From positions 186,001 to 250,000 of the forward strand of contig JABYQQ010000003.1 of the NCBI GenBank assembly GCA_022605405.1: 64,000 nucleotides of DNA. Reading direction: 5' to 3'. The notes under the pieces were generated by a model. It was not told the origin of the DNA. It was given only the letters and a program-made list of their open reading frames with translations, and searched no databases. Source of the DNA: Earliella scabrosa (Eukaryota > Basidiomycota > Agaricomycetes > Polyporales > Polyporaceae). The position numbers were made by a program, and so were the translations under genes. Below, piece by piece: positions 1 to 64,000 of this stretch. Each line of letters starts with the position of its first letter. Position 1 is the stretch's first letter.

Positions 1-1
1 G

Positions 2-699
2 ACACAGCGATACATGATCATGAAACCCATGCCGAAGGCAACGAAAGAGATTAAGGCTCTCGCTGACACGATTTATCAGCGCATGGTTGCCCGCGAAGAC
101 GAGACTGTCGAGAAGATCCGCAAAGTCATCGAGTTTGCGACGAACGACGATTGTGGATATTCTCGGTCGTTGTCAACGGAGCTGCTTGAACTCACTGACA
201 CCCTCTGGCAGGCATGGCTCAAGGTCTGGCCTCGTACTTCGGGGACGACGATGCCGTTCCCGATGGCATGTGCGGGCAGTGCACCTTCTGCCTCACGGGA
301 ACGGGAGTGGAGTTTGCGCCGATAGCCCAATCCGTCCCCGACCCCGGTTGCATCAAGGAAATCCTTTCAGCGTGTCCTGAGAGAGACGACCCTCGTCTGC
401 TTGCTCGCATGGCGTTCGGTATCACTTCTCCGCGACTGACATACGGTAAATGGTCGACATCGCATCCCTTATTCGGCAGTATGGTCGACACCGACTTCAA
501 CGCTCTTGTAGCTGCGTTCGATGCCGAGTGCAAGAAGGCCGGATATGCCAAGGCCGAGACGGCACCGCGTACCTCCCAGAAACGTTCTTACACGCAGACC
601 AAGACGACCCCCGCCTACAACAGCAGCTACCGCGGAGGTTATGGCCGTGGTGGCTACAACGGCGGCAGTAACAAACGGGGTCGTAGAGGCAGATATTGA
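2..699 (+). CDS. RecQ-like helicase, C-terminal part (5' end outside window)
   Basis: Exons 2..152 and 212..699, giving 212 residues. The 5' end lies off the left edge. The intron splits a cysteine codon (t|gc). The spliced product reads NDDC-MAQGLASYFGDDD followed by GMCGQCTFC, which matches the zinc-binding element after the helicase core of RecQ proteins: one Cys before a YFG-type segment, then a close Cys trio. The tail is Gly/Arg/Tyr rich (RGGYGRGGYNGG, then KRGRRGRY), an RGG-type region that could bind nucleic acid. The RecA-like helicase domains are not visible here. Such RecQ-like genes are often multicopy in agaricomycetes, sometimes near chromosome ends. Whether this copy is intact cannot be seen. 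The family call is good; orthology to Sgs1/BLM is not claimed. Confidence 0.7.
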
Positions 700-1038
700 G
701 CTACTTACTCTATCTTGTTCGCAAGAACTAGTGTATCATATACTCGTATATTCCGAGTACTGTACCTACGAGAATGTGCTATTGTACTTGCTGCTTAACA
801 TGACCTTGACCCAACGAAGGCCTTGTGGGGGAGACGCGATCGCAACTTGCGAGACGCGCGCGTGAACATTTCAACATCCGGGCCGTGACGCGGTCGCGCA
901 AGTCGAACGGACGCGTCAATACTGTGGCTGCAGCCCACTTACCACGACCATTCCTCTTGCTTTTGTGCTCTATCCATGATCTCTTCTTGCTGACGGCCTT
1001 CGACTGACCCCCGACCCTCTGTTGTACGATAACTTGCT
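700..1038. other. Intergenic region upstream of TAF5
   Basis: No credible gene is seen. The last 90 bases before the TAF5 start are pyrimidine-rich, as in many fungal 5' UTRs. One ACGCGT hexamer lies at 911-916. Confidence 0.6.
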
Positions 1039-3870
1039 ATGTCTGCTGCGACTCCTGCAGCTTCTACTCCAGATGGAGTCTCCCCTGCTGCTCCCAACCC
1101 ACCGCCTGCCGAGGGTTCATCAAGCAATGTGACGGACCTGGACCGTATGGTACTGGAGTACCTACGCTCTCGAGGACACAAGGATCCGGAGAAAGTCTTA
1201 GAGGAAATCGAGAAAGTCTCGAGTCCCGACGACAAGGGGAAGCAGCCTGAAACCTCTTCTCTGCACGCCATCTCTCAGGAGGAGCTCGTCAAACAGCTGG
1301 CAATCTTTGTACAGAAGCCCGCAAACCCAGACGAGAATGCGCTCAAAGATAGCTCGAGTGTGCTCCAGGAGCTCTCCACCATGGGCAACCCCCAGAATAT
1401 TCAGAACCTCATCTCGAGCATAGGTTCGGTTGGCGCGGAGGAGATATTGTCACTCGATCCCACAGACAAGCATGAAGGTTTCAGGGAGTTGGAGGCATGG
1501 GTGGACGGATCCTTGGACATGTACAGGGTATGTCAATGTCTGGTTAAACATCTATGCACTGCTCACACTCTGTGCAGCCTGAGTTCCGCCCTATACTCTT
1601 TCCCATATTCTGCCACTTCTACCTCGATCTGGTTCAACATGGCTTCCGAGAAGCTGGTGTGTACCGGTTTACCGCGCACTGTTCATGCCAGTGTTGACTA
1701 AGCCCCCCATGTGCAGCACAGAACTTCTACTCGACCTTCTCAGTATCTCTATCTCCCGTCCACCACACCACGTTGCACCACCTATCCACCATCACCCTCC
1801 CCTACCATGTACAAACCGACGATGTGGCGCAACGATTCCGATCCGAGAAGTACACTGTGCGAATGAGCCGTTCTGGGTTTGGTCTGTTGATAGGCTGGCT
1901 AACAGAAGGGTTTGGCGGTGAACCGACTGGGGGAGGGGATGGCTTCTCCGGGGACAAGGGCAAGCGAGGACGGGCTTCGATCATGCGTGTGGTGAACAAC
2001 CACCTACGCTTCGATGGTGAGTTTAAACTGTTTATGCTTGAACATAACTGAGACCTCTGTAGTGACATCTTCCTCTACGACCTCCGTATCACCCCGCGCA
2101 TGGGAGGAATCGACGGGCTTCCTGTCCGCTGTTGTACCGCAAACCAACGGAAGCACCGTTGATGCGGCTACCTATAACACTTCCAAGGGTGAACTCAAGC
2201 TCGGGCCCGCGCCACTACCCGAGGAGCTTCGTGCAGAAACCGAGCGGACTATCCGAGACCAGGCTCTGTTGGACCACGATCCAAATGCCCAATACGACTT
2301 GCATTTTGCACGACCTCCGCCTCCGGCAGGTCTTGTATCACCTTCAATAGCGGATCTTCCGCCGCATCCACCATCCTTCAAGAGCGTCGATGTCAAGCGT
2401 GAAGTGGAAAAAGTTCGCGATGCACGTAAGCGCATCCGACTGGACCCTTCTGCCTTAACTCCGGCGAACGCAAACATGCCACAAGGCGTCGCCGTACGAG
2501 CACGCGCGTTGCCTAGTGTCTGTGCATATACATTCCACGATGTGGGTGAAGGGTATGTATATATTTCGTGTGTTTACCTGTTGATCGCTCATGGATTGTC
2601 TGCACTGTATGCGCAGTGTGCCTTGTTGTGAATTCTCGCCAGACACCTCCCTACTTGCAGCAGGATTCTCGGAAAGTTACGTCCGACTGTGGAGCCTCAA
2701 AGGAGAGAAGCTGAAGGGCATGAGGAGTGATTTCCAGATGACTTCAATACGAGATGGTTGGTCTACTGATCGGATCTTCCTCGTTGTCAAGCTGAATGTG
2801 CGTTCTCTCCAGTCTCGTCTATCAACAAAGTCCGAGAGAAGGGAGGGTCAACAACACGTAAACTCATCGGGCATAGCGGGCCAGTGTATTCAGTCGCGTT
2901 TGACCCTGTTGGAGGTTCTGCGTCCCCGCCAAAATACCTCCTCTCCGCCTCGGCCGATGCCACGACGCGTCTGTGGTCGCTTGACACTATGACAAATGTC
3001 GTCGCCTACCGTGGTCACCAAAATCCTGTGTGGGATGTGAAGTGGAGTCCCATGGGTATCTACTTCGCAACCGCGTCTCGAGACCGAACTGCCCGACTGT
3101 GGTCGACGGACAGGACCTCGGCTTTGCGCATATATGCAGGCCACTTGAGCGACGTCAACGTAAGAATGCTCGATTTGCATCACCCTCGAATGGAACTGAC
3201 GGTGAATTTCTCGTAGGCCGTAGGCTTCCATCCAAACTCGCTCTACCTAGGAACCGCCTCCAGTGATTGCACCGCAAGGCTGTGGGACGTGCAACGGGGC
3301 GCGTGCGTGCGTGTTTTCTACAGACACGACGACATCGTGTCTACGCTCGTATTCAGTCCGGATGGTCGTTATCTTGCCACAGCCGGTACGTCTCGGGAGT
3401 ATAGACAAGTATCTGTATGACTGAAATCATCCGCAGGCGAGGACCTTGCCATCCGTCTTTGGGATCTTGGTTCTGGCAAGTGTGTCAAGAAAATGACTGG
3501 CCACACCGCCTCCGTTTACTCGCTTGCATTCAGTGCAGAATCCAGTCTGTTAGTCAGCGGCGGTGCAGACTGGACTGTGCGTTGCTGGGATGTGAAGGCT
3601 GCTGGCGGGTTGCCTACCAAGACTCGTGAAAACGGGACGATGGTGAATGGCAATTCAGACGAGCACCCGCCGGAGAAGGACGAGGCCGAGAGCATTGAGA
3701 CGTAAGCGGGTCCTTCTCTATACACCGCACTTGAGATCTAACCGAGCTCTCATAGCACTGACTTACTAGCGACTTTCCCGACCAAACGGACACCGATTAT
3801 CAACGTGCAGTTCACGCCTCGTAACCTCTGTCTGGTAGCTGGACCATACTTGTCGCCCGAGACACGATGA
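1039..3870 (+). CDS. TAF5: Transcription initiation factor TFIID subunit 5 (WD40)
   Basis: Exons 1039..1527, 1578..1656, 1717..2016, 2063..2552, 2617..2756, 2813..3159, 3217..3385, 3437..3701 and 3756..3870; 797 residues. In yeast and animals TAF5 is a scaffold of TFIID (and of SAGA in yeast), which act at RNA polymerase II promoters in the nucleus. A LisH motif is visible at about 35-65 (DRMVLEYLRSRGHKDPEKVL). The TAF5 NTD2 helical domain follows (PEFRPILFPIFCHFYLDLVQ onward, about 164-300). After a linker come WD40 repeats from about 455 to the end, with GHSGPVYSVAFDP, GHQNPVWDVKWSP, RHDDIVSTLVFSP and GHTASVYSLAFS. All eight introns are 45-64 nt with GT-AG ends and keep the frame. The stop lies 36 nt from the stop of the convergent next gene. 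The assignment is firm because NTD2 plus WD40 in this order is specific to TAF5. Confidence 0.93.
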
Positions 3871-3906
3871 ATATCATACACCCGTCACTTTGTCGCGAGA
3901 GACGTG

Positions 3907-4680
3907 CTAATCTGTGAAGCTCGCCACGATGGCGTTCCACTCGATCAACGCTACCTTGTACCACCTGTTGGCCATCGCAGGGGAAACCCTCTCAACTCTC
4001 ATTCTTCCCCAATGAGCCCTGACGAAGCGGTATAGCGCTTCCGTGTCCTCTCGTTCGAGTTGGTAGAGCGCCTCGAGGGTGATACGCCATGCGCCCACCG
4101 GCCGACCACGGTACAGGAGCCATTGCCTGTACGACTCGATGATGCGTCCCAGCACTGGTGCGTCGATGCGTCCTCCCGCAATACACTTGGCGCGCGGAGT
4201 GCCCTGCGGTACCGTGTAATCGTACTTCTTCCAAGGGAGCTGTGCCAGCATGGGTCGGTCATCCTCGCGCGGTTCCTCGATGAATATGTCGGCGTCCTCG
4301 CCTATATCGATCTCATCGTCTGCCACATCATGATTCTCCCTAGCGTTCTCGCGGTGGACGTATTCCCTGCCGTCCTCGATGGTCGCGTCGCGCTGGGAGC
4401 TCTGAGGTTCCTGCAGACCCCCGTCGTCGTCGTCTTCATCGTCTTCATCGTCTTCATCGGCGCGACTTTGGCTGCTATCGACGTAGTCATCATCCTCTTG
4501 ATCCCTCTAGAAACGGAAGTAGATGTCAGCGACGGAGACTATCATAGGGCTACATGAACGGACTTTGCGATTCTGACAATCTACCTCCATGTCGTCGTTG
4601 ATTGCTGCATGAGTAGGGTCGACTTCTTCTGGTAGGTCCCAGGAGTCGTGGTAGCGGACATTCGCTCGAGCGCGACGCAT
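3907..4680 (-). CDS. Uncharacterised protein with acidic low-complexity middle
   Basis: Minus-strand exons 4585..4680 and 3907..4506; 231 residues from the ATG at 4680. An in-frame ATG at 4779 would add 33 residues that look like leader sequence. The N-terminus is basic (MRRARANVRYHDSWDLPEEV). The middle is a strongly acidic Asp/Glu run, partly from a tandem 9-nt repeat near 4432-4459. The C-terminal 110 residues look like a folded domain: PWKKYDYTVPQGTPRAKCIA, then IIESYRQWLLYRGRPVGAWR and HWGRMRVERVSPAMANRWYK. I do not recognise the family. The composition (basic ends, acidic centre) would suit a nuclear protein, but that is a guess. Tail-to-tail with TAF5. Confidence 0.65.
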
Positions 4681-5089
4681 TTGGCTGGGTGGGGTGGGGT
4701 TGGAAGGATGTTCTAGTCGACAACCTTGGATTCCCTTATATCGACAAGTCTGCTCTGGAAATCGGCCTTTCAGCAGCATTGTATTTGGAGTGGCGGCAGC
4801 GATCTGATTTCCACAAAGAACGACAAATCAAAGCATCGATAAAGGGACCATGAGCTTTGTGCTAGACAGTGGGGAATGGGCTGGAATGGGAGTACAAGGG
4901 TGGCGGTGGCAGCCTCGATCAACGCGCGAGTGGCTGGGACGCGTCGCGTTACGCGTTAATGGGTGTCACGTGGCGGCCAGCGCCCATAGGTTATGGTGTT
5001 GAGGTCGCTCGGCTTGACCTCCACCTTTACGCACTGCTTCCTTTCTCCCCTCACCACCGGCCTCACCACCACTGCCCACCACATACAGC
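4681..5089. promoter_or_regulatory. Divergent promoter with two ACGCGT and one CACGTG
   Basis: This gap separates the starts of two divergent uncharacterised genes. It holds ACGCGT at 4939-4944 and 4951-4956 (MluI cell-cycle box type) and a palindromic CACGTG at 4967-4972 within GTCACGTGG. The 30 nt before the rightward ATG are C/A-rich. Function is inferred from motif identity only. Confidence 0.4.
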
Positions 5090-6273
5090 ATGGACATGGT
5101 GAGAAGTTCCCCGTGATCTTCTGTGTTAATCCTCAATCGCCTGTCGGCTGCAGCCCACGGAGGATCAGGCCATGGAGGACGTCATGGATGCCCCCATGGA
5201 CCTCGGTGCCTCGTCTCACCAAGTCCCCCAAGCGTTCCATCAAGTATCCAATGCGCAATATGCGAACGCTAACACTACTGGTGGTGAGTCGTGGTCTGCG
5301 GCGATTGCGCATTTGCCTACGTCTGCCTCTTGGCTGTGCCAGTTCTGACCGAAATGGACCGCCTATACGAACAAATGCGAGCAGTTGTGGCCGCTGCCTC
5401 CCAGAATCGCGAACCCTTCCGGGACATTCCCGTGAAAGTGCATATCCGGAGACCAGACAGAGACTCTTGGGCTTACATGGGCCGCGGCATCGTCTCTCAG
5501 GAGATATCTGGGCAGTCATCCCGGGTCGGTGCGTACTCCTCGCTCCTGCTCGAAACCACGCGTTTCTCACCAGTCATTCATATCCAGTTGTGAGGTCCGC
5601 CTCGTCTCACAAGATCCTCACTGTATTCGGCGAGGTCGGTGGCTTGCCCAACCACTCGTGTGCATGACTAACATGCACGTCTAACCAGGGCGCCGCGCTC
5701 CAAGCAGAGCGGCGCGGTAACTTTGTTGTAATCGGCTGCGTTGAAGGCGGAAAGGTCGTTTCATGGTCCCTCAACGTGAGTCTCCTACTCCTTGTGCACA
5801 TTGCAGGGCTCACAACTGGTTCCTTCCTCTACGGCGGCGTCTTTACCCCCGGTCGAATTGGCCCATGTCCGCATATTATCCATGGCACATGCAACGCTCG
5901 TACCGCTCAACTCCTTCCATGCCTGCAGGCCCTCAACAACTCTGAGACCGTCCGCCTCCTCGCGAGCATCGAATTGGCCTGCTATGCATGCAAACAGGCT
6001 ATGGCCGACCCTGCTACGCATGGCACGTTCCGTCGCCGCGTTGCGCGTCTCATCAAGGACGACCGCCGTCGTCGACACAAGCGGCGCAAGGATCAGGACG
6101 CGATGGTCGCAGCCTTCGCACGCACTGGACTCGGTGACGAACACCTGGAGTCCACCGATGGCGCTCCGCCTCCCACGGAACCGGTGCCCATCCCCGCACC
6201 GGTCCCAATGCCCATCCCCGAGCCTGCACCGGCACCAGGAGGGTCGACCATGGGCTTCCCGCCGCCCCAGTGA
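5090..6273 (+). CDS. Uncharacterised conserved-looking protein with Pro-rich tail
   Basis: Exons 5090..5098, 5154..5283, 5343..5528, 5588..5634, 5689..5775 and 5929..6273; 267 residues. The first coding exon is only MDM. Two introns start with weaker sites (gtgcgt, gtcggt). The core (about 50-180) contains VKVHIRRPDRDSWAYMGRGI, then a beta-rich stretch (VVVRSASSHKILTVFGEG, NFVVIGCVEGGKVVSWSLNA) reminiscent of a small domain, then a helical SIELACYACK part. A very basic KDDRRRRHKRRKDQ segment and a P-rich tail (PVPIPAPVPMPIPEPAPAP) follow. I recall similar unnamed proteins only from basidiomycetes and assign no function. The last intron (5776-5928) is 153 nt, in frame and stop-free, so retention would insert 51 residues. 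Confidence 0.65.
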
Positions 6274-7359
6274 CGCGTCGTTCGCCTAGCTGGGCTCGCT
6301 CTGCCGCCGCGCTACACTACACTAGAGGATGGGAGGGTGTTGGAAGTGCACGCGTTATTGCTAATGTATTCTATCATCGTCCCTGCCGTCGACGCCGCCC
6401 GCCCGAAGGGGCACACCTCACCTTGTTGTTCGATGTCGTCATGTCACTGCCGTCTGTCCTCGTCTGTATAACCACGTCTCCCTGTTCTAGTACGCTCATC
6501 TCTTGATTACCTTATCGCACGCCCCGCATTCCCAATGAATCACGACCTCACGGACGCTATGTACCCATTCCGGTGTGTCAGGGTGACGCGCTGTGTCATT
6601 GTCATGCATGCCATATGCGCGCACAGTGCAGGACCCCACTGCCCCCCACAGCAAGCTTAAGCCCGCCTCGTCGAGACGCATTGCGACACCGACCTCGTAC
6701 GGTACCGCGCGGACACAAGACGAGACATATCTGGAACACGTCGACGTTGTACTACATGAGCCCGGCAAGCGCGCGGGGCCCACAGACTACCCTATACAGT
6801 ATTACTGGTATCCATGCGTCGGCTGGGGTCCGGAGGGGCGTAGCTAGTGTGCGTAGCATATAATACTTTAAACCAATAAGGACTGCGCCAGACGCCAGAC
6901 GCGACTGAAGCGGAACGGTCCGGCGGAGAAGTGGAGTGCGTCGAGCCTGCGTGCACCCGGGGTCGGGCGGGGAAGGGCAGAGCAAAGGTCGGAACAGAGT
7001 CAATGGGCGGGCTCTAACGCAGCGTGGAGGGACGGTGGAGGACGTTTCGCTACGCGAAGGGGAGGAGGGCGGCGCGTCAGGTAGGGGAGGTAGATGTGGG
7101 AGAGGGAGAAGAAACGAAGATGGGAGCAAAGGGAAGGAGAGAGTCCAAAGATCGAACGCAGAACACCAACATTTCTCCGGCCGACCGCCGACGACCATAC
7201 ACAACAGATGCACGACCACGAAGAGAGCGACAACAACCACCGGGGCCACGGGGACTTGCTGCAGAGAGAGGGCGGGCGGAGGGCCCTATGTACGACAACA
7301 ACACGAGAGAGGGTGGGATAGTATGAGGAACCTGGACCGAGAGTCAAGCCGCTAGGCGA
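6274..7359. other. Long gene-poor gap between convergent genes
   Basis: About 1.1 kb lies between two 3' ends. Short open frames exist on both strands but none has convincing composition or splice structure. From about 6990 to 7340 the plus strand is strongly purine-rich (GA tracts). No RNA gene was recognised. Confidence 0.5.
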
Positions 7360-9200
7360 CTATGACGGACGTGAAGACATGCGGTCATCATCCAAATACG
7401 ACAGACCGGCGGATGGGCCAGATGTGCGGTTGGCTTGTGCTGTGTTCGAGCCGGCTGCCCTGCGTTCGGTGTACTGCGGGGGAAGCTCGATCACTTCCTC
7501 TTCTGGTGGTGGTGGGAGATCATCCTCAAGGTCCGTGTGGAGGATGAAGCGGGCAGGGGGCTGGTACGTGGACACGCCGGCCTGTGCGGCCTTGCGCTGC
7601 GCCGCGCTGGAGGTGACGCTCTGGTCCCAAGACGTGACACTGCCTTCGGGACGAGTAGCACCGTACCCTGCAGCAGCCCCATACGCAGCGGCCCCGTATG
7701 CAGAGGCACTGCCGTACGCAGAGGCACTACCATATGCTGATCCCCCGTGCGTAGAGTCTGGACGGCTCATAGGGAAGTGTGAATTTGCTGAGGAGTCAGG
7801 CGGACGTGCGAAGTTCAGAGTCGATGCACCCGCATCGCTGGGTCGTCCGTTGAGCAAGTTAACGCTGGAGTGCGGCGTAGAAGGGTCGTGTCGGGGGTAC
7901 AAGGGATAGGGGCTGAGAGAGGAGTGGGGAGGGAGTGCAGTGTCGCCCTTGACGAGGTCCACGTCCTGCTTCTGGAAGCGGGAGCCGAAGAATCCACCTT
8001 TAAAGAGGCCAGTGCCGCCATTGCGGCGACGAAGGTAGAACCAGATGAGAGATCCGACGACGACCATCGCGACGATGGTACCGACGATGGCAGCGGCGAC
8101 CGTCCCAGCGTTTGATCCATTCTCAACGTCGCTTGGAGGCGAAGTGGTCTGTGGATCTGACTGCGAGCCATCATTGCCGTTGCCGTTCCCATCGGTCGGG
8201 GTGGAAGGAGAGCCAGTTGCAGTCATGGAAGGGGCATTGGTGACGGACGCGGGCGAGCGATCGCGCAGGCAAGACTTATCGTCCGAGAGGCCAACCGTCA
8301 TGAACTCCGTCGTGCCTCCTTGCCGACCTCTCGCGTCCTGCATGTAGAAAGCCAGTTTCGTGCCTGCTGGAACATCCGCAATCCAGTCGAAAATTGTCAC
8401 GCCTGGGGGTGCGTTCAGGATGAAGTTGGACCCTCCGGGAATGACACCCTACATAGGTGTTGAGACAATCAGGTAGCAGATGAGATAGAGGTAGCATACC
8501 TTGATCGTGATAGGAAGAACCGCTTGAGGGTATCCGCTGAATAGATATGATCTGTGGGGACGACAGGATGAGGCATAAAATTGTGGGCGACCCTGAAGTA
8601 GGTCGTACCTGCATTGCACGAGAGCGGAGTTGGTCTCAAAGAAGAAATCGACCCCTAGCAACACGATGGACGTTGGAAGTGTTCCAGGACATGGGACGGG
8701 CAAAGTAAGGACTCACCTGGGTCAGTTGTATTGCACTTTGTGTTGCCGGTCTGCTTTCCGACAGTGATGATGGGTGAAACACCTCCAGTGCCGTAGCCAT
8801 CTGCGTCTGACATGATGGCGAGTATTTCTTGACCTTCGGGAAGGATCATCGTTGTCTTGAAGGTGCCCCGGTTGTTGGTGTAGGCATTGTCGGGAATGTC
8901 TAGAATTCTTGGAGTTCCAAACGACTGTGATGACCTGAGCAATGGGCAGAGTAAAGATAGAAGAGAGAGATACGCACGGGCAGTAGGGTAAGGTGGTAAG
9001 GCCCAACGCCGCCTTGTAACGAGTTACGATAGGCTGGACACGCGACAAGAAGATTGGAGAGCATGCGTACCTGTCCATGATACCTCAAAGTCATCACATT
9101 CCGACGCCGCGCCGTATGCGAAGGTGAAGTTGGCGGCTTGGACTTGTGAAGCCCATAGGAGGAGTAGGGTTGGAATGAGCGTCAGATGATGCTTCCACAT
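7360..9200 (-). CDS. Secretory single-pass membrane protein with Ser/Thr-rich stalk
   Basis: Minus-strand exons 9071..9200, 8978..9012, 8717..8924, 8609..8654, 8500..8551 and 7360..8448; 519 residues. A signal peptide (MWKHHLTLIPTLLLLWASQ, then VQA) leads into an ectodomain of two similar halves, each ending in a D/SDxxGxGG-T or DARGRQGGT type motif (MSDADGYGTGGVS; MQDARGRQGGTTE) and each containing cysteines. A Ser/Thr/Pro/Asn stalk and one transmembrane helix (AAAIVGTIVAMVVVGSLIWF) followed by YLRRRN come next. The cytoplasmic tail of about 240 residues is low complexity, with tandem SAYG/AAYG units encoded at about 7665-7745. The layout resembles fungal cell-surface sensors or anchored proteins common in agaricomycetes. 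No named family is claimed. All five introns fit the frame exactly. Confidence 0.75.
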
Positions 9201-10284
9201 GGACGGGAGACGAAGGAGGGAGCAGCCGCGCTGCAGAGTGGAGAAGGGAGAAAAGGGGCGAGGGGCGAATAGATAGGTTAGAGAGCGGAAGGGGCGTGCG
9301 TGCGAGAGCACGGGCGGTGGATGGGCGTGGGCGGAGGGGGACACTGCAGGACGCTCAAGGACAGGAGGAGAGAGGATGGCGACGGCGAGCGCACCGGCAC
9401 CCTCCAGTCCACTAGCCCGGCGTCTATCCCATATCCATTTCCTTGGCATTGGCATCCCTTCCCCGACATCGATCCCGACTCCCGCTCTTCCTCCCGGGCC
9501 CGGGCGCCCGCCCAGCCCCGTGTCCCTGGTGCCCCGTCCGAGTCGCTCTCCTGCGCTGGGACCCCGTCGGGCACGCAGCGCAGAGCAAGTGGGCTGCTCG
9601 TGCAGCTCTGGGTGAGACACTGTGTTCAGTGCATCTCACTGTCAGACCGCGACGCTTGCCGCGACGCAGCCACACAATGGGCGCCATCATCACACATGTC
9701 AAAAGCGCTCTCAAGCGTCGCGTCATCAGCTACAGGCAAATCAATTCCCGGCACCGCTTCACCTCTATATACATCCTCTCCGTCCACACATCCTACATAC
9801 TTTCCCCGGTCCACGCCTCAAATCATCAGTATGTATCGACAGCCACGAGGTCCGCTTAGCAACCAGCAACACTTCGAGCCATTCGCCGACATCCACGACA
9901 ACAGTCGATTGCACAAGTAGGACCTGCAGTATCGTTCGACGTAGATATCGATTGTCGCGTCTTCCATTATAAGAAAAGGATCGACTGTCATCCTTCTCTA
10001 TTATGGTCAGCAACGGAGACTACGCGTCTTCTGCATTTAGGAGTCAGCAACGCATCTCGCAGTTCGCCTGTAGGCGGTGTCATCTCACCAAGACCAACAC
10101 TGGGAATACGTCGTGCGCGTCAAAGGAACTCTCGCTGCACATATTCTGTGTCCACTCGTATTCACCGTATATCGTACGTACGCGGATACCGTTCCCACTC
10201 TCTCTATCCCGTGTCTTACATATATTGCATATCACCGAAGTCTTTCCTAGTAGCTCTGTCTGCATCACTTCTACTACTAACAGC
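9201..10284. other. Divergent upstream region, about 1.1 kb
   Basis: This lies between the membrane protein start (minus) and the phosphoesterase start (plus). An open frame from an ATG at 10003 runs in frame into the phosphoesterase, but its residues look like translated leader. Pyrimidine-rich stretches occur at both ends. No RNA gene was seen. Confidence 0.5.
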
Positions 10285-11202
10285 ATGCCCTTCCAATCGG
10301 CAGGTCTCCCACCTACTGCCGACGCCATCCACCGGGTGCGCATCCAAGTTCTGAGCGACCTTCATCTCGAGCTTCCTCGACGAGCTGTCGCCAGCGGGGA
10401 TCGTGTCCTAGCTCAATACGAGTACGACATACCCGTCCACGCAGACACGCTTGCCCTGCTTGGAGACATCGGGGCCACCGCAGATGATCACTTCTTTGAC
10501 TGGCTCGGTACCCAATTGAAGCGCTTCAAGCTGGTCTTTCTCCTCTCCGGGAACCATGAGGCCCATCATTCCACTCTGGTGAGCCATCCTGCTTCAATAG
10601 TGGGTTGCTGAAAGGCCGCTAATAACATACTGCAGGAAGAGTCCACTCGTCGCCTCACCAACTTCGCCACCAAGTGTGCTAGCGAGGCCGGTCTCGGACG
10701 GCTCGTCCTTCTGGACCGCACCCGTTACGACATCACGAGTACCACCACCATCCTCGGCTGCACGCTATGGTCGCACCTCGACGTCGCCCATCTCGACGAC
10801 GTCCGGGCCAGCGTGAAGGACTTCCGCATGATCGAAGGCTTTACGACGGATGTCTATCAAGAGCTGCACCGGCGGGATGTAGAGTGGCTTCAACGTGCCC
10901 TTGTGGAGATCCGTCGCGACGAGCCGCAACGGAAGGTGATCGTCATGACCCATCATGCGCCCACGGTCGAAGGCACGTCAAAGCCGACGTACAGTGGGAG
11001 CCCCATAAGCTCCGCATTCTCTACGGAGCTTCTGGGACATCCTGATTGGGACATGGCGCAAGTGAAGATGTGGTTGTCCGGGCATACCCACTGGCCCTGT
11101 GACTTCATGCGGAAGGGGGTGAGGGTCGTGAGCAACCCTAGGGGATATCGCAACGCTGGGGAAATGGGCTTCGATCCAACGAAAGTTGTGGAAGTTGAAT
11201 AG
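10285..11202 (+). CDS. Calcineurin-like metallophosphoesterase
   Basis: Exons 10285..10578 and 10636..11202; 286 residues. All metal-site motifs of the calcineurin-like phosphoesterase fold are present in order: LSDLHLE (DxH), LALLGDIG (GD), LLSGNHEA (GNHE), MTHHAPT and LSGHTHWP (GHxH). It should therefore be a two-metal phosphoesterase acting on a small or protein phosphate; the substrate cannot be told. No signal peptide or membrane segment is visible if translation starts at 10285, so a cytosolic location is likely. The length is ordinary for single-domain fungal members. A start at 10003 is possible in frame and would add 94 residues without domain character, so I reject it. Confidence 0.85.
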
Positions 11203-11794
11203 ACCAAGTATGACTATGCACGCGCATGTGAGGTAGCGGTGTTCAGTGACTACTACTACTCAGTAACGTACACATGTTTGTGCGCATGCCAGTATACTCG
11301 CTCCGCACAAGCGCCTATCCGAGTGATGCTTGCTATCAGCTACCTTCGACTTGCCTTTGACATAGTGTAGCTCAGCGATAACTTCGCCAGTTCAGATTGC
11401 ACGTACGTCTCAGTTCTTTCGACCGGTTGACTAGAGACCGATTGACTATCCTACCCTGCAGCTTATTGTAGGGAGTTTCCTCTCTGGCAATTCTTCTCCA
11501 GAGTCTGTACATCGGAGTCAGGCTATTGCCAGTCACCGGCTACAGCTATTCAGCATCATATCGACATTGAACGGCGTCCACGCTCAGAGCTCGTGTAGCC
11601 TCGCCCGTGACCCATCGTGTGTTTCGACCACGAGGCCGCGTCACGGTTTTCGCCCGTATGCATGATGATGCACCTGAACCTCCAGTAGAACTTCTCAGCA
11701 CGCTATACGATCCATGGGTTGTGCTCACTCTCTCACATCCTGGTTTCATACTACTAACAAGAACCATGCGGAGATCGGAGACAATGGGACCATC
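11203..11794. other. Intergenic region before the HET gene
   Basis: No gene is seen. The stretch contains TG/CA-rich sequence and short frames on both strands without coding character. Confidence 0.5.
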
Positions 11795-14122
11795 ATGAGT
11801 AACAACTGCAACAACGCGTCTGCAAGCCAGCCTTCCGCTCGTCCGCCGTTAGAGTCCTGCATACAACCGGCAAGCACGTCACTACCTGCATCTAGCACCG
11901 ACAATATGCGCCTAGACGTGTCCAGGTAGGTGTATCTAAGATGCCCTTGCTGCGACGAACTGACAGACATCTCGCATGGTAGGGCTGCTCCCATGCTACC
12001 CAGACCTCCCTCTCTCTGCGAAGCCTGCTGGAAAGGCCCTTTCGCAGCGCATCTCGGGCTCCTCAGTGAGCCGCTGGACCTCTCTGCCAGCGACGAGTCC
12101 GTGCGTGGGGGATACGCATATACGACTTCGTGGGCAGCGCTCGAGTCCCGTGCTTCCGCGCCCGGACGACCAGACTCAGGATGTCAGTGGTGTCGGCTCG
12201 TGCTAGACACGCGCGAAGAGGAGGACACTTCAACTGCACCGCTGCGCGTGGTCGTTGGAGACCGCGGGGAGCTCCGCAGAGCATGCACCCCGCAGGGCAC
12301 CCAGGGACTGTCGATCTACATCAATGGGAGGCACGGCTTTGCGGGGCACGTGTACACTGGTTCAGGTCGGTCGTGGGCTATGTTTTAGGTTACGGACCTG
12401 CGTTGAGATATAAGCACCGTTACAGATGACCCCGCGGCGCCCTACATCGTTGCACGCACGCGTGTCCTCGAAGTGGGCTCCCCGCGCGCCCTCGCCCTTG
12501 CAAGTGAGTGTATCGACGAATGCATGAACGGACATTCACGCTGCAGCGCTCTGGCCGGTGCTGCCGAGGCCGCCCTCCCTACCCGCCTGGTGGACTGCTC
12601 CGACCCCGACCACCCGCGCCTCGTCTCAACAGGAGGCACTCACGGCGCATACCTGGCGCTCAGCTACGTATGGGGCGAGCCGCAGCCGCACAGCACTACC
12701 CTATCCAACCTCTCCGACTATGCGGACGAGATCGCCTCCACACGCCTACCCCAGACGATCCGCGACGCAATCCACGTCACGCACGCGCTCGGATTCCGTT
12801 TCCTCTGGGCGGACAGCCTGTGCATCATCCAGGATTCAGACGAGGACAAGCGGCGAGAGATTGGGCGTATGCGCCATATCTACCGCAATGCACGCCTCAC
12901 TATCATCGCCTCCAGCGCGCCCCGGGTCGGTGCAGGCTTCCTCCAAGACCGCCCATCAGACGTGACGGAAGACGGGGTTTCATCCGACATCACGCTTCCG
13001 TTCATCTGTCCCCTACGCTCCGATTCCTCGGCCGAGCAACTAGTGGGAACGGTGCACATCTCCCCAAAATCAACAAGGAGCGACCCCTTCGGGTATAACC
13101 ACCTACCATGCGACCCCGGTCGAGAGCCCATTAGCGGGCGGGGCTGGTGCCTGCAAGAGTACTTCATGTCCACCCGCGCGCTCCTTTTCACTTCGCATGC
13201 ACTCCTCTTCAGGTGCCAAACCACAACGCTGAGCATCGGCGGTGCATATTACGATACATACTACGACCGATGCCTGCCCGATTCGCTTTTCCTCCCCGAC
13301 CCACAGCCTAATGTCGTGCCCGACTCCAAGACGTATGAAACGCTCCGTTGGGCGTGGCTGACGGCTATGGAGGACTACACCCGGCGCGCGGTCACCCTCC
13401 CATCGGACAAGCTCGTTGCATGCGGCGGGCTCGCAGAGGAGTTCGCGCGCATATTCCGCTCTGACTATCTCGCCGGCCTCTGGCGCACGACGCTCCTGTG
13501 CGACCTGCTCTGGCGCATCAGCAGCTACCAGGGGAGCCTCACCCGTCCTGCGGGGTACCGCGCGCCATCATGGTCCTGGGCCTCCGTCGACGGGGCGGTC
13601 TTCCCTGGCAGTCCTGAGGTCGGGCAGGCACTCGCCGACGTTGTCCAGGCGGAGGTCGTACTGGAGGATGCCGCGCTGCCATATGGGCAGGTCACGGGGG
13701 CGCTGCTTGTCCTGCGCGCGGCACTCGTGTCCTGCGTGTGCCACAAGGAGGATGAGATACATCGATTTTCTTTTCAGCCTGCCACGGATTCGAGTGCGTC
13801 AGTTCGGGGAAATGTCATCGGCACGGCTGCTACGGAGTTCTTCGGGTCTGGGAGCATTGATTGCGAAGAGGACGAAGGGGCCACACAGGATGCCTGGATT
13901 GTTCCCCTCTGGGGAAGTAAAGGCATGATGGAGGGGCTCGTCGTCATCCCTGCCGATTCTAGGTCCAATTGCAACGGTCTGTTAGGAGCGAAGAGCGGTA
14001 GAAAGCTCCAGGCGTATCGCAGAATCGGGTACATGGTCATGCGTATGCACGGCAAGTTGAAGGGCATCTCTGCTCTGGACTGGATCTCCGAGCAGCCGAT
14101 GGCAGAATTTGAGCTTGTATGA
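11795..14122 (+). CDS. Heterokaryon incompatibility (HET) domain protein
   Basis: Exons 11795..11925, 11983..12365 and 12426..14122; 736 residues. The first intron (57 nt, gtaggt...tggtag) removes an in-frame TAG at 11927-11929 and joins MRLDVSR to AAPMLPRPP. A cysteine-containing N-terminal region is followed by a clear HET domain from about 230: YLALSYVWGEPQ, then RFLWADSLCIIQDSDEDKRR and MRHIYRNARLTIIASSAP, and later GRGWCLQEYFMSTRALLF. The C-terminal part carries YRAPSWSWASVDG, usual in this family. HET proteins mediate non-self recognition and cell death in ascomycetes; in basidiomycetes the family is expanded and mostly untested. The exact start is uncertain because other in-frame ATGs lie upstream. 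Confidence 0.87.
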
Positions 14123-14754
14123 ACGTACATAGATCCACGATAGCATGCATTGAGTACCTACCAAGTATACCTGATCAGATTCACTGTTTCTATCGAGTCC
14201 TTTACTGTCCCACGGCAGATTAGTCTTCTCTATGTCAGAGCGAATTAACGAGGGAATAGGCAGATACCTTGGAGGTGGGTTGGTAGGGCTGGGCCGGCGA
14301 CGCCCCACACGTAGTTGAGCGCGACGTAGATATTATGGTCGCGGTCGGTGGTGGTTAGTATATTCTCCACCGTCTGCGTTGGTTCTCATCACCGCGGCTG
14401 CTGGGTAGTACCCGTCAAGTTGGCCTATTCCTCTTGTAGCATGAGGGTCTGATTCTCTTTCTGTAACAAGGGATAAGTTGAGGGTGTAGAAAGACGCACA
14501 AGGTCGGTGCATCATAGCATAAGTAGTTGAAGACCCTGATGACCATACTTACATGACAAATACATGATGATGATGAGGATGGCCCGATGCCACTGGGCGT
14601 TTATGTATGTGCCAGTGGCTAGAGCGCATCTGGGCGTCCATACAGTGATACACCCTCGTCCGTCCCATCCTCAGCTTGTAGGCCTGCACCAACACGCATC
14701 TGCCTCTGAGGTGCCGGACCCCTTCTGCCTACCGTCGTCCTCGGCCCATAATCC
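14123..14754. other. Intergenic region between HET gene and desaturase
   Basis: About 630 nt without a supported gene. A short GATGATGAT run lies near 14566. The last 100 nt are C/T-rich leader sequence for the desaturase. Confidence 0.5.
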
Positions 14755-16562
14755 ATGGGTGTTCCTCCTACGCAAGTCTGGACCCGCGAGCAGGTCGCGA
14801 CCCGGATCCTCGCCGGCGACACCGTCTTCGTCCTGAACGGCAACCTCGTCCGCGTCCCGCCCTCCTGGCTCACGGCGCACCCCGGCGGCACACTCTCGAT
14901 TCTGCACTACGTCGGGCGCGATGCGACGGACGAAGTCGAGGCGTTCCACTCGGAGGAGTCCCTCCAGAAGATGAAGGGCTTCGTCATCGGCCGCGTCGAG
15001 ACGGGCGAGGATGGCTGGGTGCCGTTCGTGCCCCCGATCGCGAATGGGTGGGTCCGGCGGGTGGGCAGGAGCGGAAAGATGGAGTGGTACAACGAGGCAC
15101 GCCCTGTGCGGCCTGCGGAGGACAGCGCGGGTTCGGACGCCCCTGCGTCTGAGATCCTGCTCACGAAGGGGAGCGGCGAGTTCGCGGAGACGGGCCCTAC
15201 ACTCGCGCAGTTGCAGCCAATCCCGAACGGACTGTCCCCGAAGACGGAGAAGATGCACTCGGACGCGTACAAGGAGCTACACAGGCGGGTCATCGACGCG
15301 GGTCTGTACCAGACGCGGTATATTGCCGGGTACGGACCGGAGGTCGTTCGCTATACCCTCCTCGCTGCTACGGCTGCGGTGTGCTACCAAAAGGGCTGGC
15401 TGGTAGCCAGTGCCCTCTTCCTCGGGCTGTTCTGGCAGCAGCTCACGTTCTTTGCGCATGACCTTGGACATGTCGGTGTCACACACAACTGGACGCTTGA
15501 CCGTCTCATCTCTATTTTCATCGCGGACTGTGTGGGTGGGCTCAGCATAGGTTGGTGGGTTCATGTGAGTACGCTAGTTCTTGCCCCATCGCATGCTAGC
15601 TCATCGCGGTCCTGCAGAATCATAATGTGCATCATCGTAAGTCTACCTACCTCCTTGCGCGGAACTCTACTGACAGGCATGTGGGACTGGAGTGGTCACT
15701 AATCATCCTTCTCAGTACGTGCTCAGACCTTTCACCCCTATGCATTCACTGACATGAATGATAGCGACCCCGACATCCAGCACCTCCCCTTCTTCGCCAT
15801 CTCCCCCGTCTTCCTGAAGTCCCTCTGGTCCTCGTACTACAAGCGCGAGTTGACCTTCGACGCGGCTAGCAAGTTCCTCATTTCCCTCCAGCACAAGCTT
15901 TTCTACATCGTCCTCTCCCTCGCCCGCTTCAACCTCTACGCCAACTCGTACGGCTATCTCGCCAAGACCGCGTTTGAGCCCAAGAAATACCGCGGAGGCC
16001 GCTGGTGGTGGTGGGCCGAGATCGCCGGGCTCGGCCTCTTCTACGCCTGGTTCGGCGCCGTGCTCAAGGGCTGTGGGTCGTGGCAGAACGCGCTCGTCTA
16101 CCTGCTCGTCAGCCACATCGCCGCCAGCCCGGTACACGTACAGGTGAGTACTGCTTGTACGTACGACTCTCGCCCTGAAGCCGGCTAACGCGGTCTGGCA
16201 CGCAGATCGTGCTCTCGCATTTCTCGCGTTCGACTGCGGACCTCGGTCCAGTGGAGTCGTTCTTCGCGCGGCAGCTCCGGACGACTGTGGACGTGATTTG
16301 CTCTCCCAGCATCGAGTTCATCCACGGCGGGCTGCACTTGCAGGTGACGCATCATCTGTTCCCTCGTCTGCCTCGCCACAATCTCCGAGAAGCGAGCCTG
16401 CTCGTGAAGGAGTTTGCGAAGGAACGGGGCCTCGAATATGCCGAGTTCGGCTTCATAGAAGGCAACGAGGAAGTGAACGGCGTGTTGAAGCAGGTTGCTG
16501 ACCAGATCAAAATCATCGGAATGGTAGCAGATAGCGAAGTCAGGGAAGCGATGAAAACCTAG
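14755..16562 (+). CDS. Cytochrome b5-fused Delta8-sphingolipid-type desaturase
   Basis: Exons 14755..15564, 15618..15636, 15693..15714, 15765..16143 and 16206..16562; 528 residues. The N-terminus is a cytochrome b5 domain with the haem motif HPGG at 42-45. Membrane segments and three histidine boxes follow: HDLGH at about 235, HNVHH at about 272 and QVTHH at about 456. The glutamine-led third box is the hallmark of front-end desaturases. Fungal members with this layout introduce the Delta8 double bond in the sphingoid base of glucosylceramide in the ER; Delta6/Delta5 fatty-acid activity is the alternative. The second box is encoded by a 19-nt exon followed by a 22-nt exon, and the frame HNVHH-LVTNHPSHDPDIQH is restored only with both. 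The acceptor at 15691-15692 was chosen because it alone gives LVTNHP. Confidence 0.88.
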
Positions 16563-16827
16563 CGGTCGTCTTTGGTGTATGTTTGGTGGGATCTCAATAG
16601 AATTAGACTGCATGGGTATCCGCGCCCATGGTGCAACTTTCCAAACGTTGCTCTCGCAAACCAATGTTCGGATGGGACGGCCAACAAAATATGTGATCAT
16701 CATATTCATGCATGTGGCATATGATGCTATATGACCCCGGGCGTGCCAGTTTTTGAGTACATGGGAAGTGCGAGTGGGAGCATAGTGCAGATGTCGTACA
16801 GGAAGAGAAGAAGGCAGATACAAGTAT

Positions 16828-17633
16828 TTACTTCTTCTTGTTGGCCTCCTCCTCGGCCTTCTGCATATTCGATGGATGGTGAATAGGCGCACTTTACAAT
16901 GCAGGATGTGAGTACACGAACCTTCGCTTCCCGGATCTTGCGCTTGCCCTCGTTGCGGGCGGATGCACGCTCGTTGCGAAGGGTGCGGTAGGCCTGGAAC
17001 TCGCGCTCCTCGGCGGTGATTTGACGGGGAGCCTCGCGGACAAACGAGGCGGGAAGGGCGATGGGCGCACGGGTGGTAGCAGCGGTAAGGTCGTCGCCCT
17101 ACGGAAGGATTGCGATTCAAAACACGATCACGATCCATGCTTGCAGATATACGTACCGTGGAGTCGCCCTTCTTGGGCTTCTTCGCGTTGCGGGGGAAGA
17201 CAATCAGGCGGGCCTTGTAGGCCTTGAGACGCTCCACGTTCACCGCCTTGCCCTCCTCGCTCAGGTTCCGCCTCCGGTGGTCGACGACGATGCCGATACC
17301 ACGCGCCTCCTTCTTGCCGATACCAGCCTCCTTGAGCTCAGCCAGGGTGAAGCCACGGCCCTCGCGGATTTTCCTGTTGTAGCGAACGGTCTGTGCGCGG
17401 ACGGCGGGGCGGAGGAGGGTGAGGGGGCGGACGCCGAGCTTGGCGGCCTTCGCCTGACGGGCCTGGCGACGGCGAAGCTTGCGGCCGGGTTGGTCGAACC
17501 AGGTGCGGACACGGCTCTGCCAGTCCTTCCGGAAGTGGTTGGCGTGGAGGACTGCAGATCATAGGCTTAAGTCTCATGCTTCCCATTCACGAGTCGAAGC
17601 CTTGTACGAACCGTTGTTGTGTGCGAAACCCAT
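16828..17633 (-). CDS. RPL13: 60S ribosomal protein L13 (eL13)
   Basis: Minus-strand exons 17612..17633, 17157..17551, 16922..17098 and 16828..16860; 208 residues, close to the usual 206-211. The start is [19 protein letters not shown], followed by [20 protein letters not shown], the eL13 signature. The product is a structural protein of the cytosolic large subunit. The first coding exon is 22 nt and splits codon 8; the last is 33 nt and ends in NKKK. All introns are 58-61 nt with GT-AG ends. It is divergent from the MetE-like gene across about 1 kb. No snoRNA was recognised in the introns, though they were not searched systematically. Confidence 0.95.
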
Positions 17634-18681
17634 GTCTTAGTCTGCAAACGCAAATGCAGCGGTCAGGATACAAGTTTGAGGCAGGGACACAGAAGATGCC
17701 AGATGTAGGGTTTGTCGCTCCATCCGTCATCCGTTCGGTCAATCCAGCTAGTTCCTGCACGAATTCCACAGAAACGATATGGTCGACCGTACAAACGGCA
17801 TCCGTGGAAACGATCCTGCAGCATTTCGAGAGCGTATACGGGCATACTCACCTTGAAGGGGGTCTTGAGGAGGCGTTCACAAATTCTGGCCTATCTCACT
17901 GAGGCGCCTCAGAGCCTGGCGGAGTTCTGGTCGTGGGAATAAGGCCGGCTCGGACGTCCGGCGGCTGATCCGGAGACCGAGATCTCCCATACTGAACGCT
18001 GGATGCACCACGTTGATTGAACGGCACCATCATCTGACTCCTTCTGCAATCTTGCGTGCCACGAATACCCTACGATAATATTCAGCGGCGTAGTGCAGTT
18101 AGCTCGCTGACAACATGCGAGTTGGGACTGATCATTCTTCTCAGCGCTGTCACGGATCCCTCAGCGCGTCCGATCATGCTCGGTAGTAGGAGTAGCTCCC
18201 CAGTCTATCAGAAACTGACCCACATTTTGGTTTTCCGACCGATGCAGGTCCCTGCGAAGCTTACGCGGCACAAGAACAACTTCCTGACTGTCAACTTACG
18301 ACACCATCCCTGCTGCTACGCACGTCTGTGTGGTCTTCGACCGATGTTTTTGTTTGCAGCTTGCGAAAAGCACGGCCCTGCGCCGCATATTCTCACAAGT
18401 TGCATCGGGAACATCCGCATGTCACCCGCTGTCTGTGCCGTACACACCTCCATGCTTCAATGTCCGTTCTAGTCTATCGCATTGCTTCATACGAGCCTTG
18501 TCCCCGATCTGAGCGTGTCATTGGCAACGGCATGCTTCGATAGAACCGATCGCGGCGGGCACGCGGCAGCGCGGATATAAACTAGAGGCCGCTAGTGCTG
18601 GATGGCGTACAACTCCGCCTCTGCCTGGCCTCCTGTCCTCATCATTGCTAGATCATAACGGTCCCACATTTCTTCGCTAAA
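17634..18681. other. Divergent upstream region of RPL13 and MetE-like gene
   Basis: About 1 kb without a supported gene. An imperfect palindrome GAGGCGCCTC is at about 17901-17910. A plus-strand frame from 18056 (138 codons) has no recognisable composition. Part of this stretch probably contains the 5' UTRs. Confidence 0.5.
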
Positions 18682-20517
18682 ATGGATTCCCAACCATCTG
18701 CACCCGCGAAATTCATCCCCCACGTCGACCATGTGGGCTCGCTCCTTCGTCCCAAGGAGCTCCTCGAGAAACGCAACGCGTTTCATGCCGGGAAATGTTC
18801 TGCGGACGAGCTCCAGGCCGTTGAGGACGAGTCCGTTCCCAAGCTGGTGAAGCTGCAAAAGGACCTAGGCCTCACTATCATCAACGATGGCGAAATCCGA
18901 AGGTGCTCTATTGAGTCCATGTCATCTGTTGGGACTTTGTGCTAATGGTTGCTTTCCGTTCACAGGGTCGTTTACAACCATGGTATCTTCGAAACTCTGG
19001 AAGGCATGACTGTTGTTCAGGACCGTGCGTGGAGTTCTCCCGCGTTTGCTATTGCTATAGGTCATTGACCGCACAATTCAGGGCCGTTTACGGAATACAT
19101 GGCACGTTGCCTCATGGTACCTCGGACAAGCCGGGTGGAGTACTAATGAATTCATTAGCCATACCTCCCTTACGTGTCCTTATTCAAAGGAATGGGCGTC
19201 CAAGGCTTCACCTCCGTGAAGTGCACGGTGATCGATTCTCGCTAACCTCCCTCTGAAATATGCTAATAACCGAACACAGGGCAAGATTCGCCGCGCCAAG
19301 CCCATCTACACCCATGAGTTCTTATCCCTGAAGCAACATGTATCACCGGAGGTAGGGTAGGCGGTCATCTACGTGTGTGCAATGTTGACCAAGACCAAAA
19401 TTTAGGACGTGCCGAACCTCAAGATAACGATTTGTGGCCCGACGTGGATGCACCTCCGGCATGGGTCAGAATACACCTACGACCATGCCGTCTACAAGAA
19501 TGATGGTGGGAGCAGTTCACAACGGAAAAGTTAAGAGACGAGCTGACTTGTATGGGTGGTTACAGAGGAATACTTCGCCGACCTCGTGACAGCGTTCCGA
19601 GAGGAAATCAACGATCTGTACAACCTCGGATGCCGGCGCATCCAGTTCGACGATCCCGGATTCGCATTCTACTGCTCTCCCCTGACTATCAAGGGGATGG
19701 AAGCTCAGGGCGTGGAAGGCGAGAAATTGCTGGACATGCATATCGGTGTATATAACGCTGTCACGGCGAACCGACCGGCCGACTTGGTCATTAGTGTACA
19801 CACTTGTCGGGGCAACATGAAGGTATGTACGGGTACCACGCTGACCGGTGCATCCGTAACCTCCGGCCCTGCAGGGAATGCACTTCTCGGAAGGAAGCTA
19901 CGAGCCAGTCGCCAAGAAACTCTTCCAAGAGTTGGATGTAGATGCATTCTATGTGAGTGAATTATGCTCCTGAGTTGGCATTGTGATGGATGTGCCCAAC
20001 TGATCTGACTGAATGTGCCGCAGTTGGAGTATGACACCGATCGCGCGGGTGGACTTGAGCCCCTGCGGTACCTGCCGTTGCACAAGCAAGTGTTCCTCGG
20101 TCTTGTTACGACCAAGAGCGGCGCAGTAAGTTGCATTGGCGGAAGGGCACTATTCCCTTATTGCGCAGCTTACGAGGCGGTGCCTTCCGCAGCTGGAGGA
20201 CATGGAGACGGTCAAGGCTCGGGTGCATCAGGCCGCACAGGTCCTCTCCGGGGGCGAGCCGGAACGATCGGTCGAGGATGCACTGAAGCAGTGAGTGCCT
20301 TCGTTGTGGCGGGGGAGCTATTCGTGTGCTGAGACCGTGGGCAAGGATCTCCATCAGCCCACAGTGCGGGTTCGCGTCGGTGTTTGAGGGGAACCCTATT
20401 ACGGAAGAAGTAAGTGGCTCGTGCGGTGTGCGAGGCTCCTGGGACTGACGGCGGACACAGGAGCAGCGGGCCAAGCTGGCGCTGGTGGTCGAGGCGGCGA
20501 AGGAAATCTGGGGCTGA
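18682..20517 (+). CDS. Cobalamin-independent methionine synthase-like (MetE C-terminal domain) enzyme
   Basis: Twelve exons: 18682..18902, 18966..19024, 19082..19101, 19159..19227, 19280..19351, 19406..19505, 19566..19822, 19875..19952, 20024..20125, 20193..20290, 20346..20409 and 20461..20517; 398 residues. At half the length of true MetE, it is the short single-barrel type related to UROD/MetE enzymes and vitamin B12-independent methyltransferases. Landmarks: FIPHVDHVGSLLRPKELLE, CGPTWMHLRH, RRIQFDDPGFAFYC, VISVHTCRGN, FYLEYDTDRAGG and SPQCGFASVFEGNP. The His of HTCRGN, Glu of LEYD and Cys of SPQCGF are the likely zinc/thiol ligands. The substrate is unknown; homocysteine or another thiol is plausible. 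The third intron appears to be GC-AG (gcacgt...attag) with a TACTAAT branch-like site; a GT start one step later breaks the frame. Confidence 0.85.
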
Positions 20518-21094
20518 GGGCAGCAGGCAGGAGCAGCAGGCGAGAGGAGGCCGATGACATCATAGCTGCGCTTGGGTTTGGGCTTGACGTAGTGCACCAT
20601 CATAACACACACTTGCGGATTTGTGCGTCTGGGCGGGCGGCGGCGGGTCACGCTGCTCGATGACGAACGGCGCTGGCGGGCAGGCCGGCGCGGGCGGAAG
20701 AGGCGGAAGACGGCCGAGGGGAGGGCGGCGGCGGAGGAGCGGATGGAGAGCTGGGCAGAGCCTGGCAGAGCCCCGGGTCTGCGAGCTTGGCCTGCGAGTC
20801 GCTCCAGCTCCCTCGGGTACGGAAACGCGCAGGTATTTGGGTGGCCGTTCCCAACGCTCGAAGTACTCCCTTCCTTTCCTCTTCCTCCACCTTTCGCTGC
20901 TCTCGCTTCGCCGTCGCTCGCATCTCCTCGCGTCCGTCCTCCCATCGTGTCTGTACCGTAGCCCAAGCGGGCTCTATCCATACCTGCCCGTGTCCTTGGC
21001 GTGGGAGATCTGCCCGTACCTCCTGACTATCGCTCAATCCAACCTCCGCAAAGGCGTTCCTGCCGCCCTAAACAGCGCGGCAAGTGTTCAAATC
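20518..21094. other. Upstream region of the Pal1 gene
   Basis: No gene is seen. GC-rich, with GGCGGG-type repeats at 20630-20750, then a long C/T-rich tract (20870-20980) resembling a fungal promoter/5' UTR. Confidence 0.5.
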
Positions 21095-22678
21095 ATGCAA
21101 GTCTCTAAACATCACCCGCGGCACACCCCGGCCTCTGTTGATCCGTTCAACGACCCATCCAACATCTCTTACTCTTCTTACGGTCTCCCCACCCTCGCCA
21201 GGAACGCCCCGCCCCATCCGTCTGTTCCTCGTCAACCACCACCTCCTCCCCCCAAGTTCGTCGCCAAGTCCCAAACTCAGCGGCCTTACCAACCGACCGT
21301 CGGCAAGCGAGAGCACATCATGGACGCCGTTCGAGACACCGTAACCGTCCGGGGTAGCTCTGATCAGACTACTCGCACTAGAGTCGCTCGGAGTCAAACC
21401 GAGCTCCCTCCGTGAGTATCCAGCGTGCTGTGTCGTTGCCGATGTGACCTGATATCAACCCTCTCCGTCGCTTCCTTGTTTCTTCTCCCCTTTCCCTTCC
21501 TCCATCCCGTCATCAGGCCCACTCTCAGTCGGCCTGCCCCCCCTCCTATCTCCAGACGCTCCCACTCGCAAGACAACTCCATGGAGAAGGGCAAATCGTC
21601 CAAGTCAAAGAAGAAGGGCTCCTCCCATGCTGATGTCATCGATAGGCTGGATTTCTCAGGTGTTGGACCCAGTACGTTTTCTCCCGCATCAGTCTCGTGC
21701 TATCCCTTCAACTTCCTCTAGTGTTCCACCACGATGGTCCCTTCGATGCCTGTGCACCCTCTCGCAACCGTCATCGCACCAAGGCGCCCATGATGGCTTG
21801 GAGCGCGGGCCATGAGGCCGATGAGAGGGCTCTGGCGACCGCACAGCCCATCCAGCCAAGGTCCCCCGACGTCTTCATCCCCTATGAAGCTCCCAAGAAG
21901 AAGCACGACGCAATCGCAGAGGCGTGGGGCATTCATGAGCCCGAGCCCTTCGAGGACTTCTCTGCCGGAGGTGGAGCCACCGCCCGACCCAGCGGAGACT
22001 ACGGAAGGGGTAGCAACAGCTCCGGACGGCGAACCAAGGACGGGCGGGAAGCTCGTGATGTCTATCGCGAGTACCTCGAAGAGAACCACCCCTCTCCGGC
22101 ACGTCGCCCGACCAAGCGAACCATCCCTCCTCCCCAGCCCATTTTCGTACCCGAGAGCGATCTAGACGTGAACCCTCCATCCCCCACCAGCGCCGGCCCC
22201 GAGACGCCTAGCGGGAACGCTCCCAGGCGGAACAAGTCTATCATGCAACGCATCCGCAAGATGAGGGACTCGCCCAACGTCCCGGTGGGGAACTACGACG
22301 AAGATGGACGGAGGCGTGACCTCTCACCGTCTGCGTATGGTAAGAATCTTGACGATTAGCACAACATGTCTTCACAAATCCCTCTCCAGCCGACGAACGC
22401 ATCGCTCACAAGAACCCTTTCTAGGACGGTACGGGCGTGTCCCAAACTCGGCCCAGCCCACCTCTCCCTCTGACGATGCGTTTGTGTATGTTGAATCTGT
22501 GCCGATGAAGAAGGACAAGTCTCTTCCCACCCCGCCAAAGGACGGCACTCCTTCGGGAGAGAATGTAGACGGCTACTTCGACGGCGCGGAAGTTGGTGCC
22601 AGTGGTTCCGGTCTTGGGAGGAAGACAAGCCTTCTCAAGAAAGTGGGGACCGTAGTCAAGGGCCGCACGGCCAAGTAA
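21095..22678 (+). CDS. Pal1-family cell morphology protein
   Basis: Exons 21095..21411, 21517..21671, 21722..22339 and 22425..22678; 447 residues. The diagnostic Pal1 motif spans exons 2-3: MFHHDGPFDACAPSRNR, then APMMAWSAGHEADERALA. The N-terminus has a poly-Pro run and a basic KGKSSKSKKKGSS patch. The C-terminus is disordered (Pro/Ser/Lys) with SLPTPPKDGTPSGENVDGYF. In fission yeast Pal1 is a membrane-associated protein at growing tips that supports polarised growth, and relatives join endocytic coats. For the last intron the acceptor at 22422-22424 was chosen; the nearer acceptor at 22388-22389 gives a stop within 12 codons. Confidence 0.85.
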
Positions 22679-23188
22679 ACGATCCGCCTAGCCTCTCGAA
22701 GAGATGATCTTACGACTGTGACCGAGTATCGCAACTGTATGCTTTTCCACCCCGTCCACCTGTATCTCTCCAGAGCCCGTCTCACTGCTCACCATGTAGA
22801 CTAGTGTTACGTGGTCGTGTATAGAGGGACTCTATGCGTCTTCAGTACGCACATATCCTCCCCTTCTCCATCGTCTGCACCTATGTATGTATCCCGCTCC
22901 CTGCATCGGCTTTCTACCTTCGTCGTCCTACCGCGCGTAATCATTCCTTGTTCAAACGATACCGGTCTCCCTGATTCCCATCTACTATGGTTTCGGAGTC
23001 TGCTCCTTGTTTCACTGGTTCTCTCTACTTACCTTACGCGTCCACGAGTACCCAGCGCCGCAGTCCAAGATCCTCCTGTATGTATACCGAGCTCAATGGT
23101 CCCCGAATGAATACGCAGAAATGTGCTCGGAAAGTGATGGAAGTGCCGCCAATGTTATACACGGGTTTTGGTACTACTGCCAGCTACT
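22679..23188. other. Gap between convergent Pal1 and HIS7
   Basis: No gene is seen. It presumably holds two 3' UTRs and terminators. Confidence 0.5.
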
Positions 23189-24930
23189 CTACGACGTCCG
23201 CACGTTGATCTCTGCCGCCCTGAGCGCGGCCTTCACCTCGTCTATCCCCACCTCGCGCCGGTGGAAGATCCCTGCGGCCAGGGCAGCTTCCACGTTTGTT
23301 TTCCGGAACACCTCGACGAAGTGGTCCGCCTTGCCTGCGCCACTGCTCGCGACGACAGGTATGCGAACGTTCCGTCGGACAAGCTCAACCAAGTCGAGGT
23401 CGTAGCCCAGCCCAGTGCCGTCTCGGTCGATACTGTTGAGCAGTATCTCGCCGGCACCGAGCTTTTCGACGCCGCGTACGAGCTGTGCGACGGACAGCGG
23501 CCGGTCTTCTCGTCCGCCGCGCACGGTGCACTGATACCACCACGCCTTGCCCCGCTCCTTCTCTGGCCCGTCGGGTTGTCCGTACACAAGCTCGTCCTTG
23601 TACGGGCCGTCGTATGAGGGAACGACGTAAACCCTCCGCGGGTCGACCGAGACGACGACGGCTTGTCGGCCGTACGCGTGTGCGATGGTCTCGATCGCAC
23701 TCGAGCCGTCGCCTTCTCCGATGCCGTCCGCACTGGGCCGCTCGCGCATCCTCTCAACCGCGAACACGGCCTCGGTCGCGATGCTGACCTTGTCCGCGCC
23801 CGCACGGAAGTATGCGCCGGCGACTTCGAGGGCGGAGTGCGGGGTGCCATCCGGGTCGACCGTGTCCTTGATCCCGCCGCCGATGGTGAGCGGGACGAAG
23901 ACGGTCTCGGCGGCGGCACGCACGACGGCGAGCATCGGCTGGTCGAGGAGCGGGGAGTGCCGGAAGGAGGTGATGTTCATGAGGCAGAGCTCGTCCGCGC
24001 CCTCCTCGTAATACCGCGAGGCGAGGGCCACTGGCTTCCCCAAGTTACGTACCGCGCCCGCTGTACTCGCCTCTGTGGACTCGACGCGCTCGCGTACGTC
24101 GTACTGATCGCCCTTGGTGACGACGAGGTCTCCATCATCGTTCGAACGGACATCCATGCACGCCACGATACGTTTTGTGAACCCGTCCTTTGGCTTCGGG
24201 GTGCGGGCGACACGAGGGGTTGGAGGGCTGGTCGCACGTTCGCCTTCGGACTGTCGGAGCCAGGCGTCGAGAACTTTCAGGCCAGCGGGGCCTGACTTCT
24301 CCGGGTGGAACTGACATGCGAAGACGTTGCCTTTGCGCACGGTCGCCAGGAACACCTCCTGACCGTACTGTGTGGTGGTGTGCCCCCATTGGGCCACCTC
24401 AGGGCGCTCCCAGTCGTACGCCGCGCGGAAGGAGTGGACGAAGTAGTAGGTGGATCCCGGATCGAGTCCTTCGTGCGCCTTTTCTTCCGGATCGAGGAAC
24501 TCGACGGAGTTCCAGCCCATGTGGGGCACGGACTTGTCTGCGTTGCTAAAGAGGCCGATTTCGCTCGGGATGATGCCCAAGCCTTTGGACGAAGGAGACT
24601 CGAGGGATGACTGGAAGAGGACCTGCATGCCTATGCAGATGCCGAAGTACGGTTTCCCCGACGCGAGGTATTCGCGCAGCGGCTCGTAGAGTCCGCGTGA
24701 TATGAGCCCATCGATCGCGCTCCCAAAAGCACCCACTCCAGGGAAGATGAGGCTCTAAGGAGAAATGCGAGTGAGCATGACGGACATGAGCCAGAGCTCA
24801 ACTGACTGACCGTAGCCTTGTCAAAGTCAGCAGGAGTGGAGATCCACTGGAACTCGTGCCCGAGTTTCTTGAGGGTGTTTGCAAGGCTCTGGACGTTACC
24901 CGCACCGTAGTCGAGGAGGTAGAGGCCCAT
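23189..24930 (-). CDS. HIS7: Imidazole glycerol phosphate synthase HisHF (amidotransferase-cyclase)
   Basis: Minus-strand exons 24811..24930 and 23189..24754; 561 residues (yeast His7 is 552). It converts PRFAR plus glutamine to imidazole glycerol phosphate and AICAR, joining histidine to purine synthesis. The N-terminal class I glutaminase starts MGLYLLDYGAGNVQSLANTL, has the nucleophile in PYFGICIGMQ (Cys80) and the His/Glu pair in CQFHPEKSG (about 190/192). The C-terminal HisF barrel starts RIVACMDVRSNDDG and keeps PLTIGGGIKD, GADKVSIATEAV, VVSVDPRR, EILLNSIDRDGTG and VVASSGAG. An upstream in-frame ATG at 24951 would add seven residues; MGLYLLD is the family start. It is divergent from the phosphoglycerate dehydrogenase gene, with a Gcn4-type core between them. 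Confidence 0.95.
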
Positions 24931-25002
24931 CGTGGACGAGAAGGGGAGCAAAGTGCAGACGAGGCGTGTCGGACATTTGGGATGGGATTTGGGAGAGAAG
25001 TC

Positions 25003-25008
25003 GAGTCA
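25003..25008 (-). promoter_or_regulatory. Gcn4-type core TGACTC between HIS7 and PGDH genes
   Basis: The minus strand reads CTTGACTCGA, containing the TGACTC core bound by Gcn4/CPC1 bZIP activators in general amino acid control. It is 73 nt upstream of the HIS7 ATG and 177 nt upstream of the serine-pathway ATG. A TCTAA x3 tandem repeat lies just right of it at 25027-25043. Seen as sequence; regulation is inferred. Confidence 0.5.
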
Positions 25009-25184
25009 AGGTGCGATAAAAGTGCATCTAATCTAATCTAATCCCGCGTGCAGTTGCATCATCTGCGCGCCATACTTATAATAGCGAACTCAATTCCGAA
25101 TTGCTTCGCTCTGCTATAACTCGACTCGTACCTCCAGTCATACGCTTTCTTTACGCCCCACAGCTTCCACAAGGTATCTTCTAC

Positions 25185-26643
25185 ATGTCCTCCGCCATCT
25201 CCATCCCCAACAGCAGGCCGCACAATATGAATGCTGTTGCGGCGTCCACCTCCCCTACTGCATCTAACATCCATGAACGCATGCTCCTCCGCAAGGACTC
25301 GATCAGCTTTTCCATCCGTCAGCCCAAGGCCCTTCATCCCATAGACAACGAGGACCTTCGTCTCCTCCTCCTCGAAAACATCAGTCAGGAAGCCGTGAAA
25401 GCGTTCCGCGCACAAGGCTTCCATGTCGACCACTCCGCGAAGGCGATGTCGGAGGACGAGCTCGTCCAGAAGATCGGCTCCTACCATGCCATTGGTATCC
25501 GGAGCAAGACCAAAATCACCGAGCGGGTGCTCAAGGCTGCGAGCAAAGTGAGTGCATTAGCCCCAACCCGCTCTCGCGAGTGCTCATTGCGTGCACCCTT
25601 AGCTCCTTGTCATCGGATGCTTCTGCATCGGAACGAACCAAGTCGACCTGCTGAGCGCCGCGAAGGCAGGCATCCCCGTGTTCAACTCCCCCTTCTCCAA
25701 CTCCCGGTCAGTCGCGGAACTCGTCATGTCCGAGATCGTAGCGCTCTCCCGACAGTACTTCCAACGCGCGTTCGAGATGCGTGAAGGAATCTGGAACAAG
25801 CAGTCGAAGGGCTGCTGGGAGGTCCGTGGCAAGACCATCGGCATCGTGGGCTACGGGCACATCGGCTCGCAGCTCTCCGTGCTCGCCGAAGCGTTCGGCA
25901 TGCGCGTTCTCTTCTACGATGTCGTCAACCTCATGCCGCTTGGTTCCGCGCGGCAGGTCAACTCGCTGTCCACCCTGCTTGCCGAGTCGGACTTCGTGAC
26001 TCTGCACGTCCCCGAGTTGCCGGAGACGACGAACATGATCTCGACGGAACAGTTGGCGATGATGAAGAAGGGCTCGTACCTCATCAACAACGCGCGCGGC
26101 AAGTGCGTAGACATTCCTGCCCTCATCGACGCTCTCAAGTCCGGCCACCTTGCCGGTGCCGCCTTGGATGTGTACCCCGCCGAGCCAGGCTCAAACGGCG
26201 CGCCATTCGACGACCAGCTCAACTCTTGGTCCAGCGCGCTCCGTTCCATCCCCAACGTCATCCTGACGCCGCACATTGGTGGGTCGACCGAGGAGGCCCA
26301 GCGCATGATCGGCGAGGAGGTATCGACAGCCCTCACTCGCTACCTCAATTACGGCACAACGATCGCTTCAGTCAACTTCCCCGAGATCGACCTCCGCGCC
26401 ATCACCCTTGAGGAGCCCAACCATGTCCGGGTATGCTTCGTGCACAACAACATCCCTGGTGTGCTGCGCCAGGTCAACGAGGTACTTTCGCCGTACAACG
26501 TCTCCAAGCAGTACTCGGATTCCAAAGGCGATATTGCCTACCTCATGGCCGACATCGCAGACGTCAGTCCCTCGGACGTGAACTCCCTTAAGGATCAGAT
26601 CAGCAAGACCAATGCGAACATCCTCACGCGCCTGCTCGCTTGA
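25185..26643 (+). CDS. D-3-phosphoglycerate dehydrogenase
   Basis: Exons 25185..25547 and 25603..26643; 467 residues, matching yeast Ser3/Ser33 (469). It catalyses the first step of serine synthesis, oxidising 3-phosphoglycerate with NAD. It shows the N-terminal substrate half (LLLLENISQEAVKAFRAQGF), the glycine-rich NAD fold VGYGHIGSQLSVLAEAFGM, the signature NNARGKCVDIPAL, the catalytic HIGGSTEEAQ histidine, and a C-terminal ACT domain (VRVCFVHNNIPGVLRQVNEV). The ACT domain normally binds serine for feedback control. The start codon is the first ATG; an open frame extends upstream from a TTG but lacks an ATG. Confidence 0.95.
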
Positions 26644-26989
26644 AGACCCTGTCGTCTTCGGCTACCCCTTGTACACCTCCTCAAAATGCCGACCAAGGAC
26701 GTTCATCTTGCATCTCATACTTGGTTACGCTCCATCACCTCCACGCGACAGGTCGGATCACTCAACTGATCATACCTTTCTCCCCATTCAACTGGCTCTC
26801 GACCGTTCAACCACTGTAGACTATACCTTCCACGTTGTAGTGATAGCAATGAGCAACAAGAAAGTAATGTATCAATCCGATATAGACATACAAAGGACGG
26901 TAGCGGTGAACACAGCGACTTGATTATGAATACAATGCGAGCAAAGCGAGTGGGACGCAAACGAGCGGGCAGCTGGGGTGCTGAAGACA
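26644..26989. other. Gap between convergent PGDH and RAD51 genes
   Basis: 3' UTR-like sequence. No gene is recognised. Confidence 0.5.
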
Positions 26990-28227
26990 TCACTCCTCTT
27001 CCGGATCTCCTATACCACTGTTGAGGATGGCAAAGGTGGTCTCAGATTCTGGAAGACAGGGAGAGTCGTAAATCTTGGCCTGGCGGTTTGCTGCTCTGCC
27101 TTTCTTCAACTGCACGCTGTAGCATGACTTGTGTTTAGTTTGCCTTACCCAATGAAAACGAAGGGGACATACCGAGTGGTAGATGCATGCGCTAGGATGT
27201 TACCACCGACAGGCTTCTTCTCATTCGCCACATAAGGACCGGCCGCGCCATCCGGGTTCGACATGACTTGGTTCGTGATCACAACGGCAATCCCAAACTA
27301 TCATGAGAGATGCGTCAGTGGCGTTGTCTGTCCAAGGAGAACCTGCAACGCACCTCGTCCGCGAGGCGCTGCAGAGTACGTAGGAATTTGCCCAGATGAG
27401 ATTGCCGTGCAGACAGCTCGCCGCGTCCGTTGAAGTCGGTCCGGTACAATGCAGTAGCAGAATCAACGATGAGCAAGCAGAACCTACGGCGGTATGAGTT
27501 CACTATCCTCGCATATATCCAGGTCCTGGAACTCACCTCGACTCGGACATCAAGGCACTCGCAGCGGTGAGTAGCTGATTCTGGTGATCCGCGTTGTATG
27601 CCCGCGCATATGCAACATTGTCCAGAACCTCCTCCCCGTTCAAGCCTAATCTCTCCGCAACCGCCAACAACCGCACAGGACGGAAAGTGCCTTCGGTATC
27701 AATGTAAAGACACTTTCCTTCTCCTCCACCCATGTCGACCGGAAGCTGGCACGTCACCGCGAGCGTGTGGCAGATTTGAGACTTTCCGGTACGGAACTCG
27801 CCAAAGAACTCGGTGATGGACCCGGTCTCAATCCCTCCGCCGAGCAGAGCGTCCAGATTCTTCGAGCCGGTCGTTATATGCACTAGTTCCGCACGGCGAG
27901 CATGCACTTCGGTCGCACTTTGGAACCCGAGAGGAATGATCTTCAAGGCTGCATCATGGGGTATGACAATGGTGCACGTATGAGCGACTGTCTCAACATA
28001 CCTTCTGCGAGAATCTTGTCTGCTTTTTGCTCGGAGATACCCTTGATGGTCATCAGATTCTTCTTTGGCGTGTACGCTACCGCCTCCACCGTGTTCAGCC
28101 CAGCCTCCGTGAGCTTCTTGATGTCTTGTGCGCTGATCCCGCACTCAGCAAGCTTGTCAACGAGGAGAGGTCCAGATACATGAACTTCTTGCTCCTCTTG
28201 TTCCTGTGAGGGAGACGGAGAACTCAT
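26990..28227 (-). CDS. RAD51: DNA recombinase Rad51
   Basis: Minus-strand exons 28002..28227, 27537..27948, 27354..27483, 27173..27297 and 26990..27116; 339 residues, the same length as human RAD51. It forms the filament on single-stranded DNA that drives homologous recombination in the nucleus. An N-terminal helix-hairpin-helix region ([20 protein letters not shown]) is followed by the polymerisation/linker region with [14 protein letters not shown]. The RecA core has Walker A GEFRTGKS (Lys131), [11 protein letters not shown], Walker [15 protein letters not shown], and DNA loops with [16 protein letters not shown]. It ends GIGDPEEE. It is not Dmc1, since the N-terminal spacer and GFTTATE-type linker match Rad51. 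An ACGCGT box lies 120 nt upstream of the ATG. Confidence 0.97.
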
Positions 28228-28346
28228 GGTGGGCAGGAGCGGCAGGTAGGGTGGAGGGGGCTCGTTGACCTCAACGGAAATGGGTGCGGGATGGTAAGAG
28301 TCAAGATCGTCACACCGCGTCACCTAACATTGGCTCTGACACAACC

Positions 28347-28363
28347 ACGCGTCTTGTCACGTG
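28347..28363. promoter_or_regulatory. ACGCGT and CACGTG elements upstream of RAD51
   Basis: ACGCGT at 28347-28352 (MluI cell-cycle box) and CACGTG at 28358-28363 lie about 120-135 nt upstream of the RAD51 start. In yeasts ACGCGT is bound by MBF (Mbp1/Swi6) at G1/S genes, and S. cerevisiae RAD51 is such a target. The same pair of hexamers occurs at 4939-4972. Confidence 0.45.
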
Positions 28364-28507
28364 AACGTGTTGACGTCCATCACACCTTAGCCTACTCGCT
28401 GAAGACGACGCCCTCCCGGTGGTACACCGGAAATGTGAGCGCAATGGGGGGCGCGGAGTGAATTATGCGATCTATAGTTGGGTACAGTGACGAGGTGGAT
28501 AGGTCAG

Positions 28508-29447
28508 CTACTCAGACGTGCCGGTATCAGTTCTGCCCAAGGCCCGCTCAAACCACTCCACTGCTTGTAGGTCAAGGACGAGACGAGGCCACTTCAAAGC
28601 ACTGTAAACGTTGAGATCCGCAGCCGTCACCGTTTCCACGGTCGGCAGGTTGCTGCTAGCCCTCCTCAATCCCTCCGGTATTTCGTCGTGCCCTGTGACG
28701 AACAACGTCCTTCGCCAACCCAACTCCTCGATGCGATCCTCCAGTTCCTTCGTCCTAAAGCCCGGCCACTCCAGACTCCGGACAACGCCCAATGAATGTT
28801 CCTTGACTCTGGCGCTGAGGGCGACCCGCATACCCATCTGGATGACCTTGCGGTTTAGTTTCGTCGCGAAGTCACGAGGTTTGGGCCCAAACGCAACACC
28901 ACCTCCTCGGAGCATGGGACTCTGGCCATCTCCAAGACGAGCCCGACCTGAGCCCTTCTGAGGCCGGATTTTGCGCCCGGAACCGCGGACCTCCCCTCGC
29001 GTCTTGGTGCTTGCGCTGCCTTGACGTTGACAATCGAGATGATGTACGACACAGAGGTGGAGGATGTCCCGACGGATGGGGTGAGCAAATACGCCAGAAT
29101 CAAGCTCGACGAGTTCGTCAGCAGGGTCGACGTTCTCTTCGGGACGGAGGAGGGAGGACATTTGCAGGTAGATGGGGCGTACACCTAGATAATCATGATA
29201 CTACTGTCTTTGAGATATGACGGGGGCAAACATACCTGCAAGCAACGAAGCATCCACCCTGCTGCTGCCAACTAGTACTGCCGGTGGATGAGGAACATCT
29301 CGTACAATTTGGCTCGTGAGTTGAGGGGATGTAGTCACGACAGTAGAGAGGCGGCGACAAGTGGCCTGGGAGGTCTGAATAATGAGATATTGATCGCGGA
29401 AGTGAACAACATACCTGACCCAGCGCACGCCTAACAGCAGCCAGCAT
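28508..29447 (-). CDS. Mitochondrial large ribosomal subunit protein uL4
   Basis: Minus-strand exons 29415..29447, 29236..29374 and 28508..29184; 282 residues. The N-terminus MLAAVRRALGQTSQATCRRL is rich in Arg/Ser/Ala without acids, fitting a mitochondrial targeting sequence. The uL4 core follows: RRDILHLCVVHHLDCQRQG, TRGEVRGSGRKIRPQKGSGR, the ARLGDGQSPMLRGGGVAFGP loop, then KPRDFATKLNRKV. It should be part of the mitoribosome exit-tunnel region. The first intron is only 40 nt, below the usual local size. An in-frame ATG at 29471 would add eight residues. It is divergent from RPS16. Confidence 0.88.
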
Positions 29448-29828
29448 GGCTGTCGGAGAAGATGGCTGCAACGTTATGAGCGCTTAAAGGGGAGGTGACC
29501 ACATCACTGTCACACATCCAGGAATGGCCATTGTGTGACGTGTGATTCCCCAAACGCCAGAAGAGATTGCTGCAGTCAATCATCGAACGCGCCGTCCAGC
29601 AAACCTCAAACCTCGTAGGGGTGAGTCTTCGTCCTCTCGTTTTACGCTTCCGAATGGCTCTACGAGATGGAATGGATGGATGAACGCGGTGGAGACGGGC
29701 GAGAATGGGCTGGATTGGGTCGCGCGGTTTCGGATGACCATACCTCACTCTGGCGACTTTCCGACAACCCGGGCTGAACTCGTACCCGTTTTCTAGCTTT
29801 CCAACTGCCCACGACACTCGACGACAAA
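29448..29828. promoter_or_regulatory. Divergent promoter of uL4m and RPS16
   Basis: 381 nt separate the two start codons of a mitochondrial and a cytosolic ribosomal protein gene. No motif stands out to me, apart from T/C-rich sequence before RPS16. Confidence 0.4.
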
Positions 29829-30394
29829 ATGGCACCCACGACGCAGGCCGTTCAGACCTTCGGCAAAAAGAAGGTATGTGCCCTTCCTATGCACGGCATC
29901 CTATGGTGTTGACTAGGTATCCTCCCCACACCACACCTGTTAGACCGCCACTGCTGTTGCGCACGCGAAGGAGGGTCGCGGTCTCATTCACATCAACGGC
30001 TCTCCCATCTCTTTGCTCAAGCCCGAGATCTTGCGATTCAAGGTCTACGAGCCCATCCTTGTTGCCGGCGAGGAGGCTTTCTCGGCAATTGACATTCGCC
30101 TTCGCGTGAAGGGTGGAGGACACACTTCCCAGGTCTACGCCATTCGTCAGGCGATCGCGAAGGCGGTCGTTGCGTACTACGCCAAGTACTTCGACGCTGC
30201 GAGCGCGCTCGAGCTCAAGAAGAAGTTGGTAGCCTACGACAGGACACTCCTGATCGCCGACCCGAGGAGAGCAGAACCGAAGAAGTTTGGTGGTCACGGT
30301 GCTCGTGCTCGCAGGCAGAAGTCGTACGTATCATATCTCAATCTTGTGTTCGGGTGTCGAAGATTTAACATACATCGTCTGCAGCTACCGGTGA
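29829..30394 (+). CDS. RPS16: 40S ribosomal protein S16 (uS9)
   Basis: Exons 29829..29873, 29944..30323 and 30385..30394; 144 residues. The product reads [55 protein letters not shown], and ends RARRQKSYR, the invariant uS9 C-terminus that reaches into the decoding centre. The last coding exon is only 10 nt and supplies the end of Ser, Tyr, Arg and the stop. Its choice is certain because SYR is required in the family. Confidence 0.96.
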
Positions 30395-31042
30395 ACGTCT
30401 CATCGGCATATCGTCGCATTGTCATGTTCTACTATCTCTTCTATACATTATGCCATGGCAACATGCAGATTCTATGACGGGCATATATGTGCTGGTGCAA
30501 TTGAACCGCTGTATGACTATCCTTCCTGGTGTCGCTACTCCGCGAGCTTACAGTGTGCCACAATATTTGTGTTGTGCAATAGCGGGGCCACGATCTACAT
30601 CAATGTTGTTGATCTTCAACCCATACCCTATGTAGTCGCCTCACGAAGTGCTGATATTCGGCGGTGTCCATGAGCGCTTAAGGAAGAATGGATGGCTTTG
30701 ATGAGCTCGACATTTTGTAGCGGCATTGTCCAACTTATTACATTCATTGGAGACCACACGATCGCTTCAGAACGATGGAAGTAGGTTCTTGTCGTGGCAA
30801 TGGTGGAGATTGCACAGACCTCCCGGGGGTGGCCCAGATCGAGGCAACCGCGCGACCGTGGCTTGTGCGTGTGGTCAAGCAATATATATGTCTTCGCTCT
30901 ACCACGTACTCTGAATCTTGTCCCCCTCCCTTGGAGCTCCTACTCTATCTACCGCCACTGCCTGTCTGGTCCCTCACCCTTGTCCTCAAGACCTGAGCCG
31001 AGCCGAGACTTGCGCGGGCTTACCCGGTCGTGCACTCAATCC
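30395..31042. other. Intergenic region upstream of the Rap1-like gene
   Basis: About 650 nt containing the RPS16 3' UTR and the next promoter. Several open frames are present on both strands but none convinces. Confidence 0.5.
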
Positions 31043-33843
31043 ATGGAATTTCAGGCTCAGTCAGACCAATCTCCGCCTCCATCCTCGCAGGTGGTCAAGC
31101 ACATCTTTGTGGATGCAGCCCATCAACCACTCAAAATCTTCTTAGAGCCGAGCGAGGTGTCAAACCGCCCCAAACTCGTACGTCTACTGAAAGTAAGTAG
31201 TCTTCTTGATGATCAATTGGGTACCGGTGCTGACCACTCGTCTGGTACAGAACGGTGGTGGATTCCTTTGCGAAGCCGTAGCAGAAGCCGATTTTGTTGT
31301 GGTCGCCCCAGAAACCGTCTCAGCGACTCAGCTCATCGATAGTTGGCTCGGGGAGAAGATCTTTCTCAACGTTGACTGGGTCTACGAGTCAATCAAGAAA
31401 GGGAGGGCGTTACTTGAGGAGGATAATTGGGGAGGTTTTCTCGCTGCGAACAGTAACGTCCCTGTTACACGAACGTCAGTGTGTTCTACAATATACCTCG
31501 TTGTATGCACTGACGCCGCAGAAGACACCTGCCGACTCCTCGCGAGACACCCTCAGAGCAGCAGACTCTGGCAGAAGAATCAGCCATGCAGAACCAGCCA
31601 TACTCCATTCCCAATCCAGCCTTCGTACAATCCGGTTCTCCAGCACCCCTCGGCTCCCAGTATCAGCCACAGCCAATTCCACAACAGCCAATGCTTAGCC
31701 AGCCTCTACCAATGCTACAAGCCTGTCCTAATGGTCAAGTGATGATCCCCGCCCAACTCCTCATGGGTCTTCTACAAAGCCAGGGCATCAATCCGGCGAA
31801 CATGGTTCCCGTCGCTCAAGCTCCGAACCAACTGCCTATGAATGTCGTTCAAGGACAACCCATGCCCAGTAACTACACTCAACAGCCGATGCCTCCGTTC
31901 ATGCCCCAGTCAGCTATGTTCGTTCAAAACTCCTACATGTCGCCCCAGGGACCCTCTTTTCCCCAACACATGGTCAATATGTCCTTCCCCCAGCCCATGG
32001 ACATCAGTTCCCCATTGCACAGCGGTCTATCTCACAACTCCGCTACTCCGGAATCGTACGCGCAGGGTTCAGGTAGCATGTCAGGTATGTGGCCGTCCAC
32101 GCGAGCACGATATTGTCTCACTTTTCTTATATCTTATCTTTGATCTTCCCAGAAACACCTTCTGCCATGGAACAGGATGAACCACCTTCTCGCAAGAAGA
32201 AATCAAAGGCAAAGGAGTCCCCGGTGGTCGGCTCATCCAAGAAGAAGGTGAAGACCGAAGGCGGACGTCATTCGAAGTATCGTCGGCGCAGTGAATCGTA
32301 TGACGAGCCGCCTCTCCCATACCCACCTTCCAGCTCTTCTCCCCCACGCCGTCACGACGCATCAAAGCAAGATGGTGGACTGTTCTGCAAGCGTCACGGC
32401 GACTCGTATCAGTTCTTCGTGCAGATCGGAATCCGCAACAGGCGAGATGTTGTCGATAGTGTCAAGGTAAGGGATATTTGGCTTTGATCTATGGTCGGAC
32501 GAATGAATTTCCCATTCCCGCAGAAACAAGGAGGCAAGGTCGTGTCCGATATAATTGACGCCGATTTCGTGATCCTTGGCCACCCCACTACCCAGCACTT
32601 CGAAGATTGGCTGAGACAGGCTTACTATTTCGGCAAGCGCCCAGTGAAGCCTCAATGGGTGCTGGACTCCGTGAAGCAGGAGGAGATTTTGGACCTGGAC
32701 GACTACGTGTACGAGAACTTCACGGTCGAGCGGAAACGTGGTCGACCGTCGTCTACGGGTCAGCGCTATATCGTCACTCAGGTGCAGTCAGGGTCTGAGG
32801 ACGACGCGGAACAGGATGAGGACGAAGCGGAAGAGGAAGAGGACGAGGACGAAGAGCATGAAGCTGAAGATCTCAAAGTACGGAAGAAGGCTGAGAAGGT
32901 GACTACCCTAGGGAAGCCTGTCAAGAAAGAGAAGAGAGTGAAGACAGACAAGAAGGCAGACAAGAAGAGGGCAGACAAGAAGGCAGAGACAATGCTAGAG
33001 AAGAGAAAGTTGGAGAAGAATGCTCGCAAGGCGACAGTAGTCGAAGACGAAGAAGCTCTACCCGCAAGCAGGAAAGGCAAGATGAGCGCGAGTGCGAGGT
33101 CACCCTCTCCCAGGAACCATCATGAACCCTCGCCTCCTCCACCTACACGGGTTGTTCAACACACTACTGGCAAGAATCTTTACACCAAAGAAGACGACGA
33201 CTACTGCGAGAAATACATCCCGATACTGCTTGCTCGAGATCTGGAAATGACTACCGCTGCCATTGCACAGAAACTGCATACCAAGGTAAGATTAAATGCA
33301 TCATTCAATGTTGCCTCACAATTAATACAAATGCAAAGATGCCCCACCACACGGCGTCGTCGTGGGTGTCCCATCTCACGCATGCAACTCGACGCGCCAA
33401 GTTGACCGAGTGGAGACGACGCGCCGGCATCCAGAGTCGCAAGACGAATGCGGGCGGAAGACGATCAACTAGTGCTACGACGGGACCTGTTGAACCTCAG
33501 CCTCAGACTTCCGAAGCCAATCCTCCAGCTCCTCCACTGCCCGCTATAGACCCCATCAAGGTCATGACTCAGTTTTTCGCGGACGGTAAAGCAGACAACC
33601 TGGATGATAAGGAGGTATGGCGTGTTATATCCCAGGAGGTATGTGACAATAACGGATTTGTTAGAACTTGCAGTACTCATGTTGGTTTCCCAGCATCCGC
33701 AGTTGACTGCTGCACAATGGGAAGCCGTCTGGGTCCAGCATAACGAGACCATTTCTCGGAAGGTCGGGCAGATAACTCGCGCTTCGGAGGAATCAGCACA
33801 ACCGAGCGGAAGCAGTCAATCTACGAAGCCAGAGCGGGAGTAG
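31043..33843 (+). CDS. Rap1-like protein: two BRCT domains and a Myb-like segment
   Basis: Exons 31043..31192, 31251..31474, 31522..32084, 32153..32466, 32524..33285, 33339..33638 and 33694..33843; 820 residues. BRCT 1 (about 18-115) has HIFVDAAHQPLKIFLEPSEV and ends SWLGEKIFLNVDWVYESIKK. A Gln/Pro/Met-rich linker of about 190 residues follows. BRCT 2 (about 380-480) has FFVQIGIRNRRDVVDSVKKQ, ADFVILGHPTTQHFEDWLRQ and RPVKPQWVLDSVKQEE. An acidic run and a KADKK-type Lys/Asp repeat then lead to a Myb-like segment (about 640-710): YTKEDDDYCEKYIPILLARD and SSWVSHLTHATRRAKLTEWR. BRCT plus Myb is the Rap1 telomere-protein layout, and BRCT 1 looks Rap1-like. A second BRCT is not in yeast or human Rap1. 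A telomere or DNA-damage role is an inference. Confidence 0.72.
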
Positions 33844-34050
33844 TTGTTGTGGGCGTGGCTTTATAGTGAATGGCGGGGTGTGGTATGTTTATTACCTTCT
33901 AGCACAGTAATCATGTCACGACTTGAATGTTGCAACGGTGTATTGTTCGCCATGCACTTGCTGAGTAGACGCATACGAAAGAAGCAGACATGATAGGAAC
34001 TTCTGCATGCGCGAGGAGGGTAACAAGACTCTACATTGACCAGCAAAGAT

Positions 34051-34666
34051 CTACTCCGCGTCTGCCGAAGAGGGTGATGGTCGAGGCTGCTTGAAGAATC
34101 GCTTTCTCCTCTCCTCTATCGACTCGACCTCTCCTGGGGCAAGGCTCTGCCCATTGTAGTCAAAGGTCCCGACCGCAGTGCCTAGGACAGCACATGAGGC
34201 AACCGCCATGGGCAGTGAACGTGCTGGCCCGAACAACCTCAACTGTCATGCCGTCCAAAACCCATAAGAAAACGCACCTCGGATTCCAGCCAAGAAACCC
34301 GCCGCACAACCTCCTGCAGCACCATTCAGAGGGTCGTCTACTTGCCGATGATTTGCCACGACCGATTCGGTCAACGCGAAGGTCGCGCCCATAGCAGCTG
34401 CGGACAGAAAGCCGTTCAACATCTTCTGCCTCTGTCGTGTCTTGGACGCACGTACCAAAGAACCCGATTGTGCCTCCCGTTCGTGTGAGGAAACCAGCAG
34501 CACCGCTAGAATGCGTCCCGAGGGCGTTTTGGACGGCGCTGACCAGGGCACCGATGCCAGCAGCTTGAAGACCGACGGCGGACGCGTACTGCAGGGACGG
34601 TTTAGGGTCGTAGGCCGCATTCTCCGGCGTTGTGCCAGACGTGGTGGTGTGGATGGGTTCGGCCAT
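34051..34666 (-). CDS. Complex I subunit of the NDUFA11 / 21.3 kDa type (Tim17-like fold)
   Basis: Minus-strand exons 34456..34666, 34278..34397 and 34051..34223; 167 residues. It has four short hydrophobic segments typical of the Tim17/22/23-like family: YASAVGLQAAGIGALVSAVQ, GGTIGFFAAMGATFALTESV, NGAAGGCAAGFLAGIR and LPMAVASCAVLGTAVGTFDY. It ends in a basic ERRKRFFKQPRPSP tail. This matches the fungal 21.3 kDa NADH dehydrogenase subunit in the inner mitochondrial membrane; a bona fide Tim17-type translocase is less likely given the tail. The second acceptor (34224-34225 side) was chosen because it gives GIRARSLPMA. A nearer AG at about 34241 shifts frame into an unrelated tail. Confidence 0.8.
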
Positions 34667-34879
34667 GGGGAGGGGCGGCCGGACGAAGTCGTGTATGAGA
34701 TGAGAGTTGGACGCGGTTGTCTGCCTGGGCGTCACTCGCACTCGCGGTGGCTGATCCCGGCGACTCCGACCAATCACCCGCCTACATTTCCTCATCCACG
34801 CCTCCGACGTCCTGCGTCATCCTCGTCGGCCAGCGAGTCTGTTCCACACCAGTTGTACTCGTACTACCTCATCCGCTGA

Positions 34880-37010
34880 ATGCCTATGCTTTTCTACCAT
34901 GGACCCAAACCCGAGCGAAACTCTTCCCTGGTCCAGAAGTTTGAAGAGTACCCAACCATTCAAACTCTCGAAGCTCATCACCGTTGGTTGCACACTGATG
35001 CATTCTCTCTGACTACTGACCGTCGACTGCAGTCCAACAGTAGAGCGTACCACTGCTTAGCTTGCTTTCCTTGGACTACATGGTCACTGGCTGCCCTGTG
35101 GGGTGGCCACGCACTATCATTTCCTGAGTTGAAGGCGCGTTGGGATGAAACTGCTGGACGGTGGTCGGGAGCCGTCGCAGTCGGCGGTACTGGCTGCATA
35201 CATGTCTTTGAGAAGATGGCAGCTGTACAGCCATTGGAAGTGACACTTCCCGAGGTCGGTACAACTGACCATCTCGCTAGTAACGCTCATACCAACGCTA
35301 CCTCGATGCAGAGTGATGCAGAGGTTCAGAACATTACATGGGCCATTAGCTCTGTCGAGCCGGTCAAGCCCTTGCTGGTGTTCACAATAACGAGCGTGAT
35401 ACTGATTCTCGATGTGACCAGCTGTGCTATAATTGGGAGATTACGCGGACACGGTGGCGTACGTATCACTACGTTTCAAGGTTTCCGTTCATCCGTTAAC
35501 ACTCACAGGAATATCGCAGCCAATCACCTCTTTGTCGGTGCATCCGACTCTACCCCACCTTCTTTGTACGACATCCAGGGACTTCACTGCTCGTATATAC
35601 GATCTGTCGCTAGATCCTGTGCAGAAACCTAACAATCCCCACTGGCTCCCGAATCGAGAACCCAGTCTAGCCGGACCTGCCCACGGTCTGCACATGTGCG
35701 AACACGAAGGCGAGGGAATTGGTCGTTGTGTGACAGTCATGGTTGGGGGCCGTTCCGGCGGTCATCGGGGGGCTGCATTATGCTCTGTGGGTGCCCAAGT
35801 CGTTGCCAGAGTTGGCACGTCGGTACTGACTTCTGACCACATAGGCATTCCATCCATCGCAGCCGCTTATTGCCACTGGAGGTGTGAGTCCAGTTCACTT
35901 TGGCGCCGCTTGCAAGCCATGAAATGAATGACAGATGGACCGTGCAGTCAAGATATGGCGTATACCTCCTTCGGTCTTCTCCCCACCGGATCAACCAGTT
36001 CTCGCCAGGGAAGATAAGCCCTTGTTCAGCACAGACCTGGTACACAAAGCACGCGTACTGAACGTTGAGTGGTATGTCCCAACTCAATCCCGCCTGAAGC
36101 CATAGGATAGTAAACAAACGTACTCAGGTTGGCCGACGACATACTGACATCTTGCAGTGCCCCCGCTGTGATGCGCCGTGACCACGAGGATCGAGACGAC
36201 ACGTATTATGAAGAGGGGACAGGTGAGGTGACCTTATCTTGGATCGGGTTAATGCGTCCCAACACCATAACTCGACAGTGGCCGTATGGCAATGGCTGGG
36301 ATTCAACCGTTTCTTTCCGCTAGGGAAGATACCGCAGAAAGTAATGCGAGGAACAGCCAGCGTATGTCGCGGCCTTCAATCTCTACGTGCGGTCTGAGCT
36401 CACGCTTCCCAGGATTGGCGCAACAGCGGTTAGCCGTTCATCCGCTGGTTTGTACGTCCTGAGTATTGACGAGTAGACACAAGAGTCATTCAAGATACTG
36501 TCGGCATATCACTTGCCTCTCACCACCAAGCATATCCATATCTATCGCTCCCTCGAACACGACCCGATGCTCTTGATACCCATCGGCAAGGTTATTCGCA
36601 TATTCAACATCGTCCAGTTCAAGCCTCGCACGCCGCCCAAGCTCCCATTGGACGACCTCGCATCTCTTACCGAACGGATGCGGCTCGACGACGACGGTCA
36701 CGCGCCTCGTGGCTCCAATGCTACTGCGCAGAATCAGGAAGAGGCAGCCGGAGGCGGTGCGGTCGACAACAACGCAAGCGCGGACGATGATCTGGGACGA
36801 AGCAGTAAATACCCTCCACCGGCGCCACTAGGCATGCTGTTCGAAAGTGTTGAGGGTTGGGAGGTGAGAGCGGAGCTGCAACGGCGTGACATGCCACCCG
36901 AGATCCCCGACATCACCGCGTGCGTCCTGGGTGACGAAGGCAGGAGCATAGTTGGCATTGGACAGAATGGCGTTCTGTACATCTGGCGACAGAAGGAAAC
37001 CTCCGCGTAG
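34880..37010 (+). CDS. EED/ESC-like WD40 protein (Polycomb PRC2 type)
   Basis: Exons 34880..35458, 35520..35786, 35845..35883, 35935..36071, 36128..36222, 36279..36361, 36413..36428 and 36484..37010; 580 residues. WD repeats are clear: LRGHGGPITSLSVHPTLPHL then TTSRDFTARIYDL, GHRGAALCSAFHPSQPLIAT then GGMDRAVKIWRIP, and a final GIGQNGVLYIWRQ. The order GHGG-HPxxPxLL-S-D-R-x-DL followed by GHRG-GGMDxxxKIWR is the pattern of EED/ESC, the H3K27me3-binding subunit of PRC2. Insertions, including an acidic/Ala-rich loop at about 480-530, make it longer than human EED (441). One exon is 16 nt (DWRNS). Aromatic-cage residues were not mapped. Other WD40 families remain possible. Confidence 0.7.
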
Positions 37011-37098
37011 GGTGAAGACGTGCGGCGGTGGACGTTTGATAGGAGTATGTAGCGTTAGCTCTGAGTTATGTACTTGTGACATACATATGCACGTCCAT

Positions 37099-39517
37099 CT
37101 ACGACAGCTTTCGTCGTTTACCCATCCCCGGTTGGTCCAGGACTGCACTCTTCCGTTTGACGCTCTCAACCAGACTCTGCAGGCTGGGCTGGTGTGCGTC
37201 GGCGTTGTCACGTTTTACTGTCATAGAGTCTTGACCCTTCGATGCCTTCTCTTGCTGCCTACGTGAGCGTTCATCCAAAAGAGCGGCCATGCTCTTCGTT
37301 TTCTTGAAGCTGCAGACTTGTGATCAGTGATATGGATAACACGCATGCATCGTGTAGAACATACCGAGGATTGCTCGGGTCGATGGCAAATGTATGGTCC
37401 TCGAGAACTGCCTTGAATCGGTCGTCCTTGACATCGATTGAGAAGTCCTCCTGTAGCTCGTTCTCTCCGTCGTCCGCGCCCCTCTTGCCCTTCTTTCCCT
37501 TCCTCTTCTTCCCGTTCTTCTTCTCCGCGCGTAGGACGGCTTTCATGTCGAAGTGCTTGATCTCTCCGTTCGGGTTATCGGACGTGGCCAGTAGCGCGAG
37601 CTCCTCCGCGGTAGACTCCACTCGAGTTCGGGGCTCCTCGTCTTGACCCACCACGCTCTTCTTCCCTTTCTTGTCTTTGCCCTTGCCCTTCTTCTCCTTC
37701 GGAGCCTCCTCCTCCGCGACACTCTCGTCGCTGTCCGCCCCGAAGAAGTCGTCATCGATCCCCTTCTTCGTATGCGTCCCTTCGTCCTTGCCCTCATTCG
37801 CCCGCTCGCGCAGCTCCTCCTTCCGTTTCTTCTTCTTCTCGCGCATTTTGCGCTGGTACTTCTCCAGCGTCGTCTCGTCCTTGTCGGTGTTGGCGCTGAG
37901 CCCGGGAGCGAATGTGATTTCCATGTCGACGTCTTCGTCGTCCTTGTCCTGCCCCCAGCCCTCGGGCATCGCGTCGTCCCCGCTGCCCAAAAGCAGCGCG
38001 CGAAGTCTGTCCCGCTCGGCCGCCTTCGCTTTGCCCTTGCCCTTGGACGGGCCGGCCGCGTCTTCATCCTCGGACTCGGACGAGGAGGAGGCGATGTAGG
38101 CGCGGAAGTCGTTCTCCTCGATCTCCTTGCGCGTGAGGACGCGCCGAGTGATCTGTGCGCGCTCGGGCTCGTCTTCGTCCCAGGTTAACTTGACTTTCGA
38201 GTGTCGCAGTGCCTGTATGAGACAGAAGATCAGAAGTCGTGGGCGGGCGCAAGGAAAGGGCACGCACGTCTGTTACAAATTCTAGAGGCTTGTATGGAGC
38301 ACTGAGGTCGTCCGTGGCTTCGTCTCTATAGACAATCATAAGTTCCTTGTATCATGGATAGCACCAAAATCTTACTGACCGGAAGTCGTCATCGAACGTC
38401 ATGTCATCTGGGACGAAGCTCAGGTCGAAGACATTGGCGGATCGCTCTAACTCAGTTCCGTCCAGCTCGTTGAAGATGTGTGAGGCGGCTTCGACTGTAT
38501 CACATTCGACGATGGCATAGTAGTATCTACAAAGCCCTAGATGAGGGTTGGCCCCGAGGCGGGAGATACTAACATACCGTAATCGCTCGAGCTGATACTT
38601 CCGAAGCGCTTCCTCGTCGTAGTCCTCGCCTTCTCCGACCTCGTACACCGTGCGCTCGTTAACCTCCTCCGGCTTCAGCTCGCGGTTCTTCTTGAAGATT
38701 TCAGGTGGGGGCCCTTCCTTCTCCTCCCTTGCCATACGCTCCTTCCCAAACTCGCTGGGGTAGACCCTGACGCTGAGAACCTTGCCGCGGACTACAGACA
38801 TGGAAGAGCCTTTCGAAGTGCCATTGTCCTTTGACCCGGAAGCGACGGCAGCGCCAGAGGGAGAGACGAGAGACGAGAAGATCTTGTAGAGATGTATAGC
38901 ACGAACATGATCCCAGTCTAGGTTGACAACAGCAATGCGGCGCGTGCGTTGGACCGGAGAAGAGTCCTGATCGACCGAGGGATTTGCTTGCGCATATGCT
39001 GCGGCCTGTGCATCAAGTTCGGCATATGTGTCCTCATCGAGGTCGACTTCGGCGGTGTCATCAGGCACAGGTATGGGTTGAGTGACATCGCGCCCGAGAG
39101 TGATGATGCCGCCGGTGTCGCTGTCATCGTCGCTGTGCGAATCGGTGAGACCGCCGTCCTCTTCGTCGGAGGACTCGAGAAGGACTTCTCCACGAGCATA
39201 GTCGGGACCGGGCTTGAGCTCGAGCTGCGCCTCGTCTTCATCCTCCAAGCGGTAGAACCTTCTCAGGTTTGCCTGCTCGTGATCGTCCGTGAGGGGCCGT
39301 CCATACTTGTCAACACGCGCTGATCATCTCCGGACATGAGTGAGAGACGATGAGAACTCGGCTTGGTCGGCGTACCTTTGCCCTGTGTGCGTTTCTTCTT
39401 GCCGTTCTCCTCGAAGATGCCCTTGAACCGCTCGTCTACGACGACCTTGTTCTTGTCCTTCTTAATGCGTCTGAAGCGGGGGTCGGTCTTGAGACGGGCG
39501 AAACGGGGGTCGGACAT
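37099..39517 (-). CDS. ESF1: Pre-rRNA processing protein Esf1
   Basis: Minus-strand exons 39376..39517, 38578..39319, 38380..38526, 38268..38325, 37365..38212 and 37099..37309; 715 residues. Landmarks: MSDPRFARLKTDPRFRRIKK, VDKYGRPLTDDHEQANLRRF, RIAVVNLDWDHVRAIHLYKI, YYYAIVECDTVEAASHIFNE, LDGTELERSANVFDLSFVPD, then charged Lys/Glu tracts. Near the C-terminus is the NUC153 motif DDRFKAVLEDHTFAIDPSNP. Yeast Esf1 is a nucleolar protein needed for 18S rRNA maturation in the 90S pre-ribosome. Convergent with the EED-like gene, 88 nt apart, and divergent from the repeat precursor gene. Confidence 0.93.
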
Positions 39518-39930
39518 GGGAGAGAGAAAGAGAGAATGGGGAGCCAATCAGGACGGCGGATGGGCAAATTCACGGAGCGTGACACGGTGGGAGGTCCGTG
39601 ACAGGATGGAAATAGGGAGAGAGGCGCCAAGAGTTGCCTGGCGACGAGCCGGTATCAATTGATACGCCGTGGTCGATGGACGCCGACACGCACAGCGTTC
39701 CCTCGCCCTGAGTCTTATACGCCCATCTCGCCCCCGCTCCCCATTCCCCTTTCTCCTTCCCTTCTCGTGAGTATCTCCTCGACGCTCGCATCTCGTCCGA
39801 CTGACCGACCGACATGTCTTATGCTGCAGATTCCACCCTCGCGCTAGGCCGCAGGACGACGCATTTCATCGGTTGAACCGACTATCCCCCAGTACACTTT
39901 CCCTCAGCACCCGTTCTTTTTCACGTCAGG
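39518..39930. promoter_or_regulatory. Divergent upstream region of ESF1 and the repeat precursor gene
   Basis: 413 nt between start codons. It contains CT-rich tracts (39720-39780, 39890-39925) on the precursor side. No specific operator was recognised. Confidence 0.4.
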
Positions 39931-41181
39931 ATGTTCTCCCAATTCCTTCGTGTCGCGGTCGCGGTTGCGCTCGTCGCGCAGGCACTTGCCTACCCCATGC
40001 CCATGCCCATGCGCGTGAGTGATCTCTAGATTGGTATGTGAGACGGTGAGCTGAGCTCTGTGCAGCGCGAGGTCGAGGCCCGCCAGCTCGGCACTGTAGA
40101 GACGATCGCCGCATACAAGCGCGCTCCGGAGGTGAACACTATGCCCGTCGACCAACCGACCATGTCGGTCAACGGCAAGATCGTTCCCTTCGAAAACACC
40201 GCTGCGAAGGGCAAGCGCGAACTTAACATGGGCGCTGTCGACAAGCCCCTCAAGGGCAAGCGCTCTCCCGAGGTCAACACCATGCCCGTCGACCAACCGA
40301 CCATGTCGGTCAACGGCAAGATCGTCCCCTTCGAGAACAAGGCGGCGAAGGGCAAGCGCGAGGTTAACACCATGCCCGTTGACCAGCCTACCATGTCGGT
40401 GAACGGCAAGATCGTTCCGTTCGAGAACAAGGCGGCGAAGGCCAAGCGCTCTCCCGAGGTGAACACCATGCCCGTCGACCAGCCCACCATGTCGGTGAAC
40501 GGCAAGATCGTGCCGTTCGTGAACACGGCGGCGAAGGGCAAGCGCGAGGTCAACACCATGCCCGTCGACCAGCCCACCATGTCGGTGAACGGCAAGATCG
40601 TGCCGTTCGTGAACACGGCGGCGAAGGGCAAGCGCGAGGTCAACACTATGCCCGTCGACCAGCCCACCATGTCCGTCAATGGCAAGATCGTCCCCTTCGA
40701 GAACAAGGCGGCGAAGCAGAAACGTTCCCCCGAAGTTAACACCATGCCTGTCGACCAACCGACCATGTCGGTCAACGGCAAGATCGTCCCCTTCGAGAAC
40801 AAGGCGGCGAAGGCCAAGCGCGAGGTCAACACCATGCCCGTCGACCAGCCCACCATGTCCGTCAATGGCAAGATCGTTCCGTTCGTGAACACCGCAGCGA
40901 AGGGCAAGCGCGAGGTGAACACCATGCCCGTCGACCAGCCCACCATGTCCGTCAACGGCAAGATCGTTCCGTTCGTGAACACTGCAGCGAAGGGCAAGCG
41001 CGAGGTGAACACCATGCCCGTCGACCAGCCTACTATGTCGGTGAACGGCAAGATCGTGCCGTTCGTGAACACTGCAGCAAAGGGCAAGCGCGAAGTTAAC
41101 ACCATGCCTGTTGACAAGCCCACCATGTCGGTGAACGGCAAGATCGTGCCGTTCGAGAACACCGCAGCGAAGGGCAACTGA
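39931..41181 (+). CDS. Secreted Kex2-type repeat precursor (putative peptide prohormone)
   Basis: Exons 39931..40014 and 40066..41181; 399 residues. A signal peptide (MFSQFLRVAVAVALVAQALA, cleavage likely after Ala20) is followed by a short pro-region to the first Lys-Arg at 46-47. Then come eleven copies of a 28-30 residue unit and one degenerate 15-residue unit (ELNMGAVDKPLKGKR), each ended by Lys-Arg except the last, which ends KGN. The core TMPVDQPTMSVNGKIVPF is invariant in ten copies and has one Gln-to-Lys change in the eleventh. Between core and KR are two alternating tails, ENKAAK(G/A/Q) and VNTAAKG. Units 2, 4 and 7 start Ser-Pro and unit 1 Ala-Pro before the common EVN. This is the design of fungal Kex2-processed repeat proteins (KEPs), which are cut in the Golgi and secreted. 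No UstYa-type or methyltransferase gene lies nearby, so a cyclised RiPP is not supported. The role is unknown. Confidence 0.88.
40123..41178 (+). repeat. Tandem coding repeats of 84-96 nt
   Basis: Eleven imperfect direct repeats plus one short degenerate unit, all within the precursor's second exon. Neighbouring copies near 40470-40640 and 40830-41090 are almost identical at DNA level, including silent positions, which points to recent duplication or gene conversion. Earlier copies differ more at silent sites (for example GACCAACCGACC versus GACCAGCCCACC). Confidence 0.93.
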
Positions 41182-41537
41182 GGTATGTGTGTTTTACGCC
41201 TTTGCATTGCATGCGAGTTGACAGCTGAATTGGACGCAAGCGATCTCGCTTTCCGCTTCTAATGATCGAGTACGGTCGAGCGGTGGCTAGGCACGGACAC
41301 GGACGATGTGCTACATGTGTTACTGGCTCTCTTGATTTGCGTGCTTTGTATCCTGACCATAGCCGCTTCCTTCGCTTGCGAAGGATTGTCGTTCATTTGG
41401 AATATAATGATAGGATCGAGATTGGGAAACCCATCCGCATGCGTGCCGTCTTTGAACTTGTGAAACGATGCTACATGGATCATTGATACACCAGAGAGTA
41501 AGTACAGCGAAATGGGAGTGTTGATGCCGATTGCATT
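41182..41537. other. Gap between convergent repeat precursor and NudC genes
   Basis: 3' UTR-like. An open frame of 74 codons exists on each strand but has no supporting feature. Confidence 0.5.
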
Positions 41538-42454
41538 TTATGAGATCTTTGCCTGCGAGAAATCTAGCTCTGGATGTGCCTCCTGGAACTTCTTGAGGGC
41601 CTAACGTAACATGACGTCTTCAGTAGAAACCGATGTTACGGTGCAGGGAACACTCACTTCCATTTTCTTGATTTCGTCCGAAGTTGGCTTGCCCATTTGC
41701 TATGAAGCGGTCAATAGATCGATAGACGGAACGCGATCGTGCATGTCCTACCTTCTGTTGGTTGTCGAACTAAAGTGAAGCATATCTCAGCACACAGTAC
41801 ACAGAAAGATGAAACGCGTCCATTTACCATCATCTTCTCCACCATCGCCCTGAACTGGTGGTAAGTATGCAAATCCATCATGAGTCTAGAGTGCCCCCTA
41901 CCTGGTCTCTCCGTCCAGGTCGCTGAGCTTGCTATTCTCGGGCTGGATTTTCGTGGTATCGAGCTTAGGATGGTGGGTGAGTACGTTCTCCCACCATTGT
42001 TGCTGGTTGAGCTTCTCAAGATGGATTAGGATGCTCTCCTGATCCTCTGCAACCAACGTAAGTGTCATATGACGAAGGCGAACACCGCGAAAAACGTACC
42101 CAGCGTCCAAGTACTTTCATCAAGCTTAATCTCCTTGCATAGTTCTCCAGCCATAATCGGCTCCTTCCCCTTGAACCCGACGCTCAGTTTCTTCTTCTGA
42201 ATGACCACGTTCAGATCGCGCGCACGAGTGCCCTTGGGGACGGGGACCGTGATATCAACATCGCCGAGCTGCTGTGCCCAGCGGTACGGCAAGGCTGTCG
42301 AACAAACGGACGTCTATATGAGACACGCTCGTCCGGAAGCTGTCGATCAAAGGTCCGCACCAGCCTGTTCGGCGGCCTCGCGAGCGCGGTCGGCCTTGTC
42401 GCGTGCCTCCCTTTCCTCAGGGCTGAGTTTGTCGTAGTCGTCGTTTGCGGACAT
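41538..42454 (-). CDS. nudC: Nuclear movement protein NudC (CS domain)
   Basis: Minus-strand exons 42361..42454, 42100..42294, 41902..42046, 41828..41849, 41752..41769, 41658..41699 and 41538..41600; 192 residues, the size of Aspergillus NudC. A charged N-terminus ([20 protein letters not shown]) leads into the p23-like CS domain: [54 protein letters not shown] and [20 protein letters not shown], then the conserved C-terminus [20 protein letters not shown]. NudC is a chaperone cofactor of the dynein/LIS1 pathway for nuclear migration. Two coding exons are 22 and 18 nt. It is divergent from the SUMO ligase gene. Confidence 0.93.
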
Positions 42455-42714
42455 GGCGGGGACGCAAGAGGAGTATAGATGGATTGCAGATAGCTACGGC
42501 CGCTCGAGGCAAGGAACGGAATCCAAAGTGGCAGAGAAGCTCTCGAATCAGCGCGCGACGGGCGCTTAGACGGCGCGTCATGCCACGTGATCCATGCCCT
42601 CTTACCGGAGTTTCCCACGAGCAGCTCGACTGAGCCCCGTTTCCTGTCGTCCACCACAGCGTCGTCGTCGTTTTCTTGACCATCTGCTCCTCATCCGGTA
42701 CGTCTACGTCCCCT

Positions 42715-45305
42715 ATGGCAAGCCAGGATGTTTGGGCGGACTTTGAGGTGCGTTTTTTCCGCAGTCTGAGCATCACACGGGCTGTTGTACTCAAAGCGTG
42801 CGCCGACCGGCAACAGACGCTCCGACACAACTTGAGGTACTACAAGGTCGACCATCTCAAACAGATCGTTGTCGGCTTCAACGAAGAGTGCAGCAGCAAC
42901 CTCACCAAGTCCGGCAAGAAACAGGACCTCATTGACAGAATTCACAACGAGCTACAAGACTGGAAGAAGCGGGGGTTGGTTGATAGGTGGATGAAGGGGA
43001 AAGCCATCGCGTATCGTGTTCGCCAGACTGGAACGTGAGTGGCCCTATACATACCCTCATCCCCAACCCTCCCCTTACTGTCGTGCGTATGGGCCTGCCC
43101 ACGCCCAGCGAGCGCTTCACAAGACGCCTTGGTACTGACTGAACCCTGTTCACGCAGATACTCGGCCTCCTCAAACGGAAACGTTCCCTCAACGGCCCGC
43201 AGCTATCCAAACCTGGATGAAGCTGTCCCTTACAGGCCCGGTCAAGCCTTGCCACGATACGACCCGTACGCACCTGCCCGACAAGCGTCCGCATCAACTT
43301 CTTCGTTCTCCGTTCCACCCGCACAACAGCCACCCATGCCCATCATACGATTCAAGTACTCCCCTTTCTTCAAGGTCGAGCGCCTTGCATCCTCAATCGC
43401 TGAATGCCCTGGTAAGCCATCGTTTGCGAGATCCATGATCGCAAGTTCTCAACCTCTTTAGAATCGACGACCTCGATGGATCGCCGTTCGCAGTCACTCA
43501 CGTTTGTCATGACGAATGATATGTTGGCCAAACTCAATAGTAATAGGTGCGTTATAATTGTGAGGACAACTGTGCTATGCCGCTAACCACCCTGTTGGTC
43601 AGCCCCAAATATCAGTTGCGACTGTATTGCACCTCGTCCACATACTACACCCCTCCGACTCCTACTGGTTTCCGCAGTCCGGGTTCCACGCCGTGTCCGA
43701 TTGAATTCCCTCCGACGTGCGAAGTCCGCGTCAATGGAACCCAGCTCAACGCTAACCTCAAGGGTCTGAAGAAGAAACCTGGCACAGCGCCACCGCCTGA
43801 CTTGGGAAAGGTTGTCCGAATGGCTGCGAGCTCGACGAATCGAGTGGAGATGATCTATGTCAACAGCCAGCAGCCTACTCCCCCCAAGGTGAGTACTCAC
43901 GTCTCATCCCGAGTTCCGTTTATACCCAATGGCACGAACAGAAATACTACCTTGTGGTCGCATTGGTCGAGGTTACGACAGTGGATCAGTTGATTGACCG
44001 ACTGCGTAAGGGAAAGTACAAGCAGAGGGAAGACATTCTCGCAGAGAGTGCGTCCATCTTCGTATTTGTTTTCGTTTCCTCGCTAAATACCCGAATCCAG
44101 TGAACAAGAGTGTGTCTGATGACGACGACATCATTGCTGGGCACCAGAAGATGTCATTGAAGTGTCCTGTAAGTCCTCTACGCCCTCACTATTCCCCTAA
44201 GGCTAACTCGTTCTGCAGCTGAGCTATATGCGTATCACCACTCCATGTCGATCCGCAGTGTGCGTCCATCCCCAATGTTTTGATGCCCTGTCGTGGTTCT
44301 CTGTCATGGAACAAACTACGACATGGATGTGTCCCGTCTGCGAGAAGGTTCTGAACGTGGAAGACCTGATCATTGACGGGTGCGTAGTCCCACATGGTTG
44401 CTCTCCATCATGCTGATTAGCCCTCGACCAGATATTTCGATGACATCTTGAAGCATACACCAGAAGATGTCGAAGACGTTATCGTGGAAGCGGATGGACA
44501 ATGGCACACGGAGGATAACAAATATGGATCGCCAGAGTGGAAAGCGGCCCATCCACTTCCCCCTCCGCCCAAGCCAGTGGTTCCTGTCAGACGTGCACCA
44601 TCTCCTGCGAAACCTGCCACGAACGGCGTCAATGGCGCAGCGAGAGGTAGCACGCCGATTGAGATATCTGATTCTGAAGACGAAGACGAAGGTCGGGTGA
44701 AGCGGGAGCTTTCTCCATCTACCGACGGACTACTCCCACGTCCAGCTCGCTCAACAAACAGCTCGCAAGCAGTGCGCTCTCAAGTTCCAGACGTCATAGA
44801 CCTCACCCTTTCCGATGATGAAGAACCTCCCCCAGCCCCACCCCCACCTCCGCATCGACCTCCTGCTCTCCCGGTACCTGCCTCTCCTGCAGTTCCACCG
44901 AAGAAGCGCAAAGAAACCGACGACCCCCCTTCTCCGACGGAGCAAATTTGGAAGAAATCACGGACAGACAGTAGTGCGTCGCCCTCGTCCGCGTTCAACG
45001 ACCTCGTCAACAACAGTACGCTGCGCATGCCCGATGAAGCCGCTAACCGCAGGCTTGCGCCTATCCCTTCCGCATCATCATCACGATTCTCATCTTCGTC
45101 GCAACCGTATCGCGCTCCTTCCAGTGGGTCACAGCACTTTGGCCCTTCGGGTTCATTTCCGCCGCTGCCGCCTCCCGCATCACTACCCCGGCGTCCATCC
45201 ACGTCCTCGCAGGATTTCCGTAACAACACGCTGCCGCCTCTACCTCCGTATGTCACACAGCGTGGAAGCGGCGCGGGCAGCTCTTCACCTCACCATTGGC
45301 GGTGA
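42715..45305 (+). CDS. PIAS/Siz-type SUMO E3 ligase
   Basis: Exons 42715..42747, 42817..43034, 43158..43411, 43462..43546, 43603..43888, 43942..44047, 44101..44168, 44219..44379 and 44432..45305; 694 residues. It transfers SUMO from Ubc9 to nuclear targets. Domains: SAP-like helices (TLRHNLRYYKVDHLKQIVVG and LTKSGKKQDLIDRI), a PINIT region (FKYSPFFKVERL ... CEVRVNGTQLNANLKG), and the SP-RING SLKCPLSYMRITTPCRSAVC, HPQCFDALSW, TWMCPVCEK. Two SUMO-interacting motifs follow (IEISDSEDEDE, VIDLTLSDDEE), then a Pro/Ser-rich tail. The first intron (42748-42816, 69 nt) is in frame and stop-free, so a retained form would have 23 extra residues inside SAP; splicing gives WADFE-TLRHNL, which fits the family. 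Confidence 0.92.
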
Positions 45306-45783
45306 CGAGATGCTGACAGTGATTGTTCGATGATGGGTCGCCTGCGTCATCACTTGTATCAAGTTGTACACCTGGAAGCCTAGATTACTACATATCTTAG
45401 CATTATATCTTCGTGTCTACGTGTAATATGCGCGTTCGTCTAGTTTTGTTCCTGCTATCGACATGTTTTTGAGGCAATTCCGAGCAGTGTGTAGCGGTTG
45501 GCATGTTGAGCGACGCGTCGGGAACCGCATGCAGGGTACCAGCGCGCGGTTGATGCCAGGAGGATGCGGCCAACCGTCAACAGGCGCTCCGGAGGCCGGT
45601 GTCAACGATATGATTGGTCCAGCGAAATTTTGACGGTCCGGCTCATCGGCCGGACTCGGAGTTGAAATTTCCGGCGCTGTCCGAGAACGTACTTAGACGT
45701 TCGCACGCGAGACCTTTTGCTCCTCCAACTTGTCTTCCCCCTCCACTCAGTTCCTCCCTCCTTCCGGTCCCCCCTCCGTCAAA
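45306..45783. promoter_or_regulatory. Upstream region of the ADP/ATP carrier gene
   Basis: Contains the preceding 3' UTR and the carrier promoter. A pure C/T tract of about 65 nt (about 45711-45780) directly precedes the ATG, as in highly expressed fungal genes. Near 45630-45660 there is a CCGG-rich, partly palindromic segment (GGTCCGGCTCATCGGCCGGACT). Confidence 0.45.
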
Positions 45784-47136
45784 ATGGCCGACGTTAAGAA
45801 AGGCAAGACTCCCAAGGAGTTCTTGGGTGGGTATCTGTTATCTGCTGCCTCCGTTGGCGTCATGCTGGCTTTGTGCTGGAGACTCTGATTGCTGACCTGG
45901 CGCGCACATACAGTCGATTTCATGATGGGTGGTGTGTCTGCGGTGCGTAACGGGTCGTGGCATGTCCATACGTGTTGTTCAACGGTATCTGTGTCCTCCA
46001 GGCCGTCGCCAAGACCTCCGCAGCCCCCATTGAGCGTATCAAGCTCCTCATTCAAAACCAGGATGAGATGGTCCGTTAGCTTTGCTGGCACGGCAGTACG
46101 TGATTCCTGACTGTTCTCTTCCCCCAGATCAAGCAGGGTCGTCTCGCCGAGCCCTACAAGGGTATTGGTGACTGTTTCGCGCGTACCTACCGTGACGAGG
46201 GTCTCCTCTCCCTCTGGAGAGGTAACACCGCCAACGTCATCCGGTACTTCCCCACACAGGCCCTGAACTTTGCCTTCAGTGCGTACTACCCGTTTATGGT
46301 AATTGCTTATCTCTGACGTGGCAAACGTAGAGGACTACTTCAAGTCGCTGTTTGGTTTCAAGAAGCAGGATGGCTACTGGAAGTGGTTCGCCGGCAACGT
46401 CGCGTCTGGTGGTGCTGCTGGTGCCTCCTCGCTCCTCTTCGTGTACTCGCTTGACTACGCTCGTACTCGTCTCGCCAACGATGCGAAGTCCGCCAAGGGC
46501 GGAGGAGCCCGTCAGTTCAACGGTCTCGTCGATGTCTACAAGAAGACCCTCGCGTCGGACGGTATCGCCGGTCTCTACCGTGGCTTCATCCCCTCGGTTG
46601 TCGGTATCATCGTCTACCGTGGTCTCTACTTCGGTGTCTACGACTCCCTCAGTACGTGGTGTTGGTTCTCTCCCGCTCGATGCAGCCTAACGATGTGTAC
46701 AGAGCCCGTTGTCCTCGTCGGTGCCCTCCAGGGTTCGTTCCTCGCTTCGTTCATGCTCGGTTGGGGTGTTACCATCGGTGCTGGTCTCGCGTCGTACCCT
46801 CTGGACACGATTCGGTGAGTCCAATTGTCCTCTGACTTCAGCATAATCACTCAGTCTGGTGTACAGTCGTCGCATGATGATGACTTCTGGTGCTGGTGTT
46901 CACTACAAGTCCATGTTCGATGCTGGGTCGCAGATCGTCGCCAAGGAGGGTGTCAAGTCACTCTTCAAGGGTGCAGGTGCCAACATCCTCCGTGGTGTTG
47001 CTGGCGCTGGTGTCTTGTCTCTCTACGACAAGCTCCAGGAGGTCCTCTTCGGCAAGGTCTACTCTGGTGGTATGTACCATCTATCGTTTGTGATTGCGCA
47101 CATGTCGCTCACGTTGTACGGGCAGGCTCTGGCTAA
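45784..47136 (+). CDS. Mitochondrial ADP/ATP carrier
   Basis: Exons 45784..45826, 45914..45942, 46002..46070, 46128..46278, 46331..46651, 46703..46814, 46867..47069 and 47126..47136; 312 residues. It exchanges cytosolic ADP for matrix ATP across the inner membrane. It has three carrier repeats with PxDxxR/K-type motifs ([34 protein letters not shown]). The RRRMMM hexapeptide is the ADP/ATP carrier signature. The last exon supplies only 11 coding nt and completes the usual C-terminus SGGSG. Seven short introns are unusually dense for about 940 nt of coding sequence. Confidence 0.95.
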
Positions 47137-47387
47137 GCGTATATGTCACGGACATTTTACACCTTATCAGCCTCATAGTACTATCGTTTACCTTGCACGC
47201 TATACGACTTCATGCAATAGACCCTGTCGTTATTTTCCCGGTATCGCATCTACAGGGCTCGGAGCATATTATACTCTCAGTAGTGATAGAGACGGAATCG
47301 AGAGATTGCCTAGACCGGAACAGTAAGCGCGTGTGAGTGTTGAAGAGAGAGCAGCAGGCGAGACCAAGCGTCATCCTGGCTTGTTCC

Positions 47388-49912
47388 ATGCCATGTCTCT
47401 GGCGGCCTCGCCTTCTGTTTGTCTCCAGCCGGCGATGGTACAGCAGTGCGTCGACGCGTAGTCCTGTCGTCCTCAGGCCGTACCAAGAGTCTTGTCTAGA
47501 GGCGTGTCTCGACGCTCTCAAGAAGGGTTCAACGCGCATTGGTGTCTCCTTGCCTACAGGTGCTGGAAAAACAACGGTCTTCATCTCCCTGCTCTCGAGG
47601 CTGTCAACGCCCGCCGACGCTCCGCGAGCCAACAAATCACTGGTGATTGTCAACAGCGTCGAGCTTGCCCAGCAAACGGCAGACCAGGCCAGAAAACTGT
47701 TTCCACAATGGAGCGTAGAGATTGAACAGGGCAAGCATCATGCCTCTGGTCTGGCGGATCTGTATGTGGAGTCGGATTTGTTTAATCGCAACAGTCTTTG
47801 ACACTTCATTTTCAGCACGGTGGCAACTTTCCAAACCTTGCTCCGTTCCCAGCGGCTGGACAAGTTTGCAGCGTCGAGTATCAAAGCTCTCATAGTCGAC
47901 GAGGCCCACCATGCCGCGGCCCCTTCGTGAGTTGCTCTTGGAGTCTGCTCAGTAGTGTAGAGGGCGGACTAATAACGATGAGTTCAGGTACCGGCGCATT
48001 CTCTCGCGTTTTGATGCGGCCATTAAGAGTCCAGATGAAGACGTCCAGCCTCCGGTGTTGACTCACCGCATACCCATCCTTGGCTTCTCCGCGACCTTCA
48101 GTCGACATGACGGTCTGGCGCTCGGCTCCGTGTTCGAGGAGATCGTATACCACAGAGACTTCCTCGAGATGATCAAAGAGCAATGGTGCGCGTCCACTTT
48201 GCGCGGCCGGTTCTGAATGTCGCTGACTGGGTATCAGGTTATGCAATGTGCGCTTCACGACTGTCCGCGCGAATATCGACCTCAGCGAGGTCACGGTGAA
48301 CACGCGCACGGGTGACTTCAACCCAAGCAGTCTGGCCCACGTTGTTAACACAGACACGGTGAACGAGTTGATCGTCCGAACTTGGCTGGACAAAGCAGGT
48401 ACGCAACGCGTTGACCGTCTAGTGCCGAGTGTCCTCATTACTGTCACTAGCCGATCGCAAGTCCACCCTGGTGTTCTGCGTGAACCTCTCTCATGTCTCG
48501 AAGGTGACCGCAGCCTTCCGTGCTGCAGGCGTGGATGCACGTTACATCCATTCGGGGACTCCTGCAGCGGAGCGCAAGGCACTGGTGGCAGCATTCCGGG
48601 CTGGCGAATTTCCCGTGCTGGTCAATTGCGGTAAGAACGGAGAGCGGGATGAGATGAAACATTGATTGACATATTCTCATAGCTGTCCTCACCGAGGGTG
48701 CTGATATTCCGAACATCGACTGCGTCATGGTTGCACGGCCGACGCGCTCGAGGAACATATTCGCACAGATGGTGAGTTGCTCATGTCACCATCCGAACCA
48801 CCAGCATTAATCGTGGAGTTAGATCGGTCGGGGTATGAGGCTGTCGCCGTCGACGGGGAAGGAGGACTGTCGCATCATCGACTTCGTCGAATCCCAAGAG
48901 CGCGTCGCTGGGGTCGTGTCCACGCCCACGCTGTTCGGCTTGGATCCGTCCGAACTGACTGATGGTGGGCGGCCGTTCAGTTAGCGCGTCATCGGAGCGG
49001 TCGCTAACGATGAACAACAGATGAGACAATGGAAAGCCTTGAGGAGCGCCGCGCTGCGATGGGAGAGACAGGTCTGACAAGGAGCGACACACCGTCCAAC
49101 GTGCCACATCCAAAGTCTGTGACGTACATCGACCACGATGACCCCTTCGTCCTTGCGGATCAAGCATCTGGAGACCCGAACATCCGCCAGCTGAGTCGTA
49201 ATTCGTGGGTGTATTGCGGCGACGACATCTACGTGCTCGAACTGCTTGGCAAAGGGTACATCCGCATATCGCCCATAGAAGGTGCCGACCAGGGTATGTT
49301 CTCCGGCCGTGAGAGGCGCTATACCCTTGGTGCTGATGATTGGAAGTAGATACCGATGCGGAAGCCAAGTTCATCGCCCACTACACCTCGCCCACTATGC
49401 CCAGAGGGACCGCATACATGTTGAAGATCTCACCCTTCAGACGCAACAAGAAGATTCTCACGGCCGCGACCCTTGCAGATGCGGTCCGTGGATGTGACAC
49501 CTACGCAACGAAGGAAGTATTGCAGGGTACAATAGGGTTGGGGCTGCTGCGAATGGCGAAATGGCGATGGGAGCCAGCTTCGGAGTCACAGAAGCAGTTC
49601 ATTCTGAAGCGATGGAAGGCCCGCAAGGTCCTTGCCACAGCCGATGGAGAGAGCAAGTCACTGCTCGCGACTGACGAAGGATTGAAGACCATGAAGAAGG
49701 GCGAAGCAGCCAACATCATCACTCGCTTGAAACACGGTGCTCAGGTACGTGACCTTTTGGATACTATCTTCACGAGGACACGGCTAAGGTTTGCTGCACA
49801 GGCGCGGTACGAGAAGAGGAAGAAGGAGCAAGCTAAACTTGTTCTCGCCGTGGAGAAAGAGAAGAGCAGGCGGGCGAGGGAGCACGTGAAGGTTGGGAGA
49901 CTCGTGGCATGA
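47388..49912 (+). CDS. Irc3-type mitochondrial DEAH/SF2 helicase
   Basis: Exons 47388..47761, 47816..47926, 47988..48185, 48238..48398, 48451..48630, 48683..48771, 48823..48964, 49021..49293, 49350..49744 and 49802..49912; 677 residues. The start [20 protein letters not shown] looks like a mitochondrial presequence. SF2 motifs in order: Q-like [16 protein letters not shown], Walker [29 protein letters not shown], and helicase-C motifs [29 protein letters not shown] and [15 protein letters not shown]. Yeast Irc3 is a mitochondrial double-stranded DNA helicase that maintains mtDNA. The C-terminal third is the Irc3-type extension. It ends 45 nt from the convergent pseudouridine gene. Confidence 0.88.
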
Positions 49913-49957
49913 TTGCACGGAGATAGATGCTTTGTACATACGGTATTGTACATTGTC

Positions 49958-52900
49958 CTAATAACCCCCATTACTCGCCAACGTAGACAACCGAGGAGAG
50001 ACTGCGTGCTCGCTCTGAAGCGTGTAAACGGCGGCGAGTTGTGCTTGTGCGACGAGACCGTCCAGAATGTCCGGATTTTCAAACGCGGCGGGATCCTGGG
50101 AGAGAGTCGCCAACATGGCGCCAACCAAGGAGTCTCCCGCACCAGTCACGTTCACGATCTTGTCCTCCGGCAGTTGAATCGGCGGGAAGTGCTTGAGGAC
50201 GACAACGCTCTGGCCGGTATTGCTACGGGCCACAATCTGACGAGCATAGATATTGCTGCTTTGACTTGCCCACAAGGACGATTCAGCCTCTTCGCCCGTG
50301 ATCCGGAAGGCTGCTACGAGACCTCGGTCCCCGCACTTGATGACCAGATGCTGGAAGAAGGGGAGGAGGTTGATCGCCATCTGCGCGATGCCATTCTCCA
50401 CCAAGAAGGAGAGGTTGCCGGTAGCAGCGGGCTCGTCCTTGAATGCACTACGGCGCGAAAGCTGGTCGAGCTCCGTGCGGAATTCGGAACCAAGCGACAT
50501 GTGGTCGATGACTTGCCACCAGTATTTGTGCGCGGTGAGCTCTAGCGGAGATGCGCACGCCTCGCGATACATGTGGGCCAGCTCCAAGACGTTGGGAGTG
50601 GCGAACGTTACGGGAGCCCGAGTGATACTGGCCGAGTTCAAGGCGGCCGCGATAGCTGGGAATATTACTGTTGACTTTGGAACGGATGTCGGTTCGCTAT
50701 ATTACTAGTCAGTACAGATACCCTTGAAGTGCAGCCAGAAAGAACTAACAAAAACGCTGCAGGGATACATGTGTGAGCTCTTGAGGATTACATCGATCGG
50801 GGGTCACTCACTGAGGATACGCCTTGCGTCCGCATACTTGATCAGGGACTTCAGAGTTTCGTGCGACATGTTAGCATCCAATGCCATCAGGGTTGGGTTG
50901 TGCTTGTCGAGAACGTCTATAATCTGTGTCACGTCAGAACAGTGATCACCACATAGATGCGGATGACGGATCGACTGAACGAACCTTCGCTGAGTCCATT
51001 GTTCGAATGACATCCATATCCGCAACTCCACCAGTGAGATCGCCTGCACTATCCAGGACCATATTGCACACTGCCGTGCGTGCAGCGGGAAGCCGGATAA
51101 AGCCATCTGTGCGCAAACCAATGCGACTGGACTCCGAGATCATTAATTGTCCAAAGGCATCATCGCCGATGGGGGACACCAATACGACGTCGTCGGAGAG
51201 TTCCTTTGAGCGCGAAGAGAGGATCCGGTGAGCTGCCTCGGCAACGTTACGACCGACGCCGCCAGAAGTCAGTGAGACAACACCTGGGGCGGTTGTGTGA
51301 TTGTGGTTGGCAGCCCCAGGGACTGGGTCGGCGCGTGCAGTTATATCTACTGCGGCTGAACCTACAACGACCAACCTCGCCGGAGGCTGCAGTGGGCACA
51401 CTCTTAGTCAGAATATATGGGCCTGATGGATGCGGCCTCACCAAACTGACTGAATCTTTGTGTTCAGTTGTTCGCTTGGGAGAGGTCGTTTTATGAACAA
51501 CATGGGGATGCGAAGTTTTGTCATTGTTGGCCAGATGCGCGTAGGCGGCAGCAATCTGTCCACCTGAGGTGTGGGTTAAAATGAGATAGATGGTCATGTA
51601 ACTTCGGAGAACCGACTTACCGACGGTAGCCGTGTTCTCTATGAGCGCAATATCTAGAAGGCACCTCGTCAGAGAGATGCGTTCAGGCATTCTAGTAAAG
51701 GTTACGAACTGCTCGCGAGAGATTTGCCCGCCGTCAATTCGCCTACCCTCTTCAATAGCCAAGGGGTAGCTTCCTTGCCCCGACGACTCATGCCGTTGGC
51801 TTCTGACTCTGCGACGGCTTGTTCGACAGCACGTTGAAGCTCCTCACCAACAGCTTCATACTGTTCCGGTATGGGTACTGCGAATAAGGCCCCATTTGAT
51901 AACCCAAGCTGTCTGTGAGTGTCTACGAGGGCAGAATGTCACCAAGCGAATGCATGTCGACAATGAGGATAACATACGGAGGATCTGAGCGGCAGTGACA
52001 GGGTCATCGACGCGCCAAGGGCTCTACACAAATGTTGAGGAGGCTTGGAGGGCGTGACCTTGAGCTCAACAACTTACCTTATATCCACTGCGTCTGCTGT
52101 AGAACGCGGGGAAGTCGTCTGTCGGCCCATAGGATATGACTGGTACACCTAGTGTTTCCTATTCTCGACCGTGAATGTCATATACATTCTTGCCCAACGA
52201 GTGGACTAACCAGATACTCCAATGTCCTAGGAACGGGTAAGTGTAAGCACTGACGATGTCTTGCTTTGCATCTTACCTCCCGATGTCCAAGATGGATTTT
52301 ACGCCAGCGGAGACCAACCCAACGGGGCATCGAGTGAGCTCCTGCAGGTCAGCAGAAATATCCATGGCTGCAGAAGGTACGCATCAGTGATACCAACACC
52401 CAGCAGCGTAACGCCTGACTGAACATACTTGATTCTCCTCCTCGGTGCACGCCCCCAAGACTGTTCGGCAGCATGAGAACTCCATCGAAGAGTGCACTCT
52501 ATGCACTCACCCTCCCGTAGCGAAGACCTAAATACGGTTAACAACTCGACCCAGCCAAGTGTCAAGGTTATGTCCTCACCTTGATTCCAGCCAGGGCAGC
52601 AAGAATGAGGGTAGTGCTGCATGTTGTGCCCTTCACAAGACAATCGTATCCTGGCTCTCCCCGAGTGAGAAGAGTATGGTCACTTACCCCGTCCCTCTTC
52701 AACGCTATCGCTGCCCCCAGGTCTCTCCTCGACAGCTTGACCACCGATGAGTTTTTGCTGACGTCTGCGAGACGTTCCAGTTCATGAGGCTCGAGGCCAA
52801 TCTTGACCCGCCCCTCGATGAGACCGATGGTAGCAGGGATTGCTCCAGCTTTGCGGACGTTGTTCTCCACAGACTTCGCGGTCTCCCTATTCGTGGGGTA

Positions 52901-53104
52901 GGGCATTCCATGCGTGACTATCGTCGTTTCCAATGCGACGACCGGTCTGCCGTGTGCAAGGGCATCTTGTACCTCAGGATGGACGTCAATGGGCGCGTGC
53001 TCCTTCAAGGCAGAAGACAGAGAAGATATTGGTCGTCTCAGACATTTCAGAGACGAGGCAGCAGGTCTGAGCAGGGGGGTGGCGCGTCGTTGGAGAAATG
53101 ACAT
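49958..53104 (-). CDS. Bifunctional pseudouridine-5'-phosphate glycosidase / pseudouridine kinase
   Basis: Fourteen minus-strand exons: 52580..53104, 52511..52527, 52429..52460, 52277..52367, 52211..52226, 52078..52158, 51978..52023, 51710..51922, 51621..51653, 51451..51563, 50985..51386, 50812..50923, 50750..50756 and 49958..50696; 808 residues, with every phase consistent. The N-terminal half is PsuG (VALETTIVTHGMPYP, TRGEPGYDCLVKGTT, VFATGGLGGVHRGGES, VSYGPTDDFPAFYSRRSGY-like), which splits pseudouridine 5'-phosphate to uracil and ribose 5-phosphate. The C-terminal half is a PfkB kinase (RLVVVGSAAVDITARADPVP ... VNVTGAGDSLVGAMLA) that would phosphorylate pseudouridine. Exons of 17, 16 and 7 nt are each needed: the 17-mer encodes VFATGG and the 7-mer restores TFFEPTSV. 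The first 35 residues resemble a mitochondrial targeting sequence. Confidence 0.9.
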
Positions 53105-53296
53105 TACGGCGTATGCATCGGAGTACGCCAACAGGGTACGAAGAAAGGAAAATTGTGGTGGTCGTTCACAGAGAACGCGCTCGCAGACCGGACAAGCAAG
53201 GGCAATATGCGAGCTCCTCTGCGGCCGCATCTGGCCAAAACATGCAGCCCATGGCGTTCTGGACCGCTCTTTCGTGCTACCCTTCATATCGACAGC

Positions 53297-53880
53297 ATGG
53301 CCGCACTGTCAATACCCTCTGCGTCGATCGAAGCACGCCTCGAAATTCCTGAAGGCACCTGTGTTCTTACGTATCAGCCTCTCGACGTTCAGACGATCAT
53401 ACGATCCGTCGGAGACGACGCTGCAGGCGCAACGGCAGTGTTTATTGGAACAACCCGCAACTCATTCAAAGGTAGAGACTCCTCTGCAGGTCATTCGAAC
53501 TTGGCCTGTACGTATGCTTTACAGGCAAGGTAGTCACCCGGCTAGACTACCAGGCGTACAGCAAGCTCGCCATCAAGACAATGGCGGATATAGTCCGGAA
53601 TGCTCACAGTGCATACACACGATCGGAACACCATTCCACCCAGACATCCCCTCCGGCCCAATCGCTCATTCGTTCCGCGGTGCACCATCGACTGGGGACG
53701 GTCCCAGTTGGCGAGCCCTCCATCGTGATTGCAGTCTCTTCGCCGCATCGCAAGGAGGCTTTCCTGGCATGCGAGCAGATCCTAGAGGAGGTGAAGTTGA
53801 AGGCGCAGATCTGGAAAAGGGAGTTCTACGAGGGGGAGAGGGAGGAAGATGCTGAGTGGAAAGCAAATGTCGGCCATTGA
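53297..53880 (+). CDS. Molybdopterin synthase catalytic subunit (MoaE/MOCS2B)
   Basis: Exons 53297..53471 and 53525..53880; 176 residues. With the small thiocarboxylated MoaD-type partner it converts precursor Z (cPMP) to molybdopterin in the cytosol. Motifs of MoaE are present in order: AVFIGTTRNSFKGK, VTRLDYQAYSKLAIKTM, SAVHHRLGTVPVGEPSIVIA, VSSPHRKEAFLACEQILEEV and AQIWKREFYE with the catalytic Lys of WKRE. The gene is divergent from the pseudouridine gene (192 nt between ATGs). Confidence 0.93.
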
Positions 53881-54013
53881 TACAGAGCGCATGTGAGTAT
53901 GTAGTCCGATGATCATGTGTCTGTAGAAGCCTTAACATATGACTGCAGGGGAAGGTAGCACTGACACTCACATCGTAAGAGGCGCAATCGAGAGTAGGCA
54001 TGTTAGTGAATGG

Positions 54014-55388
54014 TTAATCGACTTTCCATTCCTTAGTGACAACATCGTCTTCGTTGCTCACGATGAGCTCAACGGACCAGATAGCCAGTGTGAAGAAAAT
54101 GTTCATCCATCGCCACCATACTTGAGAGGAGTGATCCAACACTGAGAGGGGAAAGCGTCAGAACGGGGAACACAGACATCGTCAAAGACACTAACTCAGC
54201 AAGTGAGAGTAGACCGTGACGAAGATAGATTGACGGTACGTCAACAGAAGGTAGGTCAACTTCGACGTCTACGTTCACTGGTCAATATCTCCAAGAGCAC
54301 TGAAGTACGGAGAACATGGCTTACTGGTCGGCTCTCCCAACCGTCGTCTACGCCACTCTCGCTTTCCCAGCTGTCCGCGCCGATAGTAGGCAGTATCCGC
54401 GAGGCGAAGTGTAGCACGATCAACCGGTACAATAGGGCAAAGAGCACTGGCTTCGGGACCGTATTGGAGACAAAGTTGACGAGGGTCTGAAGATGTGGTA
54501 GGATGTTGGACAGTAGAGGGGTGCTGCCATGCATGTATCAGTACCCGTATCAAGTATGAGCAGACTACAAGGCTCACTAGGAAAGGGCTGGGTCGAGGAC
54601 GAGCGCATCATCTACCCCGCACAACCACACGTTGTACGCGACAATGAGCGCGAGGCAGCTCGTCTCGATGACATTCGTGCGACGAAGCGCGAACCCAATG
54701 AACGTAAGGAAAATCAATGTGGTCAACGCGACGCCCAGGAGCGTAGACGAGAGGGGCGAATCCGCAGTAGCTGGATAGGACTGGAGGGAAGCGTTCATTC
54801 AACCGAGCCGCACAAATCGGTCAAGCACACGACCAACTCACCACAACGATCCACCACGCCGACGCGACATACGCGGCCGCCGCTCCGACCAGCATTCCGA
54901 ACTGATATACCTCGCCCTCCTCGACGAGCTCCTTCCCGACCTGTCCCAGGCGCTGAGCCACCAGCAGACTTGACATGCCCTCCATCACGATGAAGCCCGG
55001 GCTGGACCATTGAAGGATCTTGCCCCACCAGGAGGCGGCAAGCGTGAGCCACGGATGGACACCCTCCGAGAACGCGTTGAAGCAGACGAGCAGGAGGAAG
55101 GGGTGCATCGGGACTTGCATGATGCTCAGCGCGGGCGAGCCCCAGAAGAGCACAAGCGTGCCATGGATGAGAGAATGGGCGAACAGGAGCAGCGAAAGGA
55201 GGAGGAAGGCGGACTTGGAGAGCGTCGAGAGGGTCAGCGGAAGGAAAATGAGAATCTGGAGGACGGTCGAGAGTCTGAGCGGCGTGGAGGTACGGGTTGT
55301 ACGTCAGACCACATCCGGTTTGATTCGATGTCTCGCGGACTCACCTCGCCGTGCTAGAGAGCGCATGCCAGAGAAACCAGGGAGCCAT
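54014..55388 (-). CDS. ICE2: ICE2-family ER membrane protein
   Basis: Minus-strand exons 55345..55388, 54842..55274, 54578..54780, 54325..54523, 54196..54268 and 54014..54141; 359 residues. Yeast Ice2 is a multispanning ER protein that supports cortical ER inheritance and lipid-droplet to ER lipid flow. Several hydrophobic helices are seen, with LQILIFLPLTLSTLSKSAFL, FWGSPALSIMQVPMHPFLLL, GFIVMEGMSSLLVAQRLGQV, LFALLYRLIVLHFASRILPT, LTYRQSIFVTVYSHLL and the C-terminal VWWRWMNIFFTLAIWSVELI. It ends TKEWKVD. The fourth acceptor (gaacgtag) was chosen over a nearer gaccag because only it restores LLLTYRQSIF; the other gives an immediate stop. Confidence 0.82.
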
Positions 55389-55704
55389 AGCTAACCAGTA
55401 CCACCGGTGGGCGATACAGGAGAGCTGGAGAGGTTGGCCTGTGGCCAAAGGAGGACGCCGACAATGGCGTAAGAAGAAAACGAGTGCCGAAGTGCGTCTC
55501 TTGTGCCACCGCGCATTGTATCAACACGTGCGGTGCGCCTGCTCTCTCTTACGCCGTCCCGCCACCGACGTATGCGTATTCGAATGCGGAGAGAAGGTGC
55601 CATGATAATGTATGATGAATATGGTGCTAGATTACATGGTATATGATACATCCCATCCGTAGCAGTAGTGGAAATGTCCCAGAGCGAAGCAGGAGACAAG
55701 GGCC
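55389..55704. other. Gap between ICE2 start and DUG3 end
   Basis: 316 nt containing the ICE2 promoter/leader and the DUG3 3' end. An open frame upstream of and close to the ICE2 start (minus strand from 55604) is Arg-rich and is taken as leader. Confidence 0.45.
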
Positions 55705-57243
55705 CTAGTGGGCGACAATAGTATCTCGTCTTGGACTCAAGAAGCCCTTCGCGGCCGCAAATTCCGTAGCCCTACTCGTGGCAGCAGGGTCAGAGGGCGC
55801 TACATAGAACTTGTCCACTATTGGGATCTGAAGTAGGTTCATCTTCGGAGTGATGACCGCCATATGGTTCGTCCGAATCTCCATCCAGTCCGCTATTGGC
55901 TCCAGTCAGCTTGAACTGGCTTGCGGCCAAGAATAAACGACATGCACGCACCCTTTTCAAATGTGAGCGGTTCGCTAGCTATCTATAGATGACTCGTTAG
56001 AACGTCAACAAACGACACCGTGACGGAATGCAGTACCATAATGATGTTTTCCCGCTTGTCAGTCTTCGACATCTTATAATGACCACCTTCTGCGTATTCG
56101 CTGAAGGTACTGCCAGAAGAGAACCACTACAAATATATTAGTGGCAGGTCAGCAAACGATAGAAGGGCATACATACCAGCGAAGCCGCTTCATCTGTGCG
56201 GGACGAGATGTATCGGGTCGCGACGACAGTCTCACCATCGGTAACACAGAAATTCATCAAACTTGGCTGTATGCTAGGTCAGTGCTCTGTCCCTCGCCAG
56301 AACCGTTGTAATATCCACCTCTGTGATGCCATATTCGTCAGAAAGGGCGTTGATGTGCGCAATAGTGTCTAGCATAGCGCGCTGAAGTAGATTGGGACAA
56401 AAACGGTGTGCTTTAGGGTCCGGGAGCTATAGTGAAATGAGTCAGACACAAGCTCAGCTCCTTGGAATCCTAAACAGTCGCCTACCTTGGAGAGGAAGAG
56501 CGCAAATGCCCATTGCGAATCTGGGTTTTCTCAGAAAACGCATTGTACAGATGTGCTCACGCGACTAACCGGTGTTTCCGTTGACCATGTTGAACACTTC
56601 ATCCGGAAGGCTCATCTGTAGCTTTCGCTTGATCTTGGGGAAGTCGGCAATACCGCCATTGTGCATGAACTGGGCGTGGTCATGAATGGCACGATCAACA
56701 TTAGGCGACATGGGAAGCTATCGCACCATGAGCTTTCCATACGACCAAGGATGGCAATTGTCCAGACTGAGAGTCCCAGCCGTGGTAGCGCGGACATGTG
56801 CGCTGTACGGATGACGATGAGACACGTACGACAGGCTCAAGAAAGGGCTCACAAGACCAAGGGGGACTTGATCTTCTCAGCCAGTCGGACAAGGTTGACG
56901 TTATTCCATGCCTGCCCAGCATTTGAGCGGTCGGCATCAATGAGACGGACAAGGACATACTGGAGTGACCGAGGTGAAGATACACGGTTGACTCCCGAGC
57001 TCTTCGTCGTAGACGGAGTCATACCAGCCTGCGGGATGAGATTGTCGACAGTGAGCAGGGTCGGAGGTCGCATTGAGGATAAGTACACGCACCGACTCCG
57101 AAGCCATCTCCGTTTATGGGTCTCCTACGATCCAAGCGCAGCCTCGAATCGAATGCCTGGTTGATGATAGAATGACACGGTCGAGTGAGCAGGTGCGAGA
57201 GCTGCACTGGCTTAGTCCCCTTGTAGATGACGAAGCGACACAT
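55705..57243 (-). CDS. DUG3-type class II glutamine amidotransferase
   Basis: Eleven minus-strand exons: 57093..57243, 56961..57028, 56853..56911, 56727..56802, 56570..56669, 56486..56520, 56319..56426, 56177..56266, 56037..56126, 55952..55982 and 55705..55892; 331 residues. The mature enzyme begins at Cys2 (MCRFVIYKGTKPVQLSHLLT), the N-terminal nucleophile of class II amidotransferases. Also conserved: INGDGFGVGWYD, FAHVRATTAGTLSLDNCHPW, FMHNGGIADFPKIKRKL, NGNTDSQWAFALFLSKLPDP and IIMIASEPLTFEKADWMEIR. In yeast Dug3 works with Dug2 in cytosolic glutathione breakdown. The dense introns leave exons of 31-35 nt; phases all agree. Confidence 0.88.
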
Positions 57244-57568
57244 GCTGTGATGGTGGTGGCGTAGAAAGAGGGCCGGGAGGAGAGTCAGTGCTCCGGGGAG
57301 CGATACAGCGAGCCGGGGAACGGGGAACGGAATCGAGGACAGAGATGAGACATGGCGACATAGTGGCTCATTATAGGCTATGACCTCGCCGCCTGCCTGC
57401 AACGCCCTCGATTTCGCTTGTTGACGCCGGCAACCCCCGGTGAGTCAAAATCACCCAACGATATCGCAAAGATTCCAAACTCGGTGCTTGCACACGTAAA
57501 ATACAAACATGCATACACTGCTTCTACCCTCCGTCACGTCGCATATCGGCCAATCTGAGGGAGTCCAT
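57244..57568. other. Gap between DUG3 start and AGM1 end
   Basis: 325 nt with the DUG3 promoter and the 3' UTR of the next minus-strand gene. Nothing specific was recognised. Confidence 0.45.
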
Positions 57569-59497
57569 CTACAAAAACTCGGCGGGGCGTTTCGCCGGGT
57601 CGCCTCCGACCTCGTCATACACCAAACCGGCAACACGGAATGCGAGTTCTGCCCCAAAGTTCAGTCTGGCGTGAGGCAAAACGAGACCGAGGATGAGAAC
57701 CTACCATCGGCCTGGCTCCGGACCGCCGCCTCAGCATAGACGCGTACCACATCCTCCGTGCCGCTCGGTCGGACGAACGAACGGCCACCTTCATATCGCC
57801 GGACCAGCTCGTCTATCTTCGCTTGGAGTCCTGGAGGGCTCACCAGACGCCGCTCAGCGTCTTCGGTCTTGAAGATGTTCCTGTCGGCGACCACCACCTT
57901 CACCAGGCGGTTGGGAAGGTCCACATAAAGCGAGTCCCACTCCAGACCGGTGTACGACTTGTGCGCCAGAACCACTTCCACGAGGAGCATGTCCGAGAGC
58001 GCATCTCCGACGGTCTGATTGATCACTTGCGTGAGGTTGATCAGATGGTTCAGTGCCGTCGACTGCGCCGGAGTTGAGGGTTGGTAGGAGGCGAGTTTCT
58101 CAAGTGTGTCAGGCGAGAATAAAACTGTGCCGTGGCCATTGGCCTCGAAGTACACGCCAATGTCATAGTGCTCCGCGGCATGGTGGAGATGCTTGACACC
58201 TGTCGGAACACACTTCACGGGAAGACGCTGCAAGAGCATATAAGTATATAAGTAGACTGGACGGGGTTGATCACGAGGACAACGCACTTCGGACAGATAT
58301 TTCGTGGAACCTCCGTTGGCATACGCCGTCTGAACGATCCCCACTTGGATTTGATCGTCCAGACCTGCGGACTTGGTGAGTTCAACAATGAACGCCGCGA
58401 CAAGAGCAGCGATCTTGTCTCCGTCCAGCATATGGAAGTGACCGTGATCGTCCAAGTAGTAATAAATGAGACGATCGGCATCGCCATCCAGACTGCACGC
58501 TCTCTGACCAGGTTTGAGGACCGAGGTCAAGGAAGGGGGAAGCTTCTGCGATGTCTTGACAAAGTCGGCACCACATGCATGGTTGAGAGCCCCGAGTGTG
58601 TCAATGGCCGTGTTCTGCAGGATGATAGGGAGGGTGTCACCGAGATGCTGCGCTAGTTTTTCGGCCGCGATCGCGCCGACGCCATTGGCGCAATCTATGA
58701 CAAGAGGCGGGATGGCGGGCTTGCCAGCCTATTGAGACAAGTGCGTTAACAAGCATCGCATCTGTAAGCAAGGTTCCTACTGACCACAAGCTTTTTGAAC
58801 GCCGTGCTCAGTTTCTGGAAGTATCCCTCCTCGGAGTCTTCGCCATACGCATCCTTGGTCCCCTTGGTGTTCATCGCCCTGACGAGGTAGTGGAGGACAG
58901 GCGTTGTTGTCACACCTGCATCCCGTGCTTCGACTCCCATTGCTTTCAGGCCATCTTCAAGAGAGGCTACAAGAGCTGGTCCCGATGGACGCGTGTCACG
59001 AGCATAGACGACCCTCGCAGGTTTGGACAGGTCGATCCGAAGGTTCTTGACCAGCGCGTCCAAGGCCTCGATGAGCGCCTCGGTGGTAGGTGCATTTGCA
59101 AGATTGGTGGCATGCGCCTCCCACGAGGCCTCCAGCATCTCGCCTCGAGGATCAACAAGCTTAACACCATTGTCCTGTCGGCGGTTGTCAACAGCGTGAA
59201 CATCGTAGAACAGTGAGGATGCGCACGGGTTCCGGGTTATGAGACGCAGTAACCATAACTCCAATGGTCTTCCCATCCAACCGTTTGCTCCTCAGTGCAG
59301 CAAGGATTCCAACCCGGAACATCACAGGATCCAGCGTGGTACCCCTAGGAGACTTATCAGCCCCATTATCTACTTCATCTTAGTCGGAGGACGTACAAGG
59401 TCCTGAAGCCGGCGGTTCCATATTGGAAGTGCACACTGGGAGGCTTGGGATGCTGATCCGCAAAAGATTGGATGGTGTCCACAGGGAGCGTAGACAT
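57569..59497 (-). CDS. Phosphoacetylglucosamine mutase
   Basis: Minus-strand exons 59397..59497, 59227..59344, 58785..59174, 58288..58728, 57705..58227 and 57569..57648; 550 residues (human AGM1/PGM3 is 542). It interconverts GlcNAc-6-P and GlcNAc-1-P on the way to UDP-GlcNAc for chitin, N-glycans and GPI anchors. The active-site loop [13 protein letters not shown] contains phospho-Ser68. The metal loop is [15 protein letters not shown], the sugar-binding loop [13 protein letters not shown], and the phosphate-binding loop [20 protein letters not shown]. It should be cytosolic. This is the Pcm1 homologue in yeast terms; phosphoglucomutase is excluded by the ASHNPxxDNG sequence. Confidence 0.94.
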
Positions 59498-59777
59498 GGT
59501 GAGCGTTGGCAAAAGGGATAGGTCTGAAGAGGAGAGAGATGGCCGAGGAGGTACTTATGCTCACGGGCTTGAAGGCGTTACGCGCTATGGTTCCCGACCT
59601 GGATCTCGATCGCGACGGGCGCAGGCCACGTGCGACGCGATGCAGATGATGCACTTGCCACTCCGGCCTCTCACCGCCAAGCTCAGCCTCACTCTTCCTA
59701 TCGCATCCCCAACATCGGCTTTTGTTCCACCGTCGCTACTTCCACCGCCCACACCATACTGCCTCACTCGCGATACT

Positions 59778-60805
59778 ATGCCAGCAAAGTCTCAGGGTCA
59801 GACGCTGCTCGAGAAGGCCGACAAGAAGGCTAACTCATCCACCGGGTGGTTCTCCTCGGCTTCTACCAAATACGAGGAGGCCGGCGACCTCTACCAGCAA
59901 GCAGCGAATGCATTCAAGATTGACAAACAGTTCAAGGAGGCGGGTGATGCACACGCACGCGAAGCGGAATGCAGAGAGAAGTGTCAGGAGGGTAACGAAG
60001 CTGCCAATGCGTGGTGGAATGCTGCTAAGGCCTACAAGAGGGTTGACCCCGGTCGTAAGAGTCACATCTTCTTTGGCTAGTTAGTATGCTCAATTACCAT
60101 GTAGTCGCCGTTCAGGCCCTCTCACAGACGATCACGCACCTCACGAAAGCAGGTCGCTTCAGACAAGCTGCCGATCGAGAGAAGGAGATTGGGCAAATCT
60201 ACCTTCAGGAGATCAACGACCTTCGGAAGGCTTGCGAGAGCTTCGAGCGTGCGGCTGAGTGGTACTCTCAAGAAGATGCTACCGCGTGAGTGACTGCCGT
60301 TTCACGAGTGTCAGGCGTGTCTGAGGTAGACCTATCAGGACGGCGAATGCGTGCTACAAAGATGCTGCTGATCTCCATGCGGAGCTGGAGGATTACCCAC
60401 AGGCCATCGCGCTCTACGAACAAGTTGCAAACGGATCACTATCGTCCGCTCTCACGAAGTACAGTGTGAAGGAATACTGGTTGCGTGCTTCTCTCTGCGC
60501 TCTGGCCATGAGAGTAGGTGGTTCGTTTGTGTTGCATGGCAACATTCACCTTACATGTCGGGATGCAGGACACTGTGACCGCCAAGAGGAACTTGTCAAA
60601 GTACGAGTCCTTGGACACTACATTCAGCTCAACCCGGGAAGCGAAGTTCGTCAACTTCTTGATACAAGCTATCGAGGACGGAAACGTGCAGAGCTTCACC
60701 GACGCCGTATTCGACTTCGACCAAGTCACGAAATTGGACAATTGGAAGACGAGCATCCTGTTGAAGATCAAGAAGGGCATTGACGCGGAGGATACCATCT
60801 TGTAA
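59778..60805 (+). CDS. SEC17: Alpha-SNAP (Sec17)
   Basis: Exons 59778..60051, 60105..60285, 60339..60513 and 60569..60805; 288 residues (yeast Sec17 is 292). It binds SNARE complexes and recruits the NSF/Sec18 ATPase for disassembly. Helical TPR-like repeats are clear: KYEEAGDLYQQAANAFKIDK, EAANAWWNAAKAYKRVDP, AGRFRQAADREKEIGQIYLQ, RKACESFERAAEWYSQEDAT and ACYKDAADLHAELEDYPQAI. The C-terminus FDQVTKLDNWKTSILLKIKK is the conserved NSF-activating end. Upstream in-frame codons belong to a leader without TPR character. Confidence 0.95.
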
Positions 60806-61174
60806 AGGAGGCGGGAACGCAGCAGCCTGTACTATACTACGTTTTCTCTAACATGAGCGAGACTGTACCGATGGATCTGGTGAACATGCATGTAGGAAAT
60901 GTCTCTGGCATGCCTTGCCTATGGGCGCGATATGTCGCTGTGAATTGGTCGGCTAGCGGTGCGCAGCACTCGTCCAGCCTCGATCGCAGTCCATGACGTC
61001 CGAGACACGTCGTATGGGAGGCACGTGATTCGGACACTTCGCCGTGTTGGCGGAGACGTTGCTCGCTACACGCTCCTTGACTCCCTCCCGCTCCCTCAGC
61101 TCCGTCCTTTGGCCTTCGACGCTCTCATCTTGGTTGTGGACACGTCCCAAGACGTGCTCAACGCGAGAAACGCG
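60806..61174. other. Gap between SEC17 and NUS1
   Basis: No gene is seen. An open frame reaches into NUS1 from 60959 but has no ATG before 61175. Confidence 0.45.
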
Positions 61175-62374
61175 ATGTCCTGGCTGGCATCCGTCGCCCT
61201 TGCGCTTCTCCACGTTCTGTATCGGCTAGTTCTTGTAATCAAGTCACTTTCGGCCCGCTTCAGCAAGATCCCTCGTCCTCTGCTAGCTGATTGCGACCGC
61301 TCCAAGCTGCCTTCTCATCTTGCCTTATGCCTTATACCTGATTCAACAGCGGACGACGAGTCAAATGAAAAGTACATGCTCAATAGTGTGGTCAAGGTTG
61401 CGACCTGGTGCCAGGTAGTAGGAATCCGGAGGCTTACGGTATATGACCGGGAAGGTATGTGTAAGACCCACCTGTCGTACATCTGGGCCAGGCGTATGTA
61501 ATAGAGCGTTACAGGTGTCCTGGCGAATTGTTCCTTGGACCTCCGCGAACGCCTGTTCCCCCGGAACGATGAAGACAATACGGATGACTCCCCGGTTGAA
61601 CGCCAGATACAATACCCCCCCACACCTCCTCCGTCGGACGACGCAGATTCTAGACCAGATTCGCCTCAGTCAATACCGCTCATCCCGAAGCTTGGTGTTA
61701 CCACTATACGATTCCCCACCCGAGGACCGAAGTCCAAACGGAGAGCAAGCATCAAGCGCCGCCGTGTCGCTCGTCAGTGTCCTCGCTCTCCGAAACGGGT
61801 CATGTAACATCCCTCACATGTTTTCTAGGGAGCGACGATCGAGCAGAAGACTCTCCGTTGACTGTGCATGTCGTTTCTTATAAGTCGGGTAAACCTGCCG
61901 TTGCAGCTGCAGCCACAACGCTCCTGCGCCAGTTCAGAGATGAGACGCCGAGCCAGTCTGCAATTGCCAGTCTTTCCTCTCCCTCTATACAGGAGCTGAA
62001 TGCAATTCTAGAAGGTGAGTGTATGTGCATGCGTTTCAGAACGTTCCTCACACAGATATCCGTATCACAGGCGAATACGGATTCTCTTCGCCGGATCTGA
62101 TGATCGTGCATCGCAAACCCCCTGCTAGGCAATTGCGCCCACCGGTGGAACTAGATGGCTTCCCGCCATGGCAGATGAGGCTTACGGAGATATAGTAAGT
62201 CCGGATACCCTAAATACCTCATCATCGGATTCTCAACAGACGAGCAGCTGGGACCCTTACCCTAGAATGAGGTGGAGTCGGACGCCTCAAGCTGAGGTAG
62301 CTTCCATCGACGAAAACGAGTTCCGAAGCGCACTAGACGAGTTCGCTAGTGCTGAGATGCGTCTTGGAAAGTGA
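61175..62374 (+). CDS. NUS1: Dehydrodolichyl diphosphate synthase accessory subunit Nus1
   Basis: Exons 61175..61454, 61515..61772, 61829..62014, 62071..62194 and 62245..62374; 325 residues. Nus1 is the non-catalytic partner of Rer2/Srt1 in the ER membrane complex that makes dolichol precursor. An N-terminal membrane helix (MSWLASVALALLHVLYRLVL) is followed by a degenerate cis-prenyltransferase domain: PSHLALCLIPDSTADDESNE, VVKVATWCQVVGIRRLTVYD, LTVHVVSYKSGKPAVAAAAT, GFSSPDLMIVHRKPPARQLR and LDGFPPWQMRLTEI. The catalytic Asp of the synthase P-loop is absent, as expected for Nus1. A disordered insertion (about 108-180) includes a basic run. The last acceptor (62243-62244) was chosen because the nearer one makes a stop; it gives the C-terminus ALDEFASAEMRLGK. 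Confidence 0.83.
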
Positions 62375-62761
62375 TGGCCTGTGTTGTGGTTGTAATGTGT
62401 GTTGGATGGACAGTCAGGAACTTGTGACATAGATTATTCTCGCGTTCTGGGGACCATTGGCTGGCAGTCCATGTCTTACCCGTGCAAATGTGTAGCGCCC
62501 TTTCCGAGGACAATCGGTCTCGCACGTTTGCTGTGCTAGACATGGCTTCCTACATAGCCTCGCGCTCAAGCTGATATTCTTGGCCTGTGTGCAGACAGGG
62601 TATCTTTGGAGCCCCGCGACTGGCGGGCAGACTACCGGATCAAGTCTGCGAGCGGCGCATCCGAAAACTTGGGAGTCTGCGCGTAGCTGGCAAGAGCCGC
62701 TATAAAGAGGTCCGTGGACGCGACCGTGTCCCGACCTGGTCCTGACCAACTCTCAGATCTC
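62375..62761. other. Gap between NUS1 and the DUF2235 gene
   Basis: No gene is seen. A TATAAAG string is at about 62700-62706, roughly 60 nt before the DUF2235 ATG, and could be its TATA element. Confidence 0.4.
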
Positions 62762-63972
62762 ATGGCTCTCACCAAATCTGACGACGTGACCAACAACAGT
62801 GTCACTCCGCTGCCTGCCAGTTCGCAGGGAGGCTCGCACAAGCGAATCATTGTCTGCTGTGATGGGTACGTCCTTCCGTATGTGATCGCGCCCTATATGC
62901 TTACCGTCTGCGACTGCCAGCACCTGGCAAGACGGATTGGACGCGAGGCAGAGGTGGAAGTATACGAACATAACTGTGCGTCGAACCATCGCCTCACGAA
63001 GCTTTTACACCTCGCTGAACACGTGTCTCGTGCAGCGCCTTGCACGATCTATCAACCATGTCGACGACCGTTTGTCAGTGCTGCTGCCCAGTTGAACGTG
63101 CGCGCATCTGCTCACGTCTGACCTTCGAATGATAGCGATCCGCCCGTCCATCAAGTGGTGTTCTATCAGAACGGCATTGGCACTGAGAACCTGTACGACA
63201 AGATTGTGAGCGGTACGTGCTTCAGACCGTGACTTTGTATTCCAGAGCGAGAGCTGAATACATCTCAAATTCGTCTCCAAAGGCCTTACGGGTGCTACGT
63301 TGGGTGGGCGAACAAATGATAACACGTGTTCAGTCGCTGACCACGCGCTTACTGTAGCCGGAAAGGTGGAAGAGGCTTATGGGTTCATCGCGCAGTGAGT
63401 GTTGGTAGAGCCCTACCACTTTGTCCGACATACTGACGGAGAATTGGACAGCAACTACCGGCCAGGCGATGAGGTATACTCCCCACTACTTCAGTCAACG
63501 TAGTTCACACTGACTGACGTTCCCTAGATCTTCCTGTTTGGCTTCTCTAGGGTGAGTTCGAAGCATGTACTCGATATTCGTGAGGCACTCACGCGGGATT
63601 TGCTCCCGTGACAGGGCGCATACACGGCCCGGATGGTCGCGATGTTCATTGTGAGCAGCAATGGGGATCCATGCATGTTCACCTTGCGCTGACACTCCAT
63701 TGGCAATCAGGGCGCGATCGGCGTGCTCGACAGAACAGATATGGACAATTTTGCTTCGATCTTCCTGCAATACCAGAAGCGGGGGAAGGCAGAAACCGAA
63801 GAAGGCATGCTACGTTCATCCACTGAGTCTGATTCAAACTAACCGAACGTCCATGGTGGCACGTATCGCACTCAGAGAAACGACTGCTTGACGAGAAGTT
63901 GGAACCATGGACCGGTCCCAGTGGACCCGGGAAGAAGCGCGTCGATGTCACTCCTGGGCACTTCTCAGTCAA
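62762..63972 (+). CDS. DUF2235 (T6SS Tle1-like) alpha/beta-hydrolase domain protein, N-terminal part
   Basis: Exons 62762..62865, 62921..62975, 63036..63073, 63136..63212, 63283..63303, 63358..63394, 63452..63473, 63528..63551, 63615..63650, 63711..63804 and 63876..63972; the gene continues past the right edge (gtgaga donor at 63973). The family is shared by fungal DUF2235 proteins and bacterial Tle1 phospholipases; fungal substrates are unknown. Seen: KRIIVCCDGTWQDGL, SINHVDDRFDPPVHQVVFYQ, NGIGTENLYDKIVSG, GLTGATLAGKVEEAYGFIA, NYRPGDEIFLFGFSRGAYTA. The GFSRG nucleophile motif is split by an intron after Arg. Four exons are 21-24 or 36-38 nt. The last complete intron seems to be GC-AG (gcatgc). 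The exon 5/6 junction was set by the TLAGKVEEAYGF match. Confidence 0.82.
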
Positions 63973-64000
63973 GTGAGAGCTCGCACTCTCGATGCGCGTA

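Follow-up and report, generated by a model that had tools for sequence, protein, structure and literature searches.

A probable Kex2-processed repeat protein of the polypore Earliella scabrosa and its relationship to the Coprinopsis cinerea KEP 497993 family

The window, which is the whole stretch of DNA analysed here, spans 64,000 nucleotides of Earliella scabrosa contig JABYQQ010000003.1 (positions 186,001 to 250,000, assembly GCA_022605405.1). It lies on contig C3 of a 51.7-Mb genome of 48 contigs. On its forward strand, a two-exon gene at 39931..41181 encodes a secretory-type precursor of 399 amino acids. By sequence inspection, the start codon is the ATG at 39931 and the stop codon is a TGA ending at 41181; the sequence-only reading had placed both ends correctly. 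The frame is open only when a 51-nt intron (40015..40065, GTGAGT...GTGCAG) is removed, this being the sole donor/acceptor pair spliced to yield the 399-residue frame. Read unspliced, the gene reaches a TAG stop five codons beyond the first 28. Exon 1 (39931..40014) contains the predicted signal peptide MFSQFLRVAVAVALVAQALA and the beginning of a pro-region. The signal peptide is predicted by inspection, from hydropathy (2.2 to 2.4 across residues 5-19) and an AXA-like end (ALA before YP), and the start of the precursor resembles that of P0002, a Polyporus homologue described below. Exon 2 (40066..41181) encodes the remaining pro-region, 11 long units, one short unit and the stop codon. Upstream of the start codon, donor and acceptor motifs mark a candidate 5ʹ-UTR intron on the same strand (39767..39829, GTGAGT...TGCAG). 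A donor-like GTATGT lies just past the stop codon (41183-41188) and possibly belongs to a 3ʹ-UTR intron.

The repeat region is organized around dibasic sites. The pro-region has two of them, RR (residues 28-29) and KR (residues 46-47); this first KR and the X-Pro dipeptide AP after it together span 40117..40128. Long unit 1 (EVN...ENTAAKGKR; 40129..40218) is followed by the short unit ELNMGAVDKPLKGKR (40219..40263) and then by long units 2 to 11 with their KR junctions (40264..41178, delimited by sequence and TRF), all on the forward strand. The short unit resembles the N-terminal half of a long unit, with a local score of 25 that 17 of 5000 shuffles reached. The precursor contains 12 KR sites, one ahead of the first unit and 11 separating consecutive units, one junction more than the ten previously claimed. 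EVN followed by the 18-residue core TMPVDQPTMSVNGKIVPF is present in 11/11 long units, and the last unit carries the only change, a replacement of Q by K, already noted from the letters alone. The tails fall into three classes, ENT (two units), ENK (four) and VNT (five), rather than the two (ENKAAK and VNTAAK) first described. They predict three peptide classes in addition to the separate short unit, so an earlier estimate of at least two peptide forms was in the right direction but too low. Ten long units have KR at their end, and the residue ahead of it is G (7), A (2) or Q (1); the last long unit ends in GN-stop. Additionally, four of the 11 long units carry an AP or SP dipeptide between KR and EVN (SP before units 2, 4 and 7), a feature overlooked earlier. 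Taking off one X-Pro dipeptide leaves the EVNTMPVD start of the other seven.

The copies are under selection at the level of the peptide. Across 25 codons, variable sites among copies number 1, 2 and 16 at codon positions 1, 2 and 3, respectively. Against a neutral expectation of approximately 75% nonsynonymous changes, the minimal changes among the 11 copies of the core are 13 synonymous and 1 nonsynonymous (p 1.3e-7). The corresponding counts are 3 and 0 (p 0.011) for the EVN lead and 6 and 2 (p 0.0022) for the six residues of the tail; all these p values are rough because the copies swap sequence and hence are not independent. These counts bear out the view that the cores are conserved as protein. 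TRF identified ten 90-bp copies (88% match, score 1269), and a 17-base degenerate pattern across the KR-EVN junction has 7 matches versus 0 in 100 shuffles. Given these copies, a junction pattern absent from shuffles and variation concentrated at third positions, the repeat is not a product of chance.

Relatives of the precursor are few and were found only with adapted queries. The full-length protein found no match at E up to 10 among at least 7994 candidates scored; as the length limits of that search shut out relatives of smaller size, a 191-aa query and a profile took its place. The 191-aa query gave one match in 1444 candidates, the partial Polyporus arcularius protein K466DRAFT_593634 (P0002; E 3.3e-43), which is 60% identical to exon 2 over 142 aa. 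P0002 begins with MFSQLLRVAVAVA and shares with the window precursor a similar predicted signal peptide, the pro-region, VNTMPVD units, RR/KR sites and X-Pro sites. Its four [EA]VNTMP starts are preceded by AP-AP, SP-EP, EP-IP or AP, and the fourth unit is broken off at the end of the piece. Unlike the window units, those of P0002 are more divergent, and no short unit is seen in the incomplete piece. With the profile, three proteins appeared among the matches listed (at least 7990 scored): P0002, P0003 and P0004. P0003 (110 aa, from ENA) comprises three units; LPAEVASK[SA]PDGNIV occurs in two of them and MPVDVPTMAPDGNIVLF in the third. This protein resembles the window precursor in its INTMPVD...DGNIV unit and its KR/RR sites, and differs in being a short piece without a signal peptide and in having two core types. 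These types, LPAEVASKSPDGNIVPY and MPVDVPTMAPDGNIVLF, belong to one peptide family within a single chain. P0004 (54 aa) is a second P. arcularius fragment with units of like kind; it lies on a contig that differs in length and may come from another copy of the gene or from a gene that has been split. A KGN-stop terminus is common to P0003, P0004 and the window precursor. Loss of the KR sites in homologues was looked for, and the relatives found keep their KR/RR sites.

Other searches yielded no further relatives. Besides the gene itself, no paralogue was found in the genome with the window protein and P0003 as queries; the best remaining matches were the gene's own minus strand (E 0.19), C11 (E 0.30) and C1 (E 1.8). 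The exact octapeptide MPVDQPTM had no match in prokaryote contigs, none of 176 pattern matches in viral contigs was confirmed, and the PDB held no relative of the window protein at E up to 1. With the window protein, three Pfam models (IceA2, Ub-Mut7C and GldM_2nd) exceeded their cut-offs, and matches to three NCBIfam models stayed below theirs. No single stretch passes for any of them, and all were read as repeat artefacts; both sets are absent from P0002, and the Pfam models are also absent from P0003.

Kex2-processed repeat precursors (KEPs) are widespread in fungi (Le Marquer et al. 2019, PMC6339444; Umemura 2020, PMC7329392). As described in the former, a KEP has at least three similar repeats bounded by KR, RR or KK that fill at least 15% of the protein (PMC6339444). 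The window precursor has 11 long units and 12 KR sites, and its repeats amount to 11 x 27 of 399 residues. The X-Ala or X-Pro after a Kex2 site that is typical of STE13-type KEPs is found in 4/11 long units here, at 4/4 unit starts of P0002 and in 1/3 units of P0003. A secreted, Kex2-processed layout had been proposed at the outset, and it gains support from the arrangement of the units, from the KR/RR sites of the homologues and from processing genes elsewhere in the genome. On C15 there is a kexin gene with adjacent S8 and P domains, whose top PDB match is kexin (E 6.5e-77), and on C4 a DPP4-like gene whose top PDB match is DPP4 (E 3.2e-18). S10 carboxypeptidase matches number 62, and Kex1 was not singled out among them. 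A search for Cu2_monoox_C, relevant to C-terminal amidation of a GKR tail, gave no match here or in any of 14 controls and thus says little about amidation. Of 15 M28 matches, the two compared with the PDB were both aminopeptidase-like, so no glutaminyl cyclase was identified.

The surroundings of the gene were surveyed with Pfam, using 17 window frames picked by eye, exon 2 and two homologues. Fourteen of the 17 frames had a match, mostly to housekeeping functions (ESF1, CS domain, mitochondrial carrier, histidine biosynthesis, Rad51, SNAP), and no biosynthetic cluster was seen among the 17. Another of the matches is a HET-domain (heterokaryon incompatibility) open frame of 571 codons at 12407-14122. 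Elsewhere in the genome, groups of UstYa-type matches, four on C6 (1403377-1483888) and nine on C11 (1046516-1275195), suggest dikaritin-like loci.

The closest described counterpart comes from the inky-cap mushroom C. cinerea. Vogt et al. (2022, PMC9769878) report two kinds of peptide from KEP 497993: the long pyro-QIPAELPTKSINGNIEPY(K) forms, detected chiefly in premature caps, and the short pyro-QVPVDEPA, detected in supernatant and mycelium. They also report at least 13 agaricomycete homologues of this protein in other species (PMC9769878). The window core aligns with pyro-QIPAELPTKSINGNIEPY without gaps over all 18 residues, 8/18 being identical, in addition to M/I, D/E, V/I and F/Y pairs. 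The local ungapped score of 50 was reached by 0/20000 shuffles (highest 38). The sequence-only reading knew of no described product with this core, a view that the end-to-end counterpart (PMC9769878) does not support; the exact window core, like four of its fragments, had 0 matches in the 5.39 million papers searched. In the same literature, the C. cinerea peptide strings occur in no paper other than PMC9769878. Eight other peptides named there scored 8 to 13 against the window core, values reached by 727 to 1933 of 2000 shuffles; these controls, detected or predicted, are 7-12 residues long and therefore shorter than the core rather than length-matched, and a further one, GPPAPSW, was left out because a longer control contains it. 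The C. cinerea peptide was picked for comparison after its paper had been read, and the case for homology consists of the detected peptides together with bridging proteins. Core 1 of P0003 is 10/18 identical to the C. cinerea long peptide (0/20000 shuffles reach its score), and P0003 bridges the two with 10/18 to the C. cinerea peptide and 12/18 to the window core, which itself shares just 6/18 with P0003 core 1 and 5/18 with core 2.

Most likely, the window gene is orthologous or closely related to the KEP 497993 family. Both have the layout of secreted Kex2 repeat precursors, and their 18-residue cores align without gaps, the kept part being a PxxxPTxSxNGxIxP[FY]-type core and the varying parts the ends, tails and Ste13 sites. 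However, the window units begin with Glu rather than Gln, with VN ahead of the core, their core ends in Phe rather than Tyr, and a long NxAAKG tail follows. The window gene also has eleven near-identical copies with X-Pro before some units, the comparison on the C. cinerea side being with the detected peptides. Each precursor has a long and a shorter product, a likeness that does not imply that the short ones correspond. QVPVDEPA reaches a score against the window core that 11/5000 shuffles equal; against the short unit the figure is 164/5000, which is not convincing, so the short unit as counterpart of the C. cinerea short peptide is a lead only. The type G-1/P-2 of Umemura, with 64 KEPs from 49 genera and none beside DUF3328 (PMC7329392), may be the KEP 497993-like family to which the window gene belongs, yet that type is said to be rich in Tyr (PMC7329392) and the window core has none.

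The locus is very probably an agaricomycete KEP gene that shares ancestry with the KEP 497993 family of C. cinerea, and cleavage of its precursor probably yields one short peptide many times over. Taking together the sites, the processing enzymes encoded in the genome and the findings in C. cinerea, we infer a pathway in which each cleavage, the secretion and the final ends are putative, as is the function. The precursor would enter the ER, kexin would cleave after each KR, a Kex1-type carboxypeptidase would take off the C-terminal KR, and a Ste13-type dipeptidyl aminopeptidase would take off AP or SP. As Ste13-type trimming sites, these dipeptides would leave all long units with an identical N-terminus. 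The long units would then start with EVNTMPVD and end in ...AAKG/A/Q, the last one in ...AAKGN, and they may be trimmed further to a core of about 18-21 residues. Each precursor would yield approximately eleven linear peptides of 28 residues (or trimmed forms) and one of 13 residues. Predicted monoisotopic masses are 3000.505 for EVNTMPVDQPTMSVNGKIVPFENKAAKG, 2943.483 for the ...VNTAAKG form, 2973.458 for the ...ENTAAKG form, 2302.134 for EVNTMPVDQPTMSVNGKIVPF, 1959.980 for TMPVDQPTMSVNGKIVPF and 1370.723 for ELNMGAVDKPLKG, with a shift of minus 18.011 for pyro-Glu in forms that start with Glu.

Other readings of the locus must be set against this one. The minus strand holds open frames of 393 and 429 codons, as expected if the gene lay on the opposite strand or the repeat were non-coding; nevertheless, only 3/24 residue columns vary in the coding frame versus 8 to 17 in the other five frames, and the homologues align to the plus frame, which leaves this idea with almost no credence. 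Homogeneous tandem repeats also suit a wall or surface protein that acts uncut, the KR being merely part of the repeat, and secreted wall proteins are often repetitive. The homologues, however, keep KR/RR while the flanking tails change, and X-Pro dipeptides, where present, directly follow KR. Moreover, the related C. cinerea peptides were reported free and gone in the knockout (PMC9769878), and a structural role is very unlikely. Scarcely more probable is a dikaritin-type RiPP precursor, its cores cyclized by UstYa (DUF3328) oxidases after Kex2 release. Ustiloxin-type precursors likewise combine a signal peptide with KR-bounded repeats, and the genome has at least 19 UstYa matches. Yet 0/19 lie on C3, which makes a linear peptide likeliest, the Pfam-matched window frames are mostly housekeeping genes, and the core lacks Tyr, Trp and His. 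The related C. cinerea peptides are also reported as linear and minimally modified, with an N-terminal pyroglutamate (PMC9769878).

An alpha-pheromone-like peptide for mating or self-signalling, read by a receptor, is somewhat less improbable than these but still unlikely. The peptide is conserved, and KR with X-Ala or X-Pro sites is the processing layout of ascomycete alpha-pheromone precursors (PMC6339444), with no similarity of the cores claimed. Against this, the sexual pheromones of basidiomycetes are only of the a-type according to Le Marquer et al. (PMC6339444), the 17 window frames given to Pfam include no mating-type genes, and knockout of the C. cinerea homologue, which abolished the peptides, left growth and fruiting without visible phenotype (PMC9769878). 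The product of this KEP gene would most likely, if tentatively, be an extracellular peptide that the fungus can do without and that serves in contacts with other organisms, a role suggested by Vogt et al. (PMC9769878), rather than a mating pheromone. Synthetic peptides had no antibacterial activity in their report (PMC9769878), which, like the knockout, bears on the signalling or surface role conjectured in the sequence-only reading. A more far-reaching proposal, which we regard as rather doubtful, is that one precursor carries two distinct peptide signals, long and short, whose conservation reaches from inky caps to polypores and which leave the precursor in different tissues, and that in polypores the long peptide has been amplified to eleven homogenized copies and has acquired Ste13 sites that force one N-terminus.

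The comparison ties a polypore-like precursor to a family of peptides that mass spectrometry has already revealed in another mushroom. Mushroom biology has yet to explain conserved peptides for which neither receptor nor phenotype is known, and a precursor with eleven copies would conveniently supply material for testing them. Most likely, the gene belongs to a peptide family already known from other mushrooms, with its marked amplification and its Ste13 sites as the distinguishing traits.
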